Shown: positions 1 through 64,000, counted from the first letter of the stretch. The stretch: DNA of 64,000 nt from Rhodocyclaceae bacterium (GCA_013426785.1 JACDZI010000001.1:93425-157424), one strand, 5' to 3'. Program-made: numbers and translations. Notes: generated by a model from the letters alone, not told the origin.

Positions 1-54
1 GCCGCCAATCCGACCGTGGTGGTGGTTACGGCGATTGATCTGGATAGGAGTTAA
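1..54 (+). CDS. 3' end of an unidentified gene, possibly the toxin partner of the next gene
   Basis: An open frame enters from the left edge and stops at TAA 52-54, two bases before the ATG of the HTH gene. Only 17 residues are visible, ending in VVVVTAIDLDRS. The spacing implies co-transcription. Small DUF4258-type toxins often precede HTH antitoxins of the kind that follows and end in a similar hydrophobic strand, so a toxin partner is plausible. The fragment is too short to identify. Confidence 0.4.
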   Translation, partial: AANPTVVVVTAIDLDRS

Positions 55-56
55 GC

Positions 57-521
57 ATGATTCGCTGGGACGATATGGGGCTGAAAAACGTATGGCTGGC
101 CAATGGCTATGAGCGCGTGCAAACGCCCTATGGCAGCGGCCTGCGCTTTGACGATGTGGCAGGTCTGACGCGGACGGTTTGCACGGCGCTGGCTCGCAAG
201 CCCGGCAAGCTCTCGGGTATCGAGTTCCGCTACCTGCGCAGCGCCGGTATGGCCCTGTCACAAGCTGGCCTGGGCAAGTTGATGGGCATCGATGCCCAAT
301 CGATTGCCCGCTGGGAGAAAACCGGCAAGGTGCCCAAGTGGGCAAACCGCATGATCCGGCTGGTATTCGAAGCACACGCCGACGGTAATGCGGCGATTCG
401 TCGTGTAGTGAACCGGATCAACGACGTCGACCGACTCATCAACCAGCGCATTGTCTTGGAACAATCGCCGAAAGGCTGGCAGGCACGGGCCGGCGAGGAT
501 GCCGAGTCCGCCATTGCCTGA
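57..521 (+). CDS. HTH-domain protein, antitoxin-like regulator
   Basis: A 154-residue cytosolic protein. A helix-turn-helix of the XRE/MqsA-antitoxin kind is visible at about residues 60-100, with the stretches MALSQAGLGKLMG and SIARWEKTGKVPKWA. The tail contains NRINDVDRLINQR, a likely dimerisation helix. Proteins of this shape occur as the second gene of DUF4258-HTH toxin-antitoxin pairs and usually autorepress the pair. No zinc ribbon is present, so it is not a full MqsA. It starts two bases after the preceding stop and converges on hsdS with a dispersed repeat in the gap. The family call rests on overall resemblance and is moderately sure. Confidence 0.6.
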   Translation: MIRWDDMGLKNVWLANGYERVQTPYGSGLRFDDVAGLTRTVCTALARKPGKLSGIEFRYLRSAGMALSQAGLGKLMGIDAQSIARWEKTGKVPKWANRMIRLVFEAHADGNAAIRRVVNRINDVDRLINQRIVLEQSPKGWQARAGEDAESAIA

Positions 522-542
522 CGCATCCCGCCTGCCGGCCTG

Positions 543-567
543 AAAAGTCGGCGCTGGCGGGACGGCG
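543..567 (+). repeat. Dispersed 24-bp repeat, copy 1 (convergent junction)
   Basis: Copy of the window-wide repeat (core GTCGGCGCTGGCGGGAC, preceded by AAAA). It lies in the 54-bp gap between the convergent stops of the HTH gene and hsdS. Confidence 0.9.
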
Positions 568-575
568 CAGCGGGC

Positions 576-1769
576 CTACAGCCCCCCGGAAAACGCCTGA
601 TGCAGCAGCGATTTCTTCAACTCATCCAGCGCCGCGAGCTTTTGCCGGTAGAGGGATTCGAGGCGTTGGGTTTCGGCAGCGAGGGTACTGAGTTTTGCTG
701 TCATTGCCTCTTGGACGGCCATCGGTAGTCGAGGAACTTCAAAACCGCGCAGTACCTTGAGGGAAACTGTTTTCTGAGCCGTTCCGGTCGCGCCATCGTT
801 TGCCTGCCGAACGATCTGCGGCGACATGAGCAAATAGTAGAGCCATTCACTGCGGACATCAGATTTTGGACGCACGAGGCCAATGTGGCGCTGAAAGCAA
901 AAGTCTTGCTGCTCTTTGAGAAAGACTGGAATACCAAATGAACCGGTCACCGTGTAAAGGACATCGCCAACTCTGGGTTTCTTGTTTGGCTTCAGGGAGT
1001 CGAAATACTCACGCGATACCTTGAACGTATCGGAGAAATCGATAGTGCGGGAGTCCTTGGCGACATTGCCGATGGTAATGAATGGCACACCGCTTGCCGC
1101 CTTTGGTGGTGGCATGTGGTCGCCGTCTGTAATGTCAGTCGCCAAGTCTGCAAGCGCTACCAGTTCGCACATCTCCCAAGCGTCTGCGAAAACCGCTTGC
1201 AGATGGCTTTCAAACAACGCGCGGGCATTCTGGAGGTTCTGTTCGGCGTTGGCCTTGGCGGTGGCGATGCCGTCGAAGGCTTCGTCGAGGATGGCGACGA
1301 TGCGGTGTTGTTCGGGGAGCGGGGGAAGCGGAATCGGCACTTCCTTCAGCTTCCCGCCTGAAAGTTCCTTGAATGTGGCACCCGTTCCCAAGTCGTTGAG
1401 CAGCGGAACGATGCTTGCCAAGTAGTAGTAGAGGTATTTGCAGTCAAGCTCGGCTTTCGGCACCAACCCTTTGCAACCTTGGTTGGTGGCCATCGGCACC
1501 GTGTTGATGACCAAGTGGCCTATCGGTGCGCGCGATGAAAGGATGACTGACTGAGCAGGCAGCAGCCTTGCAGAACTGTTCTGCAAGCCGGCATCGGTGA
1601 TGGTGCGCTCGGTTTGGTCGACGTAAGGCGTAGCCCGCTTTCCCATCTCGGCGGGAGTGATCCACTGATGTGGCCCATCCCAATACTCGGGCACACATGT
1701 TTTTGGTGTTCCGCCGTTGACCACTTCGCAAACCGCGTCGATGGTCTTGCGTTGCCACCCAGCCTTCAC
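576..1769 (-). CDS. hsdS: Type I restriction-modification specificity subunit HsdS
   Basis: A 397-residue specificity subunit that would direct the HsdM methylase to a bipartite DNA target. Two target-recognition domains are visible, at about residues 5-150 and 200-345. Each is followed by a conserved helical spacer (PLPEQHRIVAILDEAF and ETQRLESLYRQKLAALDEL). The ORF track gives a 669-residue frame, but its first 272 residues are antisense of hsdM. The likely start is a GTG at 1769, whose GTGA overlaps the hsdM stop, the usual coupling for hsdM-hsdS. The gene converges on an HTH gene, so no hsdR follows it here. Confidence 0.85.
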   Translation of the reverse strand: MKAGWQRKTIDAVCEVVNGGTPKTCVPEYWDGPHQWITPAEMGKRATPYVDQTERTITDAGLQNSSARLLPAQSVILSSRAPIGHLVINTVPMATNQGCKGLVPKAELDCKYLYYYLASIVPLLNDLGTGATFKELSGGKLKEVPIPLPPLPEQHRIVAILDEAFDGIATAKANAEQNLQNARALFESHLQAVFADAWEMCELVALADLATDITDGDHMPPPKAASGVPFITIGNVAKDSRTIDFSDTFKVSREYFDSLKPNKKPRVGDVLYTVTGSFGIPVFLKEQQDFCFQRHIGLVRPKSDVRSEWLYYLLMSPQIVRQANDGATGTAQKTVSLKVLRGFEVPRLPMAVQEAMTAKLSTLAAETQRLESLYRQKLAALDELKKSLLHQAFSGGL

Positions 1770-3217
1770 AGCATCGCCCTGATCTTCGCCAGCACTTCCG
1801 CGCTCTCGGCATCCAGCGCGGCGATTTCGTCCATGATGTCCTGCGGGCTGCGGTGGGCGACGGCCTCGCCGCCGTTGGGGTTCTTCACCGAGAGGTCGTA
1901 GCTTGCCGTCCCGCCAGCGCCGACTTTTACCGTCCAGCTTTTCGGCGAGTCGGCAAAGGTCTTTTGCAGTTCGACAAACTCGGCGAGGTCGGCGTCGTTG
2001 AGCGGGTTGGTCTTGCCGAGGTTGCGGCCGGGGTCGAGCTGGTAGTACCAGACCTGCCGCGTCGGCGCGCCTTTCTCGAAGAACAGCACGACGGTCTTGA
2101 CGCCCGCGCCCTGGAAGGTGCCGCCGGGACAATCGAGGATGGTGTGCAGGTTGCAGCTTTCCAATAACAACTTGCGCAGGCTGACCGAGGCGTTGTCGGT
2201 GTTGCTCAGAAACGTGTTCTTGATCACCACGCCGGCGCGGCCGCCGGCCTTGAGCAGCTTGATGAAGTGCTGGAGGAACAGGAAAGCCGTCTCGCCGGTG
2301 CGGATCGGGAAGTTCTGCTGCACCTCCTTGCGCTCCTTGCCGCCGAAGGGCGGATTGGCGAGGATGACGTCGAAACGGTCTTTTTCCTGCACGTCGGCGA
2401 GGTTCATGGCCAGCGTGTTGGTGTGCGCGATGTTGGGCGCCTCGATGCCATGCAGGATCATGTTCATGATCGCGATGACGTAGGCCAGCGACTTCTTTTC
2501 GATGCCGTAAAAACTGCGGTCCTGTAGCGTCTTCAGGTCGCTGGTGGTGAGCTTGCCGGCCTTGAGATGGTCGAAGGCTTCGCACAAAAAGCCGGCGCTG
2601 CCGCAGGCGCCGTCGTAGATGCGCTCGCCGATCTGCGGCCTGACCACCTGCACGATGGCGCGGATCAGCGGGCGCGGCGTGTAGTACTCGCCGCCGTTGC
2701 GCCCGGCGTTGCCCATGTTCTTGATCTTGGCTTCGTAGAGGTGCGAGAGTTCGTGCTTCTCGGCCTGCGAGCGGAAGCGCAGCTCGTCGATGTGATCGAT
2801 GATCTCGCGCAAGTTGTAGCCGCTGTGGATCTTGTTCTTGATCTCGCCGAAGATTTCGCCGATCTTGTATTCGATGGTGTTCGGCCCGCTGGCGCGCTGC
2901 TTGAAGCCATTCAGGTAGGGAAACAGCTTACGGTCGACAAAATCGCGCAGGTCGTCACCGGTTTGCGCCCGGTTGTGGTCGAGCTTGCCGTTTTCGTTCT
3001 TCGGTGCGGCCCAGCTTTCCCAGCGGTAGGGGGCGTCGAGGATGTAGCTGTATTTCCTGCCTTCCAGCGCGGCCTCGGCCGCCTTGTCCTGTTCCAGCCC
3101 ATCAAGGTATTTTAGGAACAGCAGCCAGGAGGTCTGCTCGGTGTAGTCGAGCTCGGTGGTGCAGCCGGCCTCTTTCCAGAGAACGTCGTCGATGTTGCGG
3201 AAGGCCTGCTCGAACAT
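1766..3217 (-). CDS. hsdM: Type I restriction-modification DNA methyltransferase HsdM
   Basis: A 483-residue N6-adenine methyltransferase. The N-terminal HsdM helical domain covers about residues 5-130. The SAM-binding and catalytic core follows, with YDGACGSAGFL (motif I) and the catalytic NPPFGG (motif IV). It starts four bases after the rph stop, so it is probably read from the rph transcript, and overlaps hsdS. Near the C-terminus a dispersed-repeat copy is read in frame as KVGAGGTA, just before YDLSVKNP, where relatives normally have a short variable stretch. Function is probably retained because the catalytic core is intact. The restriction subunit is not in the window. Confidence 0.93.
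   Translation of the reverse strand: MFEQAFRNIDDVLWKEAGCTTELDYTEQTSWLLFLKYLDGLEQDKAAEAALEGRKYSYILDAPYRWESWAAPKNENGKLDHNRAQTGDDLRDFVDRKLFPYLNGFKQRASGPNTIEYKIGEIFGEIKNKIHSGYNLREIIDHIDELRFRSQAEKHELSHLYEAKIKNMGNAGRNGGEYYTPRPLIRAIVQVVRPQIGERIYDGACGSAGFLCEAFDHLKAGKLTTSDLKTLQDRSFYGIEKKSLAYVIAIMNMILHGIEAPNIAHTNTLAMNLADVQEKDRFDVILANPPFGGKERKEVQQNFPIRTGETAFLFLQHFIKLLKAGGRAGVVIKNTFLSNTDNASVSLRKLLLESCNLHTILDCPGGTFQGAGVKTVVLFFEKGAPTRQVWYYQLDPGRNLGKTNPLNDADLAEFVELQKTFADSPKSWTVKVGAGGTASYDLSVKNPNGGEAVAHRSPQDIMDEIAALDAESAEVLAKIRAML
1905..1928 (-). repeat. Dispersed 24-bp repeat, copy 2 (in frame in hsdM)
   Basis: Perfect copy read in frame within HsdM as KVGAGGTA, in the C-terminal region after the methylase core. 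Confidence 0.9.
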
Positions 3218-3220
3218 CGC

Positions 3221-3949
3221 CTACTGCCGTCCCGCCAGCGCCGACTTTTGGGCATTGATGATCTCGCCGATGCCTTTTTCCGCCAGCGCGAGCAGGGCGT
3301 CGAGTTCGGCGCGGGTAAAGGGGGCACCTTCAGCCGTACCCTGGATTTCGCACATGCCGCCGGCGCCGGTCATCACCACGTTCATGTCGGTATCGCAGCT
3401 TGAATCCTCGTCGTAGTTGAGGTCGAGCACGGGCGTGCCAGCAACGATGCCGACCGACACGGCAGCCACGAAGTCCTTCATCGGATGCGCGGCCAGCTTG
3501 CCGGCGGCGACGAGGCCGGAGAGGGCGTCGTGCAGGGCCACGCAGGCGCCGCTGATGGCGGCGCAGCGGGTGCCGCCGTCGGCCTGCAGCACATCGCAGT
3601 CGAGGGTGATCTGGCGTTCGCCCAGTGCGGTCAGATCGGTGACGGCGCGCAGGCTGCGACCGATCAGGCGCTGGATTTCCTGGGTGCGGCCGGACTGCTT
3701 GCCCTTGGCGGCTTCGCGGTCGGTGCGCGTATGCGTGGAGCGCGGCAGCATGCCGTATTCGGCCGTGACCCACCCGGAGCCCCTGCCCTTGAGGAAACCT
3801 GGCACGCGCTCCTCGACGCTGGCGGTGCACAGCACCTTGGTGTGGCCGAATTCGACGAGGACGCTGCCCTCGGCGTGGCGCGTGTAGTGGCGGGTAATGG
3901 TCAGCGGGCGCAGCATGTCGGCGACGCGTTGGTCGGTTCTTTGGGTCAT
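3221..3949 (-). CDS. rph: Ribonuclease PH
   Basis: A 242-residue phosphorolytic 3'-5' exoribonuclease that trims tRNA 3' ends. It shows the family start after [15 protein letters not shown], the phosphate-site stretch around [20 protein letters not shown], and the catalytic region with [12 protein letters not shown] and [10 protein letters not shown] chose ATG 3949 rather than the longer ORF start because the family begins there and the ATG overlaps the stop of the upstream pseudogene (ATGA). The last residues, QKSALAGRQ, are written by a dispersed-repeat copy that also leads into the stop codon, so the native C-terminus has probably been replaced. hsdM follows after three bases. Confidence 0.95.
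3226..3249 (-). repeat. Dispersed 24-bp repeat, copy 3 (3' end of rph)
   Basis: Perfect copy forming the last codons of rph (read as KSALAGR), a few bases before its stop. Confidence 0.9.
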
Positions 3950-4215
3950 GGCGAATCCTTGCTGTGCAAACGGGTGTGGGTAGTATTGAGGATGCGCGTG
4001 AAATCGTCGGCGGTCCACGGTCCCTGGTCACCCATGTGGCCGAGGTTGCCATATTGCTCGGGCGCGGCATAACCCGGCGTGTAGGTGGGGCGCAGGTCCG
4101 GATCGTTAGCCAGATAGACGATGGGAAACCCACCCACCGAGAGATGGCGCTCGAAGCGGTAGCCGTCGATGACGTGACCAGGCGGCAGGGGTTGGTTGGT
4201 TTGCGGGGGTGGCAT
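3946..4215 (-). pseudogene. Ser/Thr protein kinase remnant with internal deletion
   Basis: An 89-residue frame beginning MPPPQTNQPLPPGH. It holds the glycine-loop region of a Hanks-type kinase (YRFERHLSVGGFPIVYLAND) joined directly to the activation-segment end (TYTPGYAAPEQYGNLGHMG), then stops after a short tail. The N-lobe lysine, the HRD catalytic loop, the DFG motif and the C-lobe are absent, so it cannot be an active kinase. It reads as a gene with a large in-frame internal deletion and a lost 3' end. Its TGA overlaps the rph ATG, so it may now serve only as a translated leader for rph. The longer ORF start at 4308 has no kinase similarity. Confidence 0.75.
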
Positions 4216-4300
4216 CAAGGCACATTGTAGTTCTCGCCGGAGCGGTTCCGGCAGCCTGTTTAAGGTAAGCTCGCCCGCTTCACTGCAAGGAATACCGCCC

Positions 4301-5170
4301 ATGAGCATTCACAGCATGACCGGCTATGCCGCCCTCGACCGCGACCTCGGCCACGCCAACCTGCACCTCGAACTGAAAAGCGTCAATGGCCGTTTTCTCG
4401 ACCTCAATTTCCGCTGCGGCGAGGAACTGCGTTTCCTCGAAATGCCCATTCGAGAGCGCCTGACCGCCGCCATCGGCCGCGGCAAGCTCGATTGCCGGCT
4501 CTACCTGCAACCCAACGATGCCGCCACGCCGCAACTGGCACCGAATCTCGCCCTGATGAAACAACTCGCCGCCCTCGAAACCGATGTGCGCGCCGCGCTG
4601 CCCACCGCCGCGCCGCTGACCGTCGCCGAAGTCTTGCGCTGGCCGGGTGTGCTGACCAGCGAGGCGGCCACGCCGGAACGGCTGCAGGTGGAATGTTCCG
4701 CCCTGATCGACGCCGTGCTGGCGGAATTCCTCGCCAGCCGGGCACGCGAGGGCGCGGGCCTGGGCGACGTGTTGCGCGAGCGCACGGCCCGCATGCGTGC
4801 CGAGATTGCCAAGGTCGAACCGATGGTGCCCACCGCCATCGCCGACTACACCGGACGGCTGGCGACCAAGTTGCGCGAGGCCGTCGCCAATCTGGATGAA
4901 GACCGCATCCGCCAGGAAATCGGCGTGTTTGCCGCCAAGATCGATGTCGCCGAAGAGCTCGCCCGCCTGATCACCCACCTCGGCGAGGTCGAGCGCGTGC
5001 TCGACAAGGGTGGTGCCGTCGGCAAGCGTCTCGACTTCCTGATGCAGGAACTCAACCGCGAGGCCAACACGCTGGCCTCGAAATCCGTGTCGGCGGCGGT
5101 GACCGCCATCGCGCTGGAACTCAAACTGCTGATCGAGCAGATGCGGGAGCAGGTGCAGAATCTGGAATAA
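4301..5170 (+). CDS. yicC: YicC/YloC family endoribonuclease
   Basis: A 289-residue protein of the YicC family, recently recognised as endoribonucleases acting on RNA and small RNAs. It shows the family start MSIHSMTGYA, the segment LELKSVNGRFLDLNFR, and the conserved C-terminal block LDFLMQELNREANTLASKS with the acidic residues HLGEVE just before. The ATG at 4301 is preceded by an AAGGA ribosome site; the ORF-track start 35 codons upstream is a shadow. It is divergent from the rph operon and followed by two hairpins. yicC beside rph is a common chromosomal arrangement in proteobacteria. Confidence 0.93.
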   Translation: MSIHSMTGYAALDRDLGHANLHLELKSVNGRFLDLNFRCGEELRFLEMPIRERLTAAIGRGKLDCRLYLQPNDAATPQLAPNLALMKQLAALETDVRAALPTAAPLTVAEVLRWPGVLTSEAATPERLQVECSALIDAVLAEFLASRAREGAGLGDVLRERTARMRAEIAKVEPMVPTAIADYTGRLATKLREAVANLDEDRIRQEIGVFAAKIDVAEELARLITHLGEVERVLDKGGAVGKRLDFLMQELNREANTLASKSVSAAVTAIALELKLLIEQMREQVQNLE

Positions 5171-5172
5171 GA

Positions 5173-5220
5173 CCCTGCCAGGGGTGGCAGGGAAACCGGG
5201 CGAACCCGGAAAAAATATTT
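5173..5220 (+). terminator. Tandem hairpins after yicC
   Basis: Two perfect stems follow the yicC stop: CCCTGCCA/TGGCAGGG with a GGGG loop at 5173-5192, and CCGGG/CCCGG with a CGAA loop at 5196-5209. An A-rich run (AAAAAATATTT) follows. The geometry suits a transcription end or attenuator before the RiPP operon, although a T-run on the + strand is poor. Confidence 0.45.
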
Positions 5221-5231
5221 CCGAGTAATCC

Positions 5232-5257
5232 TGTAAGAAATGAGCTGTCGCTTCGTC
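5232..5257 (+). promoter_or_regulatory. Candidate ECF-sigma promoter of the RiPP operon
   Basis: TGTAA at 5232-5236 and CGTC(TAAT) at 5254-5257 are separated by 17 bases, 40 bases ahead of the precursor ATG. A GTAA-type -35 with a CGTC-type -10 is common for ECF factors, and the operon carries its own ECF sigma gene. It is therefore a plausible autoregulated promoter. The match is by eye and untested. Confidence 0.4.
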
Positions 5258-5296
5258 TAATCGTTGCAACACCCTCAACCCCTACAGGAGACCCAC

Positions 5297-5620
5297 ATGA
5301 AAAACCGTAAAACCCGGCTGATGCTCGCCACCGGCGTTGCCTTAGTGACCAACGCCGCCCTCTCCCCTGCGCAGGCGGCGGACAATCCCTTCGGGATGAC
5401 CAAGCTTGGGAGCGGCTACCAACTTGCCCAAGCCGACAAGAAAACCGACGGCAAATGCGGTGAGGCCAAATGCGGTGCCGCCAAGACCAGCGAGAAGAAG
5501 AAGGACGCCAGTTGCGGCGGCGACAAAAAGAAAGATGCCAACTGCGGCGCCGACAAGAAAAAGGATGCTTCCTGCGGCGCCGACAAGAAAAAGGATGCTT
5601 CCTGCGGCGCCAAGAAGTAA
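5297..5620 (+). CDS. bufA: Cys-repeat RiPP precursor (bufferin/HvfA-like)
   Basis: A 107-residue secreted precursor peptide. A Sec signal peptide spans about residues 1-30 and ends LSPAQAAD. The mature part begins with DGKCGEAKCG, matching the EGKCG-type motif whose cysteines are converted by DUF692 enzymes to thioamide/oxazolone copper ligands in the HvfA/bufferin families. Four units of the form DKKKDA(S/N)CG follow, giving six cysteines in all. Two 30-bp units at 5551-5580 and 5581-5610 are identical in DNA, so the repeat number can probably change by slippage or recombination. It is the first gene of the operon. Copper binding is inferred from the family. Confidence 0.85.
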   Translation: MKNRKTRLMLATGVALVTNAALSPAQAADNPFGMTKLGSGYQLAQADKKTDGKCGEAKCGAAKTSEKKKDASCGGDKKKDANCGADKKKDASCGADKKKDASCGAKK

Positions 5621-5630
5621 GGCTGCCACG

Positions 5631-6473
5631 ATGACAACAGCCCGGATTTCCGGTGCTGGCCTCGGCTTCAGGCGGGAGATGATCCCCGCCCTGAAGGCCG
5701 GCGTGCCACCCCCGATCGATTTCTTCGAACTGGCCCCGGAGAACTGGGCCGGCATGGGCGGCCGTTCGGCGAAGCATCTGCGAGAATTTACCGAGCGCTT
5801 CCCCTTTGTCTGCCACGGCCTTTCGCTCGACCTCGGCGGCCTGCGGCCGCTGGATGTCGACCTGCTCGAACGCATCGGCACTTTCATGCGCGCGCACGGT
5901 ATGTCCCTCTATACCGAACACCTTTCCTGGTGCGGCGACGATGGCCACCTCTACGACCTGCTGCCGATCCCCTGCACCGGCGATGCCGTGCGCTGGGTCG
6001 CCGGCCGCATCCGCCAGGCGCAGGACATCCTCGGCCTGCGCCTGGGCATCGAAAACGCCTCCTACTACGTCGCCCCGCCGGGCGCCGAGATGGGCGAGGC
6101 CGAATTCATCCGCGCGGTGATCGGGGAAGCCGACTGCCTGCTGCACCTGGATGTGAATAACGTCTATGTGAACAGCCGCAACTTCGGCTTCGACCCGCTC
6201 GCCTTCATCGACGCACTGCCGCTGGAGCGGACCTGCTACCTGCACATGGCCGGCCATTACGTCGAACCGGATGGCCTGCTGGTCGATACGCACGGCGCAC
6301 CGGTGATCGACCCGGTATGGGCGCTGCTCGACGCCGTGTATGCGCGCGTCGGCCCGCAGCCGACCTGCCTCGAACGCGATTTCAACCTCCCCGCATTGGA
6401 CGATCTGGCGGGCGAAGTGGCGCAGATCGCCGCCGCGCAGGGCCGCTGCCAGCCGGCGAGAAAGGCCACCTGA
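5631..6473 (+). CDS. bufB: DUF692 multinuclear iron RiPP-modifying enzyme (HvfB/BufB)
   Basis: A 280-residue TIM-barrel protein of the DUF692 family (MbnB, TglH, ChrH, HvfB/BufB), which uses a multinuclear iron centre and O2 to convert cysteines in a precursor peptide. Family motifs are FFELAPENW, the histidine in YTEHLSWCG, IENASYY, LLHLDVNNVYVN, the histidines in HMAGHY and the segment CLERDFNLP. The ATG lies 10 bases after the precursor stop. The stop overlaps the next start as TGATG, implying translational coupling to its partner subunit. Confidence 0.93.
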   Translation: MTTARISGAGLGFRREMIPALKAGVPPPIDFFELAPENWAGMGGRSAKHLREFTERFPFVCHGLSLDLGGLRPLDVDLLERIGTFMRAHGMSLYTEHLSWCGDDGHLYDLLPIPCTGDAVRWVAGRIRQAQDILGLRLGIENASYYVAPPGAEMGEAEFIRAVIGEADCLLHLDVNNVYVNSRNFGFDPLAFIDALPLERTCYLHMAGHYVEPDGLLVDTHGAPVIDPVWALLDAVYARVGPQPTCLERDFNLPALDDLAGEVAQIAAAQGRCQPARKAT

Positions 6474-7210
6474 TGTACGCCTTCCAGCAGTTCCAGCACG
6501 AATTCGGCCGCCACCTGCGCGACCCGCACCGCGCCCCCCGTCCCGCCGGCGTGCCGGCACGGCCCGCCGCCCTCTACGGCGAGCTGCTGCTCAACAACCT
6601 CACCGGCTTCCTCGACGCCTGCTACCCGGTGACGCGCGCCGTGCTCGGCGCGCGGCGCTGGCGCCGGCTCCAGCGCGCTTTCTTCCGGGAAGCGCGCTGC
6701 CGGACGCCGTGGTTCCGCGAGATCCCGCGCGCGTTCCTCGACTGGCTGCTCGCCGCAGACAAGGGCACTGCCGGTCCGGCCTGGCTCGGGGATCTGGCCC
6801 ACTATGAGTGGGTGGATCTGGCGCTCGACGTGATGGAGGTCGCCACGCCCGCCCACGACCCGAAGGGCGACCTGCTGGCCGGCGTGCCCGTGCTAGCGCC
6901 GGCATTGATGAATCTCGCCTATGCCTGGCCGGTGCAGCGCATCGGCCCCGATTACCGGCCGCGCAAGCCGCAATCGGTCCGGCTGCTGGTGTTGCGCGAC
7001 CGCGATGATGTCGTGCGCTTCGTCGAGCTGAACCGCGTCAGCGCGCGGCTCGTCGACCTGCTGTTGCAGGGCAGCCAAACAGGAGGCGAAGCCTGCCGGC
7101 AGGTGGCACGGGAAATCAGCCATCCCGATCCCGCTGCCGTCGTCGCGCATGGGGCGGTGCAGCTCGAAGCTTTGCGCGCCGCCGGCGCCATCCTTGGAAT
7201 CCACACATGA
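6473..7210 (+). CDS. bufC: DUF692 partner protein (HvfC/BufC, DUF2063 domain)
   Basis: A 245-residue protein with an N-terminal DUF2063 domain (segments ALYGELLLNNLTGFLDACYPV and FLDWLLA), once annotated as DNA-binding. In RiPP operons it is the partner that recruits the precursor to the DUF692 enzyme. The C-terminal half has a beta-rich domain with a Tyr/Trp-rich strand (LAYAWPVQRI). Start and stop overlap both neighbours by one to four bases. A role in precursor recognition follows from the MbnC/HvfC/BufC families. Confidence 0.88.
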   Translation: MYAFQQFQHEFGRHLRDPHRAPRPAGVPARPAALYGELLLNNLTGFLDACYPVTRAVLGARRWRRLQRAFFREARCRTPWFREIPRAFLDWLLAADKGTAGPAWLGDLAHYEWVDLALDVMEVATPAHDPKGDLLAGVPVLAPALMNLAYAWPVQRIGPDYRPRKPQSVRLLVLRDRDDVVRFVELNRVSARLVDLLLQGSQTGGEACRQVAREISHPDPAAVVAHGAVQLEALRAAGAILGIHT

Positions 7211-7698
7211 AGGCCCTCGCGCGCAAGGCACTCGCCGGCATCGATGCCGGCGGACTGTGGGTCGGCCTGCTCGGCCTGCGCCTGATCCTCGGCTGGGAAT
7301 ATTTCGAGTCCGGGCTGGAGAAGTTTCGCGGCGAGAACTGGTTCGCCGAGATTCACGCCAGCTTCCTCTTCCCCTTCAACCTGGTGCCGACGGACATCAG
7401 CTGGCAACTGGCCACCTGGTCGGAACTGCTGGGCGGCATCGCGCTGGTGATCGGCCTCGGCACGCGCTTCTTCGGCGCCTCGCTGTTCATCCTCACCCTC
7501 GTCGCCATCGCCAGCGTGCACTGGCCGGCCGAGTGGGCGACACTGGCCGAATTGGCGCAAGGCTACGCATTGACCGACAAAGGCCACGGCAACTACAAGC
7601 TGCCGCTGATCTTCCTGGCCATGCTGCTGCCGCTGATCCTCGCCGGCCCGGGCAAGCTCTCCGTCGATGCGCTGTTCCGGCGTAGCATGGCGCGATGA
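7207..7698 (+). CDS. DoxX family inner-membrane protein of the RiPP operon
   Basis: A 163-residue DoxX family membrane protein with about four hydrophobic segments, including GLLGLRLILGWEYFESGLEKF at the N-terminus, ELLGGIALVIGLGTRFFGA, FILTLVAIASVHW and LPLIFLAMLLPLILAG. DoxX proteins are regular fourth members of HvfABCD/bufferin operons, where they may serve in electron supply or in handling of the modified peptide. The exact role is unknown. It overlaps bufC (ATGA) and the sigma gene (ATGA). Confidence 0.88.
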   Translation: MKALARKALAGIDAGGLWVGLLGLRLILGWEYFESGLEKFRGENWFAEIHASFLFPFNLVPTDISWQLATWSELLGGIALVIGLGTRFFGASLFILTLVAIASVHWPAEWATLAELAQGYALTDKGHGNYKLPLIFLAMLLPLILAGPGKLSVDALFRRSMAR

Positions 7699-8270
7699 TC
7701 TCGATCAACGATGAACTGGCTGCCTTTCGTCCCGACCTGTTGCGCTTTGCGCGCCTGCAATTGCGCGACGACCAACTCGCGGAGGATGTCGTGCAGGAAA
7801 CCTTGATCGGTGCCTTTGTCGGGCAAGAGCAATTTGCCGGCCGTGCCGCGCTGAAAACCTGGTTGTTCTCGATCCTGAAGAACAAGATCGTCGACGCTCT
7901 GCGCGGTCGCGAACGCAGCACCAACATCTCCGCACTCGCGGGCGAGGAGGAGGAATTCGACCAGGCCTTCGACCGGCTGTTCAAGGAGAACGGTCACTGG
8001 ACGCCGGCAAACCGGCCCGCCGACTGGGGCGACCCGGAGGAAATGCTACGGCAATCGCAGTTCTGGCGCGTTTTCGATGTCTGCCTGAATCACCTGCCGG
8101 CGCATACCAGCCGCGTCTTCATGATGCGCGAATTTCTCGAACTGGATCTGGCGGAAATTTGCCGCGAGTTGCAGATCAGCCAGGGTAATTGCTATGTGAT
8201 CCTCCATCGGGCGCGCCACCAACTGCGGTCCTGCCTCGAAAAAAGCTGGTTTGGGAGAGGAGAAGCATGA
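7695..8270 (+). CDS. ECF RNA polymerase sigma factor
   Basis: A 191-residue sigma-70 family factor of the extracytoplasmic-function group. Region 2 holds DDQLAEDVVQETLIGAF and LKTWLFSILKNKIVDALR. Region 4 holds LDLAEICRELQISQGNCYVILHRAR, the -35 recognition helix-turn-helix. It sits between DoxX and a small zinc-finger anti-sigma, overlapping both by four bases, so it most likely drives its own RiPP operon in response to metal or redox stress. This resembles the sigma control described for bufferin operons in other proteobacteria. Confidence 0.93.
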   Translation: MISINDELAAFRPDLLRFARLQLRDDQLAEDVVQETLIGAFVGQEQFAGRAALKTWLFSILKNKIVDALRGRERSTNISALAGEEEEFDQAFDRLFKENGHWTPANRPADWGDPEEMLRQSQFWRVFDVCLNHLPAHTSRVFMMREFLELDLAEICRELQISQGNCYVILHRARHQLRSCLEKSWFGRGEA

Positions 8271-8464
8271 TGCTGAGCTGCAAGGAAATCACCCACCTGA
8301 TTTCAGAATCCCAGGACCGCCCGCTGGGTTTCAGGCAGCGCCTCGACCTGAAGCTGCACCTGCTGATGTGCCATGGCTGTGCGAATTACCGCGAACACAT
8401 CGATTTCCTGCATCAGGCCTGTCGCAACCACCCCGCCCGCCCGGACAGGGAGAAGGTGCCTTAA
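8267..8464 (+). CDS. Zinc-finger anti-sigma factor (zf-HC2 type)
   Basis: A 65-residue cytosolic protein. It carries the HxxxCxxC zinc motif of anti-sigma factors (HLLMCHGC) after an LKL helix, and starts MMLSCKEITHLISESQDRPL, which is typical of this family. It overlaps the ECF gene by ATGA and is the last gene before a hairpin terminator. No membrane segment is present, so it is a soluble ZAS-type anti-sigma that probably senses metal or thiol state through its Cys/His ligands. Confidence 0.85.
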   Translation: MMLSCKEITHLISESQDRPLGFRQRLDLKLHLLMCHGCANYREHIDFLHQACRNHPARPDREKVP

Positions 8465-8481
8465 CGGCCCTGAATGTCCTT

Positions 8482-8504
8482 ATTCCGCGCCAGCGCGGAA
8501 TTTT
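8482..8504 (+). terminator. Rho-independent terminator of the RiPP operon
   Basis: Perfect 8-bp stem ATTCCGCG/CGCGGAAT with a CCAG loop, running into TTTT, 18 bases after the anti-sigma stop. Confidence 0.8.
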
Positions 8505-8531
8505 CGCATGACGGTAAACTAGAATCCACCG

Positions 8532-9356
8532 ATGAACTCACGCCATGCCGACAAGCTCGAACTTCTCTCCGCCACCCCGAAAAAACCGCGCCCCGGCGCC
8601 CCGCCACTGCTGTTTCTCCATGGCGCCTATACCGCCGCCTGGTGCTGGCAGGAATACAGCCTGCCGTTCTTTGCCGCCGCCGGTTTTCACAGTCATGCGC
8701 TGAGTTTTTCCGGTCATGGTGCCAGCCGGCGGCGCGAGCACCTCGACCATTATTCGATCAGTAATTACGTCGAGGATGTCGTCGAGACGATTGCCGGGCT
8801 GCCCGCACCGCCGGTATTGATCGGCCACTCGATGGGTGGCTTCGTCTTGCAGAAGTATCTGGAAGAGCACGCCGCCCCCGCTGCCATCCTGATGTGCTCG
8901 GTTCCCCCCCAGGGCTTGGCCGCATCGGCCATTGGCATGCTGTTCGGCCACCCCAGCGTCTTTGCCGATCTCAACCAGTTGATGAGCGGGGGCGAAGTGT
9001 CCATCGACGGGTTGCGCAATGCGCTGTTCGCCCAGCCGGTCGCGCTGAAGGAACTGACGCGCTACTACCATCTGGCCCAGCCCGAGTCGCACCGCGCCAT
9101 CTGGGACATGATGCTGTTCAACCTGCCGCGTCCGAACCGGGTGCTGGCCCATCTGCCAGACGGACGCGAAGACCTGTTGATCCTCGGCGCCGAACAGGAC
9201 ATTATCATCCCCGCATCACTGGTCGAGATGACCGCGCGCAGCTACGGGGCGCGGGCTACGATCTTCCCTGACATGGGCCACGGCCTGATGCTGGAAGCCG
9301 ACTGGCGCATTCCGGCGCAGGCCATGTTGGACTGGCTGCGGCAGCGCTTCCCATAA
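8532..9356 (+). CDS. Alpha/beta hydrolase
   Basis: A 274-residue serine hydrolase of the alpha/beta fold. The oxyanion segment LLFLHGAYTAAWCW lies at about residues 29-42. The nucleophile elbow GHSMGG is near residue 100, the acid is in ILGAEQD near 223, and the histidine in FPDMGHGLM near 253. The lid region between about 130 and 190 is helical. The substrate cannot be told. Its TAA is written by the first bases of a dispersed repeat (cca TAA AA), and the convergent sdaA frame runs 100 bases into its 3' end. Confidence 0.88.
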   Translation: MNSRHADKLELLSATPKKPRPGAPPLLFLHGAYTAAWCWQEYSLPFFAAAGFHSHALSFSGHGASRRREHLDHYSISNYVEDVVETIAGLPAPPVLIGHSMGGFVLQKYLEEHAAPAAILMCSVPPQGLAASAIGMLFGHPSVFADLNQLMSGGEVSIDGLRNALFAQPVALKELTRYYHLAQPESHRAIWDMMLFNLPRPNRVLAHLPDGREDLLILGAEQDIIIPASLVEMTARSYGARATIFPDMGHGLMLEADWRIPAQAMLDWLRQRFP

Positions 9357-10629
9357 AAGTCGGCGCTGGCGGGACGGTGTCCGGGGAGTGCTCAGCTACC
9401 CATGGATGGGAAACCCGGCTGCCCCCCTTGCGCAGGTCATGGGCCTTGGCCAGCCCGCCCGCCGCGGTTTCCCGGTAGATCGCCTTCATGTCGCAACCGG
9501 TCTCCCACATGGTTCGCACCACTTCGTCGAATGAGACGATGTGCCGGCCATCCGACAGCAGCGCATAGGCGGCGCAATCGACCGCGCGCACGGCAGCGAT
9601 GGCATTGCGTTCGATGCAGGGAATCTGCACATAGCCGCCGATCGGGTCGCAGGTCAGACCTAGGTGATGTTCCAGCCCCATCTCGGCGGCGTATTCGATC
9701 TGGCGTACCGAACCGCCCAGCAGTTGTGCGGCAGCGGCGGCAGCCATCGCGCAGGCCGTGCCCACCTCGCCCTGGCAGCCGACTTCGGCCCCGGAGATCG
9801 ACGCGTTGCGCTTGACGATGTTGCCGATCAGGCCCGCCGTGGCAAGGGCGTGGAGTATCTTTTCCTTCGACAGCTTCGACTGCCGTTGCAGGAACAAGAG
9901 CACCGCCGGCAACACCCCGCTGGCGCCGCAGGTGGGCGCCGTCACCACTTCGCCACCTGCGGCATTTTCTTCGGAGACCGCCAGCGCATAGGCGAACAGC
10001 GTCGCCGTCTGGCCGAAATAGCCGGCCAGGCTTTGCGCCCGCACATGGTAGGCAGCGGCCTTGCGCGGCACATTCAGGCTGCCCGGCAGCCGACCCTCGG
10101 CGTTGAGGCCCGTTTCGATGGCGCGCTGCATGGTGGCCCAGATCGTTTGCAGATATGGCCCGATCGCCTCGCTCTCATGCCGGCCAACCAGTTCCCAGAT
10201 CAGCAGGCCTTCCGCTTCGCAGGCGGCCAGCACCTCGTTCATGCCGGCGTAGGGATAAACGTCGGCCCAGCTCTCGGGTCGGCCCTGCTCATCTAGCAGG
10301 GCGCCGCCCCCGGCGGAATAGACGCTACGTTCGGCGACAACCTGACCGGCAGCATCGAGGGCCTCGAAGCGCAGACCATTCGGGTGGTATGGCAGGCGCT
10401 GTTCCGGTAACCAGACGATCTCGACCGGCAGTGGCGCGAACGGCATGCTGACGGCGCGATCCGTCAGGTGGCCGCGACCGGTGGCCGCCAGGCTGCCGTA
10501 AAGCGTGACCCGAATGGCTACCACCACCGGCAACGATGCCGCAAATGCCTCCGCCGCGATGCGCGGCCCCATGGTGTGGCTGCTGGAGGGACCGAGCCCG
10601 ATGCGATAGAGCGCCTTAAGCGATTTCAC
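9256..10629 (-). CDS. sdaA: L-serine ammonia-lyase (iron-sulfur type) with a run-on C-terminus
   Basis: Converts L-serine to pyruvate and ammonia using a [4Fe-4S] cluster. The frame is 457 residues, longer than the core needs. It shows [12 protein letters not shown] at the N-terminus, [14 protein letters not shown], and the cluster cysteines in [14 protein letters not shown], with GCDM further on. After [19 protein letters not shown] the sequence becomes unfamiliar. It passes through a dispersed repeat (TVPPAPTF) and then reads about 33 residues purely antisense to the hydrolase. The native stop has probably been lost around the repeat. It overlaps the preceding PLP enzyme (ATGA) and ends the catabolic operon. 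Confidence 0.9.
9355..9377 (+). repeat. Dispersed 24-bp repeat, copy 4 (convergent junction, inside the sdaA frame)
   Basis: The copy begins in the hydrolase stop codon and is read on the other strand, in frame with sdaA, as TVPPAPTF. Confidence 0.9.
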
Positions 10630-12086
10630 CCGGCCAGCACTTCGGCGTTGAAGTCCTCAATCAACCGGTCGAGTTCGGCCGACTGGGTACGCAGGCAGCC
10701 CCAGTAGTTGCGGTGGTCGCTCCACTGGGCGCGCAACTCGTCGACCGACTTGCCGAGTTGCTCGACCCAGGAGAAATACTTGAGCTGGTGCACGCGGCGC
10801 TGGTCGATATGCGAAAGTTCGAGGACATGGTCGATCGACAGGCCGGACAGGCGATCATAATCGCGGTCGGCCTGGCGCTGGTCGTAACGGCCGCGCTCGG
10901 CATCGAGTTCCGTGAGGCGGCTCTGGTACATCGCCATCGAATCGGTGAACACCGTAAACACTACATCCTGCTCGCCCAACTCGTAGTACTTGGCGAACTT
11001 GATCGCGCTGATCAGGTTGCCGATGCTCGAAATCCCCATCCACTCCAACTGGTCAAGGATCGCTTGGCTGACGCCGTTTTCCGCCAGCCGGCGCTGACCA
11101 GCCGGATCGTTGAACAGCCGCATGAAGCGGATCGGCAGTTCGTCATCGACGCCGATCGCCATGTCGGTTTCGCGCATATTGTGAATCCAGGGAATGTGCT
11201 TGTCGCCGATGCCCTCGATGCGGTGGTCGCCAAAGCCGTTTTCCAGGATGGTCGGGCATTGCAGCGCTTCCCCGACGGCCACCTTGCTGCCGGGGAAGTG
11301 ATCGCGCAGGTAGGAGCCGGCCGACATCGTGCCGGCGGAGCCGGAGGACAGCACCGCGCCGGCAACGCAGTCACCGGGGCGGGCGATCTGCCGGAACACC
11401 TCGGCCATCGCCGGGCCGGTGACGTTGTAGTGCCACAGCGCATTCGGCAACTGGTCGAACTGGTTGAAGATCACCGCTTCGGGCCGCGTGCGCTCCAGCT
11501 CGATGCACTTGTCGAAGATTTCCTTGACGTTGGATTCGCAGCCCGGCGTGGCGATCACTTCCTCGGCCATGGTACGCAGCCAGGCAAAGCGTTCCTGCGA
11601 CATGCCTTCCGGCAGGATGGCGACGGACGGGCAGGACAAGAGGCGCGAGATGTAGGCGCCGCCGCGACAGTAGTTGCCGGTGCTGGGCCATACCGCCTTC
11701 TGGGTGGTCGGGTCGAAACGCCCGGTGACCAGTTCCGGCAGCAAACAGGAAATCGCCGGGCCGACCTTGTGCGCCCCGGTCGGGAACCACTTGCCGACGA
11801 TGCCCACAATACGTGCCTGGGTGCCGGTGATAATGGACGGCAGCTCGACGAAATTCACCCCGCCAAAACCACCGCCCCGCTCCTGCGGCGCGTTGTGCCA
11901 GTTGATGCGGAATAGGTTGCGCACATGCACATCCCATAGGCCGACGTTGGCCAGTTCCTGCTTGATGGAATCGGGAATCAGCGCCGGGTCGCGCATCTGC
12001 GCGTAGGTGGGCAGGAGGATGCCGTTCTCGCGGCAGCGCTGGATGTTCTTTTTCCGCTGGGCGGCATTGATGTGCAGGTCGATCAT
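10626..12086 (-). CDS. TrpB/cysteine-synthase fold PLP enzyme of unknown substrate
   Basis: A 486-residue fold-type II PLP enzyme. The Schiff-base lysine is probably in WFPTGAHKVGPA, which mirrors the TGAHK of tryptophan synthase beta. The phosphate loop is SSGSAGTMSAG. The family is annotated only as PLP-dependent beta-family protein and I know of no proven reaction. Its place between a threonine-synthase-like enzyme and serine dehydratase suggests beta-elimination or replacement on an amino acid released by the carbamoylases. It lies nine bases from the upstream gene and overlaps sdaA. Confidence 0.8.
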   Translation of the reverse strand: MIDLHINAAQRKKNIQRCRENGILLPTYAQMRDPALIPDSIKQELANVGLWDVHVRNLFRINWHNAPQERGGGFGGVNFVELPSIITGTQARIVGIVGKWFPTGAHKVGPAISCLLPELVTGRFDPTTQKAVWPSTGNYCRGGAYISRLLSCPSVAILPEGMSQERFAWLRTMAEEVIATPGCESNVKEIFDKCIELERTRPEAVIFNQFDQLPNALWHYNVTGPAMAEVFRQIARPGDCVAGAVLSSGSAGTMSAGSYLRDHFPGSKVAVGEALQCPTILENGFGDHRIEGIGDKHIPWIHNMRETDMAIGVDDELPIRFMRLFNDPAGQRRLAENGVSQAILDQLEWMGISSIGNLISAIKFAKYYELGEQDVVFTVFTDSMAMYQSRLTELDAERGRYDQRQADRDYDRLSGLSIDHVLELSHIDQRRVHQLKYFSWVEQLGKSVDELRAQWSDHRNYWGCLRTQSAELDRLIEDFNAEVLAG

Positions 12087-12095
12087 GGGATGTCC

Positions 12096-13268
12096 TCAAG
12101 TGTCAAGTCCGAGGCCTTGTGCCGCGGACTTGATGTCCTTCAAACCGGAACCGGTGATCAGCACCACGCATTGCTGTTCCGGGGCAATGCGCTCGCGTAC
12201 CTTCAGCCAGGCGGCGAAGGCCGCACTCGATGACGGTTCGGCGAACAGACCCGAACCGGCCGCAAGTGTTTTTTGTGCGGCGAGAATTTCACTGTCCGAC
12301 ACCGTGACGGCCTGGCCACCGTAGCGCTGCAACTTGGCCAGGGCGTGCAGGCCGTTGCGCGGCACATCGACGGCAATCGAATCCGCCACCGTATTCGATG
12401 ATCGGGGATCGTCAAAGGCCTCCGCACCGCTGCGGCCCGAGGCCAGCGCCCGCGCGATGGCGCTCGACCCGGCTGCCTGGCAGGCCCAGACGGTCGGCAT
12501 CCGGGCGATGCGACCCAGCCGGAGCAGGTTTTCGAAGCCGCGATAAACGCCAGCGAGAATGACCCCGTCCCCTACCGGCACGAACACATGGTCGGGGGTA
12601 ACGGCACCCGCTTGTTCGAGGTCGGCGACGATCTCGTAGGCAACGGTTTTCTTGCCCTCGATGGTCAGCGGGTTGTAGGCGGTATTGCGCGACAGCGAAC
12701 CGGTCCGCTGCGAGTATTCGAGGGAAAGATCGAAAGACTGGTCGTAAGTGCCGTCGACCGGAATCAGCGCGGCCCCGTATTGCAGCACCTGGATGCGCTT
12801 GGCCACCGGCGCGCTGGCCGGCAGGAACACCTTGACGCGCAAGCCGGCCGCCGCGCCCACCGCCGCCATGCTCGATGCCGCATTGCCGGTCGAGGCCAGC
12901 ACGATTTCCTGCACGCCATGCTGCCGGGCAAAGCCGGCGACCAGCCAGGAGGCGCGATCCTTGAACGATCCCGACGGGTTGCAGGTGTCGTCCTTGAGCC
13001 ACAGGCCGGGCGCGGCCAATTCACGCCGTAGCCGTTCCGGCGCCCACAGCGGCGTGTTGCCGACCGGGACCGACGGCAACCACGCTCCCGCCACGGGCAG
13101 GGGAGTGGCACCGGGTTCGGGCGTGCCCTCCCACTCCACTTCGAGGATGCCGGCCAGCGGCCGTTCCGGCTGCTGCGTGGTCGCGCAGACGTCGCACAGG
13201 TAGCGGCCCGGAGCAATCTCGTAGGTCGCGCCGCAGCCGGCGCAGCGATAGAACCACTTGATTTTCAT
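12096..13268 (-). CDS. Threonine-synthase-like PLP lyase with N-terminal zinc ribbon
   Basis: A 390-residue fold-type II PLP enzyme. The N-terminus carries two CxxC pairs (CAGC and CDVC) forming a rubredoxin-like ribbon, as in threonine-synthase-like proteins. The PLP lysine is in NPSGSFKDRAS, the glycine loop in ASTGNAASSMA, and the C-terminal serine-rich site in LITGSGLKD. ATG 13268 overlaps the carbamoylase stop; the longer ORF start is a shadow. In this operon it more likely acts in amino acid breakdown (threonine- or diaminopropionate-type) than in threonine synthesis. The reaction is not decided by sequence. Confidence 0.8.
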   Translation of the reverse strand: MKIKWFYRCAGCGATYEIAPGRYLCDVCATTQQPERPLAGILEVEWEGTPEPGATPLPVAGAWLPSVPVGNTPLWAPERLRRELAAPGLWLKDDTCNPSGSFKDRASWLVAGFARQHGVQEIVLASTGNAASSMAAVGAAAGLRVKVFLPASAPVAKRIQVLQYGAALIPVDGTYDQSFDLSLEYSQRTGSLSRNTAYNPLTIEGKKTVAYEIVADLEQAGAVTPDHVFVPVGDGVILAGVYRGFENLLRLGRIARMPTVWACQAAGSSAIARALASGRSGAEAFDDPRSSNTVADSIAVDVPRNGLHALAKLQRYGGQAVTVSDSEILAAQKTLAAGSGLFAEPSSSAAFAAWLKVRERIAPEQQCVVLITGSGLKDIKSAAQGLGLDT

Positions 13269-14203
13269 TCCGGCGGGAGGATCGCACCCTTGCGCTCGAC
13301 GATCATGCGGTAGTGTTCCGGCTGTCGATGCACGGCGAAATTGAACACGCTGTTCTTGTAGGAATTGCACAGGTCGAGGTCGCAGCGCGCTACGACCAGT
13401 TCATCGCCCAGCGTAGTGCAACTGCCGACGATCTCGCCCGAGGGCGCGATGATCGAACTGTTGCCGATCATGTCGCAGCCTTCCTCACAGCCGGCCTTGG
13501 CCACGCCGATCACCCAGGTGCCGTTCTGGTAGGCACCCGCCTGCATCACCAGTTGGTTATGGAAGTGCGAGAGATTGTCATGCACCGGCGCGGGCGGGTT
13601 GTGCACCGGCGTGTTGTAACCGAGCAGGATCATCTCGACCCCTTGCAGGCCCATGACACGATACGTTTCCGGCCAGCGGCGGTCGTTGCAGATCGCCATG
13701 CCAATGATGCCGCCGTAGGCGCGCGTCACGTTGAAGTTGAGGTTGCCGACTTCGAAATAGCGTTTTTCGAGGTGCTGGAAACGCCGCCAGGGCTCGTGCT
13801 CGGCATGGCCGGGCAGGTGGATCTTGCGGTATTTGCCGACGATCGTGCCGGTCTTGTCGACCAGAATGGAGGTGTTGAAGCGGCGTGCCCGCCCCTCCTC
13901 CTCGGTCAGCTCGGCATAGCCGAGATAGAAGCCGATGCCCAGTTTCCTGGCTTCCTCGAATAGCGGGCGGGTGAGCGGCCCAGGCATCGCGTGCTCGAAG
14001 AAACTATCCACCTCGGCCTGGTCTTCCATGTACCAGCGCGGAAAGAACGTGGTCAGCGCCAGTTCGGGAAACACCACCACATCGCAGGACATCACGGCCG
14101 CTTCGCGCAGCAGTTCGAGCAGGCGCCTGACGACGCTTTCCCGGCTGTCGCTGCGCTGGACCGGGCCAAGCTGCGCCGCCCCGAGCTTGATGATTCTTGT
14201 CAT
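13265..14203 (-). CDS. N-carbamoyl-D-amino acid amidohydrolase (nitrilase superfamily)
   Basis: A 312-residue carbon-nitrogen hydrolase. The triad residues fall at Glu47 (VVFPELAL), Lys127 (GKYRKIHLPG) and Cys172 (AICNDRRWPE). These are the same positions as in the Agrobacterium D-carbamoylase, and the flanking FPRWYM and CNDRRWPE are typical of that enzyme. It would release D-amino acid, CO2 and ammonia from N-carbamoyl-D-amino acids. It follows the L-type carbamoylase by 29 bases, so both enantiomers of a ureido acid could be handled. No hydantoinase is in the window. Confidence 0.85.
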   Translation of the reverse strand: MTRIIKLGAAQLGPVQRSDSRESVVRRLLELLREAAVMSCDVVVFPELALTTFFPRWYMEDQAEVDSFFEHAMPGPLTRPLFEEARKLGIGFYLGYAELTEEEGRARRFNTSILVDKTGTIVGKYRKIHLPGHAEHEPWRRFQHLEKRYFEVGNLNFNVTRAYGGIIGMAICNDRRWPETYRVMGLQGVEMILLGYNTPVHNPPAPVHDNLSHFHNQLVMQAGAYQNGTWVIGVAKAGCEEGCDMIGNSSIIAPSGEIVGSCTTLGDELVVARCDLDLCNSYKNSVFNFAVHRQPEHYRMIVERKGAILPPE

Positions 14204-14232
14204 GCCTCTTCTCTCTTCTCGTTTTGATTTTT

Positions 14233-15483
14233 TCAGTTCGACAGCTTCAGTAGCGTGTGCAGCAGCACGTTGGCACCCGCCTCCAGGTCGGGCAGCGCGG
14301 TGAATTCCTTGACGTTGTGGCTGATGCCAGCAACGCTGGGCACGAAGATCATGCCGGCCGGGCAGATCCGCGCCAGCATCTGCGCATCGTGGCCGGCACC
14401 GCTGGGTAGCCGCCGCACCGTATGGCCGAGTTGCCGTGCGGTGTCTTCGACCAGCCCGACCACTGTCGGGTCAAAGGCCACCGGTTCAAAACGCGCCAGC
14501 ATGCGGTGACTGACCGTGACGCCTTCCGCCGCGGCAATCGCCGCCACGAATTCATGCAGCAGGCGTTCTGCTTCTTGTAGCCGGGTCTCGTCGGTGTTGC
14601 GCAGGTCGACGGTGAAGATCGCCTGGTTGGCGATGACATTCACCAAATTGGGCGACAGCTGGATGGAACCGACCGTCGCGACCTGGTCGCCGCCCAGCGC
14701 GTGGGCGATCTCGCGCACCTCGCTGGCGACGGCGCAGGCAACATAAGCCGCATCGTGGCGCAGGCGCAGCGGCGTGGTGCCGGCGTGGTTGGACACGCCC
14801 GTCACCGTGAATTCAGTCCAGGAAATGCCCTGCACCCCCTCGACCGCCCCGATGGTGATGCCCTCGCTGTCGAGCACCGGCCCCTGCTCGACATGCAGTT
14901 CCACATAGGCATGCACCTGCGGCTGGCCGACCGGTGCCGTCCCGCCATAGCCGACTTTTTCCAGGCAGTCGCCGACCGCCTGGCCGTCGATGCCGACCGT
15001 CGCCAGCGCCGTTGCCAGCGGCAGGCCACCGACATAGACGAGGCTGCCCATCATGTCCGGATTGAAGCGCGCGCCTTCTTCGTTGGTGAAGAAAGCCACC
15101 GCCAGCGGGCGGTGGGTAACGATGTTCGCGTCATTGAGGGTCTGGATCACTTGCAAACCGGCGAGTACCCCCAGGTTGCCGTCGTAGCGGCCGCCCGTCT
15201 TGACGGTATCGATGTGCGACCCGGCCATCACCGGCGGTCCGGACTCGTTACCGGCACGCACGCCGACAACGTTGCCGATCATGTCGATGCTGACCGACAG
15301 ACCCAATTCCTTCATCCAGCCGACCACGAGGTCGCGCCCGGCACGATCCGCGTCACTCAGCGCCAGGCGACAGACTCCGCCGCCCTCAATCGCGCCGACT
15401 GCAGCAAGAGCATCGATACGGGCCGCCAGGCGACCCGCATCGATGCGCAACGCCGTCAGGCTGGCGTTGGTCATGTTGCCCAT
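14233..15483 (-). CDS. N-carbamoyl-L-amino acid hydrolase / beta-ureidopropionase family (M20)
   Basis: A 416-residue M20-type metallohydrolase of the HyuC/AmaB/allantoate amidohydrolase family. Metal ligands are visible in AGSHIDTVKTGGRYDGNLGV and FTNEEGARFNPD. The dimerisation-domain hallmark SNHAGTTPLRLRHDA and the late GAGHDAQML follow. It hydrolyses ureido or carbamoyl groups from amino acids. The ATG overlaps the dctP stop by one base; an alternative ATG lies three codons on. Its pairing with a D-carbamoylase and a TRAP importer points to catabolism of imported carbamoylated amino acids. Confidence 0.87.
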   Translation of the reverse strand: MGNMTNASLTALRIDAGRLAARIDALAAVGAIEGGGVCRLALSDADRAGRDLVVGWMKELGLSVSIDMIGNVVGVRAGNESGPPVMAGSHIDTVKTGGRYDGNLGVLAGLQVIQTLNDANIVTHRPLAVAFFTNEEGARFNPDMMGSLVYVGGLPLATALATVGIDGQAVGDCLEKVGYGGTAPVGQPQVHAYVELHVEQGPVLDSEGITIGAVEGVQGISWTEFTVTGVSNHAGTTPLRLRHDAAYVACAVASEVREIAHALGGDQVATVGSIQLSPNLVNVIANQAIFTVDLRNTDETRLQEAERLLHEFVAAIAAAEGVTVSHRMLARFEPVAFDPTVVGLVEDTARQLGHTVRRLPSGAGHDAQMLARICPAGMIFVPSVAGISHNVKEFTALPDLEAGANVLLHTLLKLSN

Positions 15484-16520
15484 CAGTCCTTGGCAGCCTT
15501 GTCGATCGCCGCCAGGAACTCAACCATCAGGGCTTCGCCTTCCTTGCCATAGCTCTTGGCGATCTGCGCCTTGACCGCCGGCTGGGCCAGTTCGCGGAAC
15601 TTGGCAATCTCGGCCTTGGTCGGGGTGTAGACCTGCATCTTTTGGGCGAGTGCCGGCAAACCGCGCTCGGAGGCCTCGATGATGCGGTTGATGCCGCGGC
15701 AGGCAACGATGGCCGATTCGGCTGCTGCCTTGACGACTTCCTTCTCCTGAGCCGACAGGCTATCGAAAGCGCCCTTGTTCATGATCCAGACATAAGGTGT
15801 GAACAAGTGGTTGGTCAGGGTCAGGTACTTCTGCACTTCGTCAAACTTGGCGAACTTGACGATCGGGATCGGGTTCATCTGGCCGTCCGCCACGCCGGTT
15901 TGCAGCGAGGTATAGACCTCGGCCCAGTTGATCGCCACCGGCTGGCCACCCATGCTGCTGACCACCGACTTGTGCGATTCCAGACCCATGGTGCGGATCT
16001 TCAGGCCCTTCATGTCGTCGGGTGACTTGATCGGACGCTTGGAGTTGCTGAAAGCGAAGAAACCGCCGGAATCGCCAAAACCCAATACTTCGAGGCCGGT
16101 CTTCTTGGTGATGTCGGCCGCCAGTTTCTTACCGAAGGGGCCATCGAATACCTGATAAGTCGCCGCGATGTTCGGGTAGGCAAAGGGGACGTCGAGCACG
16201 CCAATCATCGGGTAGACCGAGGCAATGCCACCCACCGAGGAAATCGACGACTGCACGACACCGGACTTGACCTGCTGGATCACCTCGTTGTCCTTGCCGA
16301 GCTGGCCGTCAGGGAAAATCTCGACCTTGACCTCGCCGTTGGTACCGGACTCGACCAGCGACTTGAACACCACGGCCATGGCGCCGGTGCCATTGTCGAA
16401 GGGATCGTTCTTGTTCAGATGGGCCAGCTTGATGGTTTTTTCGGCGAAGGCCGTAGCCGGCATCATGCCGACCGAAACGGCGAGTGCTGCAGCAATTGCA
16501 ACTGACTTGAACATGTGCAT
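15483..16520 (-). CDS. dctP: TRAP transporter substrate-binding protein (DctP family)
   Basis: A 345-residue periplasmic binding protein. A signal peptide spans about residues 1-26 and ends ATAFAEK. DctP-family blocks are LAHLNKNDPFDNG, VEIFPDGQLGKDNEVIQQV, the arginine region GLKIRTMGLESHK (the usual carboxylate-binding Arg) and NWAEVYTSLQTGVADGQ. I chose ATG 16520 because GGAGG lies eight bases ahead of it. The Arg indicates a substrate with a carboxylate, in keeping with an N-carbamoyl amino acid. Confidence 0.92.
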   Translation of the reverse strand: MHMFKSVAIAAALAVSVGMMPATAFAEKTIKLAHLNKNDPFDNGTGAMAVVFKSLVESGTNGEVKVEIFPDGQLGKDNEVIQQVKSGVVQSSISSVGGIASVYPMIGVLDVPFAYPNIAATYQVFDGPFGKKLAADITKKTGLEVLGFGDSGGFFAFSNSKRPIKSPDDMKGLKIRTMGLESHKSVVSSMGGQPVAINWAEVYTSLQTGVADGQMNPIPIVKFAKFDEVQKYLTLTNHLFTPYVWIMNKGAFDSLSAQEKEVVKAAAESAIVACRGINRIIEASERGLPALAQKMQVYTPTKAEIAKFRELAQPAVKAQIAKSYGKEGEALMVEFLAAIDKAAKD

Positions 16521-16563
16521 GGTAAAGACCTCCATTGGGGCTAGGGTGGGTGAAACGGAAAAA

Positions 16564-17847
16564 TCACAAGCCCATCAGACGCGGCATGGTGAGCGTCAGG
16601 CTGGGCCAGTAGGCAACGATGAACAACACGGCGACCTCGGCGATCACGAACGGCCACATGGCCTTGGTGATGTCTTCGATCTTCGCGCCGGTAATCGAAC
16701 TCAGGACGAACAGGCTGGCACCGACCGGCGGCGTCATCAGGCCGATGTTGAGCGCCAGCACGATCATGATGCCTGTCTGCACCGGGTCCATGCCGATCGA
16801 GATGGCCAGCGCACCGAGGATCGGGCCAAGGACGATCAGGATGGCGTTGATGTCCATGAACATGCCGAGAATCAGCAGCAGGATCAGGATCATCAGGATG
16901 ATCATCGACGGGTCGGAGGTCAGCCCGAGGAACAGGCCGGTGATCAGCTGGGGCAGCTTCATGTAGGTCATCCACCAGCTGAGGATCGAGGCCGCAGCGA
17001 TGATGAGGAACACCACGCCGGTGATGCGCGCGGTCCTGACCAGCATCTCGACGATGTCATGGAACCTGACGGTACGGAACACGAAGATGCCGAGCAGCAT
17101 CGCATAGAACACCGCAATCGCCGCACCTTCGGTCGGGGTGACGAAGCCGCCGATGATGCCGCCGAGGATGATGATCGGCATCACCAGCGCGGCCAGCGCA
17201 TCCTTGAAGGCGACCAGGATGCCGCGCAGGCTCGGGCGCTGTCCGCCCTTGGGCAGACCCAGGCGGCGACCGAGGCCGGCAATGACCACCATGCAGAACA
17301 GGCCCATTACCAAGCCGGGCAGGATACCGGCCGCGAACAGGCTGGCGATCGAGACACCCATCATCGAGCCGTAGATCACCATCAGATTCGATGGTGGTAT
17401 GGTCGGACCGATGATCGAGCCGGCCACCACCACAGCGCAGGCAAAGGGTCGCTTGTATCCTTGTTTCTCCATCGCCGGCACCATGGTGCTGCCGAAGGCT
17501 GCCGCCTCGGCAACTGCCGCGCCGGTGATCCCGGCGAACAGGACGGACGAAACCATGCACGACTGTGCCATGCCGCCACGCAGATGGCCGACCAGTGCAT
17601 CGGCGAATTTCGCCAGCCGGTCGGTGATGCCCGCCTTGTTCATCAACTCGCCGGCAAAGATGAATAGCGGCATGGCGAGGAAAGTGAACAGGTCCAGGCC
17701 GGCGAAGTAGCGCTGCGGGGCCATCGCCAGCATTTCGGCGCCGCCGATCTGGAGGATGCCCAGCACGCCGGCAATGCCCAGCACATAGCCGATCGGCACG
17801 CCAACTGCGAGGAGGATGAAGAACGCTGCCAATACCCAGATCATCAC
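16564..17847 (-). CDS. dctM: TRAP transporter large permease DctM
   Basis: A 427-residue inner-membrane permease with about 12 transmembrane segments, the sodium-coupled transport subunit. Family stretches are FTFLAMPLFIFAGELMNKAGIT, GSIIGPTIPPSNLMVIYG, PTEGAAIAVFYAMLLG, and LALNIGLMTPPVGASLFVLS. It overlaps dctQ by four bases. dctP follows after 43 bases. Confidence 0.95.
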   Translation of the reverse strand: MMIWVLAAFFILLAVGVPIGYVLGIAGVLGILQIGGAEMLAMAPQRYFAGLDLFTFLAMPLFIFAGELMNKAGITDRLAKFADALVGHLRGGMAQSCMVSSVLFAGITGAAVAEAAAFGSTMVPAMEKQGYKRPFACAVVVAGSIIGPTIPPSNLMVIYGSMMGVSIASLFAAGILPGLVMGLFCMVVIAGLGRRLGLPKGGQRPSLRGILVAFKDALAALVMPIIILGGIIGGFVTPTEGAAIAVFYAMLLGIFVFRTVRFHDIVEMLVRTARITGVVFLIIAAASILSWWMTYMKLPQLITGLFLGLTSDPSMIILMILILLLILGMFMDINAILIVLGPILGALAISIGMDPVQTGIMIVLALNIGLMTPPVGASLFVLSSITGAKIEDITKAMWPFVIAEVAVLFIVAYWPSLTLTMPRLMGL

Positions 17848-18371
17848 TCATCCTCCGCAAAAGGGGCAGGCAGGCCGGCAACGGTGAAATCGCGCAGGCC
17901 CATCAGCACCAGTTGGACGCACACCAGCGCCGAGGAAACCGGCACGGCGGCAAAGGGTATCGCCATCGTCATGTCGAAGATCGAGGCAAATTGCGTGGCA
18001 CCCTGCTGGGTCATGCCGATACCGAAGTAGCACAGGAAGGCAAAAAACGCGAAGGCGAGCGCATCGATGGCCACGTCGAACCAGCGCCGGATGCGAATCG
18101 GAAAGCGATGGAGCAGGGCCGTCACCGCCACATGCTCGCGGCGCGCGACCCCGCAGGAAACAGCCAGCAGCGCACCCCAGATCATCAGGTAACGCGCCAG
18201 TTCCTCGGCCCAGGTCACGGGCAATTCGAAAACATAGCGGCCGAACACCCCGATCCAGATATCAATGACCAGGACACCGATAATGGCGGCACATAGCAGT
18301 TCGACCCAGCGGTTGAGCCTGGCGCTCAGGACCGCACTCTTGTCACCCAGGTTTTGCATCTTTGCATTCAT
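17844..18371 (-). CDS. dctQ: TRAP transporter small permease DctQ
   Basis: A 175-residue membrane protein with four predicted helices (LLCAAIIGVLVIDIWIGVFGRY, EELARYLMIWGALLAVSCGV, ALAFAFFAFLCYFGIGM and a final AVPVSSALVCVQLVLMG). WAEELARYLMIW is the family signature. It starts 24 bases after the RpiR-type regulator stop and is the first transporter gene. Confidence 0.92.
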   Translation of the reverse strand: MNAKMQNLGDKSAVLSARLNRWVELLCAAIIGVLVIDIWIGVFGRYVFELPVTWAEELARYLMIWGALLAVSCGVARREHVAVTALLHRFPIRIRRWFDVAIDALAFAFFAFLCYFGIGMTQQGATQFASIFDMTMAIPFAAVPVSSALVCVQLVLMGLRDFTVAGLPAPFAEDE

Positions 18372-18395
18372 ACGGTGTCGTGGGGGGTTTGCAGG

Positions 18396-19217
18396 TCAGT
18401 GCCGGAGATCGCCGAGCGCTGCATGCAGGGTTTCAATGGCTTCAAGACGCTTGCGGCTTTTCTTGCCCAGTTTTTGGGCGACGGCGGCACACAGGTAATT
18501 GACGAGGCTCACCGCCGCCACGTAGGAATCGAAGATTGAGCCGCCCTCGGTCAGGCAGTGCAGCACGACGTCGCCCGAGCGCGACAGCGGCGGCGTGCCG
18601 GGACTGGCGATGAAGACCAGCTTCGCACCGGCGTGGCGGCCGGCATCCACGATCGACTGCAGCAGGGCGGAACGCCGCCTGAAATCGACGACCAGCAACG
18701 CATCGCCCCGGCCCAGTGACACAAGATCCTCCGCCGGGGTCAGCGCCGCACCGGGCAGACTGGCGACCTCAGCCCTGAGTTGCGAGAGCAGATAGGCCGC
18801 ATGCGCCGCCACGAAATGGCCATTGCGCAGGCCAACCACCCGCACACACGGCGCCTTCGCCAGCAGGCTGACCGCCTCGGCGAGCGAGGCGACGTTCGAC
18901 TGCTTGAAGGTTTCGGAGAGATTCTTGAGATCGGTGGCCACATGCCGCGACAGGCCGTCGGAAACCCGCTCCTTCGCCTTGATGCCGGCGAGGGCATACA
19001 GGGGCGAGGCCAAATGTGCTTCGGCGCGGGCCTGGCGCCGCGCATCGCCAAAGCTGGCGTAGCCAATGCGGCGGAAAAACCGGGCTGCCGTTGCCTTGGA
19101 TACCGTGGCTTCAGCCGCCAGTTCGGTGGCCGAATAACTGGCAAGATTGTTCAACCGGGCCAGGATCGTGTCGGCCAGCTTCTGCTCGCCCGGCGGCAGG
19201 CAGTCGTAAACGGCCAT
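18396..19217 (-). CDS. RpiR/MurR family transcriptional regulator
   Basis: A 273-residue regulator. An HTH of the RpiR type covers about residues 1-77 (LASYSATELAAEATVSKATAARFFRRIGY), followed by a SIS domain (about 110-250) with GLRNGHFVAAHAAYL, GDALLVVDFRRRS and FIASPGTPPLSRSGD. I place the start at ATG 19217, which has AGGA seven bases ahead. The ORF-track start at 19283 lies inside a palindrome that looks like an operator. It heads the catabolic block and probably senses a small metabolite of the pathway through its SIS domain. Confidence 0.88.
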   Translation of the reverse strand: MAVYDCLPPGEQKLADTILARLNNLASYSATELAAEATVSKATAARFFRRIGYASFGDARRQARAEAHLASPLYALAGIKAKERVSDGLSRHVATDLKNLSETFKQSNVASLAEAVSLLAKAPCVRVVGLRNGHFVAAHAAYLLSQLRAEVASLPGAALTPAEDLVSLGRGDALLVVDFRRRSALLQSIVDAGRHAGAKLVFIASPGTPPLSRSGDVVLHCLTEGGSIFDSYVAAVSLVNYLCAAVAQKLGKKSRKRLEAIETLHAALGDLRH

Positions 19218-19279
19218 GATCGATTCCTGGATTGTCGGTTCCACTGGAAGTTTTTTCCCCTCGGCCCAACCAAGGCAAC

Positions 19280-19301
19280 GCATGAAACAATAGTTTCATG
19301 C
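19280..19301. promoter_or_regulatory. Palindromic operator candidate for the RpiR-type regulator
   Basis: Perfect 9-bp arms GCATGAAAC/GTTTCATGC with an AATA centre, 63 bases upstream of the chosen rpiR-type start. RpiR-family sites often have GAAA/TTTC arms. A second AT-rich stretch (AAAACAATTATTTCG) lies next to it and may be the promoter. Confidence 0.6.
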
Positions 19302-19368
19302 GCATACTTCCATAAAACAATTATTTCGTCAATGTCGTGAACGCGACAAAGCGGAGGCGGGAGGAAAT

Positions 19369-19722
19369 TCAGGGGCCGAGATAGTGCAGGTGGCTGCCGC
19401 AACCGGCGCGGCAATCGGAAGCGCCAAAGCCGGGAACCGGTGTGCTGCCGGGCGTCGCCTGGTTGATGGCGCATTCATCCTCGACATAGCGCCGCACCCC
19501 GGCGATACGCACGCCCGGCGCAGCCAGCAGGTAGTCGATGTGCCAGCGCAGGGTTTTCTCCCGGCGCAGGTGGCGGGCGACACGCGCCGCGAAATTGCGC
19601 CGCGCCGAACCCGTATAAATGTAACGGCCGGCCGGGAACTCGCACTTCCCGAACCGGCCAACCTGGACCCGCAGCGGGCGGGTCACTTCGATCAACAACT
19701 GGTAGGTAACGTGGGCGGTCAC
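19369..19722 (-). CDS. DUF123 GIY-YIG-like protein
   Basis: A 117-residue protein of the DUF123 family, which resembles GIY-YIG nucleases and is fused to endonuclease III in some archaea. Family features are CEFPAGRYIYTGSARRN (the YIYTGSA stretch replaces GIY-YIG), ARHLRREKTLRWHIDYLL, and late cysteines and histidines (DCRAGCGSHLHYLG). It overlaps dps by ATGA, so it is co-expressed with a DNA-protecting protein and may take part in DNA repair under oxidative stress. No activity is proven for the stand-alone form. Confidence 0.85.
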   Translation of the reverse strand: MTAHVTYQLLIEVTRPLRVQVGRFGKCEFPAGRYIYTGSARRNFAARVARHLRREKTLRWHIDYLLAAPGVRIAGVRRYVEDECAINQATPGSTPVPGFGASDCRAGCGSHLHYLGP

Positions 19723-20207
19723 TCTTCCAGCAGGCTGCGCAGCATCCAGGCGGTCTTCTCATGCACGTCGAGGCGCTGGGTCAGCACGTCGGCGGTCGGC
19801 TGGTCGTTGGCCTTATCGACCAGTTCGAACAGTTCGCGCGCGGTACGGGCAGTGGCTTCCTGCGCATCGACCAGCAGGCGGATCATCTCGGTGGCCTTCG
19901 GCACGCCTTCCGGCTCTTTGATCGACGCCAGCTTGACGAATTCCTTGTAGGTGCCGGGCGCGGGATGGCCGAGGGCGCGGATGCGTTCGGCGATGATGTC
20001 GAGGGCGTTCCACTGCTCGGTGTATTGCCCCATGAACATCAGGTGCAGGCTATTGAATTGCGGGCCGGTGACGTTCCAATGGAAATTGTGCGTCATCAGG
20101 TAGAGCGTGTAGCTGTCGGCCAGCAGCTTCGACAAGCCCTTGGCGATGGCGGCACGGTCGGTGTCGCTGATGCCGATGTCGATGCGGGCGGATTTTTTGG
20201 TTTTCAT
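19719..20207 (-). CDS. dps: DNA protection during starvation protein Dps
   Basis: A 162-residue ferritin-like protein that forms a dodecamer, oxidises Fe(II) with H2O2 and shields DNA. The inter-subunit ferroxidase ligands are in THNFHWNVTGPQF and in QYTEQWNALDIIAERIRALG. A lysine-rich N-terminus (MKTKKSARID) could touch DNA. ATG 20207 has AAGGAGA ahead of it; the longer ORF start is upstream of this ribosome site. It lies directly downstream of oxyR, with an OxyR-type site in between. Confidence 0.94.
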   Translation of the reverse strand: MKTKKSARIDIGISDTDRAAIAKGLSKLLADSYTLYLMTHNFHWNVTGPQFNSLHLMFMGQYTEQWNALDIIAERIRALGHPAPGTYKEFVKLASIKEPEGVPKATEMIRLLVDAQEATARTARELFELVDKANDQPTADVLTQRLDVHEKTAWMLRSLLEE

Positions 20208-20269
20208 GGTGTTCTCCTTGGGATCAATGACGATGGATGGATTGTGCGCCGCGGCCAACCATTATTCCA

Positions 20270-20306
20270 GCGGATTATTTCAATCAGAGCGATAGCAACT
20301 GGCTAT
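20270..20306 (-). promoter_or_regulatory. OxyR-binding site upstream of dps
   Basis: Read on the minus strand: ATAG-N7-CTAT-N7-ATTG-N7-CCGC. The OxyR consensus is four ATAG/CTAT quarter-sites with seven-base spacing. The first two are perfect and the third has one mismatch; the fourth is poor. It ends about 63 bases before the dps ATG and overlaps the oxyR stop codon. TTGAAA within it could be the -35. Confidence 0.7.
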
Positions 20307-21211
20307 TTTGACGGCCAGGTACCCGGCAGCTTGCAATCCAGCAAGGCCCGCCGCACCAGGTCGATGGCCTGATGGCGCGGGAAGCTGGCCCGCCAGACCA
20401 GCCCGACGCGCCGCGTCGGCGTCGGTTCGGCGAAGGGCACGGCGCGCAGCAGCGGGTCGTCGGGCGGCAGGCGGTCGACCGCGGAAGCCGGCATCACCGT
20501 GATACCCACACCCGAGGCGACCATCAGGCGAATGGTTTCCAGCGACGAGCCTTCGAGCACCTGCGGCCCGCCGGCCCCGGCCTGACTGCACAGGTCGAGC
20601 ACCTGATCGCGGAAGCAGTTGCCGCGCCCGAGCATCAGCAGCGGTTCGTCGAGCAGACGCTCGGCGGCGATACTGGCCTGCGTCGCCCAGGGGTGGCCGG
20701 CCTGCACCAGCACGCGGAAGGCTTCTTCATAAACGGGCTGGGCCACCAGGCCGGGTTCCTGCACCGGCAGGGCCAGCACGGCGACATCGAGTTCGCCGTT
20801 TTTCAGCGCTTCGAGCAGCTTGGTGGTGAAACTCTCCTCGATCATCAGCGGCATCTTCGGCGCGCGCGCGCGCAACAGCGGCACCAGCGCCGGCAGCAGG
20901 TAGGGGCCGATGGTGTGGATCGCGCCGAGGCGCAGCGGGCCGGCCAGCGGATCGCCCGCCGTCGAGGCGAGCTCCTTGACACGCGCCGCTTCCGCCAGCA
21001 CTTTCTCGGCCTGGCGCACGATCGGTTCGCCGGCCGGCGTCATCGTCACCTCGCTCTGGCCGCGTTCGAACAGGATCAGGCCGAGTTCGTCCTCGAGTTT
21101 CTTGACCGCCACGGACAGCGTCGGTTGGGCGACGTGGCACTTGTCGGCGGCGCGGCCGAAGTGTTTTTCGCGAGCGAGGGCAACGATGTAACGCAGTTCG
21201 GTCAGGGTCAT
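20303..21211 (-). CDS. oxyR: Hydrogen-peroxide-sensing LysR regulator OxyR
   Basis: A 302-residue LysR-type regulator. The HTH is at residues 1-60 (MTLTELRYIVALAREKHFGRAA). The sensor domain has the redox pair in RGNCFRDQVLDLC, spaced like Cys199 and Cys208 of E. coli OxyR, so peroxide sensing by disulfide formation is expected. ATG 21211 is the family start; the ORF-track start is 126 codons too long. It is divergent from the APH-AAA gene by only 12 bases and precedes dps. Confidence 0.95.
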   Translation of the reverse strand: MTLTELRYIVALAREKHFGRAADKCHVAQPTLSVAVKKLEDELGLILFERGQSEVTMTPAGEPIVRQAEKVLAEAARVKELASTAGDPLAGPLRLGAIHTIGPYLLPALVPLLRARAPKMPLMIEESFTTKLLEALKNGELDVAVLALPVQEPGLVAQPVYEEAFRVLVQAGHPWATQASIAAERLLDEPLLMLGRGNCFRDQVLDLCSQAGAGGPQVLEGSSLETIRLMVASGVGITVMPASAVDRLPPDDPLLRAVPFAEPTPTRRVGLVWRASFPRHQAIDLVRRALLDCKLPGTWPSK

Positions 21212-21223
21212 AATGCGGGGATT

Positions 21224-22606
21224 ATGCCGCAAGCCCCTGCCGAAATCGTCGCCGCCCTGCCCGCCCCGCTGGAGCGCTGCATCGAGACGCACATTTCCTG
21301 GGTGCTGCTGGCCGGCGACTTTGCCTACAAGCTCAAGAAACCGCTGGTCCTGCCCTTTCTCGACTATGGCACGGCAGACCAGCGCCGCCACTTCTGCCAT
21401 GAGGAGCTGCGCCTCAATCGACGCTTTGCACCGAATTTGTATCTCGATGTGGTTGATCTCGCTGGCGAACCTGCCGTCCGGATGCGTCGCTTCGACGAGG
21501 CTCAGCGGCTTGATCATGTCAGCAGCCAGGGCAATCTGAGCGGCGCGCACCTGACCCAACTGGCACGCGACCTGGACGCCTTCCAGCACGCCGTCCCGCC
21601 AGCGCCGACTTCTTATGGCACGCCGGAGAGAATTCGTGCCGATGCGCTGGAAAATTTCGACGAACTGGCATGCCTGCTACCGCACGAAGCCGCAGCGCTG
21701 ACGCGCCTGCGTAGGTGGACCGAGGCGGAGTGGCAACGTTGCGAACCGAATTTCGCGCGCCGCAGGACAGCAGGAAAAATCCGCGAGGGCCATGGCGACC
21801 TGCATCTCGGCAACCTGGTGCTGCTTGACGGCAAGGTGGTGCCCTTCGATGGCATCGAGTTCAACGCGGACCTGCGCCACATCGACGTAGCCAGCGAGAT
21901 CGCCTTCACCCTGCTCGACCTGCTCGACCATGGCCGGCCCGGCCTCGCCCACTGGCTGCTTGACGCCTGGCTGACCTGGAGCGGCGACCACGATGCGCTG
22001 AGCGTACTGCGCTTCTACCTCGTCTATCGCGCCATGGTGCGCGCGAAGGTTGCCGGTCTGCGCGGGGAAACAGCCGACTGGCAGGAGGCCGCCGGTTACC
22101 TCGCGCTGGCCGCCCGCCTGACGACACCTACCACGCCAACACTGACAATCACCTTCGGTCCGTCGGGTTGCGGCAAGACCCACGCCAGCAGTCGCCGTCT
22201 CGCCAGCGCCGACTTTTTGCATACGGTACGGATACGCTCGGATGTCGAGCGCAAGCGCCTGTTCGGCCTTGCTCCGGATGCCACCAGCGACGGTTCGATT
22301 TACACACCGGAGGCCACCACCCGCACCTATGCCCGGCTCGCCGAACTGGCGGAAGCGGCACTCACCGCCGGCTGGTCGGTGATCGTCGATGCTGCCTTCC
22401 TCAAGCGCGCCGAGCGCGATCAATTCCGCTCACTGGCAGGGCGCTTGGGCGTGCCGTTCGCCATTCTGGCGCCGAACGCCCCGCCCGACGAACTGGCTCG
22501 GCGCATCGCCGCCCGCCAGGGCGATGCCTCGGAAGCCACGCCGACGGTCCTGGCTCGGCAATTGGCATGGCTTGAACCGTTGGACACGGACGAGCCAGTC
22601 CTCTGA
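21224..22606 (+). CDS. APH-like kinase fused to an AAA ATP-binding domain
   Basis: A 460-residue two-domain protein. Residues 1-300 resemble aminoglycoside phosphotransferases (HISWVLLAGDFAYKLKKP; catalytic GHGDLHLGN; metal-binding FDGIEFN). Residues 305-460 are a P-loop kinase with Walker A GPSGCGKT and the DAAFLKR segment. The family is widespread and of unknown substrate. Two dispersed-repeat copies lie in frame, at about residue 123 (AVPPAPTS) and just after the Walker A helix (RLASADFL). Both fall in loops. It is the only gene here with two copies. Confidence 0.88.
   Translation: MPQAPAEIVAALPAPLERCIETHISWVLLAGDFAYKLKKPLVLPFLDYGTADQRRHFCHEELRLNRRFAPNLYLDVVDLAGEPAVRMRRFDEAQRLDHVSSQGNLSGAHLTQLARDLDAFQHAVPPAPTSYGTPERIRADALENFDELACLLPHEAAALTRLRRWTEAEWQRCEPNFARRRTAGKIREGHGDLHLGNLVLLDGKVVPFDGIEFNADLRHIDVASEIAFTLLDLLDHGRPGLAHWLLDAWLTWSGDHDALSVLRFYLVYRAMVRAKVAGLRGETADWQEAAGYLALAARLTTPTTPTLTITFGPSGCGKTHASSRRLASADFLHTVRIRSDVERKRLFGLAPDATSDGSIYTPEATTRTYARLAELAEAALTAGWSVIVDAAFLKRAERDQFRSLAGRLGVPFAILAPNAPPDELARRIAARQGDASEATPTVLARQLAWLEPLDTDEPVL
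21590..21614 (-). repeat. Dispersed 24-bp repeat, copy 5 (in frame in the APH domain)
   Basis: One mismatch in the T-run. Read in frame as AVPPAPTS between two helices of the APH domain. Confidence 0.85.
22194..22218 (-). repeat. Dispersed 24-bp repeat, copy 6 (in frame after Walker A)
   Basis: Read in frame as RLASADFL about ten residues after GPSGCGKT. One C-to-T change relative to the consensus. Confidence 0.85.
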
Positions 22607-22649
22607 ATAGGTTATATTTCCGTACCGTGAATCATCCGCCGATTTCCCG

Positions 22650-25250
22650 ATGCCCCTGACCGACCGCGACAAGCTGCAAATGCTGTTGGACGGGGTGCAG
22701 GCCTATATCCGGGGCAAGATCGATACCCGTATCCAACTCTACAGCGGCGACGAATTCGCCGAATTGGCGGAAGCTTTCAATGTCCTCGCCATCCAGATGC
22801 AGGTTCGTGAAATCGCCATCAAGGAAGCCGAGGAGCGCTGGCAGTTTGCGCTGGAGGGCGCCGGCCACGGCGTGTGGGACGCGAACGCGCATACCGGCCA
22901 GACCTATTATTCCCGGCGCTGGAAGGAAATGCTCGGGTACGCCGATGACGAGATCGGCACCGGTCGCGAAGAATGGCTGGAGCGTGTCCATCCGGATGAC
23001 CTGCCGCAGGTGCATGAGGAGATGGAGCGCCACAACAAGGAAGAAAGCGCAGGCTATCGCGCCACTTACCGCATCCGCACCAAATCGGGCGACTACCGCT
23101 GGGTGCTCGCCCAGGGCCGCATCGTCAGCCGGGATGCGAAGGGCAATCCGCTCCGCACGATCGGCACCCATACCGACGTCACGGAACAGCGGATCAACCA
23201 GGAGAAACTCGAACAGTTGATGGTAGCGTTGCAGGAGAGCGAAGCCCGCTATCGCGGCTTCTTCACCGAATCTCGTGCCGTGATGCTGCTGGTCGATCCG
23301 ACCGACGGCCGCATCATCGACGCCAATCCGGCCGCCAGCGATTACTACGGCTACGCGCACGAGGAATTGCTGGCCCTCAGGATCGGCGACATCAACCAGA
23401 TGTCGCACGATGAGGTGGCGGAAGAGATGATGCAGGCGCTTGGAGAAAAACGCGATCACTTCGTCTTTCCGCACCTCCTGAAGGATGGACGGGTCCGCAC
23501 CGTCGAGGTTTATAGCGGCCCTTACCATTATCAGGACCGGATCATCCTCTACTCGATCGTGCACGACATCACCGAACGGGTCGAGGCCGAACGCGCGCTG
23601 CGCGAGGCGGCGACGCTGTTCGCGGCGACCACCGAGTCGGTCATGATCACCGACCCGCAGAGCACGATCAAGCGCGTCAACCCCGCCTTCGTTGCCACCA
23701 CCGGCTACAGTGCCGAGGAAGCCATTGGCCAGACGCCACGCCTGATCAAGTCGGGCCGTCACGATGACGCCTACTATGACGATATGATGGCGCAACTCCA
23801 GAAGGTCGGCCGCTGGGAAGGCGAGGTCTGGAATCGTCGCAAGAACGGCGAACTGTTTCCGGTCTGGCAGATCATCTCCGCCGTGCGCGACGGCAAAGGC
23901 CGCATCACCGAATTCATCTCCCTGTTCATGGACATCACCCAGAAGAAGCGCAGCGAGGCCGAGATCGTCTATCGTGCCAATTACGATGCACTGACCGGCC
24001 TGCCCAACCGCAACCTGCTGACCGAACGACTCGGCCAGGCGGTCAAGCAGGCGCGCCGGGAAGGCAGCCACGTTGCCGTCATGTTCCTCGATCTCGACTT
24101 CTTCAAGCAGGTGAACGACACGCTCGGCCATGCGATCGGCGATCGGCTGCTGCAAGCGGTATCGGAAAGGATGCGCCTGTGCGTGCGCGAAACCGACACC
24201 ATTGCGCGGCTCGGCGGCGACGAATTCGTCGTCCTGCTGGCCGACATCGAGGACTCCGACGCGGCCGGCGTCGTAGCAGAAAAAATCATTACCCAGCTGG
24301 TCGAACCCTTCGTGTTCGACGGTAACGAAATCCATATCGGTGCGTCGATCGGCATCACGCTGTTCCCCGACGACGGCCAGGATGTCGAAACCCTGTTCCG
24401 CAATGCCGACCTGGCGATGTACCGTGCCAAGAATGCCGGCCGCAACAATGCCCAATTCTTCGAGATGACCCTCACCACGGTGGCCAACGAACGGCGGGCG
24501 CTCGAAACCGATTTGCGGGTGGCACTGGCGCGGCACGAGTTCGCGCTGCATTTCCAGCCGGTGATCGAACTCGCCAGCGGACGCATCATCGGCGCCGAGG
24601 CTTTGCTGCGCTGGCAACAGCCACTACGCGGTATCGTCAGTCCGGAACAGTTCATCCCGCTCGCCGAGGAAACCGGCCTGATTCGCGAGATCGGCAGCTG
24701 GGTGTTCGCCGAAGGCTGCCGCCAGCTCGCCATGTGGCAGGCTGCCGGCCACTCACTCACGCTGGCGGTCAATGTCTCGGTTCGGCAATTGCCTGACGCA
24801 CTATCGATTGGCCATCTGTTGACGGTGCTGGCCCAGCTCAACCTGTCGCCGAGCCAGATCGTGCTTGAAATCACCGAGGGCGTCCTGCTCGCCGATTCAG
24901 CGCCGATCCAGGAATGGTTCATCGCCGCCGCGACGGCCGGCCTGCAACTGGCGATCGACGACTTCGGTACCGGCTATTCCTCGCTGGCCTACCTGAAACG
25001 CTTTCCGGTCCATCACGTCAAGATCGACAAGAGTTTCGTGCGCGACATGGCGACCGACCTGGCCGACCGGGCACTGGTCGAAGCCATCCTTGCCATGTCG
25101 CACAGCCTCGGGCTGTCGGTCGTGGCCGAGGGGGTCGAAACCGACGACCAGGCCAAGCTCCTGCAGGCGCGTGGCTGCGAACTGGCACAGGGCTATTTTT
25201 TCAGCCGCCCGGTGACGGCCGAAGCCTTTACCGCGCTGCTGACTGCCTGA
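22650..25250 (+). CDS. PAS-PAS-PAS-GGDEF-EAL cyclic-di-GMP protein
   Basis: An 866-residue signalling protein. Residues 1-60 look like a HAMP segment (GKIDTRIQLYSGDEFAELAE) but no membrane helix precedes it, so the sensor part may have been lost. Three PAS domains follow (about 65-185, 195-310, 315-435). GGDEF (ARLGGDEFVVLL, near 522) and EAL (GAEALLRW, near 648, with DDFGTGYSS later) both keep their catalytic motifs, so it may make or degrade c-di-GMP. A WxHPDD motif is present in PAS1. It ends at a convergent junction with a repeat copy. Confidence 0.93.
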   Translation: MPLTDRDKLQMLLDGVQAYIRGKIDTRIQLYSGDEFAELAEAFNVLAIQMQVREIAIKEAEERWQFALEGAGHGVWDANAHTGQTYYSRRWKEMLGYADDEIGTGREEWLERVHPDDLPQVHEEMERHNKEESAGYRATYRIRTKSGDYRWVLAQGRIVSRDAKGNPLRTIGTHTDVTEQRINQEKLEQLMVALQESEARYRGFFTESRAVMLLVDPTDGRIIDANPAASDYYGYAHEELLALRIGDINQMSHDEVAEEMMQALGEKRDHFVFPHLLKDGRVRTVEVYSGPYHYQDRIILYSIVHDITERVEAERALREAATLFAATTESVMITDPQSTIKRVNPAFVATTGYSAEEAIGQTPRLIKSGRHDDAYYDDMMAQLQKVGRWEGEVWNRRKNGELFPVWQIISAVRDGKGRITEFISLFMDITQKKRSEAEIVYRANYDALTGLPNRNLLTERLGQAVKQARREGSHVAVMFLDLDFFKQVNDTLGHAIGDRLLQAVSERMRLCVRETDTIARLGGDEFVVLLADIEDSDAAGVVAEKIITQLVEPFVFDGNEIHIGASIGITLFPDDGQDVETLFRNADLAMYRAKNAGRNNAQFFEMTLTTVANERRALETDLRVALARHEFALHFQPVIELASGRIIGAEALLRWQQPLRGIVSPEQFIPLAEETGLIREIGSWVFAEGCRQLAMWQAAGHSLTLAVNVSVRQLPDALSIGHLLTVLAQLNLSPSQIVLEITEGVLLADSAPIQEWFIAAATAGLQLAIDDFGTGYSSLAYLKRFPVHHVKIDKSFVRDMATDLADRALVEAILAMSHSLGLSVVAEGVETDDQAKLLQARGCELAQGYFFSRPVTAEAFTALLTA

Positions 25251-25255
25251 TCAGC

Positions 25256-25280
25256 GCCGTCCTGCCAGCGCCGACTTTTT
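25256..25280 (-). repeat. Dispersed 24-bp repeat, copy 7 (convergent junction)
   Basis: Lies between the stop of the GGDEF-EAL gene and the stop of the converging pseudogene, touching the latter. Confidence 0.88.
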
Positions 25281-25665
25281 ATTTTTCGGGCAGATCCTCG
25301 CAACTCGCGCGCTCGAAATCGGCCCCGCGTTCGATGATTTCCTTCAATTTGATGCGCCGGGTGGCCGTCGGATGGCTGCACCGCCACCAACTGGCCGATG
25401 CCGCAAGAGGAAGAGGTTTGCCAGAAAACTACTTTGCACTCTTCGTCTGCACGAAGTGGAGGGGCTCGCGCAACCCTTCCAGCATCGCGAGGCGGGGGGT
25501 CTGTCGCCAGGGTGTAACGATTCAGCAGATGCAGCTGGCGCAGCAGTTATGCCTGTGTCTGCAACGGGTTCGAGAGCAGCAGCGTTTTTTCCATGTCTCG
25601 AATTGCTCAAGGTCGACAAACAGCGGCGGCGGCTCGGTTCCGGTCGGGGGCAGGTCAAGCTTCAT
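25279..25665 (-). pseudogene. Frameshifted remnant of a conserved betaproteobacterial gene
   Basis: No intact gene occupies this ~400-base stretch. On the minus strand an ATG at 25665 overlaps the HIT stop and reads MKLDLPPTGTEPPPLFVDLEQFETW. The frame then shifts and continues as LLLSNPLQTQA, stop, LLRQLHLLNRYTLA. A further shift gives RLAMLEGLREPLHFVQ, and after an in-frame stop FSGKPLPLA and a tail ending RASCEDLPEK at TAA 25279-25281. Pieces in the right order in different frames show a decayed gene. I recall similar openings in uncharacterised betaproteobacterial proteins, but cannot name the function. The end beyond PLPLA may come from another gene. Confidence 0.65.
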
Positions 25666-26086
25666 CGGGCTCCTTCCTTTGGGCGGCAAGGGCTACCCGC
25701 AGTTGGTCGTCGGTGGGCAGCGGGCGCGGTGGCACGGGCCGCCGGGCGCTCGCCCAGATCGGCGCGGGGAAATGGCTGTCGTCGCTCCAGCGCGGAATCA
25801 CATGCCAATGCAGATGGGGGACGACATTGCCGAGGCTAGCAAGGTTGATCTTGTCCGGTCGCACGACGGCGCGCATAGCCAGTTCGACGTCATTGACGAC
25901 CTCCAGGAAGTGCTTACGCTCTGCCACCGTCAGGTCGGACATCTCGGCCACATGGTCCTGCCAGACCACCCGGCAGAAACCGGGAAAGGCGGCGGCCTCT
26001 TCGCCGCCGACGCGAATCACCCGGCAGTGACTACCCTGCCAGAGAACCGCGCCGCCGGGCCCAGCGCAAAGCTCGCATGAGTTCAT
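25655..26086 (-). CDS. HIT family protein
   Basis: A 143-residue histidine-triad hydrolase or transferase acting on nucleotides. The triad HLHWHVIPRW lies near residue 95. The N-terminus has a CxxC pair (MNSCELC) typical of a diadenosine-tetraphosphate-type HIT subgroup. ATG 26086 fits the family; the ORF-track start extends 51 codons into DUF2917. Its stop overlaps the start of the pseudogene by 11 bases, so it was once co-translated with it. Confidence 0.88.
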   Translation of the reverse strand: MNSCELCAGPGGAVLWQGSHCRVIRVGGEEAAAFPGFCRVVWQDHVAEMSDLTVAERKHFLEVVNDVELAMRAVVRPDKINLASLGNVVPHLHWHVIPRWSDDSHFPAPIWASARRPVPPRPLPTDDQLRVALAAQRKEPDEA

Positions 26087-26354
26087 GCAGGGAAGATAGC
26101 AAAAATCTTCCCGCGCGACGTAGATGCCGCAGCCGCGATGGCGGCGCCTGCAGGACGATGTGCGCGCTGCCGAGGGCTTCCACCAGCACCATCCCTCCCC
26201 AGTCAAGGCGATAGCTGTCCCCGACGCGCAGGAATACATCGCCTGCGCCGTGTGCCTGTGTCAGCCAGACGCGCCCGGCGCGGCACTCGATCCGCGTCGG
26301 CCCGGCAATGCGGAGTGGGCGGTTGTGTTGCAGGGCGATCGCTTGATTTTCCAT
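26031..26354 (-). CDS. DUF2917 protein
   Basis: A 107-residue protein with the DUF2917 core: RIECRAGRVWLTQ, followed by GDVFLRVGDSYRL and LVEALGSAHIVL. The fold is probably a small cupin-like beta barrel. Function is unknown. ATG 26354 suits the family (MENQAIAL); the ORF-track start is longer. It overlaps the HIT gene by 56 bases. It is divergent from a MocR-type regulator, a frequent arrangement, so it is a likely target of that regulator. Confidence 0.8.
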   Translation of the reverse strand: MENQAIALQHNRPLRIAGPTRIECRAGRVWLTQAHGAGDVFLRVGDSYRLDWGGMVLVEALGSAHIVLQAPPSRLRHLRRAGRFLLSSLHELMRALRWARRRGSLAG

Positions 26355-26402
26355 GAGGGCCTCCGATGACAGTGGAGACAGTGTAGGCAGCCGCCAATAA
26401 AT

Positions 26403-26487
26403 GATACAGTTGTAGAAATAGTATATTGTGACCAATACAGATTGTTTTTTGGCTAACTGTACTGGTCGTCACTCCGGACAACTGTAC
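26403..26487. promoter_or_regulatory. Repeated AACTGTAC half-sites between DUF2917 and the MocR-type gene
   Basis: AACTGTAC occurs as a direct repeat at 26455-26462 and 26480-26487, 25 bases apart. A related inverted copy (ATACAGTTGTA) lies at 26404-26414. MocR/PdxR regulators usually bind direct repeats in the divergent promoter region, so these are good operator candidates. Confidence 0.55.
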
Positions 26488-26505
26488 GGGCAGAAAGGAT
26501 TGGCA

Positions 26506-27921
26506 ATGAGTGAATTGCGCTACGAACGCCTGGCCGACGAATTCGCCGGCCTGATTGCCGACGGCGTATTGCGCCGCGGCGAGCGCCTGCCCTCAGTGCG
26601 CAGGCTGGCGGAGGAAAAGCGCGTGTCGGTGTCCACCGCCGTGCAGGCGCTGCGCCAGCTGGAGCTGCGCGGGCTGGTCGAGGCGCGGCCGCAATCCGGG
26701 TTTTTCGTGCGGTCCCGGCCCCCCGCTGCGCCGCCCGCCAGTCCGCGCACGACAGCCGATGCCCCGGTCGTGGTCGACTTGAACCAGCGCCTGATCGAAG
26801 TGCTGCACACCAACCAGCGGCCGGGCATCGTGCCCCTCGGCGCCGCCCTGCCCGCGGCGGGCCTGCTACCGGTCGGCGCCCTGCACCGCCGCTACGCCAG
26901 CGTCGCCCGCCGCCATCCGCAGCTGCTGGAAGGTTGCAGCCACACCGACATCAACGACCCGCTGCTGGTGCGCCAGCTGGTCAAGCGCTCGCTGGCCTGG
27001 GGCGGGCCGCTCGAAGGCACGGAAATCGTCGTCACCAATTCCTGCACCGAATCGCTGAGCCTGTGCCTGCGCGCCGTCACCCGGCCTGGCGACACGGTGG
27101 CGGTGGAATCGCCGGCCTACTACGTGATGCTGCAACTGCTGGAGAGCCTCGGCCTCCGGGCGCTGGAAATTCCCTGCGACCCGCAGACCGGCCTGTCGGT
27201 GCCGGCGCTCGACCTCGCCACCCGCGACGACCAGGTAGCGGTGGTGTTGCTGGTACCGAATGCCAGCAACCCACTCGGCAGCGTGATGCCGGACTCGGCG
27301 AAGCGCCGCCTGGTGGAACTGATGGCGGCGCGCCGGGTGCCGGTGATCGAGGACGATATCTACGGCGATCTGTGTTTCGCCACGCAGCGCCCCTGGCCGC
27401 TGAAGGCCTTCGACACTACCGGCAACGTGATGCTGTGCGCTTCGTATTCCAAGTCGCTGTCGCCATCGCTGCGCATCGGCTTCGTCGCAGCGGGAAAGTA
27501 CCAGCGCGCCGTCGCCCTGCAGAAAATGCTGGCGAGCGGCGGCACCAACCCGATTACCCAGCGCGTGCTGGCCGAAACGCTGGAAGCCGGCAGCTACGAG
27601 CGGCAGGTGCGCGGCTTGCGCCGGCATTTCCAGGGCCAGGTGGAGCAGATGATGGGGGCCGTCGCGCGCCACTTCCCGGCCGGCACGCGCATGGCAACGC
27701 CGCAGGGCGGCTTCGTGCTGTGGGTGGAACTGCTCGAAGAGGTCGACACGGCCCGGCTATGGCAGCGGGCGATCGCCGCAGGCATCGCCTTCGTACCGGG
27801 CGATTTGTTCTCGCCGAGCGGCCTCTACCGCAACTGCCTGCGCCTCAACTGCGGCAATCCGTGGAGTGATGCGATCGACAGCGCGGTGCAGCGCCTCGGG
27901 GGGCTGATCGGCCAGGCCTGA
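26506..27921 (+). CDS. MocR-type regulator (GntR HTH fused to an aminotransferase domain)
   Basis: A 471-residue PLP-dependent regulator. The winged HTH occupies residues 1-70 (GERLPSVRRLAEEKRVSVSTAV). A fold-type I aminotransferase domain covers about 100-465, with the PLP lysine in SYSKSLSPSLRIGF and VIEDDIYGDL before it. Such proteins sense PLP or amino compounds and rarely act as enzymes. ATG 26506 follows AAAGGA; the ORF-track start is upstream. It is divergent from DUF2917 with repeated half-sites in the gap. Confidence 0.92.
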   Translation: MSELRYERLADEFAGLIADGVLRRGERLPSVRRLAEEKRVSVSTAVQALRQLELRGLVEARPQSGFFVRSRPPAAPPASPRTTADAPVVVDLNQRLIEVLHTNQRPGIVPLGAALPAAGLLPVGALHRRYASVARRHPQLLEGCSHTDINDPLLVRQLVKRSLAWGGPLEGTEIVVTNSCTESLSLCLRAVTRPGDTVAVESPAYYVMLQLLESLGLRALEIPCDPQTGLSVPALDLATRDDQVAVVLLVPNASNPLGSVMPDSAKRRLVELMAARRVPVIEDDIYGDLCFATQRPWPLKAFDTTGNVMLCASYSKSLSPSLRIGFVAAGKYQRAVALQKMLASGGTNPITQRVLAETLEAGSYERQVRGLRRHFQGQVEQMMGAVARHFPAGTRMATPQGGFVLWVELLEEVDTARLWQRAIAAGIAFVPGDLFSPSGLYRNCLRLNCGNPWSDAIDSAVQRLGGLIGQA

Positions 27922-27925
27922 CCGC

Positions 27926-27948
27926 GCCGTCCTGCCAGCGCCGACTTA
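27926..27948 (-). repeat. Dispersed 24-bp repeat, copy 8 (convergent junction)
   Basis: Fills most of the 33-base gap between the stops of the MocR-type gene and miaB. Two changes from the consensus. Confidence 0.88.
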
Positions 27949-27954
27949 TTCGGA

Positions 27955-29295
27955 TCAATCCTCGCGGATCACCACATCGCCGCGCAGGCTGTGCGGCAGC
28001 GCCACCGTAATCGTCACGTCGATGAACCGGCCGATCAAGCGTTCCGAACCCTTGAAATTCACCACCCGGTTATTAGCGGTACGGCCAGCCAGTTCGCGAG
28101 CATCCTTCCGGGCATGGCCCTCGACCAGCACCTTCTGCACCGTGCCCACCATGCTTTGCGACACTGCGAAGGCCAGTTCCTCGATGCGCTTCTGCAGGCG
28201 CATCAACCGCTCGGTCTTGAGTGCCTGCGACGTGTCGTCGGCCATCTCCGCCGCAGGGGTACCGGGGCGCGGGCTAAAAATGAAGGAAAAGCTCGCGTCG
28301 AAGCCGATCTCGTCGATCAGCATCATGGTCTTCTCGAAATCGTCGGCCGTCTCGCCGGGAAAGCCGACGATGAAGTCGGTGGACAGCGAGAGTTCCGGCC
28401 GCGCCGCGCGCAGCTTGCGCACCAGCGACTTGTATTCGAGCACCGTATAGCCGCGCTTCATGGCGGCGAGGATGCGATCGGAACCCGACTGGACGGGAAG
28501 GTGCAGGTGCGGCACCAGCTTGGGCGTGCTCGCATGGATGTCGATCAGCCGCTGCGTCATCTCGCAGGGATGCGAGGTGGTGTAGCGCAAGCGCTCGATC
28601 TCGGGAATGAAGGCGAGGGCCTCAATCAGGAAAGCCAGGTCGACCGTGTCGCCATCGGCCGTCGTGCCGCGATAGGCATTGACGTTCTGGCCGAGCAGGG
28701 TGATTTCCCGCACGCCCTGGCCAACCAACGCAGCCACCTCGTTCATCACGTCCTCGCACGGCCGCGACACCTCGTCGCCGCGCGTGTAGGGCACGATGCA
28801 GTAGGTACAAAATTTCGAACAGCCTTCCATCACCGAGACGAAGGCGCTCGATCCGGCCGCCCCCTCCACGCGCGCGGCGGGCAGGCGGTCGAATTTCTCG
28901 ATTTCCGGGAAGGACACATCCACCTGCGGCCGGCCGGTGGCGCGGCGCGCGGCAATCAGTTCCGGCAGGCGATGCAGGGTCTGCGGGCCGAACACCAGGT
29001 CAACATAGGGCGTGCGTCTGACGATGGCATCGCCTTCCTGGCTGGCCACGCAGCCGCCGACGCCGATCAGCAGGCCGGGCCTCGTTTCCTTGAGCTTGCG
29101 CACCCGGCCGAGGTCGTGGAACACCTTTTCCTGCGGCTTCTCGCGTACCGAGCAGGTGTTGAAGAGGATCAGGTCGGCCTCCTCCACGTTATCGGTGCGC
29201 GTCATGTCCTGCTTGCCGAGCAGGTCGAGCATCTTGTCCGAGTCGTACTCGTTCATCTGGCAGCCAAAGGTGCGGATGAAGACTTTCTGGGACAT
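27955..29295 (-). CDS. miaB: tRNA-2-methylthio-N6-dimethylallyladenosine synthase MiaB
   Basis: A 446-residue radical-SAM methylthiotransferase that modifies A37 of tRNAs reading UNN codons. The N-terminal domain holds the three auxiliary-cluster cysteines (FGCQMN, NTCSVRE, GGCVAS). The radical-SAM motif is [13 protein letters not shown]. The C-terminal TRAM domain starts near [11 protein letters not shown] 29295 begins [12 protein letters not shown], the family start. It is monocistronic and convergent with the MocR-type gene. Confidence 0.97.
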
Positions 29296-29390
29296 GGTGG
29301 GCACGCAGGGAAGAAGACGGGTGCAGATTTTATCAGCGCCCCTATCAGCTACACTGAATGCCTTTCGAATCGACACAGTGAGCCCATGGC

Positions 29391-30017
29391 ATGGAAAACC
29401 TGCTCTACTGGGTTGGCCTGGCGGCAGTAGCGGTCAGTGCCCTGACCGGCGTGCTGGACGCTGGCCGCAAGCAGATGGATCTGGTCGGCGTGGTCATGGT
29501 CGGCTGCGCCACCGCACTGGGCGGCGGCACGGTGCGCGACATTCTGCTCGACCGGCCGGTGTTCTGGATCAGCGACCAGACTTATCTGATCGTCGCGCTG
29601 GCGACCACGGTAGTGGTGTTCTTCGTCGTGCGCGGCCTGCGCCTGCCGCCACGGCTGTTCCTGATCCCGGATGCGGTCGGCCTGGCCCTGTTCACCATCA
29701 TCGGAACACAAATCGCGCTGGAATGGCAGGCACCCTGGTTGGTCGCCAGCCTGCTTGGCGTCATCACCGGGGTGGTCGGCGGAGTGCTGCGCGACGTGCT
29801 GTGCAACGAGGTGCCACTGATCTTCGTGCGCGGCGAACTCTACGCCTCGGCCGCCGGGGCCGGTGCACTGACGCTCGTCGGGCTACAGGCGCTGGGGCTG
29901 TCTGCGGTACTCGCCGCGTGGATCGGTATGGCCGTTGTGCTTGCCGCCCGCCTGCTGGCGATGGCCTTCCGCATCACCTTGCCAACCTATGCGGAGCGGG
30001 ATGGCAGGGACGATTGA
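29391..30017 (+). CDS. TRIC-type cation channel family protein (YicG/UPF0126)
   Basis: A 208-residue inner-membrane protein with about seven helices made of two repeated units. Each unit carries the family motif GGGxxRD ([11 protein letters not shown] and [13 protein letters not shown]). Prokaryotic TRIC channels conduct monovalent cations; some relatives are linked to glycine uptake. It is divergent from miaB with a 95-base gap. Confidence 0.92.
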
Positions 30018-30093
30018 AGCCGTCAGTCGTCGCGCTCCACCCTTGGCTTCTTCTGCGCAATGCCCTTGCGGCACTCGCGGACAGATCAAGACA

Positions 30094-30121
30094 AGCTCCG
30101 GATTATTGCCACCCCGGAGCT
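30094..30121. terminator. Hairpin between the TRIC channel and the cytochrome gene
   Basis: Inverted repeat AGCTCCGG/CCGGAGCT around a 12-base loop. It sits in the only convergent junction of the window without a dispersed repeat. It is a possible bidirectional terminator, although no long T-run follows. Confidence 0.45.
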
Positions 30122-30137
30122 AGTCCAAGGAAAACGC

Positions 30138-31439
30138 TTACTTCAGCTTGACGGCGGTAATGTCGGCCTTCTTGCCGAAACCCAAGGACTTGACCCAGGA
30201 CACATGGTGGCCGCGCGTGGTGATGTTTTCATCATGCACGGCGAAGCCGACGTTATAGACGCCGCCATCCTTTAGCGTTTTATCGTCGCTATTGGTCAGG
30301 CCGAGGGGGCGGGTAATGACCACCGTCCATATACCGTCCTTCCAGTTGCCAGTCGCATTGTTGTCGGCGGCGGAACCCTTTGCATCCTCACGGCTGGTCA
30401 GATAGTCGGGAATCATGTCGCCTTCCTTCCAGCCGGCATTGGCATCGAAGGGTACAGCATTCTTCTCGCGAATCAGGAAGTGGTCGGCCTTGTGCAGCTG
30501 GTCGACGGTAATCGACTTGTAGCCGACCTTCTTCTCATCCCACATGAACTTGGGTTGGCGCGTGGTCCGGTCGGCATTGCTGCTGAACATCTCTTTGCCG
30601 GCATCGCTGTAGCGGAATTCTAGGACGTAACCGTCGTCGGCCATGCCGACCGGGTGACTGCGATGGGCGCGCCACTGGATCAGATCGACAAAGCCGCCTT
30701 CCTGCTTGATCTTGGCCAGTTCTTCGACGCTCTTGCCGGTTTTCCAGTCGGCCGGATTGGTGCGCGAGGCTGGTAGATACTTGCGCACGTCGGATTTCTT
30801 GATCGCCTTGAGCAGGGCGTTGCCGGCCACTTCTTCCTTGGTGAATTGCTTCGCCATGTCGCGCTGCCCATCGTGGCAGGTCTGCCAGCAGCCCTGGCTG
30901 GCGAAACCCGGTACCTTGCCGTCGTCGATCATCATCGACATGCGGTCTTCGTAGAGGTCCATTTCTTGACCGAGTTGTACCGGCTTGTCGAGATGCGGAT
31001 AGCCCCAGACCTTCCATTCCTTGCCATCGAAGCGCAGATATTGATGCTCGGTGCCGGGAAAGGAATTCTCAGTTTTCCACTGAAAATGGAAATAGGCGTT
31101 CTGGTCGTCGTAGGCGACCTTGACGTTGAGATCGATCGACGCGTTCTTGAGCTTGACGGGCGTGGGTTCGAGCAGGGTACCCTTGACGATCTTGTAGCCC
31201 AGATCCTTTTCAGCATCGGGCTCATTGTGGCAGGACACGCAGGAGTCGCCGCGGGCGGTTTCCCTGGCGGCGCCCTTGTGCGCCTCGCTGGTCAGCCACT
31301 CGTAGGAAGACTGGCCGGGATAGAACAGAGTCAAGGATTTGCCGGGGATGGCGTTCCAGTTGATCTTGACCGGATCGGCAGCGTTGGCGGCATTGAGGCC
31401 GAGCGCGGCCAGACTGGCGAACAGGATGGTCTTTTTCAT
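30138..31439 (-). CDS. Ethylbenzene-dehydrogenase-related periplasmic multiheme protein
   Basis: A 433-residue secreted protein with a signal peptide ending LNAANAAD. One heme c motif, CVSCH, is near residue 67, and CWQTCH (a CxxxCH variant) is near 187. The rest resembles the heme-binding gamma-subunit domain of ethylbenzene dehydrogenase/DMSO reductase type II (ITRPLGL, FAVHDENITTRGHHVSW near the end). It would carry electrons in the periplasm. No molybdo-subunit is in the window. It is divergent from the outer-membrane protein gene across a 323-base region. Confidence 0.85.
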   Translation of the reverse strand: MKKTILFASLAALGLNAANAADPVKINWNAIPGKSLTLFYPGQSSYEWLTSEAHKGAARETARGDSCVSCHNEPDAEKDLGYKIVKGTLLEPTPVKLKNASIDLNVKVAYDDQNAYFHFQWKTENSFPGTEHQYLRFDGKEWKVWGYPHLDKPVQLGQEMDLYEDRMSMMIDDGKVPGFASQGCWQTCHDGQRDMAKQFTKEEVAGNALLKAIKKSDVRKYLPASRTNPADWKTGKSVEELAKIKQEGGFVDLIQWRAHRSHPVGMADDGYVLEFRYSDAGKEMFSSNADRTTRQPKFMWDEKKVGYKSITVDQLHKADHFLIREKNAVPFDANAGWKEGDMIPDYLTSREDAKGSAADNNATGNWKDGIWTVVITRPLGLTNSDDKTLKDGGVYNVGFAVHDENITTRGHHVSWVKSLGFGKKADITAVKLK

Positions 31440-31762
31440 TATTGATCTCCGTTATAGAGGGCTGACATTCGGGGTGGGGAACATACCTGGTACTAGTGGA
31501 CCGCAAGCAAGCCCATATCTGGTATGCGGGTGCTCCCGCTAACGGGAAGTTGCGGCCAACTGCCACCGTACATCATTTCCCCTCTGCAGCCAAGGGCAGC
31601 ATAGTCCTTCAGTAACGGGTTGGCATCAGACTAAAGTCTTATATATATCCAGACCATCGCCGCTAGTTTGTTGCGTTGCGTTCAGAGTAAAAATAGCCCT
31701 TGGCCTATCCTTGGTATCCGAGTGATACCCCTTCCGATCCCGAATTCGCCGAAAGGAACTCC
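31440..31762. promoter_or_regulatory. Long divergent regulatory region of the cytochrome island
   Basis: No gene is visible. The region is AT-richer than its surroundings (TATATATATCC). It holds ATACCTGGTA (31483-31492) and ATATCTGGTA (31515-31524), 32 bases apart, each built on the palindrome TACC-T-GGTA. An inverted repeat GGTATC-N5-GATACC lies at 31713-31729. Such elements resemble the inverted heptamers bound by NarL-type regulators, and a NarXL-type pair is encoded 3 kb away. This is inference from the pattern. Confidence 0.5.
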
Positions 31763-32470
31763 ATGATTTCTGTCACGATGAATCGCCTGTCCTTGTGCTT
31801 GCCCTTGCTGTTTTTTCTCGCCGCAGCCCCCGCCCATGCTGAAGGCCCGATGGCCACCGACGATGCCGGGACGCTGGACCGGGGTGGCATGAAGGTGGAA
31901 GGCGTATTGAGCCGCGACGACAGGGAACACGGCAAGGAGCTGGTGTTCGGTTTCGCACCGATCGAGAACGTCGAGGTCGGCCTTGCCGTTGCCCGCGCCG
32001 AGGACCGCTCAGCCGATCCGGATACCAATCTGCGCGGCACCGGTTTCAGTGTCAAGTGGGTGCCTTACCAGAATGACACCGGCTGGTCGCTGGGCGCCAG
32101 CTTCGGTTACGGGCACACCCGGATCAATGATCGCGAAAACGCCGACAAGTTCACCGAGAAGGAATACGCCCTGGCCGGCCTGGCCACCTATCGCCTGGAA
32201 AATGGCCAGGTGCTGCACCTGAACCTGGGTGCCACGCGCGTCAAGGCGCAGGGCAACAGCGATACCGTCGGCATCTGGGGCATCGGCTACGAATTCCCCC
32301 TGCTCGACAATCTGCAACTGACGGTCGAGACCTATGGTGAAGAGAACGCCGGCCCGGACAAGGCCATCGGCTTGCGCTACGAAGTCTTCGAGGGCTTCAA
32401 GCTGTCCGGCGCGGTCGGGCGTGGCAACGACCGCAGCTTCGGCCAGATCGGCTTCGCCTGGGAATTTTAA
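31763..32470 (+). CDS. Outer-membrane beta-barrel protein
   Basis: A 235-residue protein with a signal peptide ending APAHAEG. It has alternating strands such as GFSVKWVPY, WSLGASFGYGHTRI, ALAGLATYRL and VLHLNLGATRV, and a C-terminal phenylalanine (FGQIGFAWEF), the outer-membrane assembly signal. It probably forms a small barrel of about 10-12 strands. GAAAGGA precedes ATG 31763. It leads the operon with a diheme cytochrome and a beta-propeller. A role as an electron conduit or porin is possible but not shown. Confidence 0.8.
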   Translation: MISVTMNRLSLCLPLLFFLAAAPAHAEGPMATDDAGTLDRGGMKVEGVLSRDDREHGKELVFGFAPIENVEVGLAVARAEDRSADPDTNLRGTGFSVKWVPYQNDTGWSLGASFGYGHTRINDRENADKFTEKEYALAGLATYRLENGQVLHLNLGATRVKAQGNSDTVGIWGIGYEFPLLDNLQLTVETYGEENAGPDKAIGLRYEVFEGFKLSGAVGRGNDRSFGQIGFAWEF

Positions 32471-32498
32471 AATTTCTGAAATTCAAGAGGAGGTTTAA

Positions 32499-33389
32499 AT
32501 GAATACATATCAGGGTATATCGTGGCATTCCACCACCCATCGCCTCGCCGCTTTTCTGCTGGCGGGCGTCGCTTCCTGTTTCATGGCCGGACAGGCCAGC
32601 GCCGATAAAATGGACCGCACGATCAACATCGAATGGCTCGAACAGATGCACAGGGAAGGCGTGGCACTCAAGGGCGACCACTCCGCCGTCGATGCCCTGA
32701 TCCTTGGCCGCAACATTCCGATCCCCTACGACTACGTCGCCACCCTGATGCGCACGCCCAATGCCTTCGGCCAAGGTCCCGCCTGCATCATCTGTCACTC
32801 TTCCAAGGACCCCAAGGTCAGCTATCGTGGCCTCGATTTATCGACCTGCGACGGCATGAAGGCCGGTTCGACGGAAGATCCGGCCAATCCCATCTTCACG
32901 CCCGGCCAGAAGGCCGGCAAGTCCATCCTCGGCCGCCGCCTGCGCAACAACCGCATGCCACTGGGAGTACCTTTCAACATTTCCCCCAATGAAGGTGCCA
33001 TCAAGACTGTCACAGACTGGATCACCGCCGGGGCGCCGAACGACGAGAACTTCCAGAAGAGTGTTCTACCACTGTTCAAGAAGAAAAACGTCTTCGCACC
33101 CAACACGCCGGCTTGCACCACCTGCCACATGTCGAACAAGGAACCGCCGAGCTTCCATGAAATGAACCTGGGTAGCTACGAAGGCATCATGCTTGGTGCC
33201 GACTCCGTCGCCAAGGGTGTCGCCAACGCCACCAAGGTGGTCATCCCCGGCAACCCCAAGGATAGCCCGCTGCTGCAACATCTGTTCGAGGATCGCATGC
33301 CACCCGGCATTCCGCCGACCGAAGATCGCGACCATCCGAACACACGCATCCTGCTGCGCTGGATCGAACAGGGCGCTCGCTGCAATTGA
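32499..33389 (+). CDS. Diheme c-type cytochrome
   Basis: A 296-residue secreted protein. The signal peptide ends MAGQASAD. Heme motifs CIICH (near residue 97) and CTTCH (near 206) mark two cytochrome c domains. Each half carries a similar end (NRMPLGVPF and DRMPPGIPP), with Met as the likely sixth ligand, which shows an internal duplication. It has AGGAGG ahead of the ATG, and its stop overlaps a TTG start of the next gene. Confidence 0.88.
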
Positions 33390-34468
33390 TCCCCGGACGC
33401 CGCCGCTGCCTGGCGGCTCTCATCCTTGGGCTAGCCGCCGGCCCCACGTTCGCGCAGGGTAGCCCCGGCAAAACGTCGGGGCTGTTGCAGCGCTGGCCCA
33501 CCGGCAATGCCACCCTGGCGCCAGTGACAGCAGCAGGAAAACACATCCTGTGCGCCGGCGAGCAGGCCATCGCACTGGTCGATGTTGCCCGCCGTAACCC
33601 GCTCTGGCAACGGGCGCATGGTCTGCCGGAAGGCGCGGTGTTTCGGCCGCGTGTTGCCAATGGCGTAGCGGTCTGCGCCGGACAGCAGGCAGTCGGTGCC
33701 TGGCAACTCGCCACCGGCAAACCCCTGTGGCGCCATGACGCCCGCGCCCAGATCGGCGTGCCCTGCGTCACCCCGGATCGAGCCTTCTTCGGCGATGGCC
33801 ACGAACTGGTCTGCCTTGACCTGGCGAGCGGCAAGCCACGCTGGCGCTTCGCCGCCATCGCCGACACCCAGATCAGCTATGCCCCGACGGTCAGCGGCGA
33901 TGCCGTTTTCGTCGGCCCCGGCGACGGCCGTTTGTATGCGTTGAACACGGCGAACGGCTCGGTGCGCTGGACGCTCGACCGCATGGCCGAATGGCAATAT
34001 CTGCGCCAGTTGCATGTCGATGGCAATGTGCTGGTCGGCGGCAGCTACAAGGAGATCCTCTACGGCATCGACTGCGCCAGTGGCAAAGTCTTATGGACTT
34101 TCAATGCCGGCAACTTCATCAATTCGCATCACGTCGCGAATGGCGTCGCCTACCTCTGGTCGCCCACCGGCTGGCTGTATGCCATCGATGTACAAACCGG
34201 CGCGGTGCGCTGGCGCCATCTGACCACCGACTACCGGGGCGGCGGCGGCAACTGGGCTTCGTTGATGGCCGAACTGGTCACCCGGGACAACCGCCTCTAC
34301 GCCCTGGATCTGGACAATGTATTGCATGTCCTCGACACCGCCAGCGGCAAGGAAATCGGGCGCAGCGAGCTGCCCGAAGCGGTACGGCCGTTTGTGTTGC
34401 CGCTCAGCGCGACGCAGATGGTTTTCGGTGCCGAGAGCGGCGAACTGCTGCTCGCCTCGCTGGACTGA
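33386..34468 (+). CDS. PQQ-like beta-propeller repeat protein
   Basis: A 360-residue secreted protein starting at TTG 33386, overlapping the cytochrome stop (TTGA). The signal peptide ends AGPTFAQG. Repeats of the PQQ-propeller type are seen: [43 protein letters not shown] and [11 protein letters not shown]. It lacks the dehydrogenase active-site features, so it is more likely a binding scaffold for its cytochrome partner than an enzyme. Its TGA runs into a dispersed repeat. Confidence 0.83.
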
Positions 34469-34491
34469 AAAGTCGGCGCCGGCAGGACGGC
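34468..34491 (+). repeat. Dispersed 24-bp repeat, copy 9 (convergent junction)
   Basis: Starts in the last base of the propeller-gene stop and fills the gap to the response-regulator stop. Two changes from the consensus. Confidence 0.88.
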
Positions 34492-34496
34492 AAGAT

Positions 34497-35150
34497 TCAG
34501 GCTTTGCCGCTGCGCGGCCCGCCCTGCTGCACCGCCAGCAGTGCCGCCTCGGTGCGTGAGCGCACGTGGAGCTTTTGCAGGATGATCGTCACATGGTGCT
34601 TGATGGTTTTTTCCGCCAGATGCAGCCGTTCGCCGATCTCGCGATTGGTAAGCCCCTGACTCAGGAGATCGAGCACTCCGGTCTCGCGTGAGGTAAGCGT
34701 CTCGAAGGAATCGGCAGCACGCGGGCGGGAAAATTCGCTCAGCATGGCCGCCGCCAGCGCCGGGGTGACATAGGCCTCACCCGCCGCGACGCGACGCACG
34801 ATGTCGCGCAGTTCGCTGGCCGACACCCCCTTCAGCACATATCCGTGGGCGCCGGCCTTGAGGGCAGCCATCAGACTTTCCGGCGTCTCCGCCATGGTCA
34901 ACATCATCAGGCGCGCGGCGGGCAGCTCGGTAGCAATGCAGGCGGCGGCGGCAATGCCGCCCATGCCGGCCATGCTGATATCGAGCAGCACCAGATCGGG
35001 ACGCAGGCGGCGCGCCAGTTCGACCGCCTCTTCGCCGCTGCCTGCCTCGGCGACCACCGAAAAATCTGCGGCGGCAGCCAGCGAAGTCGCCACGCCCTCG
35101 CGGAACAAGGGGTGGTCGTCCGCCAGCAGGATGCGGATGAGGTCAGCCAT
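34497..35150 (-). CDS. NarL/FixJ-type response regulator
   Basis: A 217-residue regulator. The receiver domain has LLADDHPLF and the phospho-acceptor Asp in LVLLDISMAGMGG. A LuxR-type HTH lies near residues 150-205 (LTSRETGVLDLLSQGLTNREIGERL). ATG 35150 overlaps the kinase stop by eight bases. It converges on the cytochrome/propeller operon and is its most likely regulator. Confidence 0.93.
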   Translation of the reverse strand: MADLIRILLADDHPLFREGVATSLAAAADFSVVAEAGSGEEAVELARRLRPDLVLLDISMAGMGGIAAAACIATELPAARLMMLTMAETPESLMAALKAGAHGYVLKGVSASELRDIVRRVAAGEAYVTPALAAAMLSEFSRPRAADSFETLTSRETGVLDLLSQGLTNREIGERLHLAEKTIKHHVTIILQKLHVRSRTEAALLAVQQGGPRSGKA

Positions 35151-36594
35151 GCTCGCTCCCACCGGTCACGAGTGGCAAACGGGCGCGGATGCGCGTGCCC
35201 TGGCCGGGGGCGGTAGCTATCTCGAAGACGCCGCCCAGCAAGCGCACGCGCTCCTGCATGAACGCCAGGCCGAGGCGACCGGACCTGGCAGCCACCTGCG
35301 GGTCGAAACCGGCGCCCTGATCGGCGATTTCAAGGCAGACCGCTTCATCCTCACGCCACACACGCACCCGTGGCTCGCCGCCCGGCGCATGGCGGGCGCT
35401 GTTCGCCAGCGATTCCTGCAGCAAACGGTAAACCGTGATCTTGGTCGCCAGCGTTGCGTCACCGAGCGTAGCGTCGATGTCCGCGTCTATTTTCAGCGCA
35501 AACTGGCGCTCGCAGTCGCGCACCGCGCGCCGGGCCGTCTCCGCCAGCGTGAGTTCAGCAATGCCGGGCACCCCCAGGCCGGCGGCAATGTTACGGAGGT
35601 CGTCCAGAGCGATGCGTAGCGCCCTCCGGACCCGGGGCAGATCCGGCATGGCCGCGCCCTCCACCCGAGACGAACAACCACCGCAAGACTCGACCAGTTC
35701 GTCGAAGCGCATCAAGACGAAGGCCAGCGCTTGCGCCGGCCCATCGTGCAGGTCGGCCGCAATGCGCTGCAGGAATTCCTCATTCAAGGCCGTCGTCGCC
35801 GCGCCGGCCTCGCCCAGCCGCAAGCGCATACGTTCGTTGTCCTCGACTGCGGCTCGCAGTTGCTGCACTTGGCGGCGCAGATCGTCGCGCTGCTGCTGCA
35901 TGGTATCGTTGGCGCGGCGCACCTGGGCGAACATCAGCAGGAAGATCAGCAGCGTACCGGCCGCCACCACGCCCCAACTGCGCAGCTTCGCCTCCTCGAT
36001 CTCGCGATCGAGGTTTTCGGTGGTGAGATAGAACTCGCCCACCGTGAAGATCTCGTCGCGGCCGACCGGACGCACCGGCACATAAATCTCCAGCAGGCGC
36101 CCCCAGTTGCTGCGTTCGGCCTGATTGTCGTCTTCATCGAGGTGGCTGATGTGGGCCTCCACCTTGCCGGCAAAAGCGTTGGCCAGATGATTGCCGACCG
36201 GGAAGCGCTTGCCGGTCTGACCATGGTCGTTGCTGTAGAGGATCGCGCCATCGGCATCCCAGAGCTTGAAGCGCACGACCTTGCGCCGCAGCGGCCCTTC
36301 CTTGAAGATGAGATCGAGCGCCTCCTGGGTCGCCGCTGTTTGCAGCGCTGCCACCGAACCATGGTGCAGTTCGGCCGCCAGGATGCTTTCCATGTAGACC
36401 GATGACACGGCGGCGGCACGCTTGATCGCGTTGCGCTCGATTTCATAGGCCAGCCAGGTACCGACCAGAAACATGGCCAGCACCAGCAATACCGACCCAC
36501 CCCATAAAAACTGTCGTGAGAAACTGACGATTTCGAAGGGACGGCTCCCCTGAACTGGCAGGTCTGGTGCGTTGGGCAATACAGTGGATGGCAT
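35143..36594 (-). CDS. NarX-type sensor histidine kinase
   Basis: A 483-residue membrane sensor. Transmembrane helices lie at about 29-50 and 205-225, enclosing a periplasmic domain of about 150 residues. A coiled coil (MQQQRDDLRRQVQQLRAAVEDN) leads to the HisKA_3 domain with the phospho-accepting His in ADLHDGPAQALA. A C-terminal ATPase follows (ESLANSARHAPGG; DQGAGFD). It pairs with the following response regulator. A CGGCSS cysteine cluster in the dimerisation domain is unusual and could be redox-active. Confidence 0.92.
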   Translation of the reverse strand: MPSTVLPNAPDLPVQGSRPFEIVSFSRQFLWGGSVLLVLAMFLVGTWLAYEIERNAIKRAAAVSSVYMESILAAELHHGSVAALQTAATQEALDLIFKEGPLRRKVVRFKLWDADGAILYSNDHGQTGKRFPVGNHLANAFAGKVEAHISHLDEDDNQAERSNWGRLLEIYVPVRPVGRDEIFTVGEFYLTTENLDREIEEAKLRSWGVVAAGTLLIFLLMFAQVRRANDTMQQQRDDLRRQVQQLRAAVEDNERMRLRLGEAGAATTALNEEFLQRIAADLHDGPAQALAFVLMRFDELVESCGGCSSRVEGAAMPDLPRVRRALRIALDDLRNIAAGLGVPGIAELTLAETARRAVRDCERQFALKIDADIDATLGDATLATKITVYRLLQESLANSARHAPGGEPRVRVWREDEAVCLEIADQGAGFDPQVAARSGRLGLAFMQERVRLLGGVFEIATAPGQGTRIRARLPLVTGGSEHG

Positions 36595-36633
36595 CGCGAA
36601 ATGGTAGCACGCAGCCCTTATTCCGCCTGATCG

Positions 36634-36659
36634 AAAAAGTCGGCGCTGGCGGGACGGCG
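36634..36659 (+). repeat. Dispersed 24-bp repeat, copy 10 (just after eptA)
   Basis: Perfect copy, three bases beyond the eptA stop, in the gap before the NarX-type kinase gene transcribed in the same direction. Confidence 0.9.
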
Positions 36660-36662
36660 CCT

Positions 36663-38270
36663 TTACTCCGGCTTGCGCGCGCCGGTGAGAATGTCGAGTT
36701 CCGGACGGTAGATGCCGGTTTCGATTTCAAGAAACCCCAGCGTGGTATGAAACAGGTTGTCATGGGTGAATGGCTGGTCGCGCTTTTGCCGCAGGGCCGG
36801 AACGTCGATTTCCTCGTAACCGGGTCCGAACCACAGGATCGCCGGCACATGCGTTTGCGCCGCCGGTGCAATCACCTTGGGCAGGCCGTGCAGGTAGGTT
36901 CCCGCTTCACCCAGCGATTCGCCGTGATCGCTCACATAAAACAATGCTGTTTCGAAGCGCGCGCTGTTCTTCTTGAGCAGGTCAATGGTCTTCGCCAAAA
37001 AGTAATCCGTGTACAGCAAGGCATTGTCGTAGGCATTGACGATCTCTTCCTGCGTGCATTGGCTCAGGTCGCTGTTCCGACAGGTCGGCTTGAACTGTTC
37101 GAATGCAGCCGGATAGCGCTTGTAGTAGGCCGGGCCGTGGTTGCCCATCTGGTGCAGGACGATGAAGATGTCGCCCTTGGGATGCGCATCAATGTAGTCC
37201 TGCAAAGGGACCAGCATGCCCTCGTCGCGGCACTCCGTATCGCAGACCGTGTTCACGCTGGGAGACTTGTAGTCCTGATAGGGCACGCGCAGCGCCACCC
37301 CTTTCGAATCTGAATTGTTGTCCAGCCACAGCACGTTCACGCCCGCGCGCTGGAGCACATCGAGCAGGCTTTCCTGGCCCGCCGCCGAACCCTTGCTGCC
37401 TTCGACCGAAAACATGCAAGGCACCGACACCGCCGTCGAGGTACCGCAGGCATGGAAGTTGGCGAAGCTGACCACATCGTGGCCGCGCAACAAGGGGTTG
37501 GTCTCGCGCAGATAACCATTGAGAGAGAAATGGTCGGCCCGGGCTGTTTCGCCAACGACGAGGATGATCAGTTCGCGATCCTCGTCTTTCGTAGGAATGC
37601 GGGCATCGGCGCCAATCTGGGCAATCGTCTTGTCGACCGGAGCGGCGAACTGCCCGTAGGTGAACCGGGACAGCGAGTAGATCGGAAAGAGCGGATTGGT
37701 ATAGAAGCGCAGCGTTTTATTGACGCGCACGAACGAGGCGTAGAAACTGCCGAAGGCCATCACCAGCGCGACGATCACCACCAGCGCGGCCGCCAGCAAT
37801 TTGAACCGGGCGATCGATTCAACCCGCCAGCCACGCCACTGCACAGGCAACTTGGCAACCAGCAATGACGGTACGATTCCCAGACCAAACAGGTAGGCCA
37901 GCAATTTGAAGGTGAGCAGGTCGCGCGCCTCGCCGATGTTCGTCTGGACGGCGTTCTGTAGCATCTCGTTGTTGATGACGGTGCCGAAGTTGTCCATGAA
38001 ATAGGCTGTCAGCGCCGACGTCATCAGCATTACGATCAGTACTGGCTTGGTGGCGCGGCCGAAGCCAAACAGGCCAAGCAGAAACACCAATAAAGCCCCC
38101 ACCACGATCGCCAGCGACAGCAGCTCAAGCACCTGTCCGCCGCCCAACGGATAGATTTTCAGTACATTGCCGAAAAAACTCAGATTGCCGCAGGCCAGCA
38201 GGAAGACGCTGACAACCAGCACCAGCGTGTTGCCGGTGAGGCCACGCGTAGCGAATCGGGAGAAAATCAT
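36663..38270 (-). CDS. eptA: Lipid A phosphoethanolamine transferase EptA-like
   Basis: A 535-residue inner-membrane enzyme that adds phosphoethanolamine to lipid A, lowering the charge attracted by cationic peptides. Five N-terminal helices span about residues 10-180. The periplasmic alkaline-phosphatase-type domain follows, with VVGETARADHFSLNGY, the catalytic Thr in ACGTSTAVSVPCMF (near 280) and the zinc ligands in FYVSDHGESLGE. Paired cysteines fit the disulfides of the family. It is the last gene of an operon with a PmrAB/QseBC-type system. Confidence 0.93.
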   Translation of the reverse strand: MIFSRFATRGLTGNTLVLVVSVFLLACGNLSFFGNVLKIYPLGGGQVLELLSLAIVVGALLVFLLGLFGFGRATKPVLIVMLMTSALTAYFMDNFGTVINNEMLQNAVQTNIGEARDLLTFKLLAYLFGLGIVPSLLVAKLPVQWRGWRVESIARFKLLAAALVVIVALVMAFGSFYASFVRVNKTLRFYTNPLFPIYSLSRFTYGQFAAPVDKTIAQIGADARIPTKDEDRELIILVVGETARADHFSLNGYLRETNPLLRGHDVVSFANFHACGTSTAVSVPCMFSVEGSKGSAAGQESLLDVLQRAGVNVLWLDNNSDSKGVALRVPYQDYKSPSVNTVCDTECRDEGMLVPLQDYIDAHPKGDIFIVLHQMGNHGPAYYKRYPAAFEQFKPTCRNSDLSQCTQEEIVNAYDNALLYTDYFLAKTIDLLKKNSARFETALFYVSDHGESLGEAGTYLHGLPKVIAPAAQTHVPAILWFGPGYEEIDVPALRQKRDQPFTHDNLFHTTLGFLEIETGIYRPELDILTGARKPE

Positions 38271-38277
38271 CTTTCGT

Positions 38278-39396
38278 TCAGGCGGAAGCAGGCACAGGGA
38301 ACACGAGTCTAACAGTCAGTCCGGAAGAGCCGATGCCGTCAGCCAGTTCCAGCCGTGCGCCATGCAATTCGGCAATGCGGGCGACGATCGCCAGGCCCAG
38401 TCCGCTGCCCACGGTGTCCTGCCCCGCCAGACGCTGAAAACGCTGCAGTACGCGTGAGCGCTCTGCGACAGGGATACCGGGCCCGCTATCGCTGACGCTG
38501 ACGACGGCTTTGCCCTCCGCCACCCTTACCGCAACCCCAATCTGCCCACCCGGTGGGGTGTAGCGCACGGCGTTGTCGATCAGATTGCGTAGCAGGATGG
38601 CCAGCATGGCGGCATTACCTGCAACCGCGACCGGAGCCGGCGCATCGAGTTCGAGCGTAATGTCCTTGTCGAGTGCGGCCGGGCCATGATCGGCACAGAC
38701 TTCGGCCGCCAACTGATCCAGCCGCAATTCCGCCTTGCTCAGACCGGCGGCGGGGTCGAGACGGGCGAGCGTGAGGAGTTGTTCGACGAGATGGCTGGCG
38801 CGCTCGACGCTGATGCGAATCTGCCCGAGCGCGTGGTCGCGTTCGGCCGTATCGCGCGCCTGCTGCGCCACCTGCGCTTGGACAGCGAGGGCCGCCAGCG
38901 GCGTGCGCAATTCATGGGCGGCATTGGCGGTGAACTCGCGTTCGTTGTCGAGGGCGCGACCGACCCGGCCAAACAGGTCGTTGAGGGCGTCGACGAGCGG
39001 ACGGATTTCCACTGGCGCCTTCACCAGCACCAGCGGTTCAAGCCGCTCGGGGGCACGCTTCGTCACGGCACTTGTCACTACGGCGATCGGTGCCAACCCG
39101 CGCCGGGTGGCGAACCAGATCCAACCACCCAGTAGCGGCAAGCCAAACAGCAGCGGCGTCAGCAGCGTCTTGACGAAGTGTTCCGCCAGCTCGTGGCGCA
39201 GGTGAGCAGCCGCCTCGTCGTCGGCGCTCAGGTCTTCGTGGTGGGAAGTCAGCAGATCATCGATCTGGTGGCGCGCCTCGACGTAGGTATAGCCCATTGC
39301 CACCAGCCAGCCAGCCGTGACTCCGCCCAGCAATAGCAAGAGCAAGCGGCGGCGCAGCGAGAACCAGCGCGTTGCGACGGTCATGCCCGCTGTCAT
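38278..39396 (-). CDS. QseC/PmrB-type sensor histidine kinase
   Basis: A 372-residue sensor. Helices lie at about 15-37 and 78-93, enclosing a short periplasmic loop rich in acidic residues and His (TSHHEDLSADDEAAAHLRHE), which could bind metal ions. The phospho-accepting His is in NAAHELRTPLAAL, and the ATPase boxes are NLIDNAVRYTPPGG, DSGPGIP and GSGLGLAI. It overlaps the response regulator by four bases and is followed by eptA seven bases on. Confidence 0.92.
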   Translation of the reverse strand: MTAGMTVATRWFSLRRRLLLLLLGGVTAGWLVAMGYTYVEARHQIDDLLTSHHEDLSADDEAAAHLRHELAEHFVKTLLTPLLFGLPLLGGWIWFATRRGLAPIAVVTSAVTKRAPERLEPLVLVKAPVEIRPLVDALNDLFGRVGRALDNEREFTANAAHELRTPLAALAVQAQVAQQARDTAERDHALGQIRISVERASHLVEQLLTLARLDPAAGLSKAELRLDQLAAEVCADHGPAALDKDITLELDAPAPVAVAGNAAMLAILLRNLIDNAVRYTPPGGQIGVAVRVAEGKAVVSVSDSGPGIPVAERSRVLQRFQRLAGQDTVGSGLGLAIVARIAELHGARLELADGIGSSGLTVRLVFPVPASA

Positions 39397-40052
39397 CCCT
39401 TGGGCACCAGATAGCCGACACCGCGCAGTGTCTTGATCCGCTCGTTACCCAGTTTTTTGCGCAGGTGATGGATATGCACTTCCAGCGCGTTGCTGTCCGG
39501 CTCGTCGTGCCAGCCATAGAGGGAAGATTCAAGCTGGGCACGGGTCATGACGCGCCCGGCATTCTCGACCAGGGTCTGCAACAACGAAAATTCGCGCAGC
39601 GAAAGCTGCACCGGTTCGCCGGCCTGGGTCACGGCGCGGGCAGCCGGATCGATGCTCAAGTCGCCCAGGTGCAGCAGCGGCTGCGTGCGTCCCGTGGCGC
39701 GGCGGGTGAGCGCCCGAATCCGTGCCGCGAGTTCATCGATGGCGACCGGCTTGACCAGATAATCGTCGGCACCGCAGTCGAGGCCGGCGATCTTGTCGCC
39801 GGTGGCATCCCGGGCGGTCAGGATCAGCACCGGCAGGATCTGGCCGCGGCTGCGCAGGCGCTTGAGCACATCCATGCCGGCCAGGCGCGGCAGGCCAAGA
39901 TCCAGCACCAACAGATCGAAAGTTTCGCTGGCGAGGGAGTGATCGGCCGCCACGCCATCCTTAACCCAGTCGACCGCGTAACCGGCCTGGCGCAGGCCGG
40001 CCATCAGGCCATCGCCGAGTTGCGGATCATCCTCTACCAGTAGCAGTCGCAT
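39393..40052 (-). CDS. OmpR-family response regulator (QseB/PmrA-type)
   Basis: A 219-residue regulator. The receiver domain has LLVEDDPQLGDGL and the acceptor Asp in LLVLDLGLPR, with KPVAIDELAARI at the end. A winged-helix output domain follows (LSLREFSLLQTLVENAGRVMTRAQLE; NALEVHIHHLRKKLG). Its probable targets carry CTTAAG-N5-CTTAA boxes in this window, matching PmrA-type recognition. It lies downstream of the diheme cytochrome gene. Confidence 0.94.
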   Translation of the reverse strand: MRLLLVEDDPQLGDGLMAGLRQAGYAVDWVKDGVAADHSLASETFDLLVLDLGLPRLAGMDVLKRLRSRGQILPVLILTARDATGDKIAGLDCGADDYLVKPVAIDELAARIRALTRRATGRTQPLLHLGDLSIDPAARAVTQAGEPVQLSLREFSLLQTLVENAGRVMTRAQLESSLYGWHDEPDSNALEVHIHHLRKKLGNERIKTLRGVGYLVPKG

Positions 40053-40089
40053 GATGACTGGACTCTAACGGCCCGCCCGGCGGGCGACC

Positions 40090-40590
40090 TCAATCCCGGA
40101 AAAAGCGCCGGACGCCGGGCATGATGATGTCGTGTTCGCTGTAGCCACCCTTCTCTGCGTCCGGGTGGCAAGCCGCGCAATTGGCCGGCGTATTGACCTT
40201 GGGATTGCGCCAGTCGGCCTGGCTGACCTCGCGATGCTTGCGCTTGAAATAGGCCGTGCCGGTCAGGCGGGGCAGGTTGCTGCCTTGCGCCTTCCCGCCA
40301 GGGCCGCCGACTTTTTGGCCACCTGCATTCTTGAGGAGGAAGTCCTCAAGAAGGCGGTGGGTTTGCGCATCCAGGATGACCTCATCGTCGTAGTGATTGT
40401 CGAGCGCGGCCAGCACCTTTTTCCAGTCTTCCGCGATCAGCATCGCTGGTGGAAAGGCGACATGACAGGCCGCGCATTCCTTCTGATAGGCGGGCGGCAT
40501 GTCGGCAGGCAAGCGCGATCCGTCGGCATGGGCCGCCAGCGGCAGGCAGGCGGTAGCGAGGATAAACAGGCAAGCGGCTGAAATTTTCAT
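40090..40590 (-). CDS. Diheme cytochrome c (DHC type)
   Basis: A 166-residue secreted cytochrome. The signal peptide ends LPLAAHAD. Two CAACH heme motifs lie near residues 39 and 141, with EVSQADWRNPKVN before the second, as in the DHC family. ATG 40590 is the family start. A variant dispersed repeat is read in frame in the middle as KVGGPGGKAQG. It is the first gene of the operon with the OmpR-type system and eptA. Confidence 0.88.
   Translation of the reverse strand: MKISAACLFILATACLPLAAHADGSRLPADMPPAYQKECAACHVAFPPAMLIAEDWKKVLAALDNHYDDEVILDAQTHRLLEDFLLKNAGGQKVGGPGGKAQGSNLPRLTGTAYFKRKHREVSQADWRNPKVNTPANCAACHPDAEKGGYSEHDIIMPGVRRFFRD
40289..40316 (-). repeat. Dispersed repeat, copy 11 (variant, in frame in the diheme cytochrome)
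   Basis: A divergent copy with a three-base length change, keeping the frame and reading KVGGPGGKA. Confidence 0.6.
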
Positions 40591-40626
40591 GATCGGGGTC
40601 CCATGGGATGGCAGATGATGCTGCGG

Positions 40627-40681
40627 AGTATGAAAACGGAAGCTTAAGAACAACTTAAACCGATCTTACGGCAAGCTTAAG
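40627..40681 (-). promoter_or_regulatory. Four phased PmrA-type boxes and promoter of the cytochrome-RR-HK-eptA operon
   Basis: On the + strand CTTAAG (40643), CTTAAA (40654), CTTACG (40665) and CTTAAG (40676) start at exact 11-base steps, so every spacer is five bases. The PmrA consensus is YTTAAK-N5-YTTAAK, so this is two boxes in a row. On the minus strand a -10-like CATACT (40627-40632) follows the nearest box at the usual distance, with the box over the -35. The ATG of the diheme cytochrome is 37 bases further. Confidence 0.75.
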
Positions 40682-40689
40682 ATAACGGT

Positions 40690-41616
40690 TCAGCGAGTCG
40701 GTCGATCGAGCATCTGGTCGACCATGGACAAGGGATCCTCAATCGGCTCCAGATGGGTCGTGACATGCGCATGGGGCAAGGCGCGACGAATATCCGCTTC
40801 GATGCGCTCCGCCCAGTCGTGGCCCTGCTGCACGGTCCATTGCCCCGGCACCAGCACATGCAGGGTGACGAATTCCCGGCTGCCCGCCTGCCGCGTGCGC
40901 AAGGCATGAAAATCCAGCCCCTTGGCGCGATAGGCCGTCAGCACGGTTTCGATTTGCGCCAGTGTTTCCTCGGGCAGGGAGACATCCATCAAGCCATCCG
41001 CCGAACGCCGCATCAGTTGCCAGCCGGTCCGGATGATGTTCGCCGCCACCAGCAGGGCAATCACCGGGTCAAGCCAGAGCCAGCCGGTCAGCACCACCAG
41101 GCCGACGCCGGAGATCACGCCGGCCGAAGTCCAGACATCGGTCATCAGGTGGTGTGCATCAGCTTCGAGGGTGATCGAATTGTGCTGGCGCCCCACCTTC
41201 ATCAAGGTGCGCGCGGTGGCGAAGTTGATGACCGAGGCAACTATGGAAACCAGCAAGCCGACACCCACCGCTTCGAGTGGCTGTGGATTCATGAAGCGCC
41301 CGATAGCGGTATAGCCGATACTGAACGCCGCCAGCAGGATCAGGAAGCCCTCGAAGGCGCTGGAGAAATACTCGGCCTTGCCGTGCCCGTAGGCATGATC
41401 GTCATCCGCCGGCAGCGCCGCCAGCGTCAACATCCAGAGGGCCATCAGTGCCCCGGCGAGGTTGACGAAAGACTCGATGGCATCCGACAGCAGGCCCACC
41501 GAGCCAGTCATCTGCCACGCCACGCCCTTCAACAGGATGGTGGCGATGGCCGCCGCGATCGACAGCCAGGCATAGCGGGTCAGCGACGGAGGTGGGACGG
41601 CAACACTATTCATCAT
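40690..41616 (-). CDS. Cation diffusion facilitator (metal efflux)
   Basis: A 308-residue CDF transporter with about six helices. Metal-site motifs are [11 protein letters not shown] in helix 2 and [12 protein letters not shown] in helix 5; [16 protein letters not shown] lies between. A cytosolic C-terminal domain follows ([22 protein letters not shown]). The ORF-track start is a TTG overlapping the octaheme stop; the ATG three codons on (41616) is as likely. Zn, Fe or Mn could be exported. It ends the flavin-reductase operon. Confidence 0.9.
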
Positions 41617-41621
41617 TGGGT

Positions 41622-42371
41622 TCAATCGTCATGGTGTTTCTTGCCACTTTGCTTACCCTCGCCTTTGCCATTCCCGCGGCCACGAATGTCATGCTCGTTG
41701 GCGCTCAGGTGACATTCCGTGCAATTGTCGAAATCGCGGATACCCTCTTCGATGTGTTCGCGCCGGATATTGGCCGGGGTATGCTCATGGCAACCATAGC
41801 AGGTATAACGACTGTAGTCGTTACGTTCGTGGCAGGTGACGCAGCGGGCATTGTGGTCGCGATCGAGCACGAAATACTTGTTGTGGTCGAAGCTGGCCGG
41901 TACCCACTTGTCCAGGCTGTGGCACTGGCTGCAGTTGCCGGTGATCTGCTGGTGTAGCGAATCCCTGGGTGACTTGTGGCAGCTCTGGCATTCGTCGCGC
42001 ATCGTCTTGTCCAGCAGCGCATGATTGAAGTAGCCGGTCGGCCGGTAGCGTTTCACGCCGGCATGGTCGCTATGGCAGGCGACGCATTCCTGGCTCGTCA
42101 GTTTCTGATGGAACGGCGTCTTGGTCAAAGGTTTGGCGATCGGCTGGCCGGCCGTGGTCAGCCGGCCGATATCGTCCGGCTTGTGGCAGGTCACACAACG
42201 CTCCGACTGCGCCCCCGTAAACGCCGCATGGCAAGCAAAACAATCCGTCTCCAGCTTGGTATGGCCGGGAATCAGCTTGCCGGGTCCAACCATCAAATGT
42301 GGATAAACGAAGACCAGGATGGTCGCCACGATCAGGTTGGCGGCAAGGATCAACTTGATGGCCCGGTTCAT
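41622..42371 (-). CDS. Membrane-anchored octaheme c-type cytochrome
   Basis: A 249-residue protein with an N-terminal anchor helix ([19 protein letters not shown]) and eight CxxCH motifs in order: CFACH, CVTCH, CVACH, CQSCH, CSQCH, CVTCH, CYGCH and CTECH. A charged tail ([14 protein letters not shown]) ends it. The even spacing of hemes suits a wire from the membrane into the periplasm. ATG 42371 overlaps the cytochrome b stop by four bases; the ORF-track start is too long. Confidence 0.92.
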
Positions 42372-42955
42372 ATCCACTCCCAGAACAGGAAGATGCTGAC
42401 GATATGGCCAAGCGACAACACGGCGAAGACGATGAAAATCGGAATATGCACCTTGCGCCACAGGTTCATCGCGTCAAGCGTGACCGCATCCCAGAACACG
42501 GCGCGCTCGACCTCCTCTTTCGACAGGCCGCGCAACTGGTAATGGTCGCGCTGCCCCAGCACATACTCGCGAGCACGCCCGAGCAGCAGCCTGCCGACCA
42601 GGCCACTAATGACATTCACGCCCATCGCCACCGTCGCCAGCCAGGGCAGGATGGCGTTGAAATGAATGCCGGCATGCAGCAGCACCATCAGCGAGCCGAG
42701 CCAGGTGCCGACCTCATGCAAGGTCAGCAGGTTCTTCGGATTACCCGAGGAGATCACCTTGCGCTTACGCAGCGAATAGGCGAGCGAACCGATAATCAGC
42801 AGCGTGCCGGGAATGCCCAGGTAGCGGCCGATCCAGACTAGGTTGAGTCGGTGCAGCAGGTAATCGCCGGCGAGCGTGGCCGCACACAGCACACCCAGCA
42901 GCAGGGTGAAGGGCAGGATGTGCCGGCTCCAGAGCGAGGACGTGGCTTGATCCAT
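42368..42955 (-). CDS. Membrane cytochrome b
   Basis: A 195-residue integral membrane protein with about four helices. Histidines placed as heme ligands occur in LLHRLNLVWIG, TLHEVGTWLGSLMVLLHAGIHFN and KVHIPIFIVFAVLSLGHIVSIF, so two b-type hemes are likely. It resembles ferric-reductase-like cytochromes b. It overlaps the octaheme gene and follows the flavin reductase by one base, so it likely passes electrons from the reductase to the octaheme protein. Confidence 0.82.
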   Translation of the reverse strand: MDQATSSLWSRHILPFTLLLGVLCAATLAGDYLLHRLNLVWIGRYLGIPGTLLIIGSLAYSLRKRKVISSGNPKNLLTLHEVGTWLGSLMVLLHAGIHFNAILPWLATVAMGVNVISGLVGRLLLGRAREYVLGQRDHYQLRGLSKEEVERAVFWDAVTLDAMNLWRKVHIPIFIVFAVLSLGHIVSIFLFWEWI

Positions 42956-42956
42956 T

Positions 42957-44243
42957 TCAGGCCTCCAGAGTCAGACTGGTTTTTGGCGTGCAAACGCACA
43001 GCAGACAGTTGCCTGGTTCCGGATCGAAATCCGGCGCTTGCTGGTAACTGACCTCGCCCGACTTGATTGGCGTCTGGCAACTGCCGCAGCCGCCGGCCCG
43101 GCAGCCAGACTCCACCTTGACGCCGTTGGCCTCGGCGAACTCGAGCAGGCTACCGGTACCCGGCGTCCAAGCCAGTTGCTTGCCGGACTTGGCAAAGGTC
43201 ACAGTGATGTCCGTGCCGGCTGCGGGACCAAAAGTCGGCGTTGGCGGGACGGCGGTAGCGCGTCGTTTGATCGAAGCGGGGCCGAAAGCCTCGAAGTGGA
43301 TGTAGGCATCCGGCACCCCCCAGTCTTCCAGACCGTTGACCAGACTCGCCATCATCGGCATCGGGCCGCAGATATAAAAGTGGTAAGGCTTGAGCGGCAA
43401 CTTGATGCGCAGCAGGTCGACGCTCACAAAACCACGATATTGGTAATCACGGTCGGCCTGATCTTCCGGCAACGGATCGCCGAAACAGAGTTTCAGATAA
43501 AAATGGGAATGCGCAGCGGACAGTGCTTCGAGCTGACCCTTCATGACGGGTTCCAGGCCATTGCGCACGCCATAGAACAACCAGACCTCGCGTCCCGGCT
43601 GCTCGGCCAGGCACCAGTTCAGCATCGAGAGTATCGGTGTGATGCCGACCCCGCCGCCGATCAAGACCACCGGGGAATCGCTGCGGTCGATATGGAAGTG
43701 GCCGCCGGGCGCCCGCACCTGCAACACGCTGCCGACCTCGACATGATCATGGAAATGATTCGAGGAACGTCCCGGCGGCAAGGCGCTGCCGGCCGGTGCC
43801 GGCACGCGCTTGATCGTGACGCGATAATAGTCGGGACGCGGTGCATCCGATAGCGAATAGCAGCGGATAATCTGTTCGGTCGTACCGTCAGCCGCCGGCA
43901 CATCGAGGCGGAAGGTCAGGAACTGGCCCGGCAGGAAAGCGGGCAAGTGCTGGCCGTCTTCGGGCACCAGATAGAAGGAGCAGACGGTCTGCGCGGTATC
44001 CTCGACCACCTTGCGCTCGACGCGGAATGACCGGTAACCGGACCACGCAGCGACAAGCGCCGGCTCGGAAATCTCGACGGGCGGAGACTGGCCGTCCGCC
44101 ACCAGCACGCCACTTTTCAGCGTCCGATAGGCCTGCCGGTGACGCGAAAAACCAATGCCAAGCCACAGCGTCACCTGCAACACGATACCGAGGGTAATCC
44201 AGAGCAGGAGAGAAAGGGAGGTCACGGTGCTGTCGTCATCCAT
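42957..44243 (-). CDS. Membrane-anchored flavin reductase with 2Fe-2S ferredoxin domain
   Basis: A 428-residue protein. One N-terminal helix (LLLWITLGIVLQVTLWLGIGF) is followed by an FNR-type FAD/NAD(P) module (RCYSLSDAPR for FAD; GGGVGITPILSM for the nucleotide; YHFYICGPMPMM) and a C-terminal plant-type 2Fe-2S domain with CRAGGCGSC and CLLC. It oxidises NAD(P)H. A dispersed repeat is read in the linker between the two modules as AVPPTPTF. ATG 44243 fits the anchor; the ORF-track start is too long. It leads the operon and has a PmrA-type box ahead of it. Confidence 0.9.
   Translation of the reverse strand: MDDDSTVTSLSLLLWITLGIVLQVTLWLGIGFSRHRQAYRTLKSGVLVADGQSPPVEISEPALVAAWSGYRSFRVERKVVEDTAQTVCSFYLVPEDGQHLPAFLPGQFLTFRLDVPAADGTTEQIIRCYSLSDAPRPDYYRVTIKRVPAPAGSALPPGRSSNHFHDHVEVGSVLQVRAPGGHFHIDRSDSPVVLIGGGVGITPILSMLNWCLAEQPGREVWLFYGVRNGLEPVMKGQLEALSAAHSHFYLKLCFGDPLPEDQADRDYQYRGFVSVDLLRIKLPLKPYHFYICGPMPMMASLVNGLEDWGVPDAYIHFEAFGPASIKRRATAVPPTPTFGPAAGTDITVTFAKSGKQLAWTPGTGSLLEFAEANGVKVESGCRAGGCGSCQTPIKSGEVSYQQAPDFDPEPGNCLLCVCTPKTSLTLEA
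43230..43254 (+). repeat. Dispersed 24-bp repeat, copy 12 (in frame in the flavin reductase linker)
   Basis: One change from the consensus. Read on the minus strand as AVPPTPTF between the FNR and ferredoxin domains. Confidence 0.88.
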
Positions 44244-44277
44244 GGGTTTAACATCGGGACGATTGTGGCAACCGAAA

Positions 44278-44294
44278 CTTAAGGCAGCCTTAGC
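44278..44294 (-). promoter_or_regulatory. PmrA-type box upstream of the flavin-reductase operon
   Basis: CTTAAG-N5-CTTAGC, 35 bases from the reductase ATG. It has the same hexamer and 11-base step as the boxes in front of the diheme-cytochrome operon. Confidence 0.55.
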
Positions 44295-44316
44295 GGAGCG
44301 CTCCTGCCTGCCCCCC

Positions 44317-45579
44317 TTACATCTCGAAGTGCTCCCGGATGCACTCTTCCAGAAGCTGACGTGCCTCTGCCTCGCTGCCGTTTTCAAGACGGGCAAAGAT
44401 GTCGGCAGCCATGGCACGAAAAATCGCCATCACTTCCGGATCAAAATGGCTGCCGGTATCGCGTTCAAGAATCGTCATGCTTGCAGCGAATCCCAGCGGT
44501 TCCTTGTACGGACGTTTTGAGCACAGCGCGTCGAACACATCGGCGACGGCAAAGATACGCGCCGCGAGGGGGATGTTCCCACCCGCCAGTCCGCGTGGAT
44601 AACCGCTGCCGTTCCACTTTTCGTGATGCGCTGCCACGACCCCCTGCGCACCATCAAGCCAGCCCATCCCGGTCACGATTTCCTCGCCCTGATCGACATG
44701 GGTGCGCATGATCTCCATCTCCCGGTCATCGAGCCTGCCGGGTTTCAGCAATATGGTGTCGGAAATGCCGATCTTGCCGACATCGTGCAGAAAACTGCCG
44801 GCGATCAGGGCCTGCATGTCACCTCCCTTCAGCCCCATGCGTTCGGCGATGCGGGCCGCGATCCACGCCACCCGGTAGTTGTGCGCGCCTGTATCGGAAT
44901 CGCGCTTGGCGATGGCCCGGCCGAGGGCCTCCATCATCGAGATGTGGGAATCGAGTACCTCGCGCGCCTTGCGTTCGTTGTCCGCCGACAGATAAACGAC
45001 GACCGGATAGAGCGCGGCCCCACACAACAAGGAGGCTAGGCCGACCATCAATGCCGTGACCAATGCCGTCGACATGATCTGCCGATGCTGCCAGTCGGGA
45101 ATGACGCGTACCCCTTCGAAATAGCCGGTAATGGGTCCGCTGGTCGCGGTTGCAACCAGATGCAACGGGACAAAAACCCTCAACACCCAGCCTGCGCCCT
45201 CAAGCTTGAGGCTTTCATAGGATGCAGTGGTATAGGACGGCTTGCCATGCTTCGGCAAGTCGGTCTCAATCACCTCGCCCTGATGGGTCAACTCTTCCGC
45301 GAGTTTGCCGCCCTGGCTGTCATAGATTTCGGCGATGTCGAACAAGCCACCCACAATGGTTTTCGCGGCGGCCGCGGCAAATTGGGCAGCCTGCGGGCCC
45401 GATAGGTCGAGTGCATTGTGATGATGCAGAAGCCGGCCTGATTCTTCAATGGCCAGGGCAACGACATTTTCTTCAGCACGCTCTTGTGCGACAAACCACG
45501 AGATCGGGCTGGCCAGCGATGCCAGTAATAAACTGACTGCGGCGATGCGCACTGCGGTACGTTTCTGGAATGGATTCAT
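44317..45579 (-). CDS. HD-GYP domain cyclic-di-GMP phosphodiesterase, membrane sensor
   Basis: A 420-residue protein with a helix at about 10-30, a periplasmic domain to about 170, and a second helix (STALVTALMVGLASLLCGAALYP). The HD-GYP domain follows, with the metal-binding FLHDVGKIG, HHEKWNGSGYP (the GYP motif) and IFAVADVFDALCSKRPYK. All signature residues are present, so it should hydrolyse c-di-GMP. It counters the GGDEF proteins in the window. Confidence 0.93.
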   Translation of the reverse strand: MNPFQKRTAVRIAAVSLLLASLASPISWFVAQERAEENVVALAIEESGRLLHHHNALDLSGPQAAQFAAAAAKTIVGGLFDIAEIYDSQGGKLAEELTHQGEVIETDLPKHGKPSYTTASYESLKLEGAGWVLRVFVPLHLVATATSGPITGYFEGVRVIPDWQHRQIMSTALVTALMVGLASLLCGAALYPVVVYLSADNERKAREVLDSHISMMEALGRAIAKRDSDTGAHNYRVAWIAARIAERMGLKGGDMQALIAGSFLHDVGKIGISDTILLKPGRLDDREMEIMRTHVDQGEEIVTGMGWLDGAQGVVAAHHEKWNGSGYPRGLAGGNIPLAARIFAVADVFDALCSKRPYKEPLGFAASMTILERDTGSHFDPEVMAIFRAMAADIFARLENGSEAEARQLLEECIREHFEM

Positions 45580-45702
45580 GATTCAACCCCTGCAACCCGG
45601 TCAATCTTAACGTATTTTAATCATCGCCATCGTCATGCCTGTAATGAAACTTACACCGCTGCTGACATGCGCTCGAATCGCCGCCTGGGTTAAACTCGCC
45701 GC

Positions 45703-46401
45703 ATGAAAACACATACCCTCCCCCGTTTGATGCTCGGCCTCGTCGCCGGGCTCTGGTTCGCCGCGAGCGCCCAAGCGCTGTCGCTGGCGGATATTTCCAG
45801 CAAGGATGCCGGCGGCGGCCTCAAGGAAGCCCTGATGCAGGGTGCCGGCAAGGCAGTCGACCTACTGGGCAAGACGGACGGCTTTCTCAAAAACGAGAAG
45901 GTCAGGATTCCCCTGCCTGACAGCATGCAGCAGGTCGAGGACCTGATGCGCGGCCTCGGCATGGGCAAACAGGCCGACGAACTGATTACCACCATGAACC
46001 GCGCCGCCGAGGTGGCCGTGCCCGAAGCGAAGAAACTGCTCGTCGATGCCGTCAAGCAAATGAGCGTCGAGGACGCCAAGGGCATCCTCAGCGGTGGCGA
46101 CGATGCCGGCACGCAATATTTCAAGCGCAAGACGTCAGAACCGCTCGGCCGGAAATTCCTGCCCATCGTCAAGAAGGCGATCGAAAAGGTCAAACTGGCA
46201 AAGACCTATGAGAAGTTTGCCAGGAAAGGCGCGCAATTCGGGCTGGTCAAGGAAAAGGACACCCACCTCGAAAACTACGTGACCGAGAAGGCGCTCGATG
46301 GCCTGTACCTGATGATCGCCGAGGAAGAAAAGGCGATCCGCAAGGATCCGGTCGGCGCGGCGGGCAGCCTGGCCCAGAAGGTGTTCGGCGCGCTCAAGTA
46401 A
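45703..46401 (+). CDS. DUF4197 periplasmic protein
   Basis: A 232-residue secreted protein of the DUF4197 family. The signal peptide ends AASAQALS. Family hallmarks are LKEALMQGAGKAVDLLGKTDGF, the segment IPLPDSMQQVEDLMRGLGMG and VTEKALDGLYLMIAEEEKAIRKDP. The function is unknown. It is divergent from the HD-GYP gene and followed by rep after six bases. Confidence 0.88.
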   Translation: MKTHTLPRLMLGLVAGLWFAASAQALSLADISSKDAGGGLKEALMQGAGKAVDLLGKTDGFLKNEKVRIPLPDSMQQVEDLMRGLGMGKQADELITTMNRAAEVAVPEAKKLLVDAVKQMSVEDAKGILSGGDDAGTQYFKRKTSEPLGRKFLPIVKKAIEKVKLAKTYEKFARKGAQFGLVKEKDTHLENYVTEKALDGLYLMIAEEEKAIRKDPVGAAGSLAQKVFGALK

Positions 46402-46407
46402 GCGGCG

Positions 46408-48390
46408 GTGCCGGGGCTCAACGCGCCGCAGCGCGAAGCGGTTCGCTATCAGGATGGCCCGTTGCTGGTGCTGGCCGGCGCGGGCAGCGGCAAGACCCGC
46501 GTCATCACCGAGAAGATCGCCTGGCTGATCGGCGAATGCGGTCTGGCGCCGCATCAGGTCACCGCGATCACCTTTACCAACAAGGCGGCGCGCGAGATGC
46601 GCGAACGGGCGACCCGGTTGATCGGTGAACGTGCGCAGGAAGTCGGCATCAGCACCTTCCATGCCCTCGGCGCGAAATTCCTGCGCATGGAAGCGAAGGC
46701 TGTCGGCCTCAAGCCGGGCTTTTCGATCTTCGATGCCGGCGACAGTGCCAACCTGTTCGCCGAACTGTTCAAGGACGCCGACAAGGTCCGCCTGAAATTC
46801 ATCCAGCAGCGCATCTCGCTGTGGAAGAACGCGCTGGTCGGCCCCGACGACGCGCAGCCTGAAAACGATCTCGAAGCTGCGGCGGCGCGCGCCTACGCCG
46901 ACTACGAGCGCACGCTCAAGGCCTACCAGGCCGTCGATTTCGACGACCTGATCAGACTGCCGGTGCAACTGCTGGAAAAGGACGAGGAGGTTGCCCGGCG
47001 CTGGCGTTCGCGCATCTGGTACCTGCTGGTGGACGAGTACCAGGACACCAACCGCTGCCAGAACCGGCTGATGCGCCTGCTGACCGGGGAACGTGCCGCG
47101 TTTACCGCCGTGGGCGACGACGACCAGTCGATCTACGCCTGGCGCGGCGCCGACATCGAGAACCTGCGCCAGTTGCAGGCCAATTACCCGCGCCTCAAGG
47201 TGATCAAGCTGGAACAGAACTACCGCTCGACCACACGCATCCTGAAGGCGGCCAACAGCGTGATCGGCCGCAACCCCAAACTGTTCGAGAAAAAGCTGTG
47301 GTCGGACAAGGGACATGGCGATGCCATCCGCGTGATGGCCTGCCGCGACGGCGAACACGAGGCGGAGTGGGTGGTGACGCGGCTGATGGCGCACAAATTC
47401 GAAAGCCGTGGCAAGTGGCGCGACTACGCCATCCTCTACCGCGGCAACCACCAGGCGCGGCTGTTCGAACAGCAACTACGCAACCAGAAGATTCCCTACG
47501 TACTGTCGGGTGGCCAGTCCTTCTTCGACAAGAGCGAGATCAAGGATGTCACCAGCTACCTGCGCCTGCTGGCTAACCCGGACGACGATCCAGCCTTCAT
47601 TCGCGCCGCCACGACACCGAAACGCGGCATCGGCGGCACCACGCTGGCGGCGCTTGGCCAGGCGGCAGGGCGCCGCCACCTGAGCCTGTTCGCCGCGATC
47701 TTCGCGCCGGGCATCGAGGCGGAGATCAAGGGGGCGCCGCTCGCCGCCCTGCGCGAATTCGGCGGCTTCATCAACCGCATCGAATGGCGCGCCAGTCGTG
47801 AAAGGGGCGGGCCGGCCGGGCAGGTGCTCGACGACCTGCTCAAGGCCATCGGCTACGAAGCCTGGCTGTTCGAAAACCAGGAAGTACGCAATGCCGAAGG
47901 CCGCTGCGCCAATGTCCACGACTTCGTCGCCTGGATTGCCGGCAAGGCGGAGGAAGAAATGAAGACCCTGATCGAGATGGCGCAGATGGTGGCGCTGGTG
48001 ACGATGCTCGACAAGCAGGATGAGCAAGCCGACGCCGTGCAACTGGCGACGCTACATGCGGCGAAAGGGCTGGAGTTCCGCCACGTCCATCTGGTCGGCG
48101 TGGAAGAGGGCGTGTTGCCGCATCGCGAGTCCATCGAGCACGGCAATGTGGAAGAGGAGCGCCGGCTGATGTATGTGGGCATCACCCGCGCGCAACTGTC
48201 GCTCAATTTGAGCTGGTGCGCGCGGCGCAAGCAGGGCAAGGAAATCTCCGAGCGAACCATTTCGCGTTTCATCGCTGAGATGGGGGATGACCTGAAGTTC
48301 GACGGCGCCGTCTCGGCAGAGCCGACTTTCGACAAGACGACGGGCAATGCGCGGCTGGCCAACTTCAAGGCCATGCTGCGCAAGACCTGA
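46408..48390 (+). CDS. rep: ATP-dependent DNA helicase Rep (UvrD/Rep family)
   Basis: A 660-residue superfamily 1A 3'-5' helicase that assists replication restart. It starts at GTG 46408. Motifs are LVLAGAGSGKTRV (Walker A), ITFTNKAAREMRERA, VDEYQDTNRCQ, GDDDQSIYAWRGA, KLEQNYRSTTRIL, LATLHAAKGLEF and MYVGITRA. A degenerate dispersed repeat is read near the C-terminus (AVSAEPTFDK), 60 bases before the stop. It is convergent with the HDOD gene. Confidence 0.95.
   Translation: MPGLNAPQREAVRYQDGPLLVLAGAGSGKTRVITEKIAWLIGECGLAPHQVTAITFTNKAAREMRERATRLIGERAQEVGISTFHALGAKFLRMEAKAVGLKPGFSIFDAGDSANLFAELFKDADKVRLKFIQQRISLWKNALVGPDDAQPENDLEAAAARAYADYERTLKAYQAVDFDDLIRLPVQLLEKDEEVARRWRSRIWYLLVDEYQDTNRCQNRLMRLLTGERAAFTAVGDDDQSIYAWRGADIENLRQLQANYPRLKVIKLEQNYRSTTRILKAANSVIGRNPKLFEKKLWSDKGHGDAIRVMACRDGEHEAEWVVTRLMAHKFESRGKWRDYAILYRGNHQARLFEQQLRNQKIPYVLSGGQSFFDKSEIKDVTSYLRLLANPDDDPAFIRAATTPKRGIGGTTLAALGQAAGRRHLSLFAAIFAPGIEAEIKGAPLAALREFGGFINRIEWRASRERGGPAGQVLDDLLKAIGYEAWLFENQEVRNAEGRCANVHDFVAWIAGKAEEEMKTLIEMAQMVALVTMLDKQDEQADAVQLATLHAAKGLEFRHVHLVGVEEGVLPHRESIEHGNVEEERRLMYVGITRAQLSLNLSWCARRKQGKEISERTISRFIAEMGDDLKFDGAVSAEPTFDKTTGNARLANFKAMLRKT
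48307..48329 (-). repeat. Dispersed repeat, copy 13 (degenerate, in frame near the rep 3' end)
   Basis: Reads GCCGTCTCGGCAGAGCCGAC then TTT; about four changes from the consensus. In frame as AVSAEPTF. Confidence 0.5.
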
Positions 48391-48399
48391 AGCTAGGAA

Positions 48400-49263
48400 C
48401 TACCGGTTTCCCCGGTCGAGGATCGCCTGCGCCGCTGCCACCACCTCCGCTTGTCGCTCGTCGTTCAGCCCGTTCATGTGCGACGCGAACCACGCGAGAC
48501 TGGCTGAAGGGATCAGGTGCTTGGCCTGGGCCAGGTCGTCTGGCAGCGCCGGGTTGTCGGCGCCGGTGGCGAGGTGGCGTGCGGTATCGAGATAAAGCTT
48601 GCAGAGGTTCGCTCGCACATTGTCGGCGCCGCGGATCAACTGGATCAGCAGGGGCGGCAGCGCCCACACGGTGGCGCACTTAAGCGAGAGGTCGCGGAAA
48701 CGGAAGCCGCAGGCGAGATTTTGTGCCTCGGCGGATCGGGCGGCACGGCCGCTGACCAGCGCATCCTCAGCCGCCAGGGGCAATTCGGGGGCGAAATGCC
48801 ACAGCAGCAGTTCGCCGATCTCGGCGAGCAAGGCGGCCATGGCGACTTCTTCGGGCGCGATGTCAAGGCGAGCCTTGCCCCACATCTGGGCGATCTGGCT
48901 GGCGAGAATGGCGCGGGCCGAGCAGCCCAGCAGGCCGAGATTGCCGGTACCGGTTTCGGGACTGCCCAGCAGCAGGTTGCGAAACCCCTTGACGCCGATT
49001 TGCATCACCGCGCCAAGTGGCGTGGTGGTGTCGTGGCCGAGCCGCTGGGTGCGGCGTTTTTCGGCCTCGCGCAGCAGGCGCAGACACAGGAAGGGATCGC
49101 TGATCACCAGCGAAGTCAGATCAGCAGCCGACAGGTTCTCACCCTGGGTTTCCTCCAGCGCCCGCAGCATCAGCTTGCTACGCCCCATGCAGGGGATGGC
49201 CTGGGCTGTCAGGTATGCCGCCCATTGATCGACGCCCCAGTGTTTCTGGTAATCCGTCAACAT
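48400..49263 (-). CDS. HDOD domain signalling protein
   Basis: A 287-residue HDOD protein. The domain spans about residues 20-215, with VISDPFLCLRLLREAEK, TTPLGAVMQIGVKGFRNLLLG and AALLAEIGELLLWHFAPEL; the metal-binding HD pair is absent, as usual in HDOD. The family links c-di-GMP and stress signalling but has no proven activity. It overlaps cca by seven bases and is last in the slt-epimerase-cca-HDOD operon. Confidence 0.87.
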   Translation of the reverse strand: MLTDYQKHWGVDQWAAYLTAQAIPCMGRSKLMLRALEETQGENLSAADLTSLVISDPFLCLRLLREAEKRRTQRLGHDTTTPLGAVMQIGVKGFRNLLLGSPETGTGNLGLLGCSARAILASQIAQMWGKARLDIAPEEVAMAALLAEIGELLLWHFAPELPLAAEDALVSGRAARSAEAQNLACGFRFRDLSLKCATVWALPPLLIQLIRGADNVRANLCKLYLDTARHLATGADNPALPDDLAQAKHLIPSASLAWFASHMNGLNDERQAEVVAAAQAILDRGNR

Positions 49264-50462
49264 GCTTTGAGCGCAGCGATGCGCGCCTCGCGAATACGCA
49301 ATGAAATCTGTACCGGATCGGCGCAGGCCTTGGCAATGGCGCCAGCATCGACGGCCTGCACGGCCGCCAGCGTCTGCCGCCAGAGAGGCGCCGGTGCATA
49401 GGGCCGTTCTGCGAATCCCAGCCGGCCACGATCGTCAGCCTCGCAGGCGCCCAGTACTTCGTCGAAGCGCGCCGGGCGGCGCAGCGCGTCGCAGCATTCG
49501 AGAATCTTCAGTTTCGTTTCAGGGCGCAATTCGGCGATCTTGGCCATGTCGCCGTGATAGCGGGCGACCAGTCGGGCCACGTCGCGGCATTCGGCCGGCA
49601 CGCGCAGGCGCTCGCACAACGGTTCGAGCAGTTCGACACTTTTCAGTTCATGGCCGAGGTGGCGCGGCAGGATATGGGCAGGCGTGACGCCCTTGCCAAG
49701 GTCGTGGGTCAGGGCCGCGAAGCGTGCCGGCAGCGACAGGCCGAGGCGTGCTGCCATGTCGATGACCATCATCACGTGCACGCCCGTGTCGATCTCCGGG
49801 TGGTAATCCGCGCGCTGCGGCACGCCCCACAGCCGGTCGAGTTCCGGCAGCAGTTTTGCCAGTGCGCCACAGGTACGCAGGGTTTCGAACATGCGTGACG
49901 GCATCGCTTCCATCAGGCTGCGGGCGAGTTCCTGCCAGACGCGTTCGGCCACCAGCGCATCGACCTCGCCGTTCTCCACCATCTGACGCATCAGCGCAAG
50001 GGTTTCCGGAGCCACCGAAAAATCCGCGAAGCGCGCGGCGAAGCGCGCCAGCCGCAGGATGCGCACGGGATCCTCGGCGAAGGCCGGAGAGACATGGCGC
50101 AACAGATGGTTTTGCAGATCATCCTGTCCGCCATAGGGGTCGATCAGCACACCCTCTTCGCTGCGCGCCATCGCGTTAATGGTAAGGTCGCGGCGTGCCA
50201 AGTCCTCGTCAAGCGTCACGTCGGGCGCAGCGTGGAAGGCGAAGCCGGCGTAGCCCGGCGCGGTCTTCCGTTCGGTCCGCGCCAGCGCGTATTCCTCATG
50301 AGTCTTGGGGTGCAGGAACACCGGGAAATCTTTGCCGACCGGTTTGAAGCCCTGGCCGAGCAACTGTTGCGGCGTGGCGCCAACGACCACCCAGTCGCGA
50401 TCCTGTACCGGCAGGCCGAGCAGTTCGTCCCGCACCGCGCCGCCGACGCAGTAGACCTGCAT
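49257..50462 (-). CDS. cca: Multifunctional CCA tRNA nucleotidyltransferase
   Basis: A 401-residue enzyme that adds or repairs the CCA end of tRNA. The catalytic head has VYCVGGAVRDELLGLPVQDRDWVVVG and the metal pair in that GGAVRD...DRD stretch, then RRDLTINAMA and DPVRILRLARFAARF. The C-terminal HD domain (LTHDLGKGVTP) indicates the bacterial form with phosphodiesterase and phosphatase activity. ATG 50462 is the family start. Confidence 0.95.
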   Translation of the reverse strand: MQVYCVGGAVRDELLGLPVQDRDWVVVGATPQQLLGQGFKPVGKDFPVFLHPKTHEEYALARTERKTAPGYAGFAFHAAPDVTLDEDLARRDLTINAMARSEEGVLIDPYGGQDDLQNHLLRHVSPAFAEDPVRILRLARFAARFADFSVAPETLALMRQMVENGEVDALVAERVWQELARSLMEAMPSRMFETLRTCGALAKLLPELDRLWGVPQRADYHPEIDTGVHVMMVIDMAARLGLSLPARFAALTHDLGKGVTPAHILPRHLGHELKSVELLEPLCERLRVPAECRDVARLVARYHGDMAKIAELRPETKLKILECCDALRRPARFDEVLGACEADDRGRLGFAERPYAPAPLWRQTLAAVQAVDAGAIAKACADPVQISLRIREARIAALKAC

Positions 50463-50466
50463 CGGA

Positions 50467-51342
50467 TCAGCCGGCCAGATAGCCGGGCACCACGTCGTCC
50501 AGCGTCGTGGCCGGCAGGCCGAAGGGCAAGGTGCAGCCGGCGGGACAAACATTCGGCACCTGCATCGAGCGGACGTTGTCGCGCGTCATCGGGCCGTTGG
50601 GCACGAATTCCATCAGGCGCGCCTGCAGGTAGGACAGGCTAAGGGGCAGGCCGATGATCGGGCGCGGATGGCCGCTGACCTGGCCGGCGTAGGCCACCAG
50701 TTCGCGCAGGGTATACACGCGCGGCCCGCCCAGCGGGTAGGTCTGCCCCTCGCTCTCGGGCCGGTCGAGGCTGGCGACCACGGCGGAGACGACGTCTTCG
50801 ATCCACACCGGCTGGAAACGCGCTTCCGGACAGGCGAGCGGCACCAGCGGGGCGATTTTCAGCAGCCCGGCGAACAGGGTGAGGAAGGAGTCGCCCTGAC
50901 CAAAAATGACTGAGGGCTGGAAGATCGTCGCGGCGGGGTAGGCAGCCTTCAGCGCCGCCTCGCCGGCCGCCTTGGTGCGCAAATAGATCGAGGGTGCATC
51001 CACGGCCGCGCCGAGTGAGGAGATATGCACCAGCCGAGATACCCTGGCCAACTGGGCAGCGCGGGCGATCTTGCCGGGCAGTTCGGCATGCACGCGCTGG
51101 AAGTCGCCCTTGAGCACGCCGACCAGGCTGATCGCGATGTCCTGGCCAGTCATCAGGCTGCCGAGCGCTGCCTCGTCATGGACGTCGGCAGCGATGATGG
51201 TGACACGCGGCACACCGACCAGATGCCGGGCGCGCTCCGGACTGCGCGTCGGCAGGGTCAGGGAAAAGTCGGCGCTGGCGAGACGGCGGGTCAGGGCAGT
51301 ACCGACAAAGCCGGCACCGCCGATCAGCAGGACTTTTCTCAT
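50467..51342 (-). CDS. NAD(P)-binding epimerase-like protein (NDUFA9-type SDR)
   Basis: A 291-residue atypical short-chain dehydrogenase of the group related to complex I subunit NDUFA9. The nucleotide site is LIGGAGFVGTALTRRL. A middle region has HISSLGA and YLRTKAAGE, with Ser and YxxxK in SDR positions. FQPSVIFGQGD follows. A dispersed repeat is read at residues 19-25 (RLASADFS), directly after the glycine-rich helix. It overlaps slt (four bases) and is followed by cca. Confidence 0.87.
   Translation of the reverse strand: MRKVLLIGGAGFVGTALTRRLASADFSLTLPTRSPERARHLVGVPRVTIIAADVHDEAALGSLMTGQDIAISLVGVLKGDFQRVHAELPGKIARAAQLARVSRLVHISSLGAAVDAPSIYLRTKAAGEAALKAAYPAATIFQPSVIFGQGDSFLTLFAGLLKIAPLVPLACPEARFQPVWIEDVVSAVVASLDRPESEGQTYPLGGPRVYTLRELVAYAGQVSGHPRPIIGLPLSLSYLQARLMEFVPNGPMTRDNVRSMQVPNVCPAGCTLPFGLPATTLDDVVPGYLAG
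51264..51288 (+). repeat. Dispersed 24-bp repeat, copy 14 (in frame in the epimerase)
   Basis: One change from the consensus. Read on the minus strand as RRLASADF, joined to the Rossmann helix. Confidence 0.87.
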
Positions 51343-53303
51343 GGCAGGCTCTCCGCAGGAGAGTCACCGAAGTCGCGCGGCCTTACGGTGCCAAGTCGCT
51401 GCGTCAGCGTCGGGTTCGGTCCGCCCATCAGGGCCGCATAGTGAATGGTGTTGGCCAGCACCTTCTTGACGTAATCGCGGGTCTCGTTGAAGGGGATGGA
51501 TTCGGCGTAGATGGCGCCTTCCAGCGCTTGGTCGGCGCGCCATTTGCGGGCCCGGCCGGGTCCGGCGTTGTAGGCGGCCGAGGCGAGCGCCGGATGGTTG
51601 TCGAGGCTGTCCATCACCATCTTCAGGTAGTTGGTGCCGAGCGTCACGTTGATGCCCATGTCGGTCACCCTAGCGGGATGGTAGTTCGCCATGCCGATCT
51701 TCTTGGCGACCCACTTGGCGGTCGCCGGCATCAACTGCATCAGACCCTTGGCGCCGGCGCCCGACTTGGCATCAAGGATGAAGCGGCTTTCCTGCCGCAC
51801 CAGCCCATAGACCCACGCCGGGTCGAGCCCGACCGTGCGCGCCTGAGGTTCCACCTGGCCGAGGAAGGGCGTCGGATAACGCTGGACGAAATCATGCTCG
51901 ATGCGGGTGCGGTCGGCCGTATTGATGGCACGGTCGATCACCTCCTGACGCCGCGCAAATTCGGCAGCGGCGAGTAGTTGGCGGTCATTCATTCCCTGCA
52001 GCGCCCAGTTCCACTCGCGCACGCCCTCGAGCCGCAGGTCGTTACGGATCAGCGCGATACCGCGCACGAGGCTGGGGTTCGCGGCGGCTGCGGCGATTTC
52101 CTCGGCGAAGGGCGGCAGGGCGCGGGATGGGATCAGGTAAGGCTCGCCGAGTGCCTCGCTGGCAAGGATGCCATAGAAGTTGGGCTGGCCGGCGATACGC
52201 TGGAACTGCAGGCGGGCACCTGCCGTGTCTTTGTTCACGGCCTGGGCACGGGCGCGCCAGTAGATCCATTCCGGCTGGGTGGCGAGCGTCTCCGGCAGGG
52301 CGGCGCTGGCGCGGGCGACGGCCGGCCAGTTGCCGGCGCGCAGGGCGGCACGGATGCGCCAGGCCTGCTGTTCTTCATCCATTGCCCCACCGAGGATTGC
52401 TGCTTGGTCGAACCAGGCGGTGGCTTCGGCCTGATGACCCATGGCGGCGGCGAGCGCGAACCGCCCCCAGACGAAGCTGCGCTCGGTAGTTGTAAAACGG
52501 GATTCGATGTCGCGCCAGCGGGCGGCGGCGACATGCACCTCGCCGCGTGCCATGCGCAGCACCGCGAACATCGCCAGTTCCCGGCTGCGCCGTGTGTCGG
52601 CATAGTCCGGGGGCAGCTTGGCGAGGTAGCGGACCGGGTGTTCGATGATCGATTGCAGCGAGAGCCAGGACGGTTCCTCCCGATCCGGTAGCCAGCCGGC
52701 GAGGACACGGGCTTCCTTAATTTTGCCCTGCGCGAGTTGCCGGCGCAGCCGTTCCCACAGCGCATCGGCGGGTAGTTCGCCAGCAGCCGCGAGCCTGCCC
52801 ATTGGCACCAGGCAGGGGTCGGCCAGCGCAACGGTGTTACCGAGCAGGGCGATTGCATCGGGAATGGCTTCGGGTTCGCCGAGGTGCAGGCGGATGTCGA
52901 GGCCGCGGCACTGCGCCTCGGCGTCGGGTCGCTGCAAGTGGGCGAACTGGATGCGTGCTTCACTCCAGTCCTCCTGGCGTATCAGCCATTTCAGCCAGTC
53001 GCCGCGCATCTTTTCGCCGAGATAGGTGCCCGCATGACGTTCGACGAAAGCCGCCACGCCGGCATCCGAACCGTCGTCCAACTGCTGGACAAGCTGGAAG
53101 TGCTCGGCCCAGGGGATGAGCGGATGAGTCTTGAGATTTACGACAGCTCGATTGAGTTTCGCCCGGTCACCCCTGGCGAAAGCATCGCGGACCACCGCGA
53201 AGGTGGCATCCTCGGCATGACCGGGCGCAGCCCAGGCTGGTACTACTAGCATCAGGACGCAGACCCCGACAACATGTATTAACGGTGCACTATTGATTAT
53301 CAT
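51339..53303 (-). CDS. slt: Soluble lytic murein transglycosylase
   Basis: A 654-residue periplasmic enzyme that cleaves peptidoglycan to anhydromuropeptides. The signal peptide runs to about residue 30 (PAWAAPGHAED). A long alpha-helical superhelix follows to about 480. The catalytic domain has the Glu in GLVRQESRFILDAKS (near 502), GLMQLMPATAKWVA, NVTLGTNYLK and ASAAYNAGPGRARKW. ATG 53303 gives a normal signal peptide; the ORF-track start is six codons earlier. Confidence 0.94.
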   Translation of the reverse strand: MIINSAPLIHVVGVCVLMLVVPAWAAPGHAEDATFAVVRDAFARGDRAKLNRAVVNLKTHPLIPWAEHFQLVQQLDDGSDAGVAAFVERHAGTYLGEKMRGDWLKWLIRQEDWSEARIQFAHLQRPDAEAQCRGLDIRLHLGEPEAIPDAIALLGNTVALADPCLVPMGRLAAAGELPADALWERLRRQLAQGKIKEARVLAGWLPDREEPSWLSLQSIIEHPVRYLAKLPPDYADTRRSRELAMFAVLRMARGEVHVAAARWRDIESRFTTTERSFVWGRFALAAAMGHQAEATAWFDQAAILGGAMDEEQQAWRIRAALRAGNWPAVARASAALPETLATQPEWIYWRARAQAVNKDTAGARLQFQRIAGQPNFYGILASEALGEPYLIPSRALPPFAEEIAAAAANPSLVRGIALIRNDLRLEGVREWNWALQGMNDRQLLAAAEFARRQEVIDRAINTADRTRIEHDFVQRYPTPFLGQVEPQARTVGLDPAWVYGLVRQESRFILDAKSGAGAKGLMQLMPATAKWVAKKIGMANYHPARVTDMGINVTLGTNYLKMVMDSLDNHPALASAAYNAGPGRARKWRADQALEGAIYAESIPFNETRDYVKKVLANTIHYAALMGGPNPTLTQRLGTVRPRDFGDSPAESLP

Positions 53304-53336
53304 CTTCCCAGAGTAGCACACTGATTTTCACTCACC

Positions 53337-53936
53337 ATGACAGATCACCCTGGGCAATCCCTTGTTAATTTCGCTACTGCCCGTGCTGCGCTGCGGCGCG
53401 AGAAGATCGCTGCCCGGCTGGCACTGCCGGCAACGGAGCATCAGCTTGCCAGCCGGCACATTCGCGACCGACTTCTGGCCTGGCTATTGCCGAGGCCACC
53501 CGGAATCATCGCCTTCTGTGCCCCGGTGCGGGCAGAGGTCGATTGCGAGCCCGTGATCCTCCGGCTGATCGAGGCTGGCTGGCTGGCAGCCATGCCGGTA
53601 GTGGTAATGCCTGCCGCACCGATGCAGTTTCGTGCCTGGACGCCAGAAACACCAATGACAGTCGACCCACATGGCATTCCCGTGCCGGAGACGCAGAACT
53701 GCCTTTCCCCCACCGTCGTGCTCTTGCCGCTGGTGGCCTTCGATCAGGCGGGCTATCGGCTCGGCTATGGCGGCGGGTATTTCGACCGCACGCTGGCGGT
53801 AGCAATGCCTCGCCCCTTGACGGTTGGCGTAGGTTTCGATCTGGCACGGGTGCCAACGACGCATCCTGGCCCTCAGGATTTCCCACTCGATGCCGTAGCT
53901 ACCGAATGTGATAGGCTGAATTTTAATAACTCTTGA
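53337..53936 (+). CDS. fau: 5-formyltetrahydrofolate cyclo-ligase
   Basis: A 199-residue enzyme that converts 5-formyl-THF to 5,10-methenyl-THF with ATP. The basic N-terminal stretch ALRREKIAARLALP and the signature LVAFDQAGYRLGYGGGYFDRTL are both present. It is divergent from slt with a 33-base gap. No 6S RNA is visible next to it, although the two are often neighbours. Confidence 0.93.
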   Translation: MTDHPGQSLVNFATARAALRREKIAARLALPATEHQLASRHIRDRLLAWLLPRPPGIIAFCAPVRAEVDCEPVILRLIEAGWLAAMPVVVMPAAPMQFRAWTPETPMTVDPHGIPVPETQNCLSPTVVLLPLVAFDQAGYRLGYGGGYFDRTLAVAMPRPLTVGVGFDLARVPTTHPGPQDFPLDAVATECDRLNFNNS

Positions 53937-53994
53937 TTTTCCGCAGGCTCCGTTCGATCATTAGAGAAACTTGATAGATTTCTGGCAGTTCAAA

Positions 53995-54930
53995 ATGCTT
54001 CCGACTGACACATTTCCCCTCATAACCTTACAGCCTGTCGCCAATTCCGGCAATGTTTGGATCGGTTTTTTGCTGAAGAGCGATGTACCCTTTGATCAGG
54101 CATCACTGGTTCGCGTCCTGAATGGTTACGGACTGGCGGAAATCCTGCAGAACGTATCCTGCGATGTAGTGGTCGATTCGGTCGGACTGGAGCCGGCATT
54201 CCTCGACAGCTATCCGGCTGGCCGGCTGGTACTGCGCTCTGTTGGCGAGGCACTGCCTGTGGTGGCGTCCGCCATCGCGTCGGTGCCGCTTATGCCCAAG
54301 GGTGATCCGACCGGGCGCAGCCTCCTGCTCAAACTATTGTCGCTGGTGACTTCCGATGCCGATTCCGCCGAGATCGAGGCGGTCATCAAGCGTGACACTA
54401 ACCTGTCCTACCAGTTGCTGAAGCTGGTGAATTCGGTGGCCTTCGCGCCCAACAAGAAGATCACCAATTTCGCCCAGGCCATCGCGATACTGGGACGGCG
54501 CCAGTTACAGCGCTGGTTACAGCTGCTGCTTTACGCCCGGCCGCATGGCAGCCCGGTCGCCAGCCCGTTATTGCCGCGCGCGGCCTTACGCGCCAGCCTG
54601 ATGGAAACCATCGCAAAACGCCAGGGACTGTCGCACGAATTGCAGGACCATGCTTTCATGGTAGGCATGTTCTCCCTGCTTGAATCACTCTTCGGCTTGC
54701 CGCTGGTCAATATCATCACCCCGCTCAATCTCTCGGATGACATCATCCAGGCACTGACCGGTGGCGCGGGGCAACTCGGCAAACTGCTCTTGATGGTGGG
54801 GGAGAGCGAAGCGGCACCTTCCCCGGCTTTGGCTGCCGGCCTTGAGGCCGCAGGCCTGACACGCGAAACCTGGGCTGCGGCCCTCGTCGAGGCGGTACGC
54901 TGGACAGTACAGGTCAGCCGCGAGGCCTGA
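53995..54930 (+). CDS. HDOD protein with shortened EAL-like N-terminus
   Basis: A 311-residue protein. The first 90 residues look like a truncated, motif-less EAL segment (PLITLQPVANSGNVWIGFLL; VVVDSVGLEPAFLDSY). An HDOD domain follows (IKRDTNLSYQLLKLVNSVAF; FAQAIAILGRRQLQRWLQLLL; ELQDHAFMVGMFSLLESLFG). This EAL-HDOD layout is that of YuxH-type proteins. ATG 53995 is chosen; a TTG eight codons earlier has a weak GAGA ahead. It precedes a GGDEF-EAL gene by 21 bases and is likely co-expressed. Confidence 0.85.
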   Translation: MLPTDTFPLITLQPVANSGNVWIGFLLKSDVPFDQASLVRVLNGYGLAEILQNVSCDVVVDSVGLEPAFLDSYPAGRLVLRSVGEALPVVASAIASVPLMPKGDPTGRSLLLKLLSLVTSDADSAEIEAVIKRDTNLSYQLLKLVNSVAFAPNKKITNFAQAIAILGRRQLQRWLQLLLYARPHGSPVASPLLPRAALRASLMETIAKRQGLSHELQDHAFMVGMFSLLESLFGLPLVNIITPLNLSDDIIQALTGGAGQLGKLLLMVGESEAAPSPALAAGLEAAGLTRETWAAALVEAVRWTVQVSREA

Positions 54931-54951
54931 CGACGAGAGCGGGCAGGTCAG

Positions 54952-57063
54952 GTGATCAATACTCCTCTCTCCGACATGGATAAGGCACACGATCTATGCG
55001 CCACAGCGCGCAGCACCCCCGGCGGCTGTCTGCTGGCCAACCAGGTGCAGATACTCGACCAGATTCACGAATCCGTGATCACGATGGATCTGGGTGGTTT
55101 CATCACCGGCTGGAACAAGGGGGCCGAGCAGTTGTTCGGCTACAGCACAGATGAAGCCGTGGGCAAGCATATCCTTTTTCTCTATGCCGACCCGGATGCT
55201 GAGGACGACAGCGAAGGGTTTCACGATGCCTTCCTTGAGAATGGCGGACGTGAGATGGAGGTACGCCGCCGCCGCAAGTCCGGCGAAATATTCTGGGCCA
55301 GCCTGCAACTTTCTCTGAATCGTGACGAAATGGGTCAGCCGATGGGATTGATCGGCTACCTGTCCGACATTACCGCACGCGTCGAGGCAGAGAAGAGCAT
55401 GCGCCTGCAGTCGCGCATTTTCGAGCACAGCTCGGAAAGCATCCTCATCACAGATACGGACAAACGTATCCTGTCAGTCAATCCCGCTTTTATCAAGATC
55501 ACCGGCTACAGCGAGGTGGAGGTCGTCGGCCAGACTCCCCACTTTATGCGTTCAGAACGACATACGATCAAATTCTACGAGGACATCTGGCGCCACGTTG
55601 AAGAGGAAGGTTGCTGGCACGGCGAAGTGTGGACACGCCGCAAGGACGGCCGCGATTTTCCGAGCTGGGCTTCGATCAGCCTGGTGAGGAACCGCCAGGA
55701 TCAGGTGGTGCATTACTTTTCGATCTTCACCGACATCACCGAACGCAAGTTGGCCGAGGAACGCATCCATCATCTGGCCTACTACGATGACCTGACCGGC
55801 CTGCCCAATCGTTCGCTCCTGTACAAACTGATCGATCAGGCACTCGTCGAGGCGCAGCGCAACCGCTTGCATGGCGCCCTGCTGTTCATCGACCTCAACC
55901 GCTTCAAGCCGATCAACGATACGCTCGGCCATGCCATCGGCGATCGTCTGCTGCAGCAGGTCGGTGAGCGACTGCGCGTTGCCGTACGCAGCGAGGACGT
56001 TGTAGCGCGACTGGGAGGCGACGAGTTCGTTGTGGCGCTGTTCGACATCACGCGCCGCGAACATGCAACCGTGGTAGCTCAGAAGATCATGACGGCGCTC
56101 GATCCCCCATTCTGGATCGAGGCGCACGAACTCAAGATCAGCGCCTCCATCGGCATCAGTATCTATCCGCGCGACGGTTTCGACACCGAATCGCTGCTGC
56201 GCATGGCCGACATTGCCATGTATCGCGCCAAGCAGAGCGGGCAGGACGGCTACGCCTTTTACAGCCACGAGATGAACCAGCGGGCGCTCGACCGGCTGAA
56301 GATCGAATCAGGCCTGCGTCATGGCATCGACAACGGCGAACTGCTGCTGCACTACCAGCCGAAAGTCGACATCGCCAGCGGCCGCATCGTCGGTGCCGAA
56401 GCGCTGGTGCGCTGGTATCCCCCATCGGGCAGCATGGTACCGCCAGGCGAATTCATTCCGATCGCCGAGGAATCGGGTCTGATCGTGCGCCTGTCGGCGT
56501 GGGTACTGGAGGCTGCCCTGGCGCAGGTCCAACGCTGGCGCGCGGCGGGCCTGCCGCTCGTCAAGATCGCCGTCAACCTCTCGGCGCGCGATTTTTCACC
56601 CAGTCTCGCGGAGCGCCTGCAGTTGCTGCTGGACAGTCATGATGTACCGCCGGAATGGCTGGAACTGGAGATCACCGAAGGGATGCTGACGCACAGCAGC
56701 GACGAGGTCGTCGCCATGATGGATGCCCTGAATGCGCTCGGCGTCTCCTTGGCACTCGATGACTTCGGTACCGGCTACTCAAGCCTGTCCTATCTCAAGC
56801 GCTTTCCCATCCATACCCTGAAGATCGACCAGTCCTTCGTGCGCGGGATTCCTCACGATGGTAACGACTGCGCGATTGCGGGGGCAATCGTCAGCATCGC
56901 CCAGCGCCTCGGCCACAATGTCATCGCCGAAGGGGTCGAGACCCATGCCCAGCTCGAGTTTCTGAAAGCACTCGGTTGCCAGGAAATTCAGGGTTACCTG
57001 TTTTCGCCGCCAGTGCCACCCGAGAAACTTGAGGCCATGATCCGCGCTGGCAAGACGCTCTAA
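54952..57063 (+). CDS. PAS-PAS-GGDEF-EAL cyclic-di-GMP protein
   Basis: A 703-residue cytosolic protein starting at GTG 54952 (an ATG eight codons on is possible). Two PAS domains (about 25-145 and 150-268) are followed by GGDEF (ARLGGDEFVVAL, near 356) and EAL (GAEALVRW, near 482; DDFGTGYSS later), both with intact motifs. Together with the HDOD gene before it, it forms a signalling pair. Its stop overlaps the convergent patB stop by two bases. Confidence 0.93.
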   Translation: MINTPLSDMDKAHDLCATARSTPGGCLLANQVQILDQIHESVITMDLGGFITGWNKGAEQLFGYSTDEAVGKHILFLYADPDAEDDSEGFHDAFLENGGREMEVRRRRKSGEIFWASLQLSLNRDEMGQPMGLIGYLSDITARVEAEKSMRLQSRIFEHSSESILITDTDKRILSVNPAFIKITGYSEVEVVGQTPHFMRSERHTIKFYEDIWRHVEEEGCWHGEVWTRRKDGRDFPSWASISLVRNRQDQVVHYFSIFTDITERKLAEERIHHLAYYDDLTGLPNRSLLYKLIDQALVEAQRNRLHGALLFIDLNRFKPINDTLGHAIGDRLLQQVGERLRVAVRSEDVVARLGGDEFVVALFDITRREHATVVAQKIMTALDPPFWIEAHELKISASIGISIYPRDGFDTESLLRMADIAMYRAKQSGQDGYAFYSHEMNQRALDRLKIESGLRHGIDNGELLLHYQPKVDIASGRIVGAEALVRWYPPSGSMVPPGEFIPIAEESGLIVRLSAWVLEAALAQVQRWRAAGLPLVKIAVNLSARDFSPSLAERLQLLLDSHDVPPEWLELEITEGMLTHSSDEVVAMMDALNALGVSLALDDFGTGYSSLSYLKRFPIHTLKIDQSFVRGIPHDGNDCAIAGAIVSIAQRLGHNVIAEGVETHAQLEFLKALGCQEIQGYLFSPPVPPEKLEAMIRAGKTL

Positions 57064-58193
57064 TTCGCCGTCCCGCCGGCGCCGACGTTTTCAATCCGCC
57101 GTAGTGCCTCATCCAGCAGGGGGCCGGTCGTGCCAAAGTTGAGGCGTACGAATTGCTCATAGGCCTGCCCCGGCCCGAAGTCGCTCCCTGCCGAGAGGCC
57201 CACGCCCGCCTGTTCGAACAGCCGTGCCGGATGCTCCACTCCCAAACCGCTACAGTCGATCCATGCCAGGAAGGTGGCTTCGACGCGCGTCATGGTGAGG
57301 CCGGGCACGGCGTTAATCGCCTGTTCGACGCGGGCCGCATGGCTGCGCAGGGTGACAAGCAACTCTTGGCGCCACATGCCGCCAGCGCGGTAGGCGGCTT
57401 CGCCCGCTGCCAGCGCCAATACATTGATGTGCGGGACGATACCGTGCATGGCCGCGTTGAATTGCCGTCGCAGCGCTGCATCGGGAATGATGGCAAAGGC
57501 GCAGCCCAACCCGGCAATATTGAACGTTTTCGAGGGCGCCATCAGCGTGATGGTGCGCACGGCGATTTCGGGCGAGAGGGTGGCAAAGGGGCGGTGGCGG
57601 CCGTTGAGCGTGAGGTCGCAGTGGATCTCGTCCGAACAGACGATCAGGTCGTGCTTCTCGGCGAGCGCCGCCAGTTGCCACAGTTCGTCTTCGCGCCAGA
57701 CGCGCCCGACCGGATTGTGCGGATGGCACATCAGGAACAGGCGGGCCGCCTTCATCACCGCGTCAGTCGCGGCAAAATCCCAGCCCCAGCCGGCCTCGTC
57801 GCGGACCAGCGGCAGGGTCAGCAGCCGGCGTTGCTCTTCGACAGGCGCGGACAGGAAAGGTGGATAAATCGGCGTTGCCGTGAATACGCCATCACCCGCC
57901 TTGCCGACCGTACGACAGGCGACATGCAGCCCGGAGACCAGCCCCGGCAGCCATACCAGCCAAGCCGGGTCGATGGCCCAGTCGTATTCGCGGGCGCAAT
58001 GGGCGACAATCGCCTCCACCAGCGACGGTTGCGGAGTGCCGTAACCGAACAGGCCACCACCGATACGCTGCTGCAAGGCTTCAACCACGGCGGGCGGTGC
58101 GGGGAAATCCATGTCGGCCACCCACAGCGGAATCACATCGCGGCCGGCATACCGGCCCCAGCGCAGGGAATCGGGCGAGGGCGTGAAGGACAT
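57060..58193 (-). CDS. patB: Cystathionine beta-lyase PatB/MalY family aminotransferase
   Basis: A 377-residue fold-type I PLP enzyme that cleaves C-S bonds. Family features are VIPLWVADMDFPAPPAV, CHPHNPVGRVW, VCSDEIHCDL and the PLP lysine in LMAPSKTFNIAGLG. The C-terminal tail NVGAGGTAN is written by a dispersed repeat; relatives usually end a few residues after LRRI. It follows ilvA by four bases, so sulfur and branched-chain amino acid metabolism are linked here. Confidence 0.93.
   Translation of the reverse strand: MSFTPSPDSLRWGRYAGRDVIPLWVADMDFPAPPAVVEALQQRIGGGLFGYGTPQPSLVEAIVAHCAREYDWAIDPAWLVWLPGLVSGLHVACRTVGKAGDGVFTATPIYPPFLSAPVEEQRRLLTLPLVRDEAGWGWDFAATDAVMKAARLFLMCHPHNPVGRVWREDELWQLAALAEKHDLIVCSDEIHCDLTLNGRHRPFATLSPEIAVRTITLMAPSKTFNIAGLGCAFAIIPDAALRRQFNAAMHGIVPHINVLALAAGEAAYRAGGMWRQELLVTLRSHAARVEQAINAVPGLTMTRVEATFLAWIDCSGLGVEHPARLFEQAGVGLSAGSDFGPGQAYEQFVRLNFGTTGPLLDEALRRIENVGAGGTAN
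57067..57091 (-). repeat. Dispersed 24-bp repeat, copy 15 (3' end of patB, convergent junction)
   Basis: Two changes from the consensus. Forms the last residues of PatB (NVGAGGTAN) at the junction with the GGDEF-EAL gene. Confidence 0.87.
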
Positions 58194-58197
58194 ACGC

Positions 58198-59703
58198 TCA
58201 GCCCAAAAACAGCCGGTAGGCCGGATTCTTCGACTCGTCCCAGTACGGGTAGCCGAGGTTCTTCAGGAAGGCGCGGAAGTCCTTCATCTCGGTCGCCGGT
58301 ACCTGCATGCCGACCAGCACGCGGGCGGTGTCGGCGCCATGGTTGCGGTAGTGGAACAGGCTGATGTTCCAGCCGGCGCTCATCCGGTTGAGGAAGTGCA
58401 TCAACGCGCCGGGGCGCTCGGGGAACTCGAAACGGTAGAGCAATTCGTTCTTCACGCCTGCCGCATGGCCACCGACCAGATGGCGGATGTGCACCTTCGC
58501 CATTTCGTCGTCGGTCAGGTCGACCGTGGCATAGCCGTGCTTCTGCAATTGGTTGACCAGCCGGGTCGACTCGCCGCGGTCCTGTACCTGGATGCCGACG
58601 AACACATGCGCCTCCCTGGCATCGTGGAAGCGGTAGTTGAACTCGGTGATGTTGCGGCTGCCGATCAGGCTGACGAACTGCTTGTAACTGCCGGGCTTCT
58701 CCGGCAGGGTGACGGCCAGCACGGCTTCACGCTGTTCGCCGACCTCGGCGCGCTCGGCGACGAAGCGCAGCCGGTCGAAATTCATGTTGGCGCCCGAAGC
58801 GACGGCGACCAGCGTCCTGCCATGCACCTTGTGTTTTGCCGCCCAGGCCTTAGCGCCGGCGACGGCCAGGGCACCGGCCGGTTCGAGGATCGAGCGGGTA
58901 TCCTCGAACACATCCTTGATCGCCGCGCAGATCGCATCGGTATCGACCCGCACCATTTCATCCACGTACTGCTGGCAGAGGCGGAAGGTTTCCTCACCGA
59001 CCAGCCGGACGGCGGCTCCGTCGGCGAACAGGCCGACATGCTCGAGCCTGACACGCTTCCCGGCGGCCAGCGAGCGGGTCATGGCCGCCGCATCGGCGGC
59101 TTCGACGCCGATGATTTTCGTCTGCGGCCGCAGGCGCTTGATGTAAGCCGCGACCCCGGAAATCAGGCCGCCACCGCCGACGCAGCAGAACACCGCGTCG
59201 ATCGGGTCCGAATGCTGGCGCAGGATTTCCATGCCAATGGTGCCCTGGCCGGCGATCACGTCCGGGTCGTCGAAGGGATGCACGAAGGCAAGTTTTTCCT
59301 TCTTTTCCAGCGCCAGCGCATGCGTGTAGGCGGCATCGTAGGCATCGCCGGCCAAAACGACCTCGACGCCGCGCTTGGCCACGGCGTCGATCTTGATTTG
59401 CGGCGTGCTGGTCGGCATGACGATCACGGCACGGATGCCGAGCTTTTGCGCGGCCAGCGCGACGCCCTGGGCGTGGTTGCCGGCCGAGGCGCAGATGACG
59501 CCGCGCTTGCGCTGTGACGGTGTCAGGTGGGCGATCTTGTTGTAGGCGCCGCGCAGCTTGAAACTGAACACCGACTGCATATCCTCGCGCTTCAGAAGGA
59601 GGCGATTGCCGCAGCGCGTACTCAGGTTGGGAGCCAGTTCGAGCGGAGTTTCAATCGCGACGTCATAGACGCGGGCGTTGAGGATGCGTTCCAGATAATC
59701 CAT
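58198..59703 (-). CDS. ilvA: Biosynthetic threonine ammonia-lyase
   Basis: A 501-residue PLP enzyme converting threonine to 2-oxobutanoate for isoleucine synthesis. The PLP lysine is in SVFSFKLRGAYNKI, the glycine loop is CVGGGGLISGVA, and ASAGNHAQGVA is present. Two ACT-like regulatory domains occupy about 330-500 (LPEKPGSYKQFVSLIG; FPERPGALMHFLNRM), as in the isoleucine-inhibited form. It is divergent from the ModA-like gene and followed by patB. Confidence 0.96.
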   Translation of the reverse strand: MDYLERILNARVYDVAIETPLELAPNLSTRCGNRLLLKREDMQSVFSFKLRGAYNKIAHLTPSQRKRGVICASAGNHAQGVALAAQKLGIRAVIVMPTSTPQIKIDAVAKRGVEVVLAGDAYDAAYTHALALEKKEKLAFVHPFDDPDVIAGQGTIGMEILRQHSDPIDAVFCCVGGGGLISGVAAYIKRLRPQTKIIGVEAADAAAMTRSLAAGKRVRLEHVGLFADGAAVRLVGEETFRLCQQYVDEMVRVDTDAICAAIKDVFEDTRSILEPAGALAVAGAKAWAAKHKVHGRTLVAVASGANMNFDRLRFVAERAEVGEQREAVLAVTLPEKPGSYKQFVSLIGSRNITEFNYRFHDAREAHVFVGIQVQDRGESTRLVNQLQKHGYATVDLTDDEMAKVHIRHLVGGHAAGVKNELLYRFEFPERPGALMHFLNRMSAGWNISLFHYRNHGADTARVLVGMQVPATEMKDFRAFLKNLGYPYWDESKNPAYRLFLG

Positions 59704-59799
59704 GGCGTCAGCAGGTGGGAAGAAGGCCGTGCGGCAAGGGTGCTAGGGTAACAGAGAGTAGAATCGCCGGCCTGTCGATCGTCCCTGCCGAGGTGTTTC

Positions 59800-60594
59800 A
59801 TGACTGGCTTTCTTCACCTGTGTCGTGCGTTCCTGCTCGCTGTTGCGTTGCTCGTCGCATCCCCGGTTATTGCCCAGTCCGGCAAGACCGAACTATTGCT
59901 GTATTGCGGCATCACCATGGTGCGGCCAATGACCGAGATCGCCCAAGCCTTCGAAAAGCGCGAGAACGTCAAGATTACGCTGGCCCAGGGTGGCTCCGAG
60001 GATTTGTACCAGTCGGCGAAAAAAAGCAGTGTCGGCGACTGGTACCTGCCAGGCGAACCCAGCTATTACGACCGTCACAAGCTGGAAGGGCTGTTCGGCG
60101 ATTACGTGACCGTCGGGTACAACCAGATGGCGCTGATGGTGCAAAAGGGCAATCCCAAGGGCATCCAGTCCGACCCCCGGGAAATGCTGCGCAAGGACCT
60201 GATCGCCATCATCGGCAACGCCGAATCCGGCAGCGTCGGCCAAGAATCGAAGAGCATCCTCGACAGCCTGGGAATTTACCCCTTGGTGGTCAGGCAGTCG
60301 GCCTTCCTCGCGCCCGACTCGCGCAGCCTGGCGAATGCCATGAAAAAAGGTGAGGCGGACATCACCATGAACTGGCGTGCCGTTGGATTTTTTCCCGACA
60401 ATGCCGCCCGGCTGGACGTCATCGACCTCGATCCCCGACTGGCCAAACCCCAGGCCCTGCTGCTCATCCAGCTCAGGAGCACGAAAAATACCGACCTGGC
60501 GAAACGTTTCATGAGTTTCGTTGCCGGTGCCGAGGGGCAAGCGATCTACCGCAAGCATGGTTTCCTCGACAACCAGACAATAATCAACAAATAG
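59800..60594 (+). CDS. ModA-like periplasmic substrate-binding protein
   Basis: A 264-residue protein with a signal peptide ending SPVIAQSG. The fold is that of molybdate/oxyanion-type binding proteins: LLLYCGITMVRPMTEIAQAFEKR, then QGGSEDLYQ, and a late EADITMNWRA. No permease or ATPase gene is nearby. Instead, a hybrid sensor kinase follows six bases later, so it probably acts as the sensing partner of that kinase, as TorT does for TorS. Confidence 0.85.
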   Translation: MTGFLHLCRAFLLAVALLVASPVIAQSGKTELLLYCGITMVRPMTEIAQAFEKRENVKITLAQGGSEDLYQSAKKSSVGDWYLPGEPSYYDRHKLEGLFGDYVTVGYNQMALMVQKGNPKGIQSDPREMLRKDLIAIIGNAESGSVGQESKSILDSLGIYPLVVRQSAFLAPDSRSLANAMKKGEADITMNWRAVGFFPDNAARLDVIDLDPRLAKPQALLLIQLRSTKNTDLAKRFMSFVAGAEGQAIYRKHGFLDNQTIINK

Positions 60595-60600
60595 CCTGCC

Positions 60601-62937
60601 ATGAATCCCACCAGGCGCCAGTCGGGTGCGCTCAACACCCCCCCGATCAACTGGTTGATGGGGATAGCGCTGGCTTGCCTGCTGGTGGTGCTGGGCCTCA
60701 AGCTGTTCTTCGACAACCTGCAAGAAGAGTTGCGCGATAAAAGCGCCAACGAGCGGGCCCGCCTGTTCGTCGGCGAGGAGATCGTGCGCGGCATCCACGG
60801 TATCGAGAAGGATATCTACCGCATGGTGGCGACCACCAGTCCGACCGGCTTGACCCGCGTGCATCGCAGCATCGACGAGCAGTTCGACAAACTGCAGCAC
60901 GATCTCAAGGTACTCGAAACCGGCGGCTCGGTACAGCGCAAGGCGCTGCTGAATCTCGAAGGCCGCGACGAGATGCAACTGGAGGTGAGCTATCGTCCGG
61001 ATACGAGCAGCCAACGCTATATCATGGAGCTGATCGAGATTGCTCCGCTGCTCGAACAGGTGCAGACCAAGCCGCACATCCTGCAGGACTTGCTGGAGCA
61101 GCGCCAGGACTGCCTCAACCGGGAAGACCGTAACTGCCTGATCCGGGTGCTGCCCCAGATCGCCATCTTTCTCAAGCAGATTCCGCCTTACTTCGAACGA
61201 TTGGACGAGAATGCCAACCGGCTGTTTTTCGACAGCAGCGAACGGCTGCGCGAACTCGAAGCACAACTACTGATTCAGCGCGAACGGCTCAAGAAGAGCG
61301 AGATGGGCCTGATCTCGCTGGTAATGGTCCTCGCTGGTCTGGCCGGGGTACTTTTCCTGCGCCGCCTAAATCACGCCAACCGGCAACTCGAAGCGACACT
61401 GGACGAGATGCGCACCGCCAAGGAGGTGGCCGAGCGCGCCAGCCGGGCCAAGTCGGAATTCGTATCGCGCATGAGCCACGAGTTGCGCACACCACTGAAT
61501 GCCATCATCGGCTTTGCCGAGCTGCTCGAAGCCGAGCCGCTCTCGCCCTCGCACAAGAACTACGTCAATCTGATCAACGGATCGGGCAAGCACCTGATGG
61601 AGTTGATCAATGCGGTACTCGATCATGCCAAGATCGAGGCGGGTGGCCTGACCCTGGAAAAAATCCCCTTCGACTTCCCGGCCACCATCGCCGCAGTGCA
61701 GTCGATCGTCAGCGAGCGGGCCACCGCCAAGGGTCTGGAATTCATCGCCAGTATCGACGTCAAACTACCCAGCCATGTCGTCGGCGACCCGACCCGGTTG
61801 CGCCAGGTACTCATCAACCTGTTGGTGAATGCCATTAAATTTACCCGACGGGGTTCGGTGGAATTACGCATCGCCGCCTACGAAGATCGCATCGTCTTCA
61901 GCGTGCGCGATACCGGTATCGGCATGGACGAGGCTGCGCTGGCGCGTCTGTTCAAGCCCTTCAGCCAAGCCGACGATTCAGTGACGCGCCAGTATGGCGG
62001 GACCGGCCTCGGTCTGCTGATCTCGAAGGAACTGATCGAGGCGATGGGGGGCAGCATCGAGGTGGAGAGCGCACCGGGGGTTGGCTCGGTATTCTGGTTC
62101 TGGTTGCCACTGCGTGCTGCTGCCGCCAGTGGAGAGAAACCACCGCTGGCGCCGTCCCCGCCGCTTGAGGTGCGCAACCTGGTGTCAGGCCGCGTCCTGC
62201 TGGTGGACGACAATCGAGTCAATCAGCAGTTGGCGGGGACCATGCTCGATCGACTGGGGCTGGCCTATGACCTCGCCGACAATGGCGCCCAGGCCCTGAG
62301 CCGTCTCGCCAGCGCCGACTTTTCGCTGGTGCTGATGGACATGGAGATGCCTGAAATGGATGGTATTACCGCCACCCAGCATTATCGTGCCCGAGAAACG
62401 GCAGAAGGCAAGACCCATCTGCCGATTATCGCAATGACGGCCAACGCCCTGCAGGAAGATCGCGAGCGCTGCTTTGCGGCCGGCATGGATGGCTACATTT
62501 CCAAGCCGATCAGTCTGAATACCTTGCAGGACGAAATCCGCCGGATCAGTGGTCAGGCTGCTCCAGTGGCCAATCCTCCCTCAGCCATGCCGACCGTCCC
62601 CGCCGACGCAATGCCGTTCGACCGTGTCCAGGCCATCGACATGATGGGCGACGAAGCCCTCTTCGTCGAACTGGCCGGAATGTTCATCGCCGATGCGCCG
62701 GGCTACCTGCGCGAGATCGATACAGCGCTGGCCGCCGCCGATGGTGCGCGCCTCGGGCGCGCCGCCCATACGCTCAAGAGCCTGTTCGCGACCTTTGTCG
62801 CGCCCCAGGGCGAGGCCGTCGCCCGGCAACTCGAACAGGCTGCACAGGCGGGCGCGTTCGACGGTTGCACCGAGCTGGCGGGACGTGTGCGTCAGCAGGC
62901 CGAGGCACTGGCTGCCGCGCTCGGCACACATCGCTAA
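60601..62937 (+). CDS. Hybrid sensor histidine kinase with receiver and HPt domains
   Basis: A 778-residue membrane sensor. Helices lie at about 17-38 and 235-253 around a periplasmic helical domain. The HisKA His is in RMSHELRTPLNAIIG (near 291), and the ATPase has NLLVNAIKFTRRG, DTGIGMDEA and GTGLGLLIS. A receiver domain (LVDDNRVNQQ; phospho-Asp in LVLMDMEMPEMDG) and an HPt domain (AAHTLKSL, near 722) follow. A dispersed repeat is read just before the acceptor strand (RLASADFS). No separate regulator is nearby, so its output target lies outside the window. Confidence 0.93.
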   Translation: MNPTRRQSGALNTPPINWLMGIALACLLVVLGLKLFFDNLQEELRDKSANERARLFVGEEIVRGIHGIEKDIYRMVATTSPTGLTRVHRSIDEQFDKLQHDLKVLETGGSVQRKALLNLEGRDEMQLEVSYRPDTSSQRYIMELIEIAPLLEQVQTKPHILQDLLEQRQDCLNREDRNCLIRVLPQIAIFLKQIPPYFERLDENANRLFFDSSERLRELEAQLLIQRERLKKSEMGLISLVMVLAGLAGVLFLRRLNHANRQLEATLDEMRTAKEVAERASRAKSEFVSRMSHELRTPLNAIIGFAELLEAEPLSPSHKNYVNLINGSGKHLMELINAVLDHAKIEAGGLTLEKIPFDFPATIAAVQSIVSERATAKGLEFIASIDVKLPSHVVGDPTRLRQVLINLLVNAIKFTRRGSVELRIAAYEDRIVFSVRDTGIGMDEAALARLFKPFSQADDSVTRQYGGTGLGLLISKELIEAMGGSIEVESAPGVGSVFWFWLPLRAAAASGEKPPLAPSPPLEVRNLVSGRVLLVDDNRVNQQLAGTMLDRLGLAYDLADNGAQALSRLASADFSLVLMDMEMPEMDGITATQHYRARETAEGKTHLPIIAMTANALQEDRERCFAAGMDGYISKPISLNTLQDEIRRISGQAAPVANPPSAMPTVPADAMPFDRVQAIDMMGDEALFVELAGMFIADAPGYLREIDTALAAADGARLGRAAHTLKSLFATFVAPQGEAVARQLEQAAQAGAFDGCTELAGRVRQQAEALAAALGTHR
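62300..62323 (-). repeat. Dispersed 24-bp repeat, copy 16 (in frame in the receiver domain)
   Basis: One change from the consensus. Read as RLASADFS immediately before the beta-strand carrying the acceptor Asp. Confidence 0.8.
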
Positions 62938-62970
62938 GCCTAGGTATTGACTCGCCCAGATAGAAAAGGG

Positions 62971-62994
62971 ACGCCCGGCCCTCGCGTCCGGGTC
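62971..62994. repeat. Degenerate CRISPR repeat at the array end
   Basis: ACGCCCGGCCCTCGCG followed by TCCGGGTC matches the stem part of the CRISPR repeat but lacks the GTTTCAATCC part. It lies 19 bases before the first full repeat, as expected for the decayed trailer end. Confidence 0.65.
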
Positions 62995-63013
62995 TTTGCC
63001 CTTGTCATCGCGT

Positions 63014-64000
63014 GTTTCAATCCTCGCCCGGCCCTCGCGGGCCGGGCGTCCGGCTGCAGCGTTGTACGCCACGCCAGCATCGGCGGTTTCAATCCTCGCC
63101 CGGCCCTCGCGGGCCGGGCGTCCGCGCATGGTGGTCGATGCCCCGGTGTTGCGCTGGTTTCAATCCTCGCCCGGCCCTCGCGGGCCGGGCGTCCCCACCG
63201 CAGATACGACCACATCGAGCGCATTGACCGTTTCAATCCTCGCCCGGCCCTCGCGGGCCGGGCGTCCGGCTGCAGCGTTGTACGCCACGCCAGCATCGGC
63301 GGTTTCAATCCTCGCCCGGCCCTCGCGGGCCGGGCGTCGGAGTTCTGGCGACTTGTCCAGGGGCTACGTGCGGTTTCAATCCTCGCCCGGCCCTCGCGGG
63401 CCGGGCGTCCGGGCCGCTCCAAGCTCCGCCCGACTTGTAACCGGTTTCAATCCTCGCCCGGCCCTCGCGGGCCGGGCGTCAAGGCGCGCCCATCGACGAG
63501 TGCGACGATAGCGAGTTTCAATCCTCGCCCGGCCCTCGCGGGCCGGGCGTCGCCGACTGGCGGGATATGACCAAGGTCGAGCGGGTTTCAATCCTCGCCC
63601 GGCCCTCGCGGGCCGGGCGTCGACCGTCCGCAGTGGCTGTGCTGGCGCCTGGAGCAGTTTCAATCCTCGCCCGGCCCTCGCGGGCCGGGCGTCCCGTGAC
63701 GATCTGCGATGACGAGGCGATGCAGGTGTTTCAATCCTCGCCCGGCCCTCGCGGGCCGGGCGTCATGTTGCAATCCTTCCGAAGATTGGTTCCGTCCCGA
63801 TGTTTCAATCCTCGCCCGGCCCTCGCGGGCCGGGCGTCTCACTTCCCGATTTCAATCGTTTGCACTTCTGGCTGTTTCAATCCTCGCCCGGCCCTCGCGG
63901 GCCGGGCGTCCTAACTGAGGATGCCGGTTGCCATACCGACAAGACGTTTCAATCCTCGCCCGGCCCTCGCGGGCCGGGCGTCCTAACTGAGGATGCCGGT
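63014..64000 (-). CRISPR. CRISPR array, 14 repeats in view, running off the right edge
   Basis: Fourteen identical 37-base repeats start at 63014, 63086, 63157, 63230, 63302, 63373, 63444, 63515, 63585, 63657, 63728, 63802, 63874 and 63946. The 13 complete spacers are 33-37 bases. Each repeat begins GTTTCAATCCT and then forms a perfect 10-bp stem CGCCCGGCCC/GGGCCGGGCG with a TCGC loop. Read on the minus strand it ends GGATTGAAAC, the usual crRNA 5' handle, so transcription probably runs right to left and the leader and cas genes lie beyond 64000. Spacers 1 and 4 are identical, and the visible 18 bases of spacer 14 equal the start of spacer 13. The subtype cannot be assigned from the repeat alone. 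Confidence 0.98.

Follow-up and report, generated by a model that had tools for sequence, protein, structure and literature searches.

A FoxE cytochrome and its propeller partner beside a two-component pair in a Rhodocyclaceae genome with photosynthesis genes: a probable Fe(II)-oxidation locus

The closest described counterpart of the locus studied here is foxEYZ of Rhodobacter ferrooxidans SW2, known for photoferrotrophy. Related foxEY-like operons, usually without foxZ, are known in Rhodocyclales and Burkholderiales; the sections of the published analysis drawn on here also name the heme ligands and disulfide residues of FoxE (PMC10654088). Rhodoferax MIZ03, which carries one of the betaproteobacterial foxEY loci, has no photosynthesis genes according to the corresponding sections of its report (PMC8552755). 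Within those sections, neither source reports a regulator, a barrel or an EB_dh partner for these genes. A 2017 review listed photoferrotrophs only among the Alpha- and Gammaproteobacteria and the Chlorobi (PMC5359306), and the literature searched yielded no description of a fox gene regulator or of a betaproteobacterial photoferrotroph.

The window analysed, 64,000 nucleotides of a Rhodocyclaceae genome, contains a locus that resembles the SW2 genes in its FoxE, which is 61% identical with all ligands kept, in the propeller gene directly downstream and in a host genome endowed with a type-II reaction centre. It differs from them in the missing foxZ, in a 12-strand barrel gene ahead of foxE, in the Rhodocyclaceae host, and in the presence of a divergent EB_dh cytochrome gene and of a two-component pair with a predicted operator. 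Absence of foxZ and a betaproteobacterial host are features shared with the Rhodocyclales and Burkholderiales operons; unlike Rhodoferax MIZ03, the window genome has photosynthesis genes. An initial annotation had recognized six genes here (EB_dh protein, barrel, two-CxxCH cytochrome, propeller, regulator and kinase), all of which lie where it placed them. The features, in window coordinates, are:

30138 to 31439, minus strand: EB_dh-domain heme protein (PF09459, E 2.7e-60) with one CxxCH, one CX3CH and a Sec-type signal
31598 to 31603, minus strand: -10-like element TATGCT on the EB_dh side, +23 from the operator edge, proposed from the spacing conserved in relatives
31626 to 31641, no strand: predicted response-regulator operator TCAGACTAAAGTCTTA, top matrix match in the window
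31664 to 31669, plus strand: -10-like element TAGTTT on the barrel-foxEY side, +23 from the operator edge, proposed from spacing
31763 to 32470, plus strand: 12-stranded outer-membrane beta-barrel, 235 aa (AlphaFold2 pLDDT 88.5; Foldseek)
32499 to 33389, plus strand: FoxE homologue, diheme c-type cytochrome (match to PDB 5mab, conserved heme and disulfide residues)
33386 to 34468, plus strand: PQQ-type beta-propeller (PF13360, E 7.1e-32) in FoxY position, adjoining foxE
34497 to 35162, minus strand: NarL/LuxR-family response regulator (PF00072, PF00196)
35143 to 36594, minus strand: HisKA_3 histidine kinase (PF07730, PF02518) whose periplasmic sensor domain spans some 150 residues in an alignment with nine relatives
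36663 to 40052, minus strand: EptA lipid A phosphoethanolamine transferase and a HisKA/OmpR-type pair, given for context and outside the claimed module

We consider it fairly probable that the island is an Fe(II)-oxidation module of a phototrophic Rhodocyclaceae bacterium, placed under an envelope-redox two-component switch. Periplasmic FoxE would take electrons from Fe(II), with FoxY as its propeller partner, and a carrier in the periplasm would then deliver them either to the reaction centre of photosynthesis or to an oxidase of respiration. In the outer membrane, the 12-stranded barrel would act as a small channel by which a solute, plausibly iron, crosses. The EB_dh cytochrome would serve as another electron carrier that has come under this switch too. 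A redox or metal condition of the envelope would be sensed by the membrane kinase; once phosphorylated, the regulator would bind TCAGACTAAAGTCTTA and activate both divergent units, overlapping their -35 regions.

Judged from its sequence, the cytochrome is close to certain to be a FoxE. In a comparison with solved structures, the product of 32499-33389 matches FoxE of SW2 (PDB 5mab) over the whole mature length (residues 28-295, 61.3% identity, E 9.7e-114). The same protein gives almost no Pfam signal, and an NCBIfam search returned no family for FoxE. The characters that define FoxE are all found, namely two CxxCH hemes (CIICH 96 and CTTCH 206), cross-placed axial methionines (NRMPLG and DRMPPG) and the C-terminal disulfide (Cys117/Cys295); the CxxCH and axial-Met motifs and the Cys pair are kept in six other loci as well. 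The start of the propeller gene overlaps the foxE stop by four bases, and a propeller gene adjoins foxE in every FoxE locus found. Its PQQ-type fold family and its place directly after foxE mark it as the putative foxY. The earlier suggestion of an envelope electron-transfer system is supported; its purpose, then left blank, is indicated by the FoxE/FoxY pair, a known Fe(II)-oxidation module. Fe(II) oxidation by this locus is probable. That the function of FoxE in Betaproteobacteria is a presumed one weighs against this reading. No foxZ (DMT transporter) gene was found among the neighbouring genes examined, which counts against the Fe(II)-oxidation reading. FoxE is rare, occurring in 4 of 19 genomes of the genus and, in an order-wide sample of 399 genomes, in the window's genome only; a plasmid search with FoxE and the propeller gave no match.

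The window genome carries pufL, pufM, pufC and bchXYZ, all scoring above curated cut-offs. These genes lie on contig C208, FoxE being on contig C171. The composition of C208 fits the genome (r 0.944 versus 0.946-0.957), and the contig also bears kdp, nif, rnf-like and hydrogenase-like genes (L149, L152, L153), which gives the host the appearance of a diazotrophic member of the Rhodocyclaceae of the purple non-sulfur type. Third-position GC is lower in the photosynthesis genes than in their flanks, suggesting that they may be an acquired block; a misassembly is also possible. A reaction centre and an Fe(II) oxidase homologue, the combination used as genomic criterion for photoferrotrophs, are thus found in one genome; the reaction centre is absent from the six other FoxE genomes tested. 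On this gene content, photoferrotrophy of the window organism is possible.

The kinase and regulator had been labelled a NarX/NarL-type pair. The label is apt for the NarL/LuxR output and the HisKA_3 chemistry, both shared with NarX/NarQ-NarL/NarP, but the pair falls under all NCBIfam equivalog cut-offs (NarL 177 of 250 bits, NarX 42 of 578, NarQ 56 of 553) and its predicted operator is the palindrome TCAGACYWWRGTC. Relatives of the regulator are 58-80% identical. Those of the kinase, found in 11 loci, in most cases have an electron-transfer operon opposite them: a diheme cytochrome with NapC; MtoD-NapC-decaheme-MtrB; MtrA-MtrB; mono- or hexaheme cytochromes with NrfD-like proteins; or a monoheme-porin with diheme cytochromes, one such operon (L065) also carrying cd1 nitrite reductase. 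The MtoD/NapC/decaheme/MtrB set beside regulator relatives recalls the Mto pathway of Sideroxydans lithotrophicus ES-1; the window itself has no Mto set.

Since some relatives of the pair adjoin nirS or NapC genes, the signal need not be iron. The pair might answer general redox conditions, nitrate, nitrite or NO and switch periplasmic cytochromes, iron being incidental to the signal. The relative beside the cd1 nitrite reductase, the others near NapC or hexaheme/NrfD-type sets and the NarL-like regulator are all in line with this alternative. However, the neighbouring sets include Mtr/Mto and FoxE, their common theme being extracellular or metal electron transfer, and the sensor falls below the NarX and NarQ cut-offs. 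On balance we lean against a general redox or nitrogen-oxide signal, while taking it seriously. The rival explanations considered in this work overlap with the Fe(II)-oxidation reading, in that an Fe(II) oxidase could still be under the control of a redox or nitrogen-oxide signal. As a separate observation, L065, L067 and L069 encode, divergently from the kinase family, proteins of 435-462 aa in which an N-terminal CxxCH precedes a porin-like part; their architecture is Cyc2-like and Pfam gives no identification.

Control of the island by the adjoining pair, proposed in the initial annotation, is supported, though through a different site from the one suggested. The divergent gap (31440-31762) measures 323 bases, as stated, provided that the barrel starts at ATG 31763, the most likely start, which is preceded by AAAGGAAC. 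Two TACC-T-GGTA palindromes had been reported in the gap. One is exact (TACCTGGTA, at 31484), the other actually reads TATCTGGTA; a GGTATC-N5-GATACC repeat (31713-31729) is real. The TACC-T-GGTA palindromes were rejected as operator, being neither above shuffles nor a motif common to the relatives. Against shuffles of the divergent region, neither class stood out: palindromes with 4-base arms gave P 0.41, and those with 6-base arms P 0.33 for gaps of 3-8 and P 0.095 for a gap of exactly 5. The likely site is a palindrome that had been overlooked, at 31626-31641.

A GAC-N4-GTC palindrome of the TCAGACYWWRGTC type is present in 10 of the 11 upstream regions of the kinase relatives. A matrix was built from 10 other loci and tested by leaving one out; each time, the site ranked first in its own locus (10/10). 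Within the window, the best match falls at 31626-31641, between the EB_dh and the barrel-foxEY genes, with a score of 21.4 (next best, 12.8) that was equalled in none of 40 shuffled 64-kb windows. Exact TCAGACYWWRGTC occurs once in the 3.24-Mb genome, at this very site; genome-wide, matches with one mismatch are not above control. On the kinase side of the relatives, an extended -10 element (TAnnnT) lies at +22 to +24 in 8 of 11 loci and at +44/45, two helical turns further, in the remaining three. The window has TAnnnT at exactly +23 on both sides of the operator (P 2.5e-4). By this spacing, the operator falls at about -42 relative to both divergent promoters, a usual position for an activator, and the regulator would accordingly activate from TCAGACTAAAGTCTTA. 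The target sides of the relatives at most suggest a consensus, GCCNCTAG. Taken from these motifs, control of the divergent region by the neighbouring regulator at the predicted site is likely.

One other genome (G011) shows the order found in the window, with operator, C-terminal barrel remnant, foxE and foxY. Its independent retention there ties the operator to the barrel-foxEY operon. Several findings count against the Fe(II)-oxidation module under this switch: G011 has the operator at foxE yet no close regulator (best 39%); G012 has the pair, EB_dh and foxEY, with foxEY on another contig and without operator; and the operator is absent at most other FoxE loci. The initial annotation had taken independent occurrence of the genes in relatives as evidence against a common system. 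This is partly the case, as EB_dh, foxEY, the barrel gene and the kinase/regulator genes each stand apart in other genomes; the island is thus an assembly of modules, linked here by one shared operator, and not a single ancestral system. With its predicted operator, its kinase and regulator genes and a host that has genes for photosynthesis, the locus offers a handle on fox regulation and on betaproteobacterial photoferrotrophy. A broader proposal, that this is a betaproteobacterial photoferrotroph whose Fox is run by an undescribed two-component family steering other iron or extracellular electron conduits (Mtr/Mto, porin-cytochrome) of related bacteria through a shared palindrome, as a portable Fe(II)/redox switch, is tentative and, taken whole, rather doubtful. 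If the same pair does govern Mtr/Mto and Fox across Rhodocyclaceae, the palindrome would be a marker for unrecognized metal-electron-transfer operons.

The EB_dh cytochrome shares its domain family with ethylbenzene dehydrogenase gamma (EbdC) and the heme b subunit of type II DMSO reductases. It differs from EbdC in standing alone, with no alpha or beta subunits, and in the added CxxCH (residues 67-71) and CX3CH (CWQTCH, 184-189), both invariant across six orthologues and one paralogue; it scores far under the EbdC cut-off (14 of 400 bits). The island lacks a molybdenum subunit, as previously noted. Genome-wide, Molybdopterin (PF00384) matches comprise only NuoG and one NrfD-linked enzyme below every type-II cut-off, and the catalytic Mo subunit of ethylbenzene dehydrogenase or type II DMSO reductase was not found in the window genome; a type II molybdoenzyme partner was therefore rejected. 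A sequence comparison of the EB_dh protein with solved structures returned chance matches only, and its structure model (pLDDT 53.5) was left out of use.

Orthologues of the EB_dh protein (59-74%) occur in seven genomes, counting that of the window. In four genomes, they accompany a dCache histidine kinase and an NtrC-type regulator and have a -24/-12 sigma-54 motif upstream; in three of these four loci, a monoheme cytochrome closest to MtoD (4xxl) of the Mto pathway and then an octaheme-b561 protein follow. The EB_dh cytochrome thus belongs to a different module than FoxEY. These associations would also fit an EB_dh gene that is functionally unconnected with FoxEY and came to share the region by an accident of rearrangement. 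Such an accident is unlikely: the region upstream of the window EB_dh gene has no sigma-54 motif, the window genome lacks both the dCache-type kinase and the octaheme protein, the operator lies at conserved spacing on the EB_dh side, the companion cytochrome of the relatives is closest to MtoD, and G012 and G107 likewise have EB_dh close to the kinase/regulator pair. Within the Fe(II)-oxidation reading, a link of the EB_dh protein to Fe(II) and its presumed place in the electron chain form the weakest part. A paralogue on contig C59 of the window genome (L047 6537-10079) stands in a row after NapC and before diheme c and flavocytochrome-c-like flavoprotein genes, possibly a sulfur-oxidation setting.

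The AlphaFold2 model of the barrel has 12 strands (pLDDT 88.5), and its nearest solved folds by Foldseek include KdgM, OmpG and the COG4313 channel. With 12 strands and no CxxCH, it was rejected as a porin-cytochrome conduit (MtrAB, Cyc2); the modelled barrel is too narrow to house a cytochrome. The same genome has a paralogue, 82% identical, next to feoAB; remoter relatives adjoin an ABC transporter set or an imelysin/di-heme (DHOR)/DUF1513 cluster. These neighbours, of which the ABC set is a putative iron carrier at most, suggest a family tied to iron transport. That FoxEY shields the periplasm from Fe(II) or handles iron, outside energy metabolism, with the barrel admitting it, FoxE oxidizing it and EptA limiting Fe(III) binding, would suit this link at several loci, the EptA and two-component genes adjoining here and in L042, and the light-driven Fe(II) oxidation described as detoxification in R. 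capsulatus (PMC5359306), but is quite improbable for an island without any uptake or storage gene whose kinase/regulator family stands beside respiratory electron conduits.

EptA, an OmpR-type pair and a dihaem cytochrome are near EB_dh both in the window (36663-40653) and in L042 (4776-17398); such placing of a lipid A-modifying enzyme close to genes for Fe(II) oxidation could offer protection from Fe(III). In G011, the barrel gene is cut to its last 37 or so residues between operator and foxE (L044 8627-9717), a decay in progress. Elsewhere in the window, 41622-42461 encodes, beside a small membrane protein, a protein of 279 aa that has eight CxxCH motifs and perhaps a membrane anchor at its N terminus. 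GC-rich repeats at intervals of 70-73 bases form a CRISPR-like array that runs to the contig end (62970-64000).
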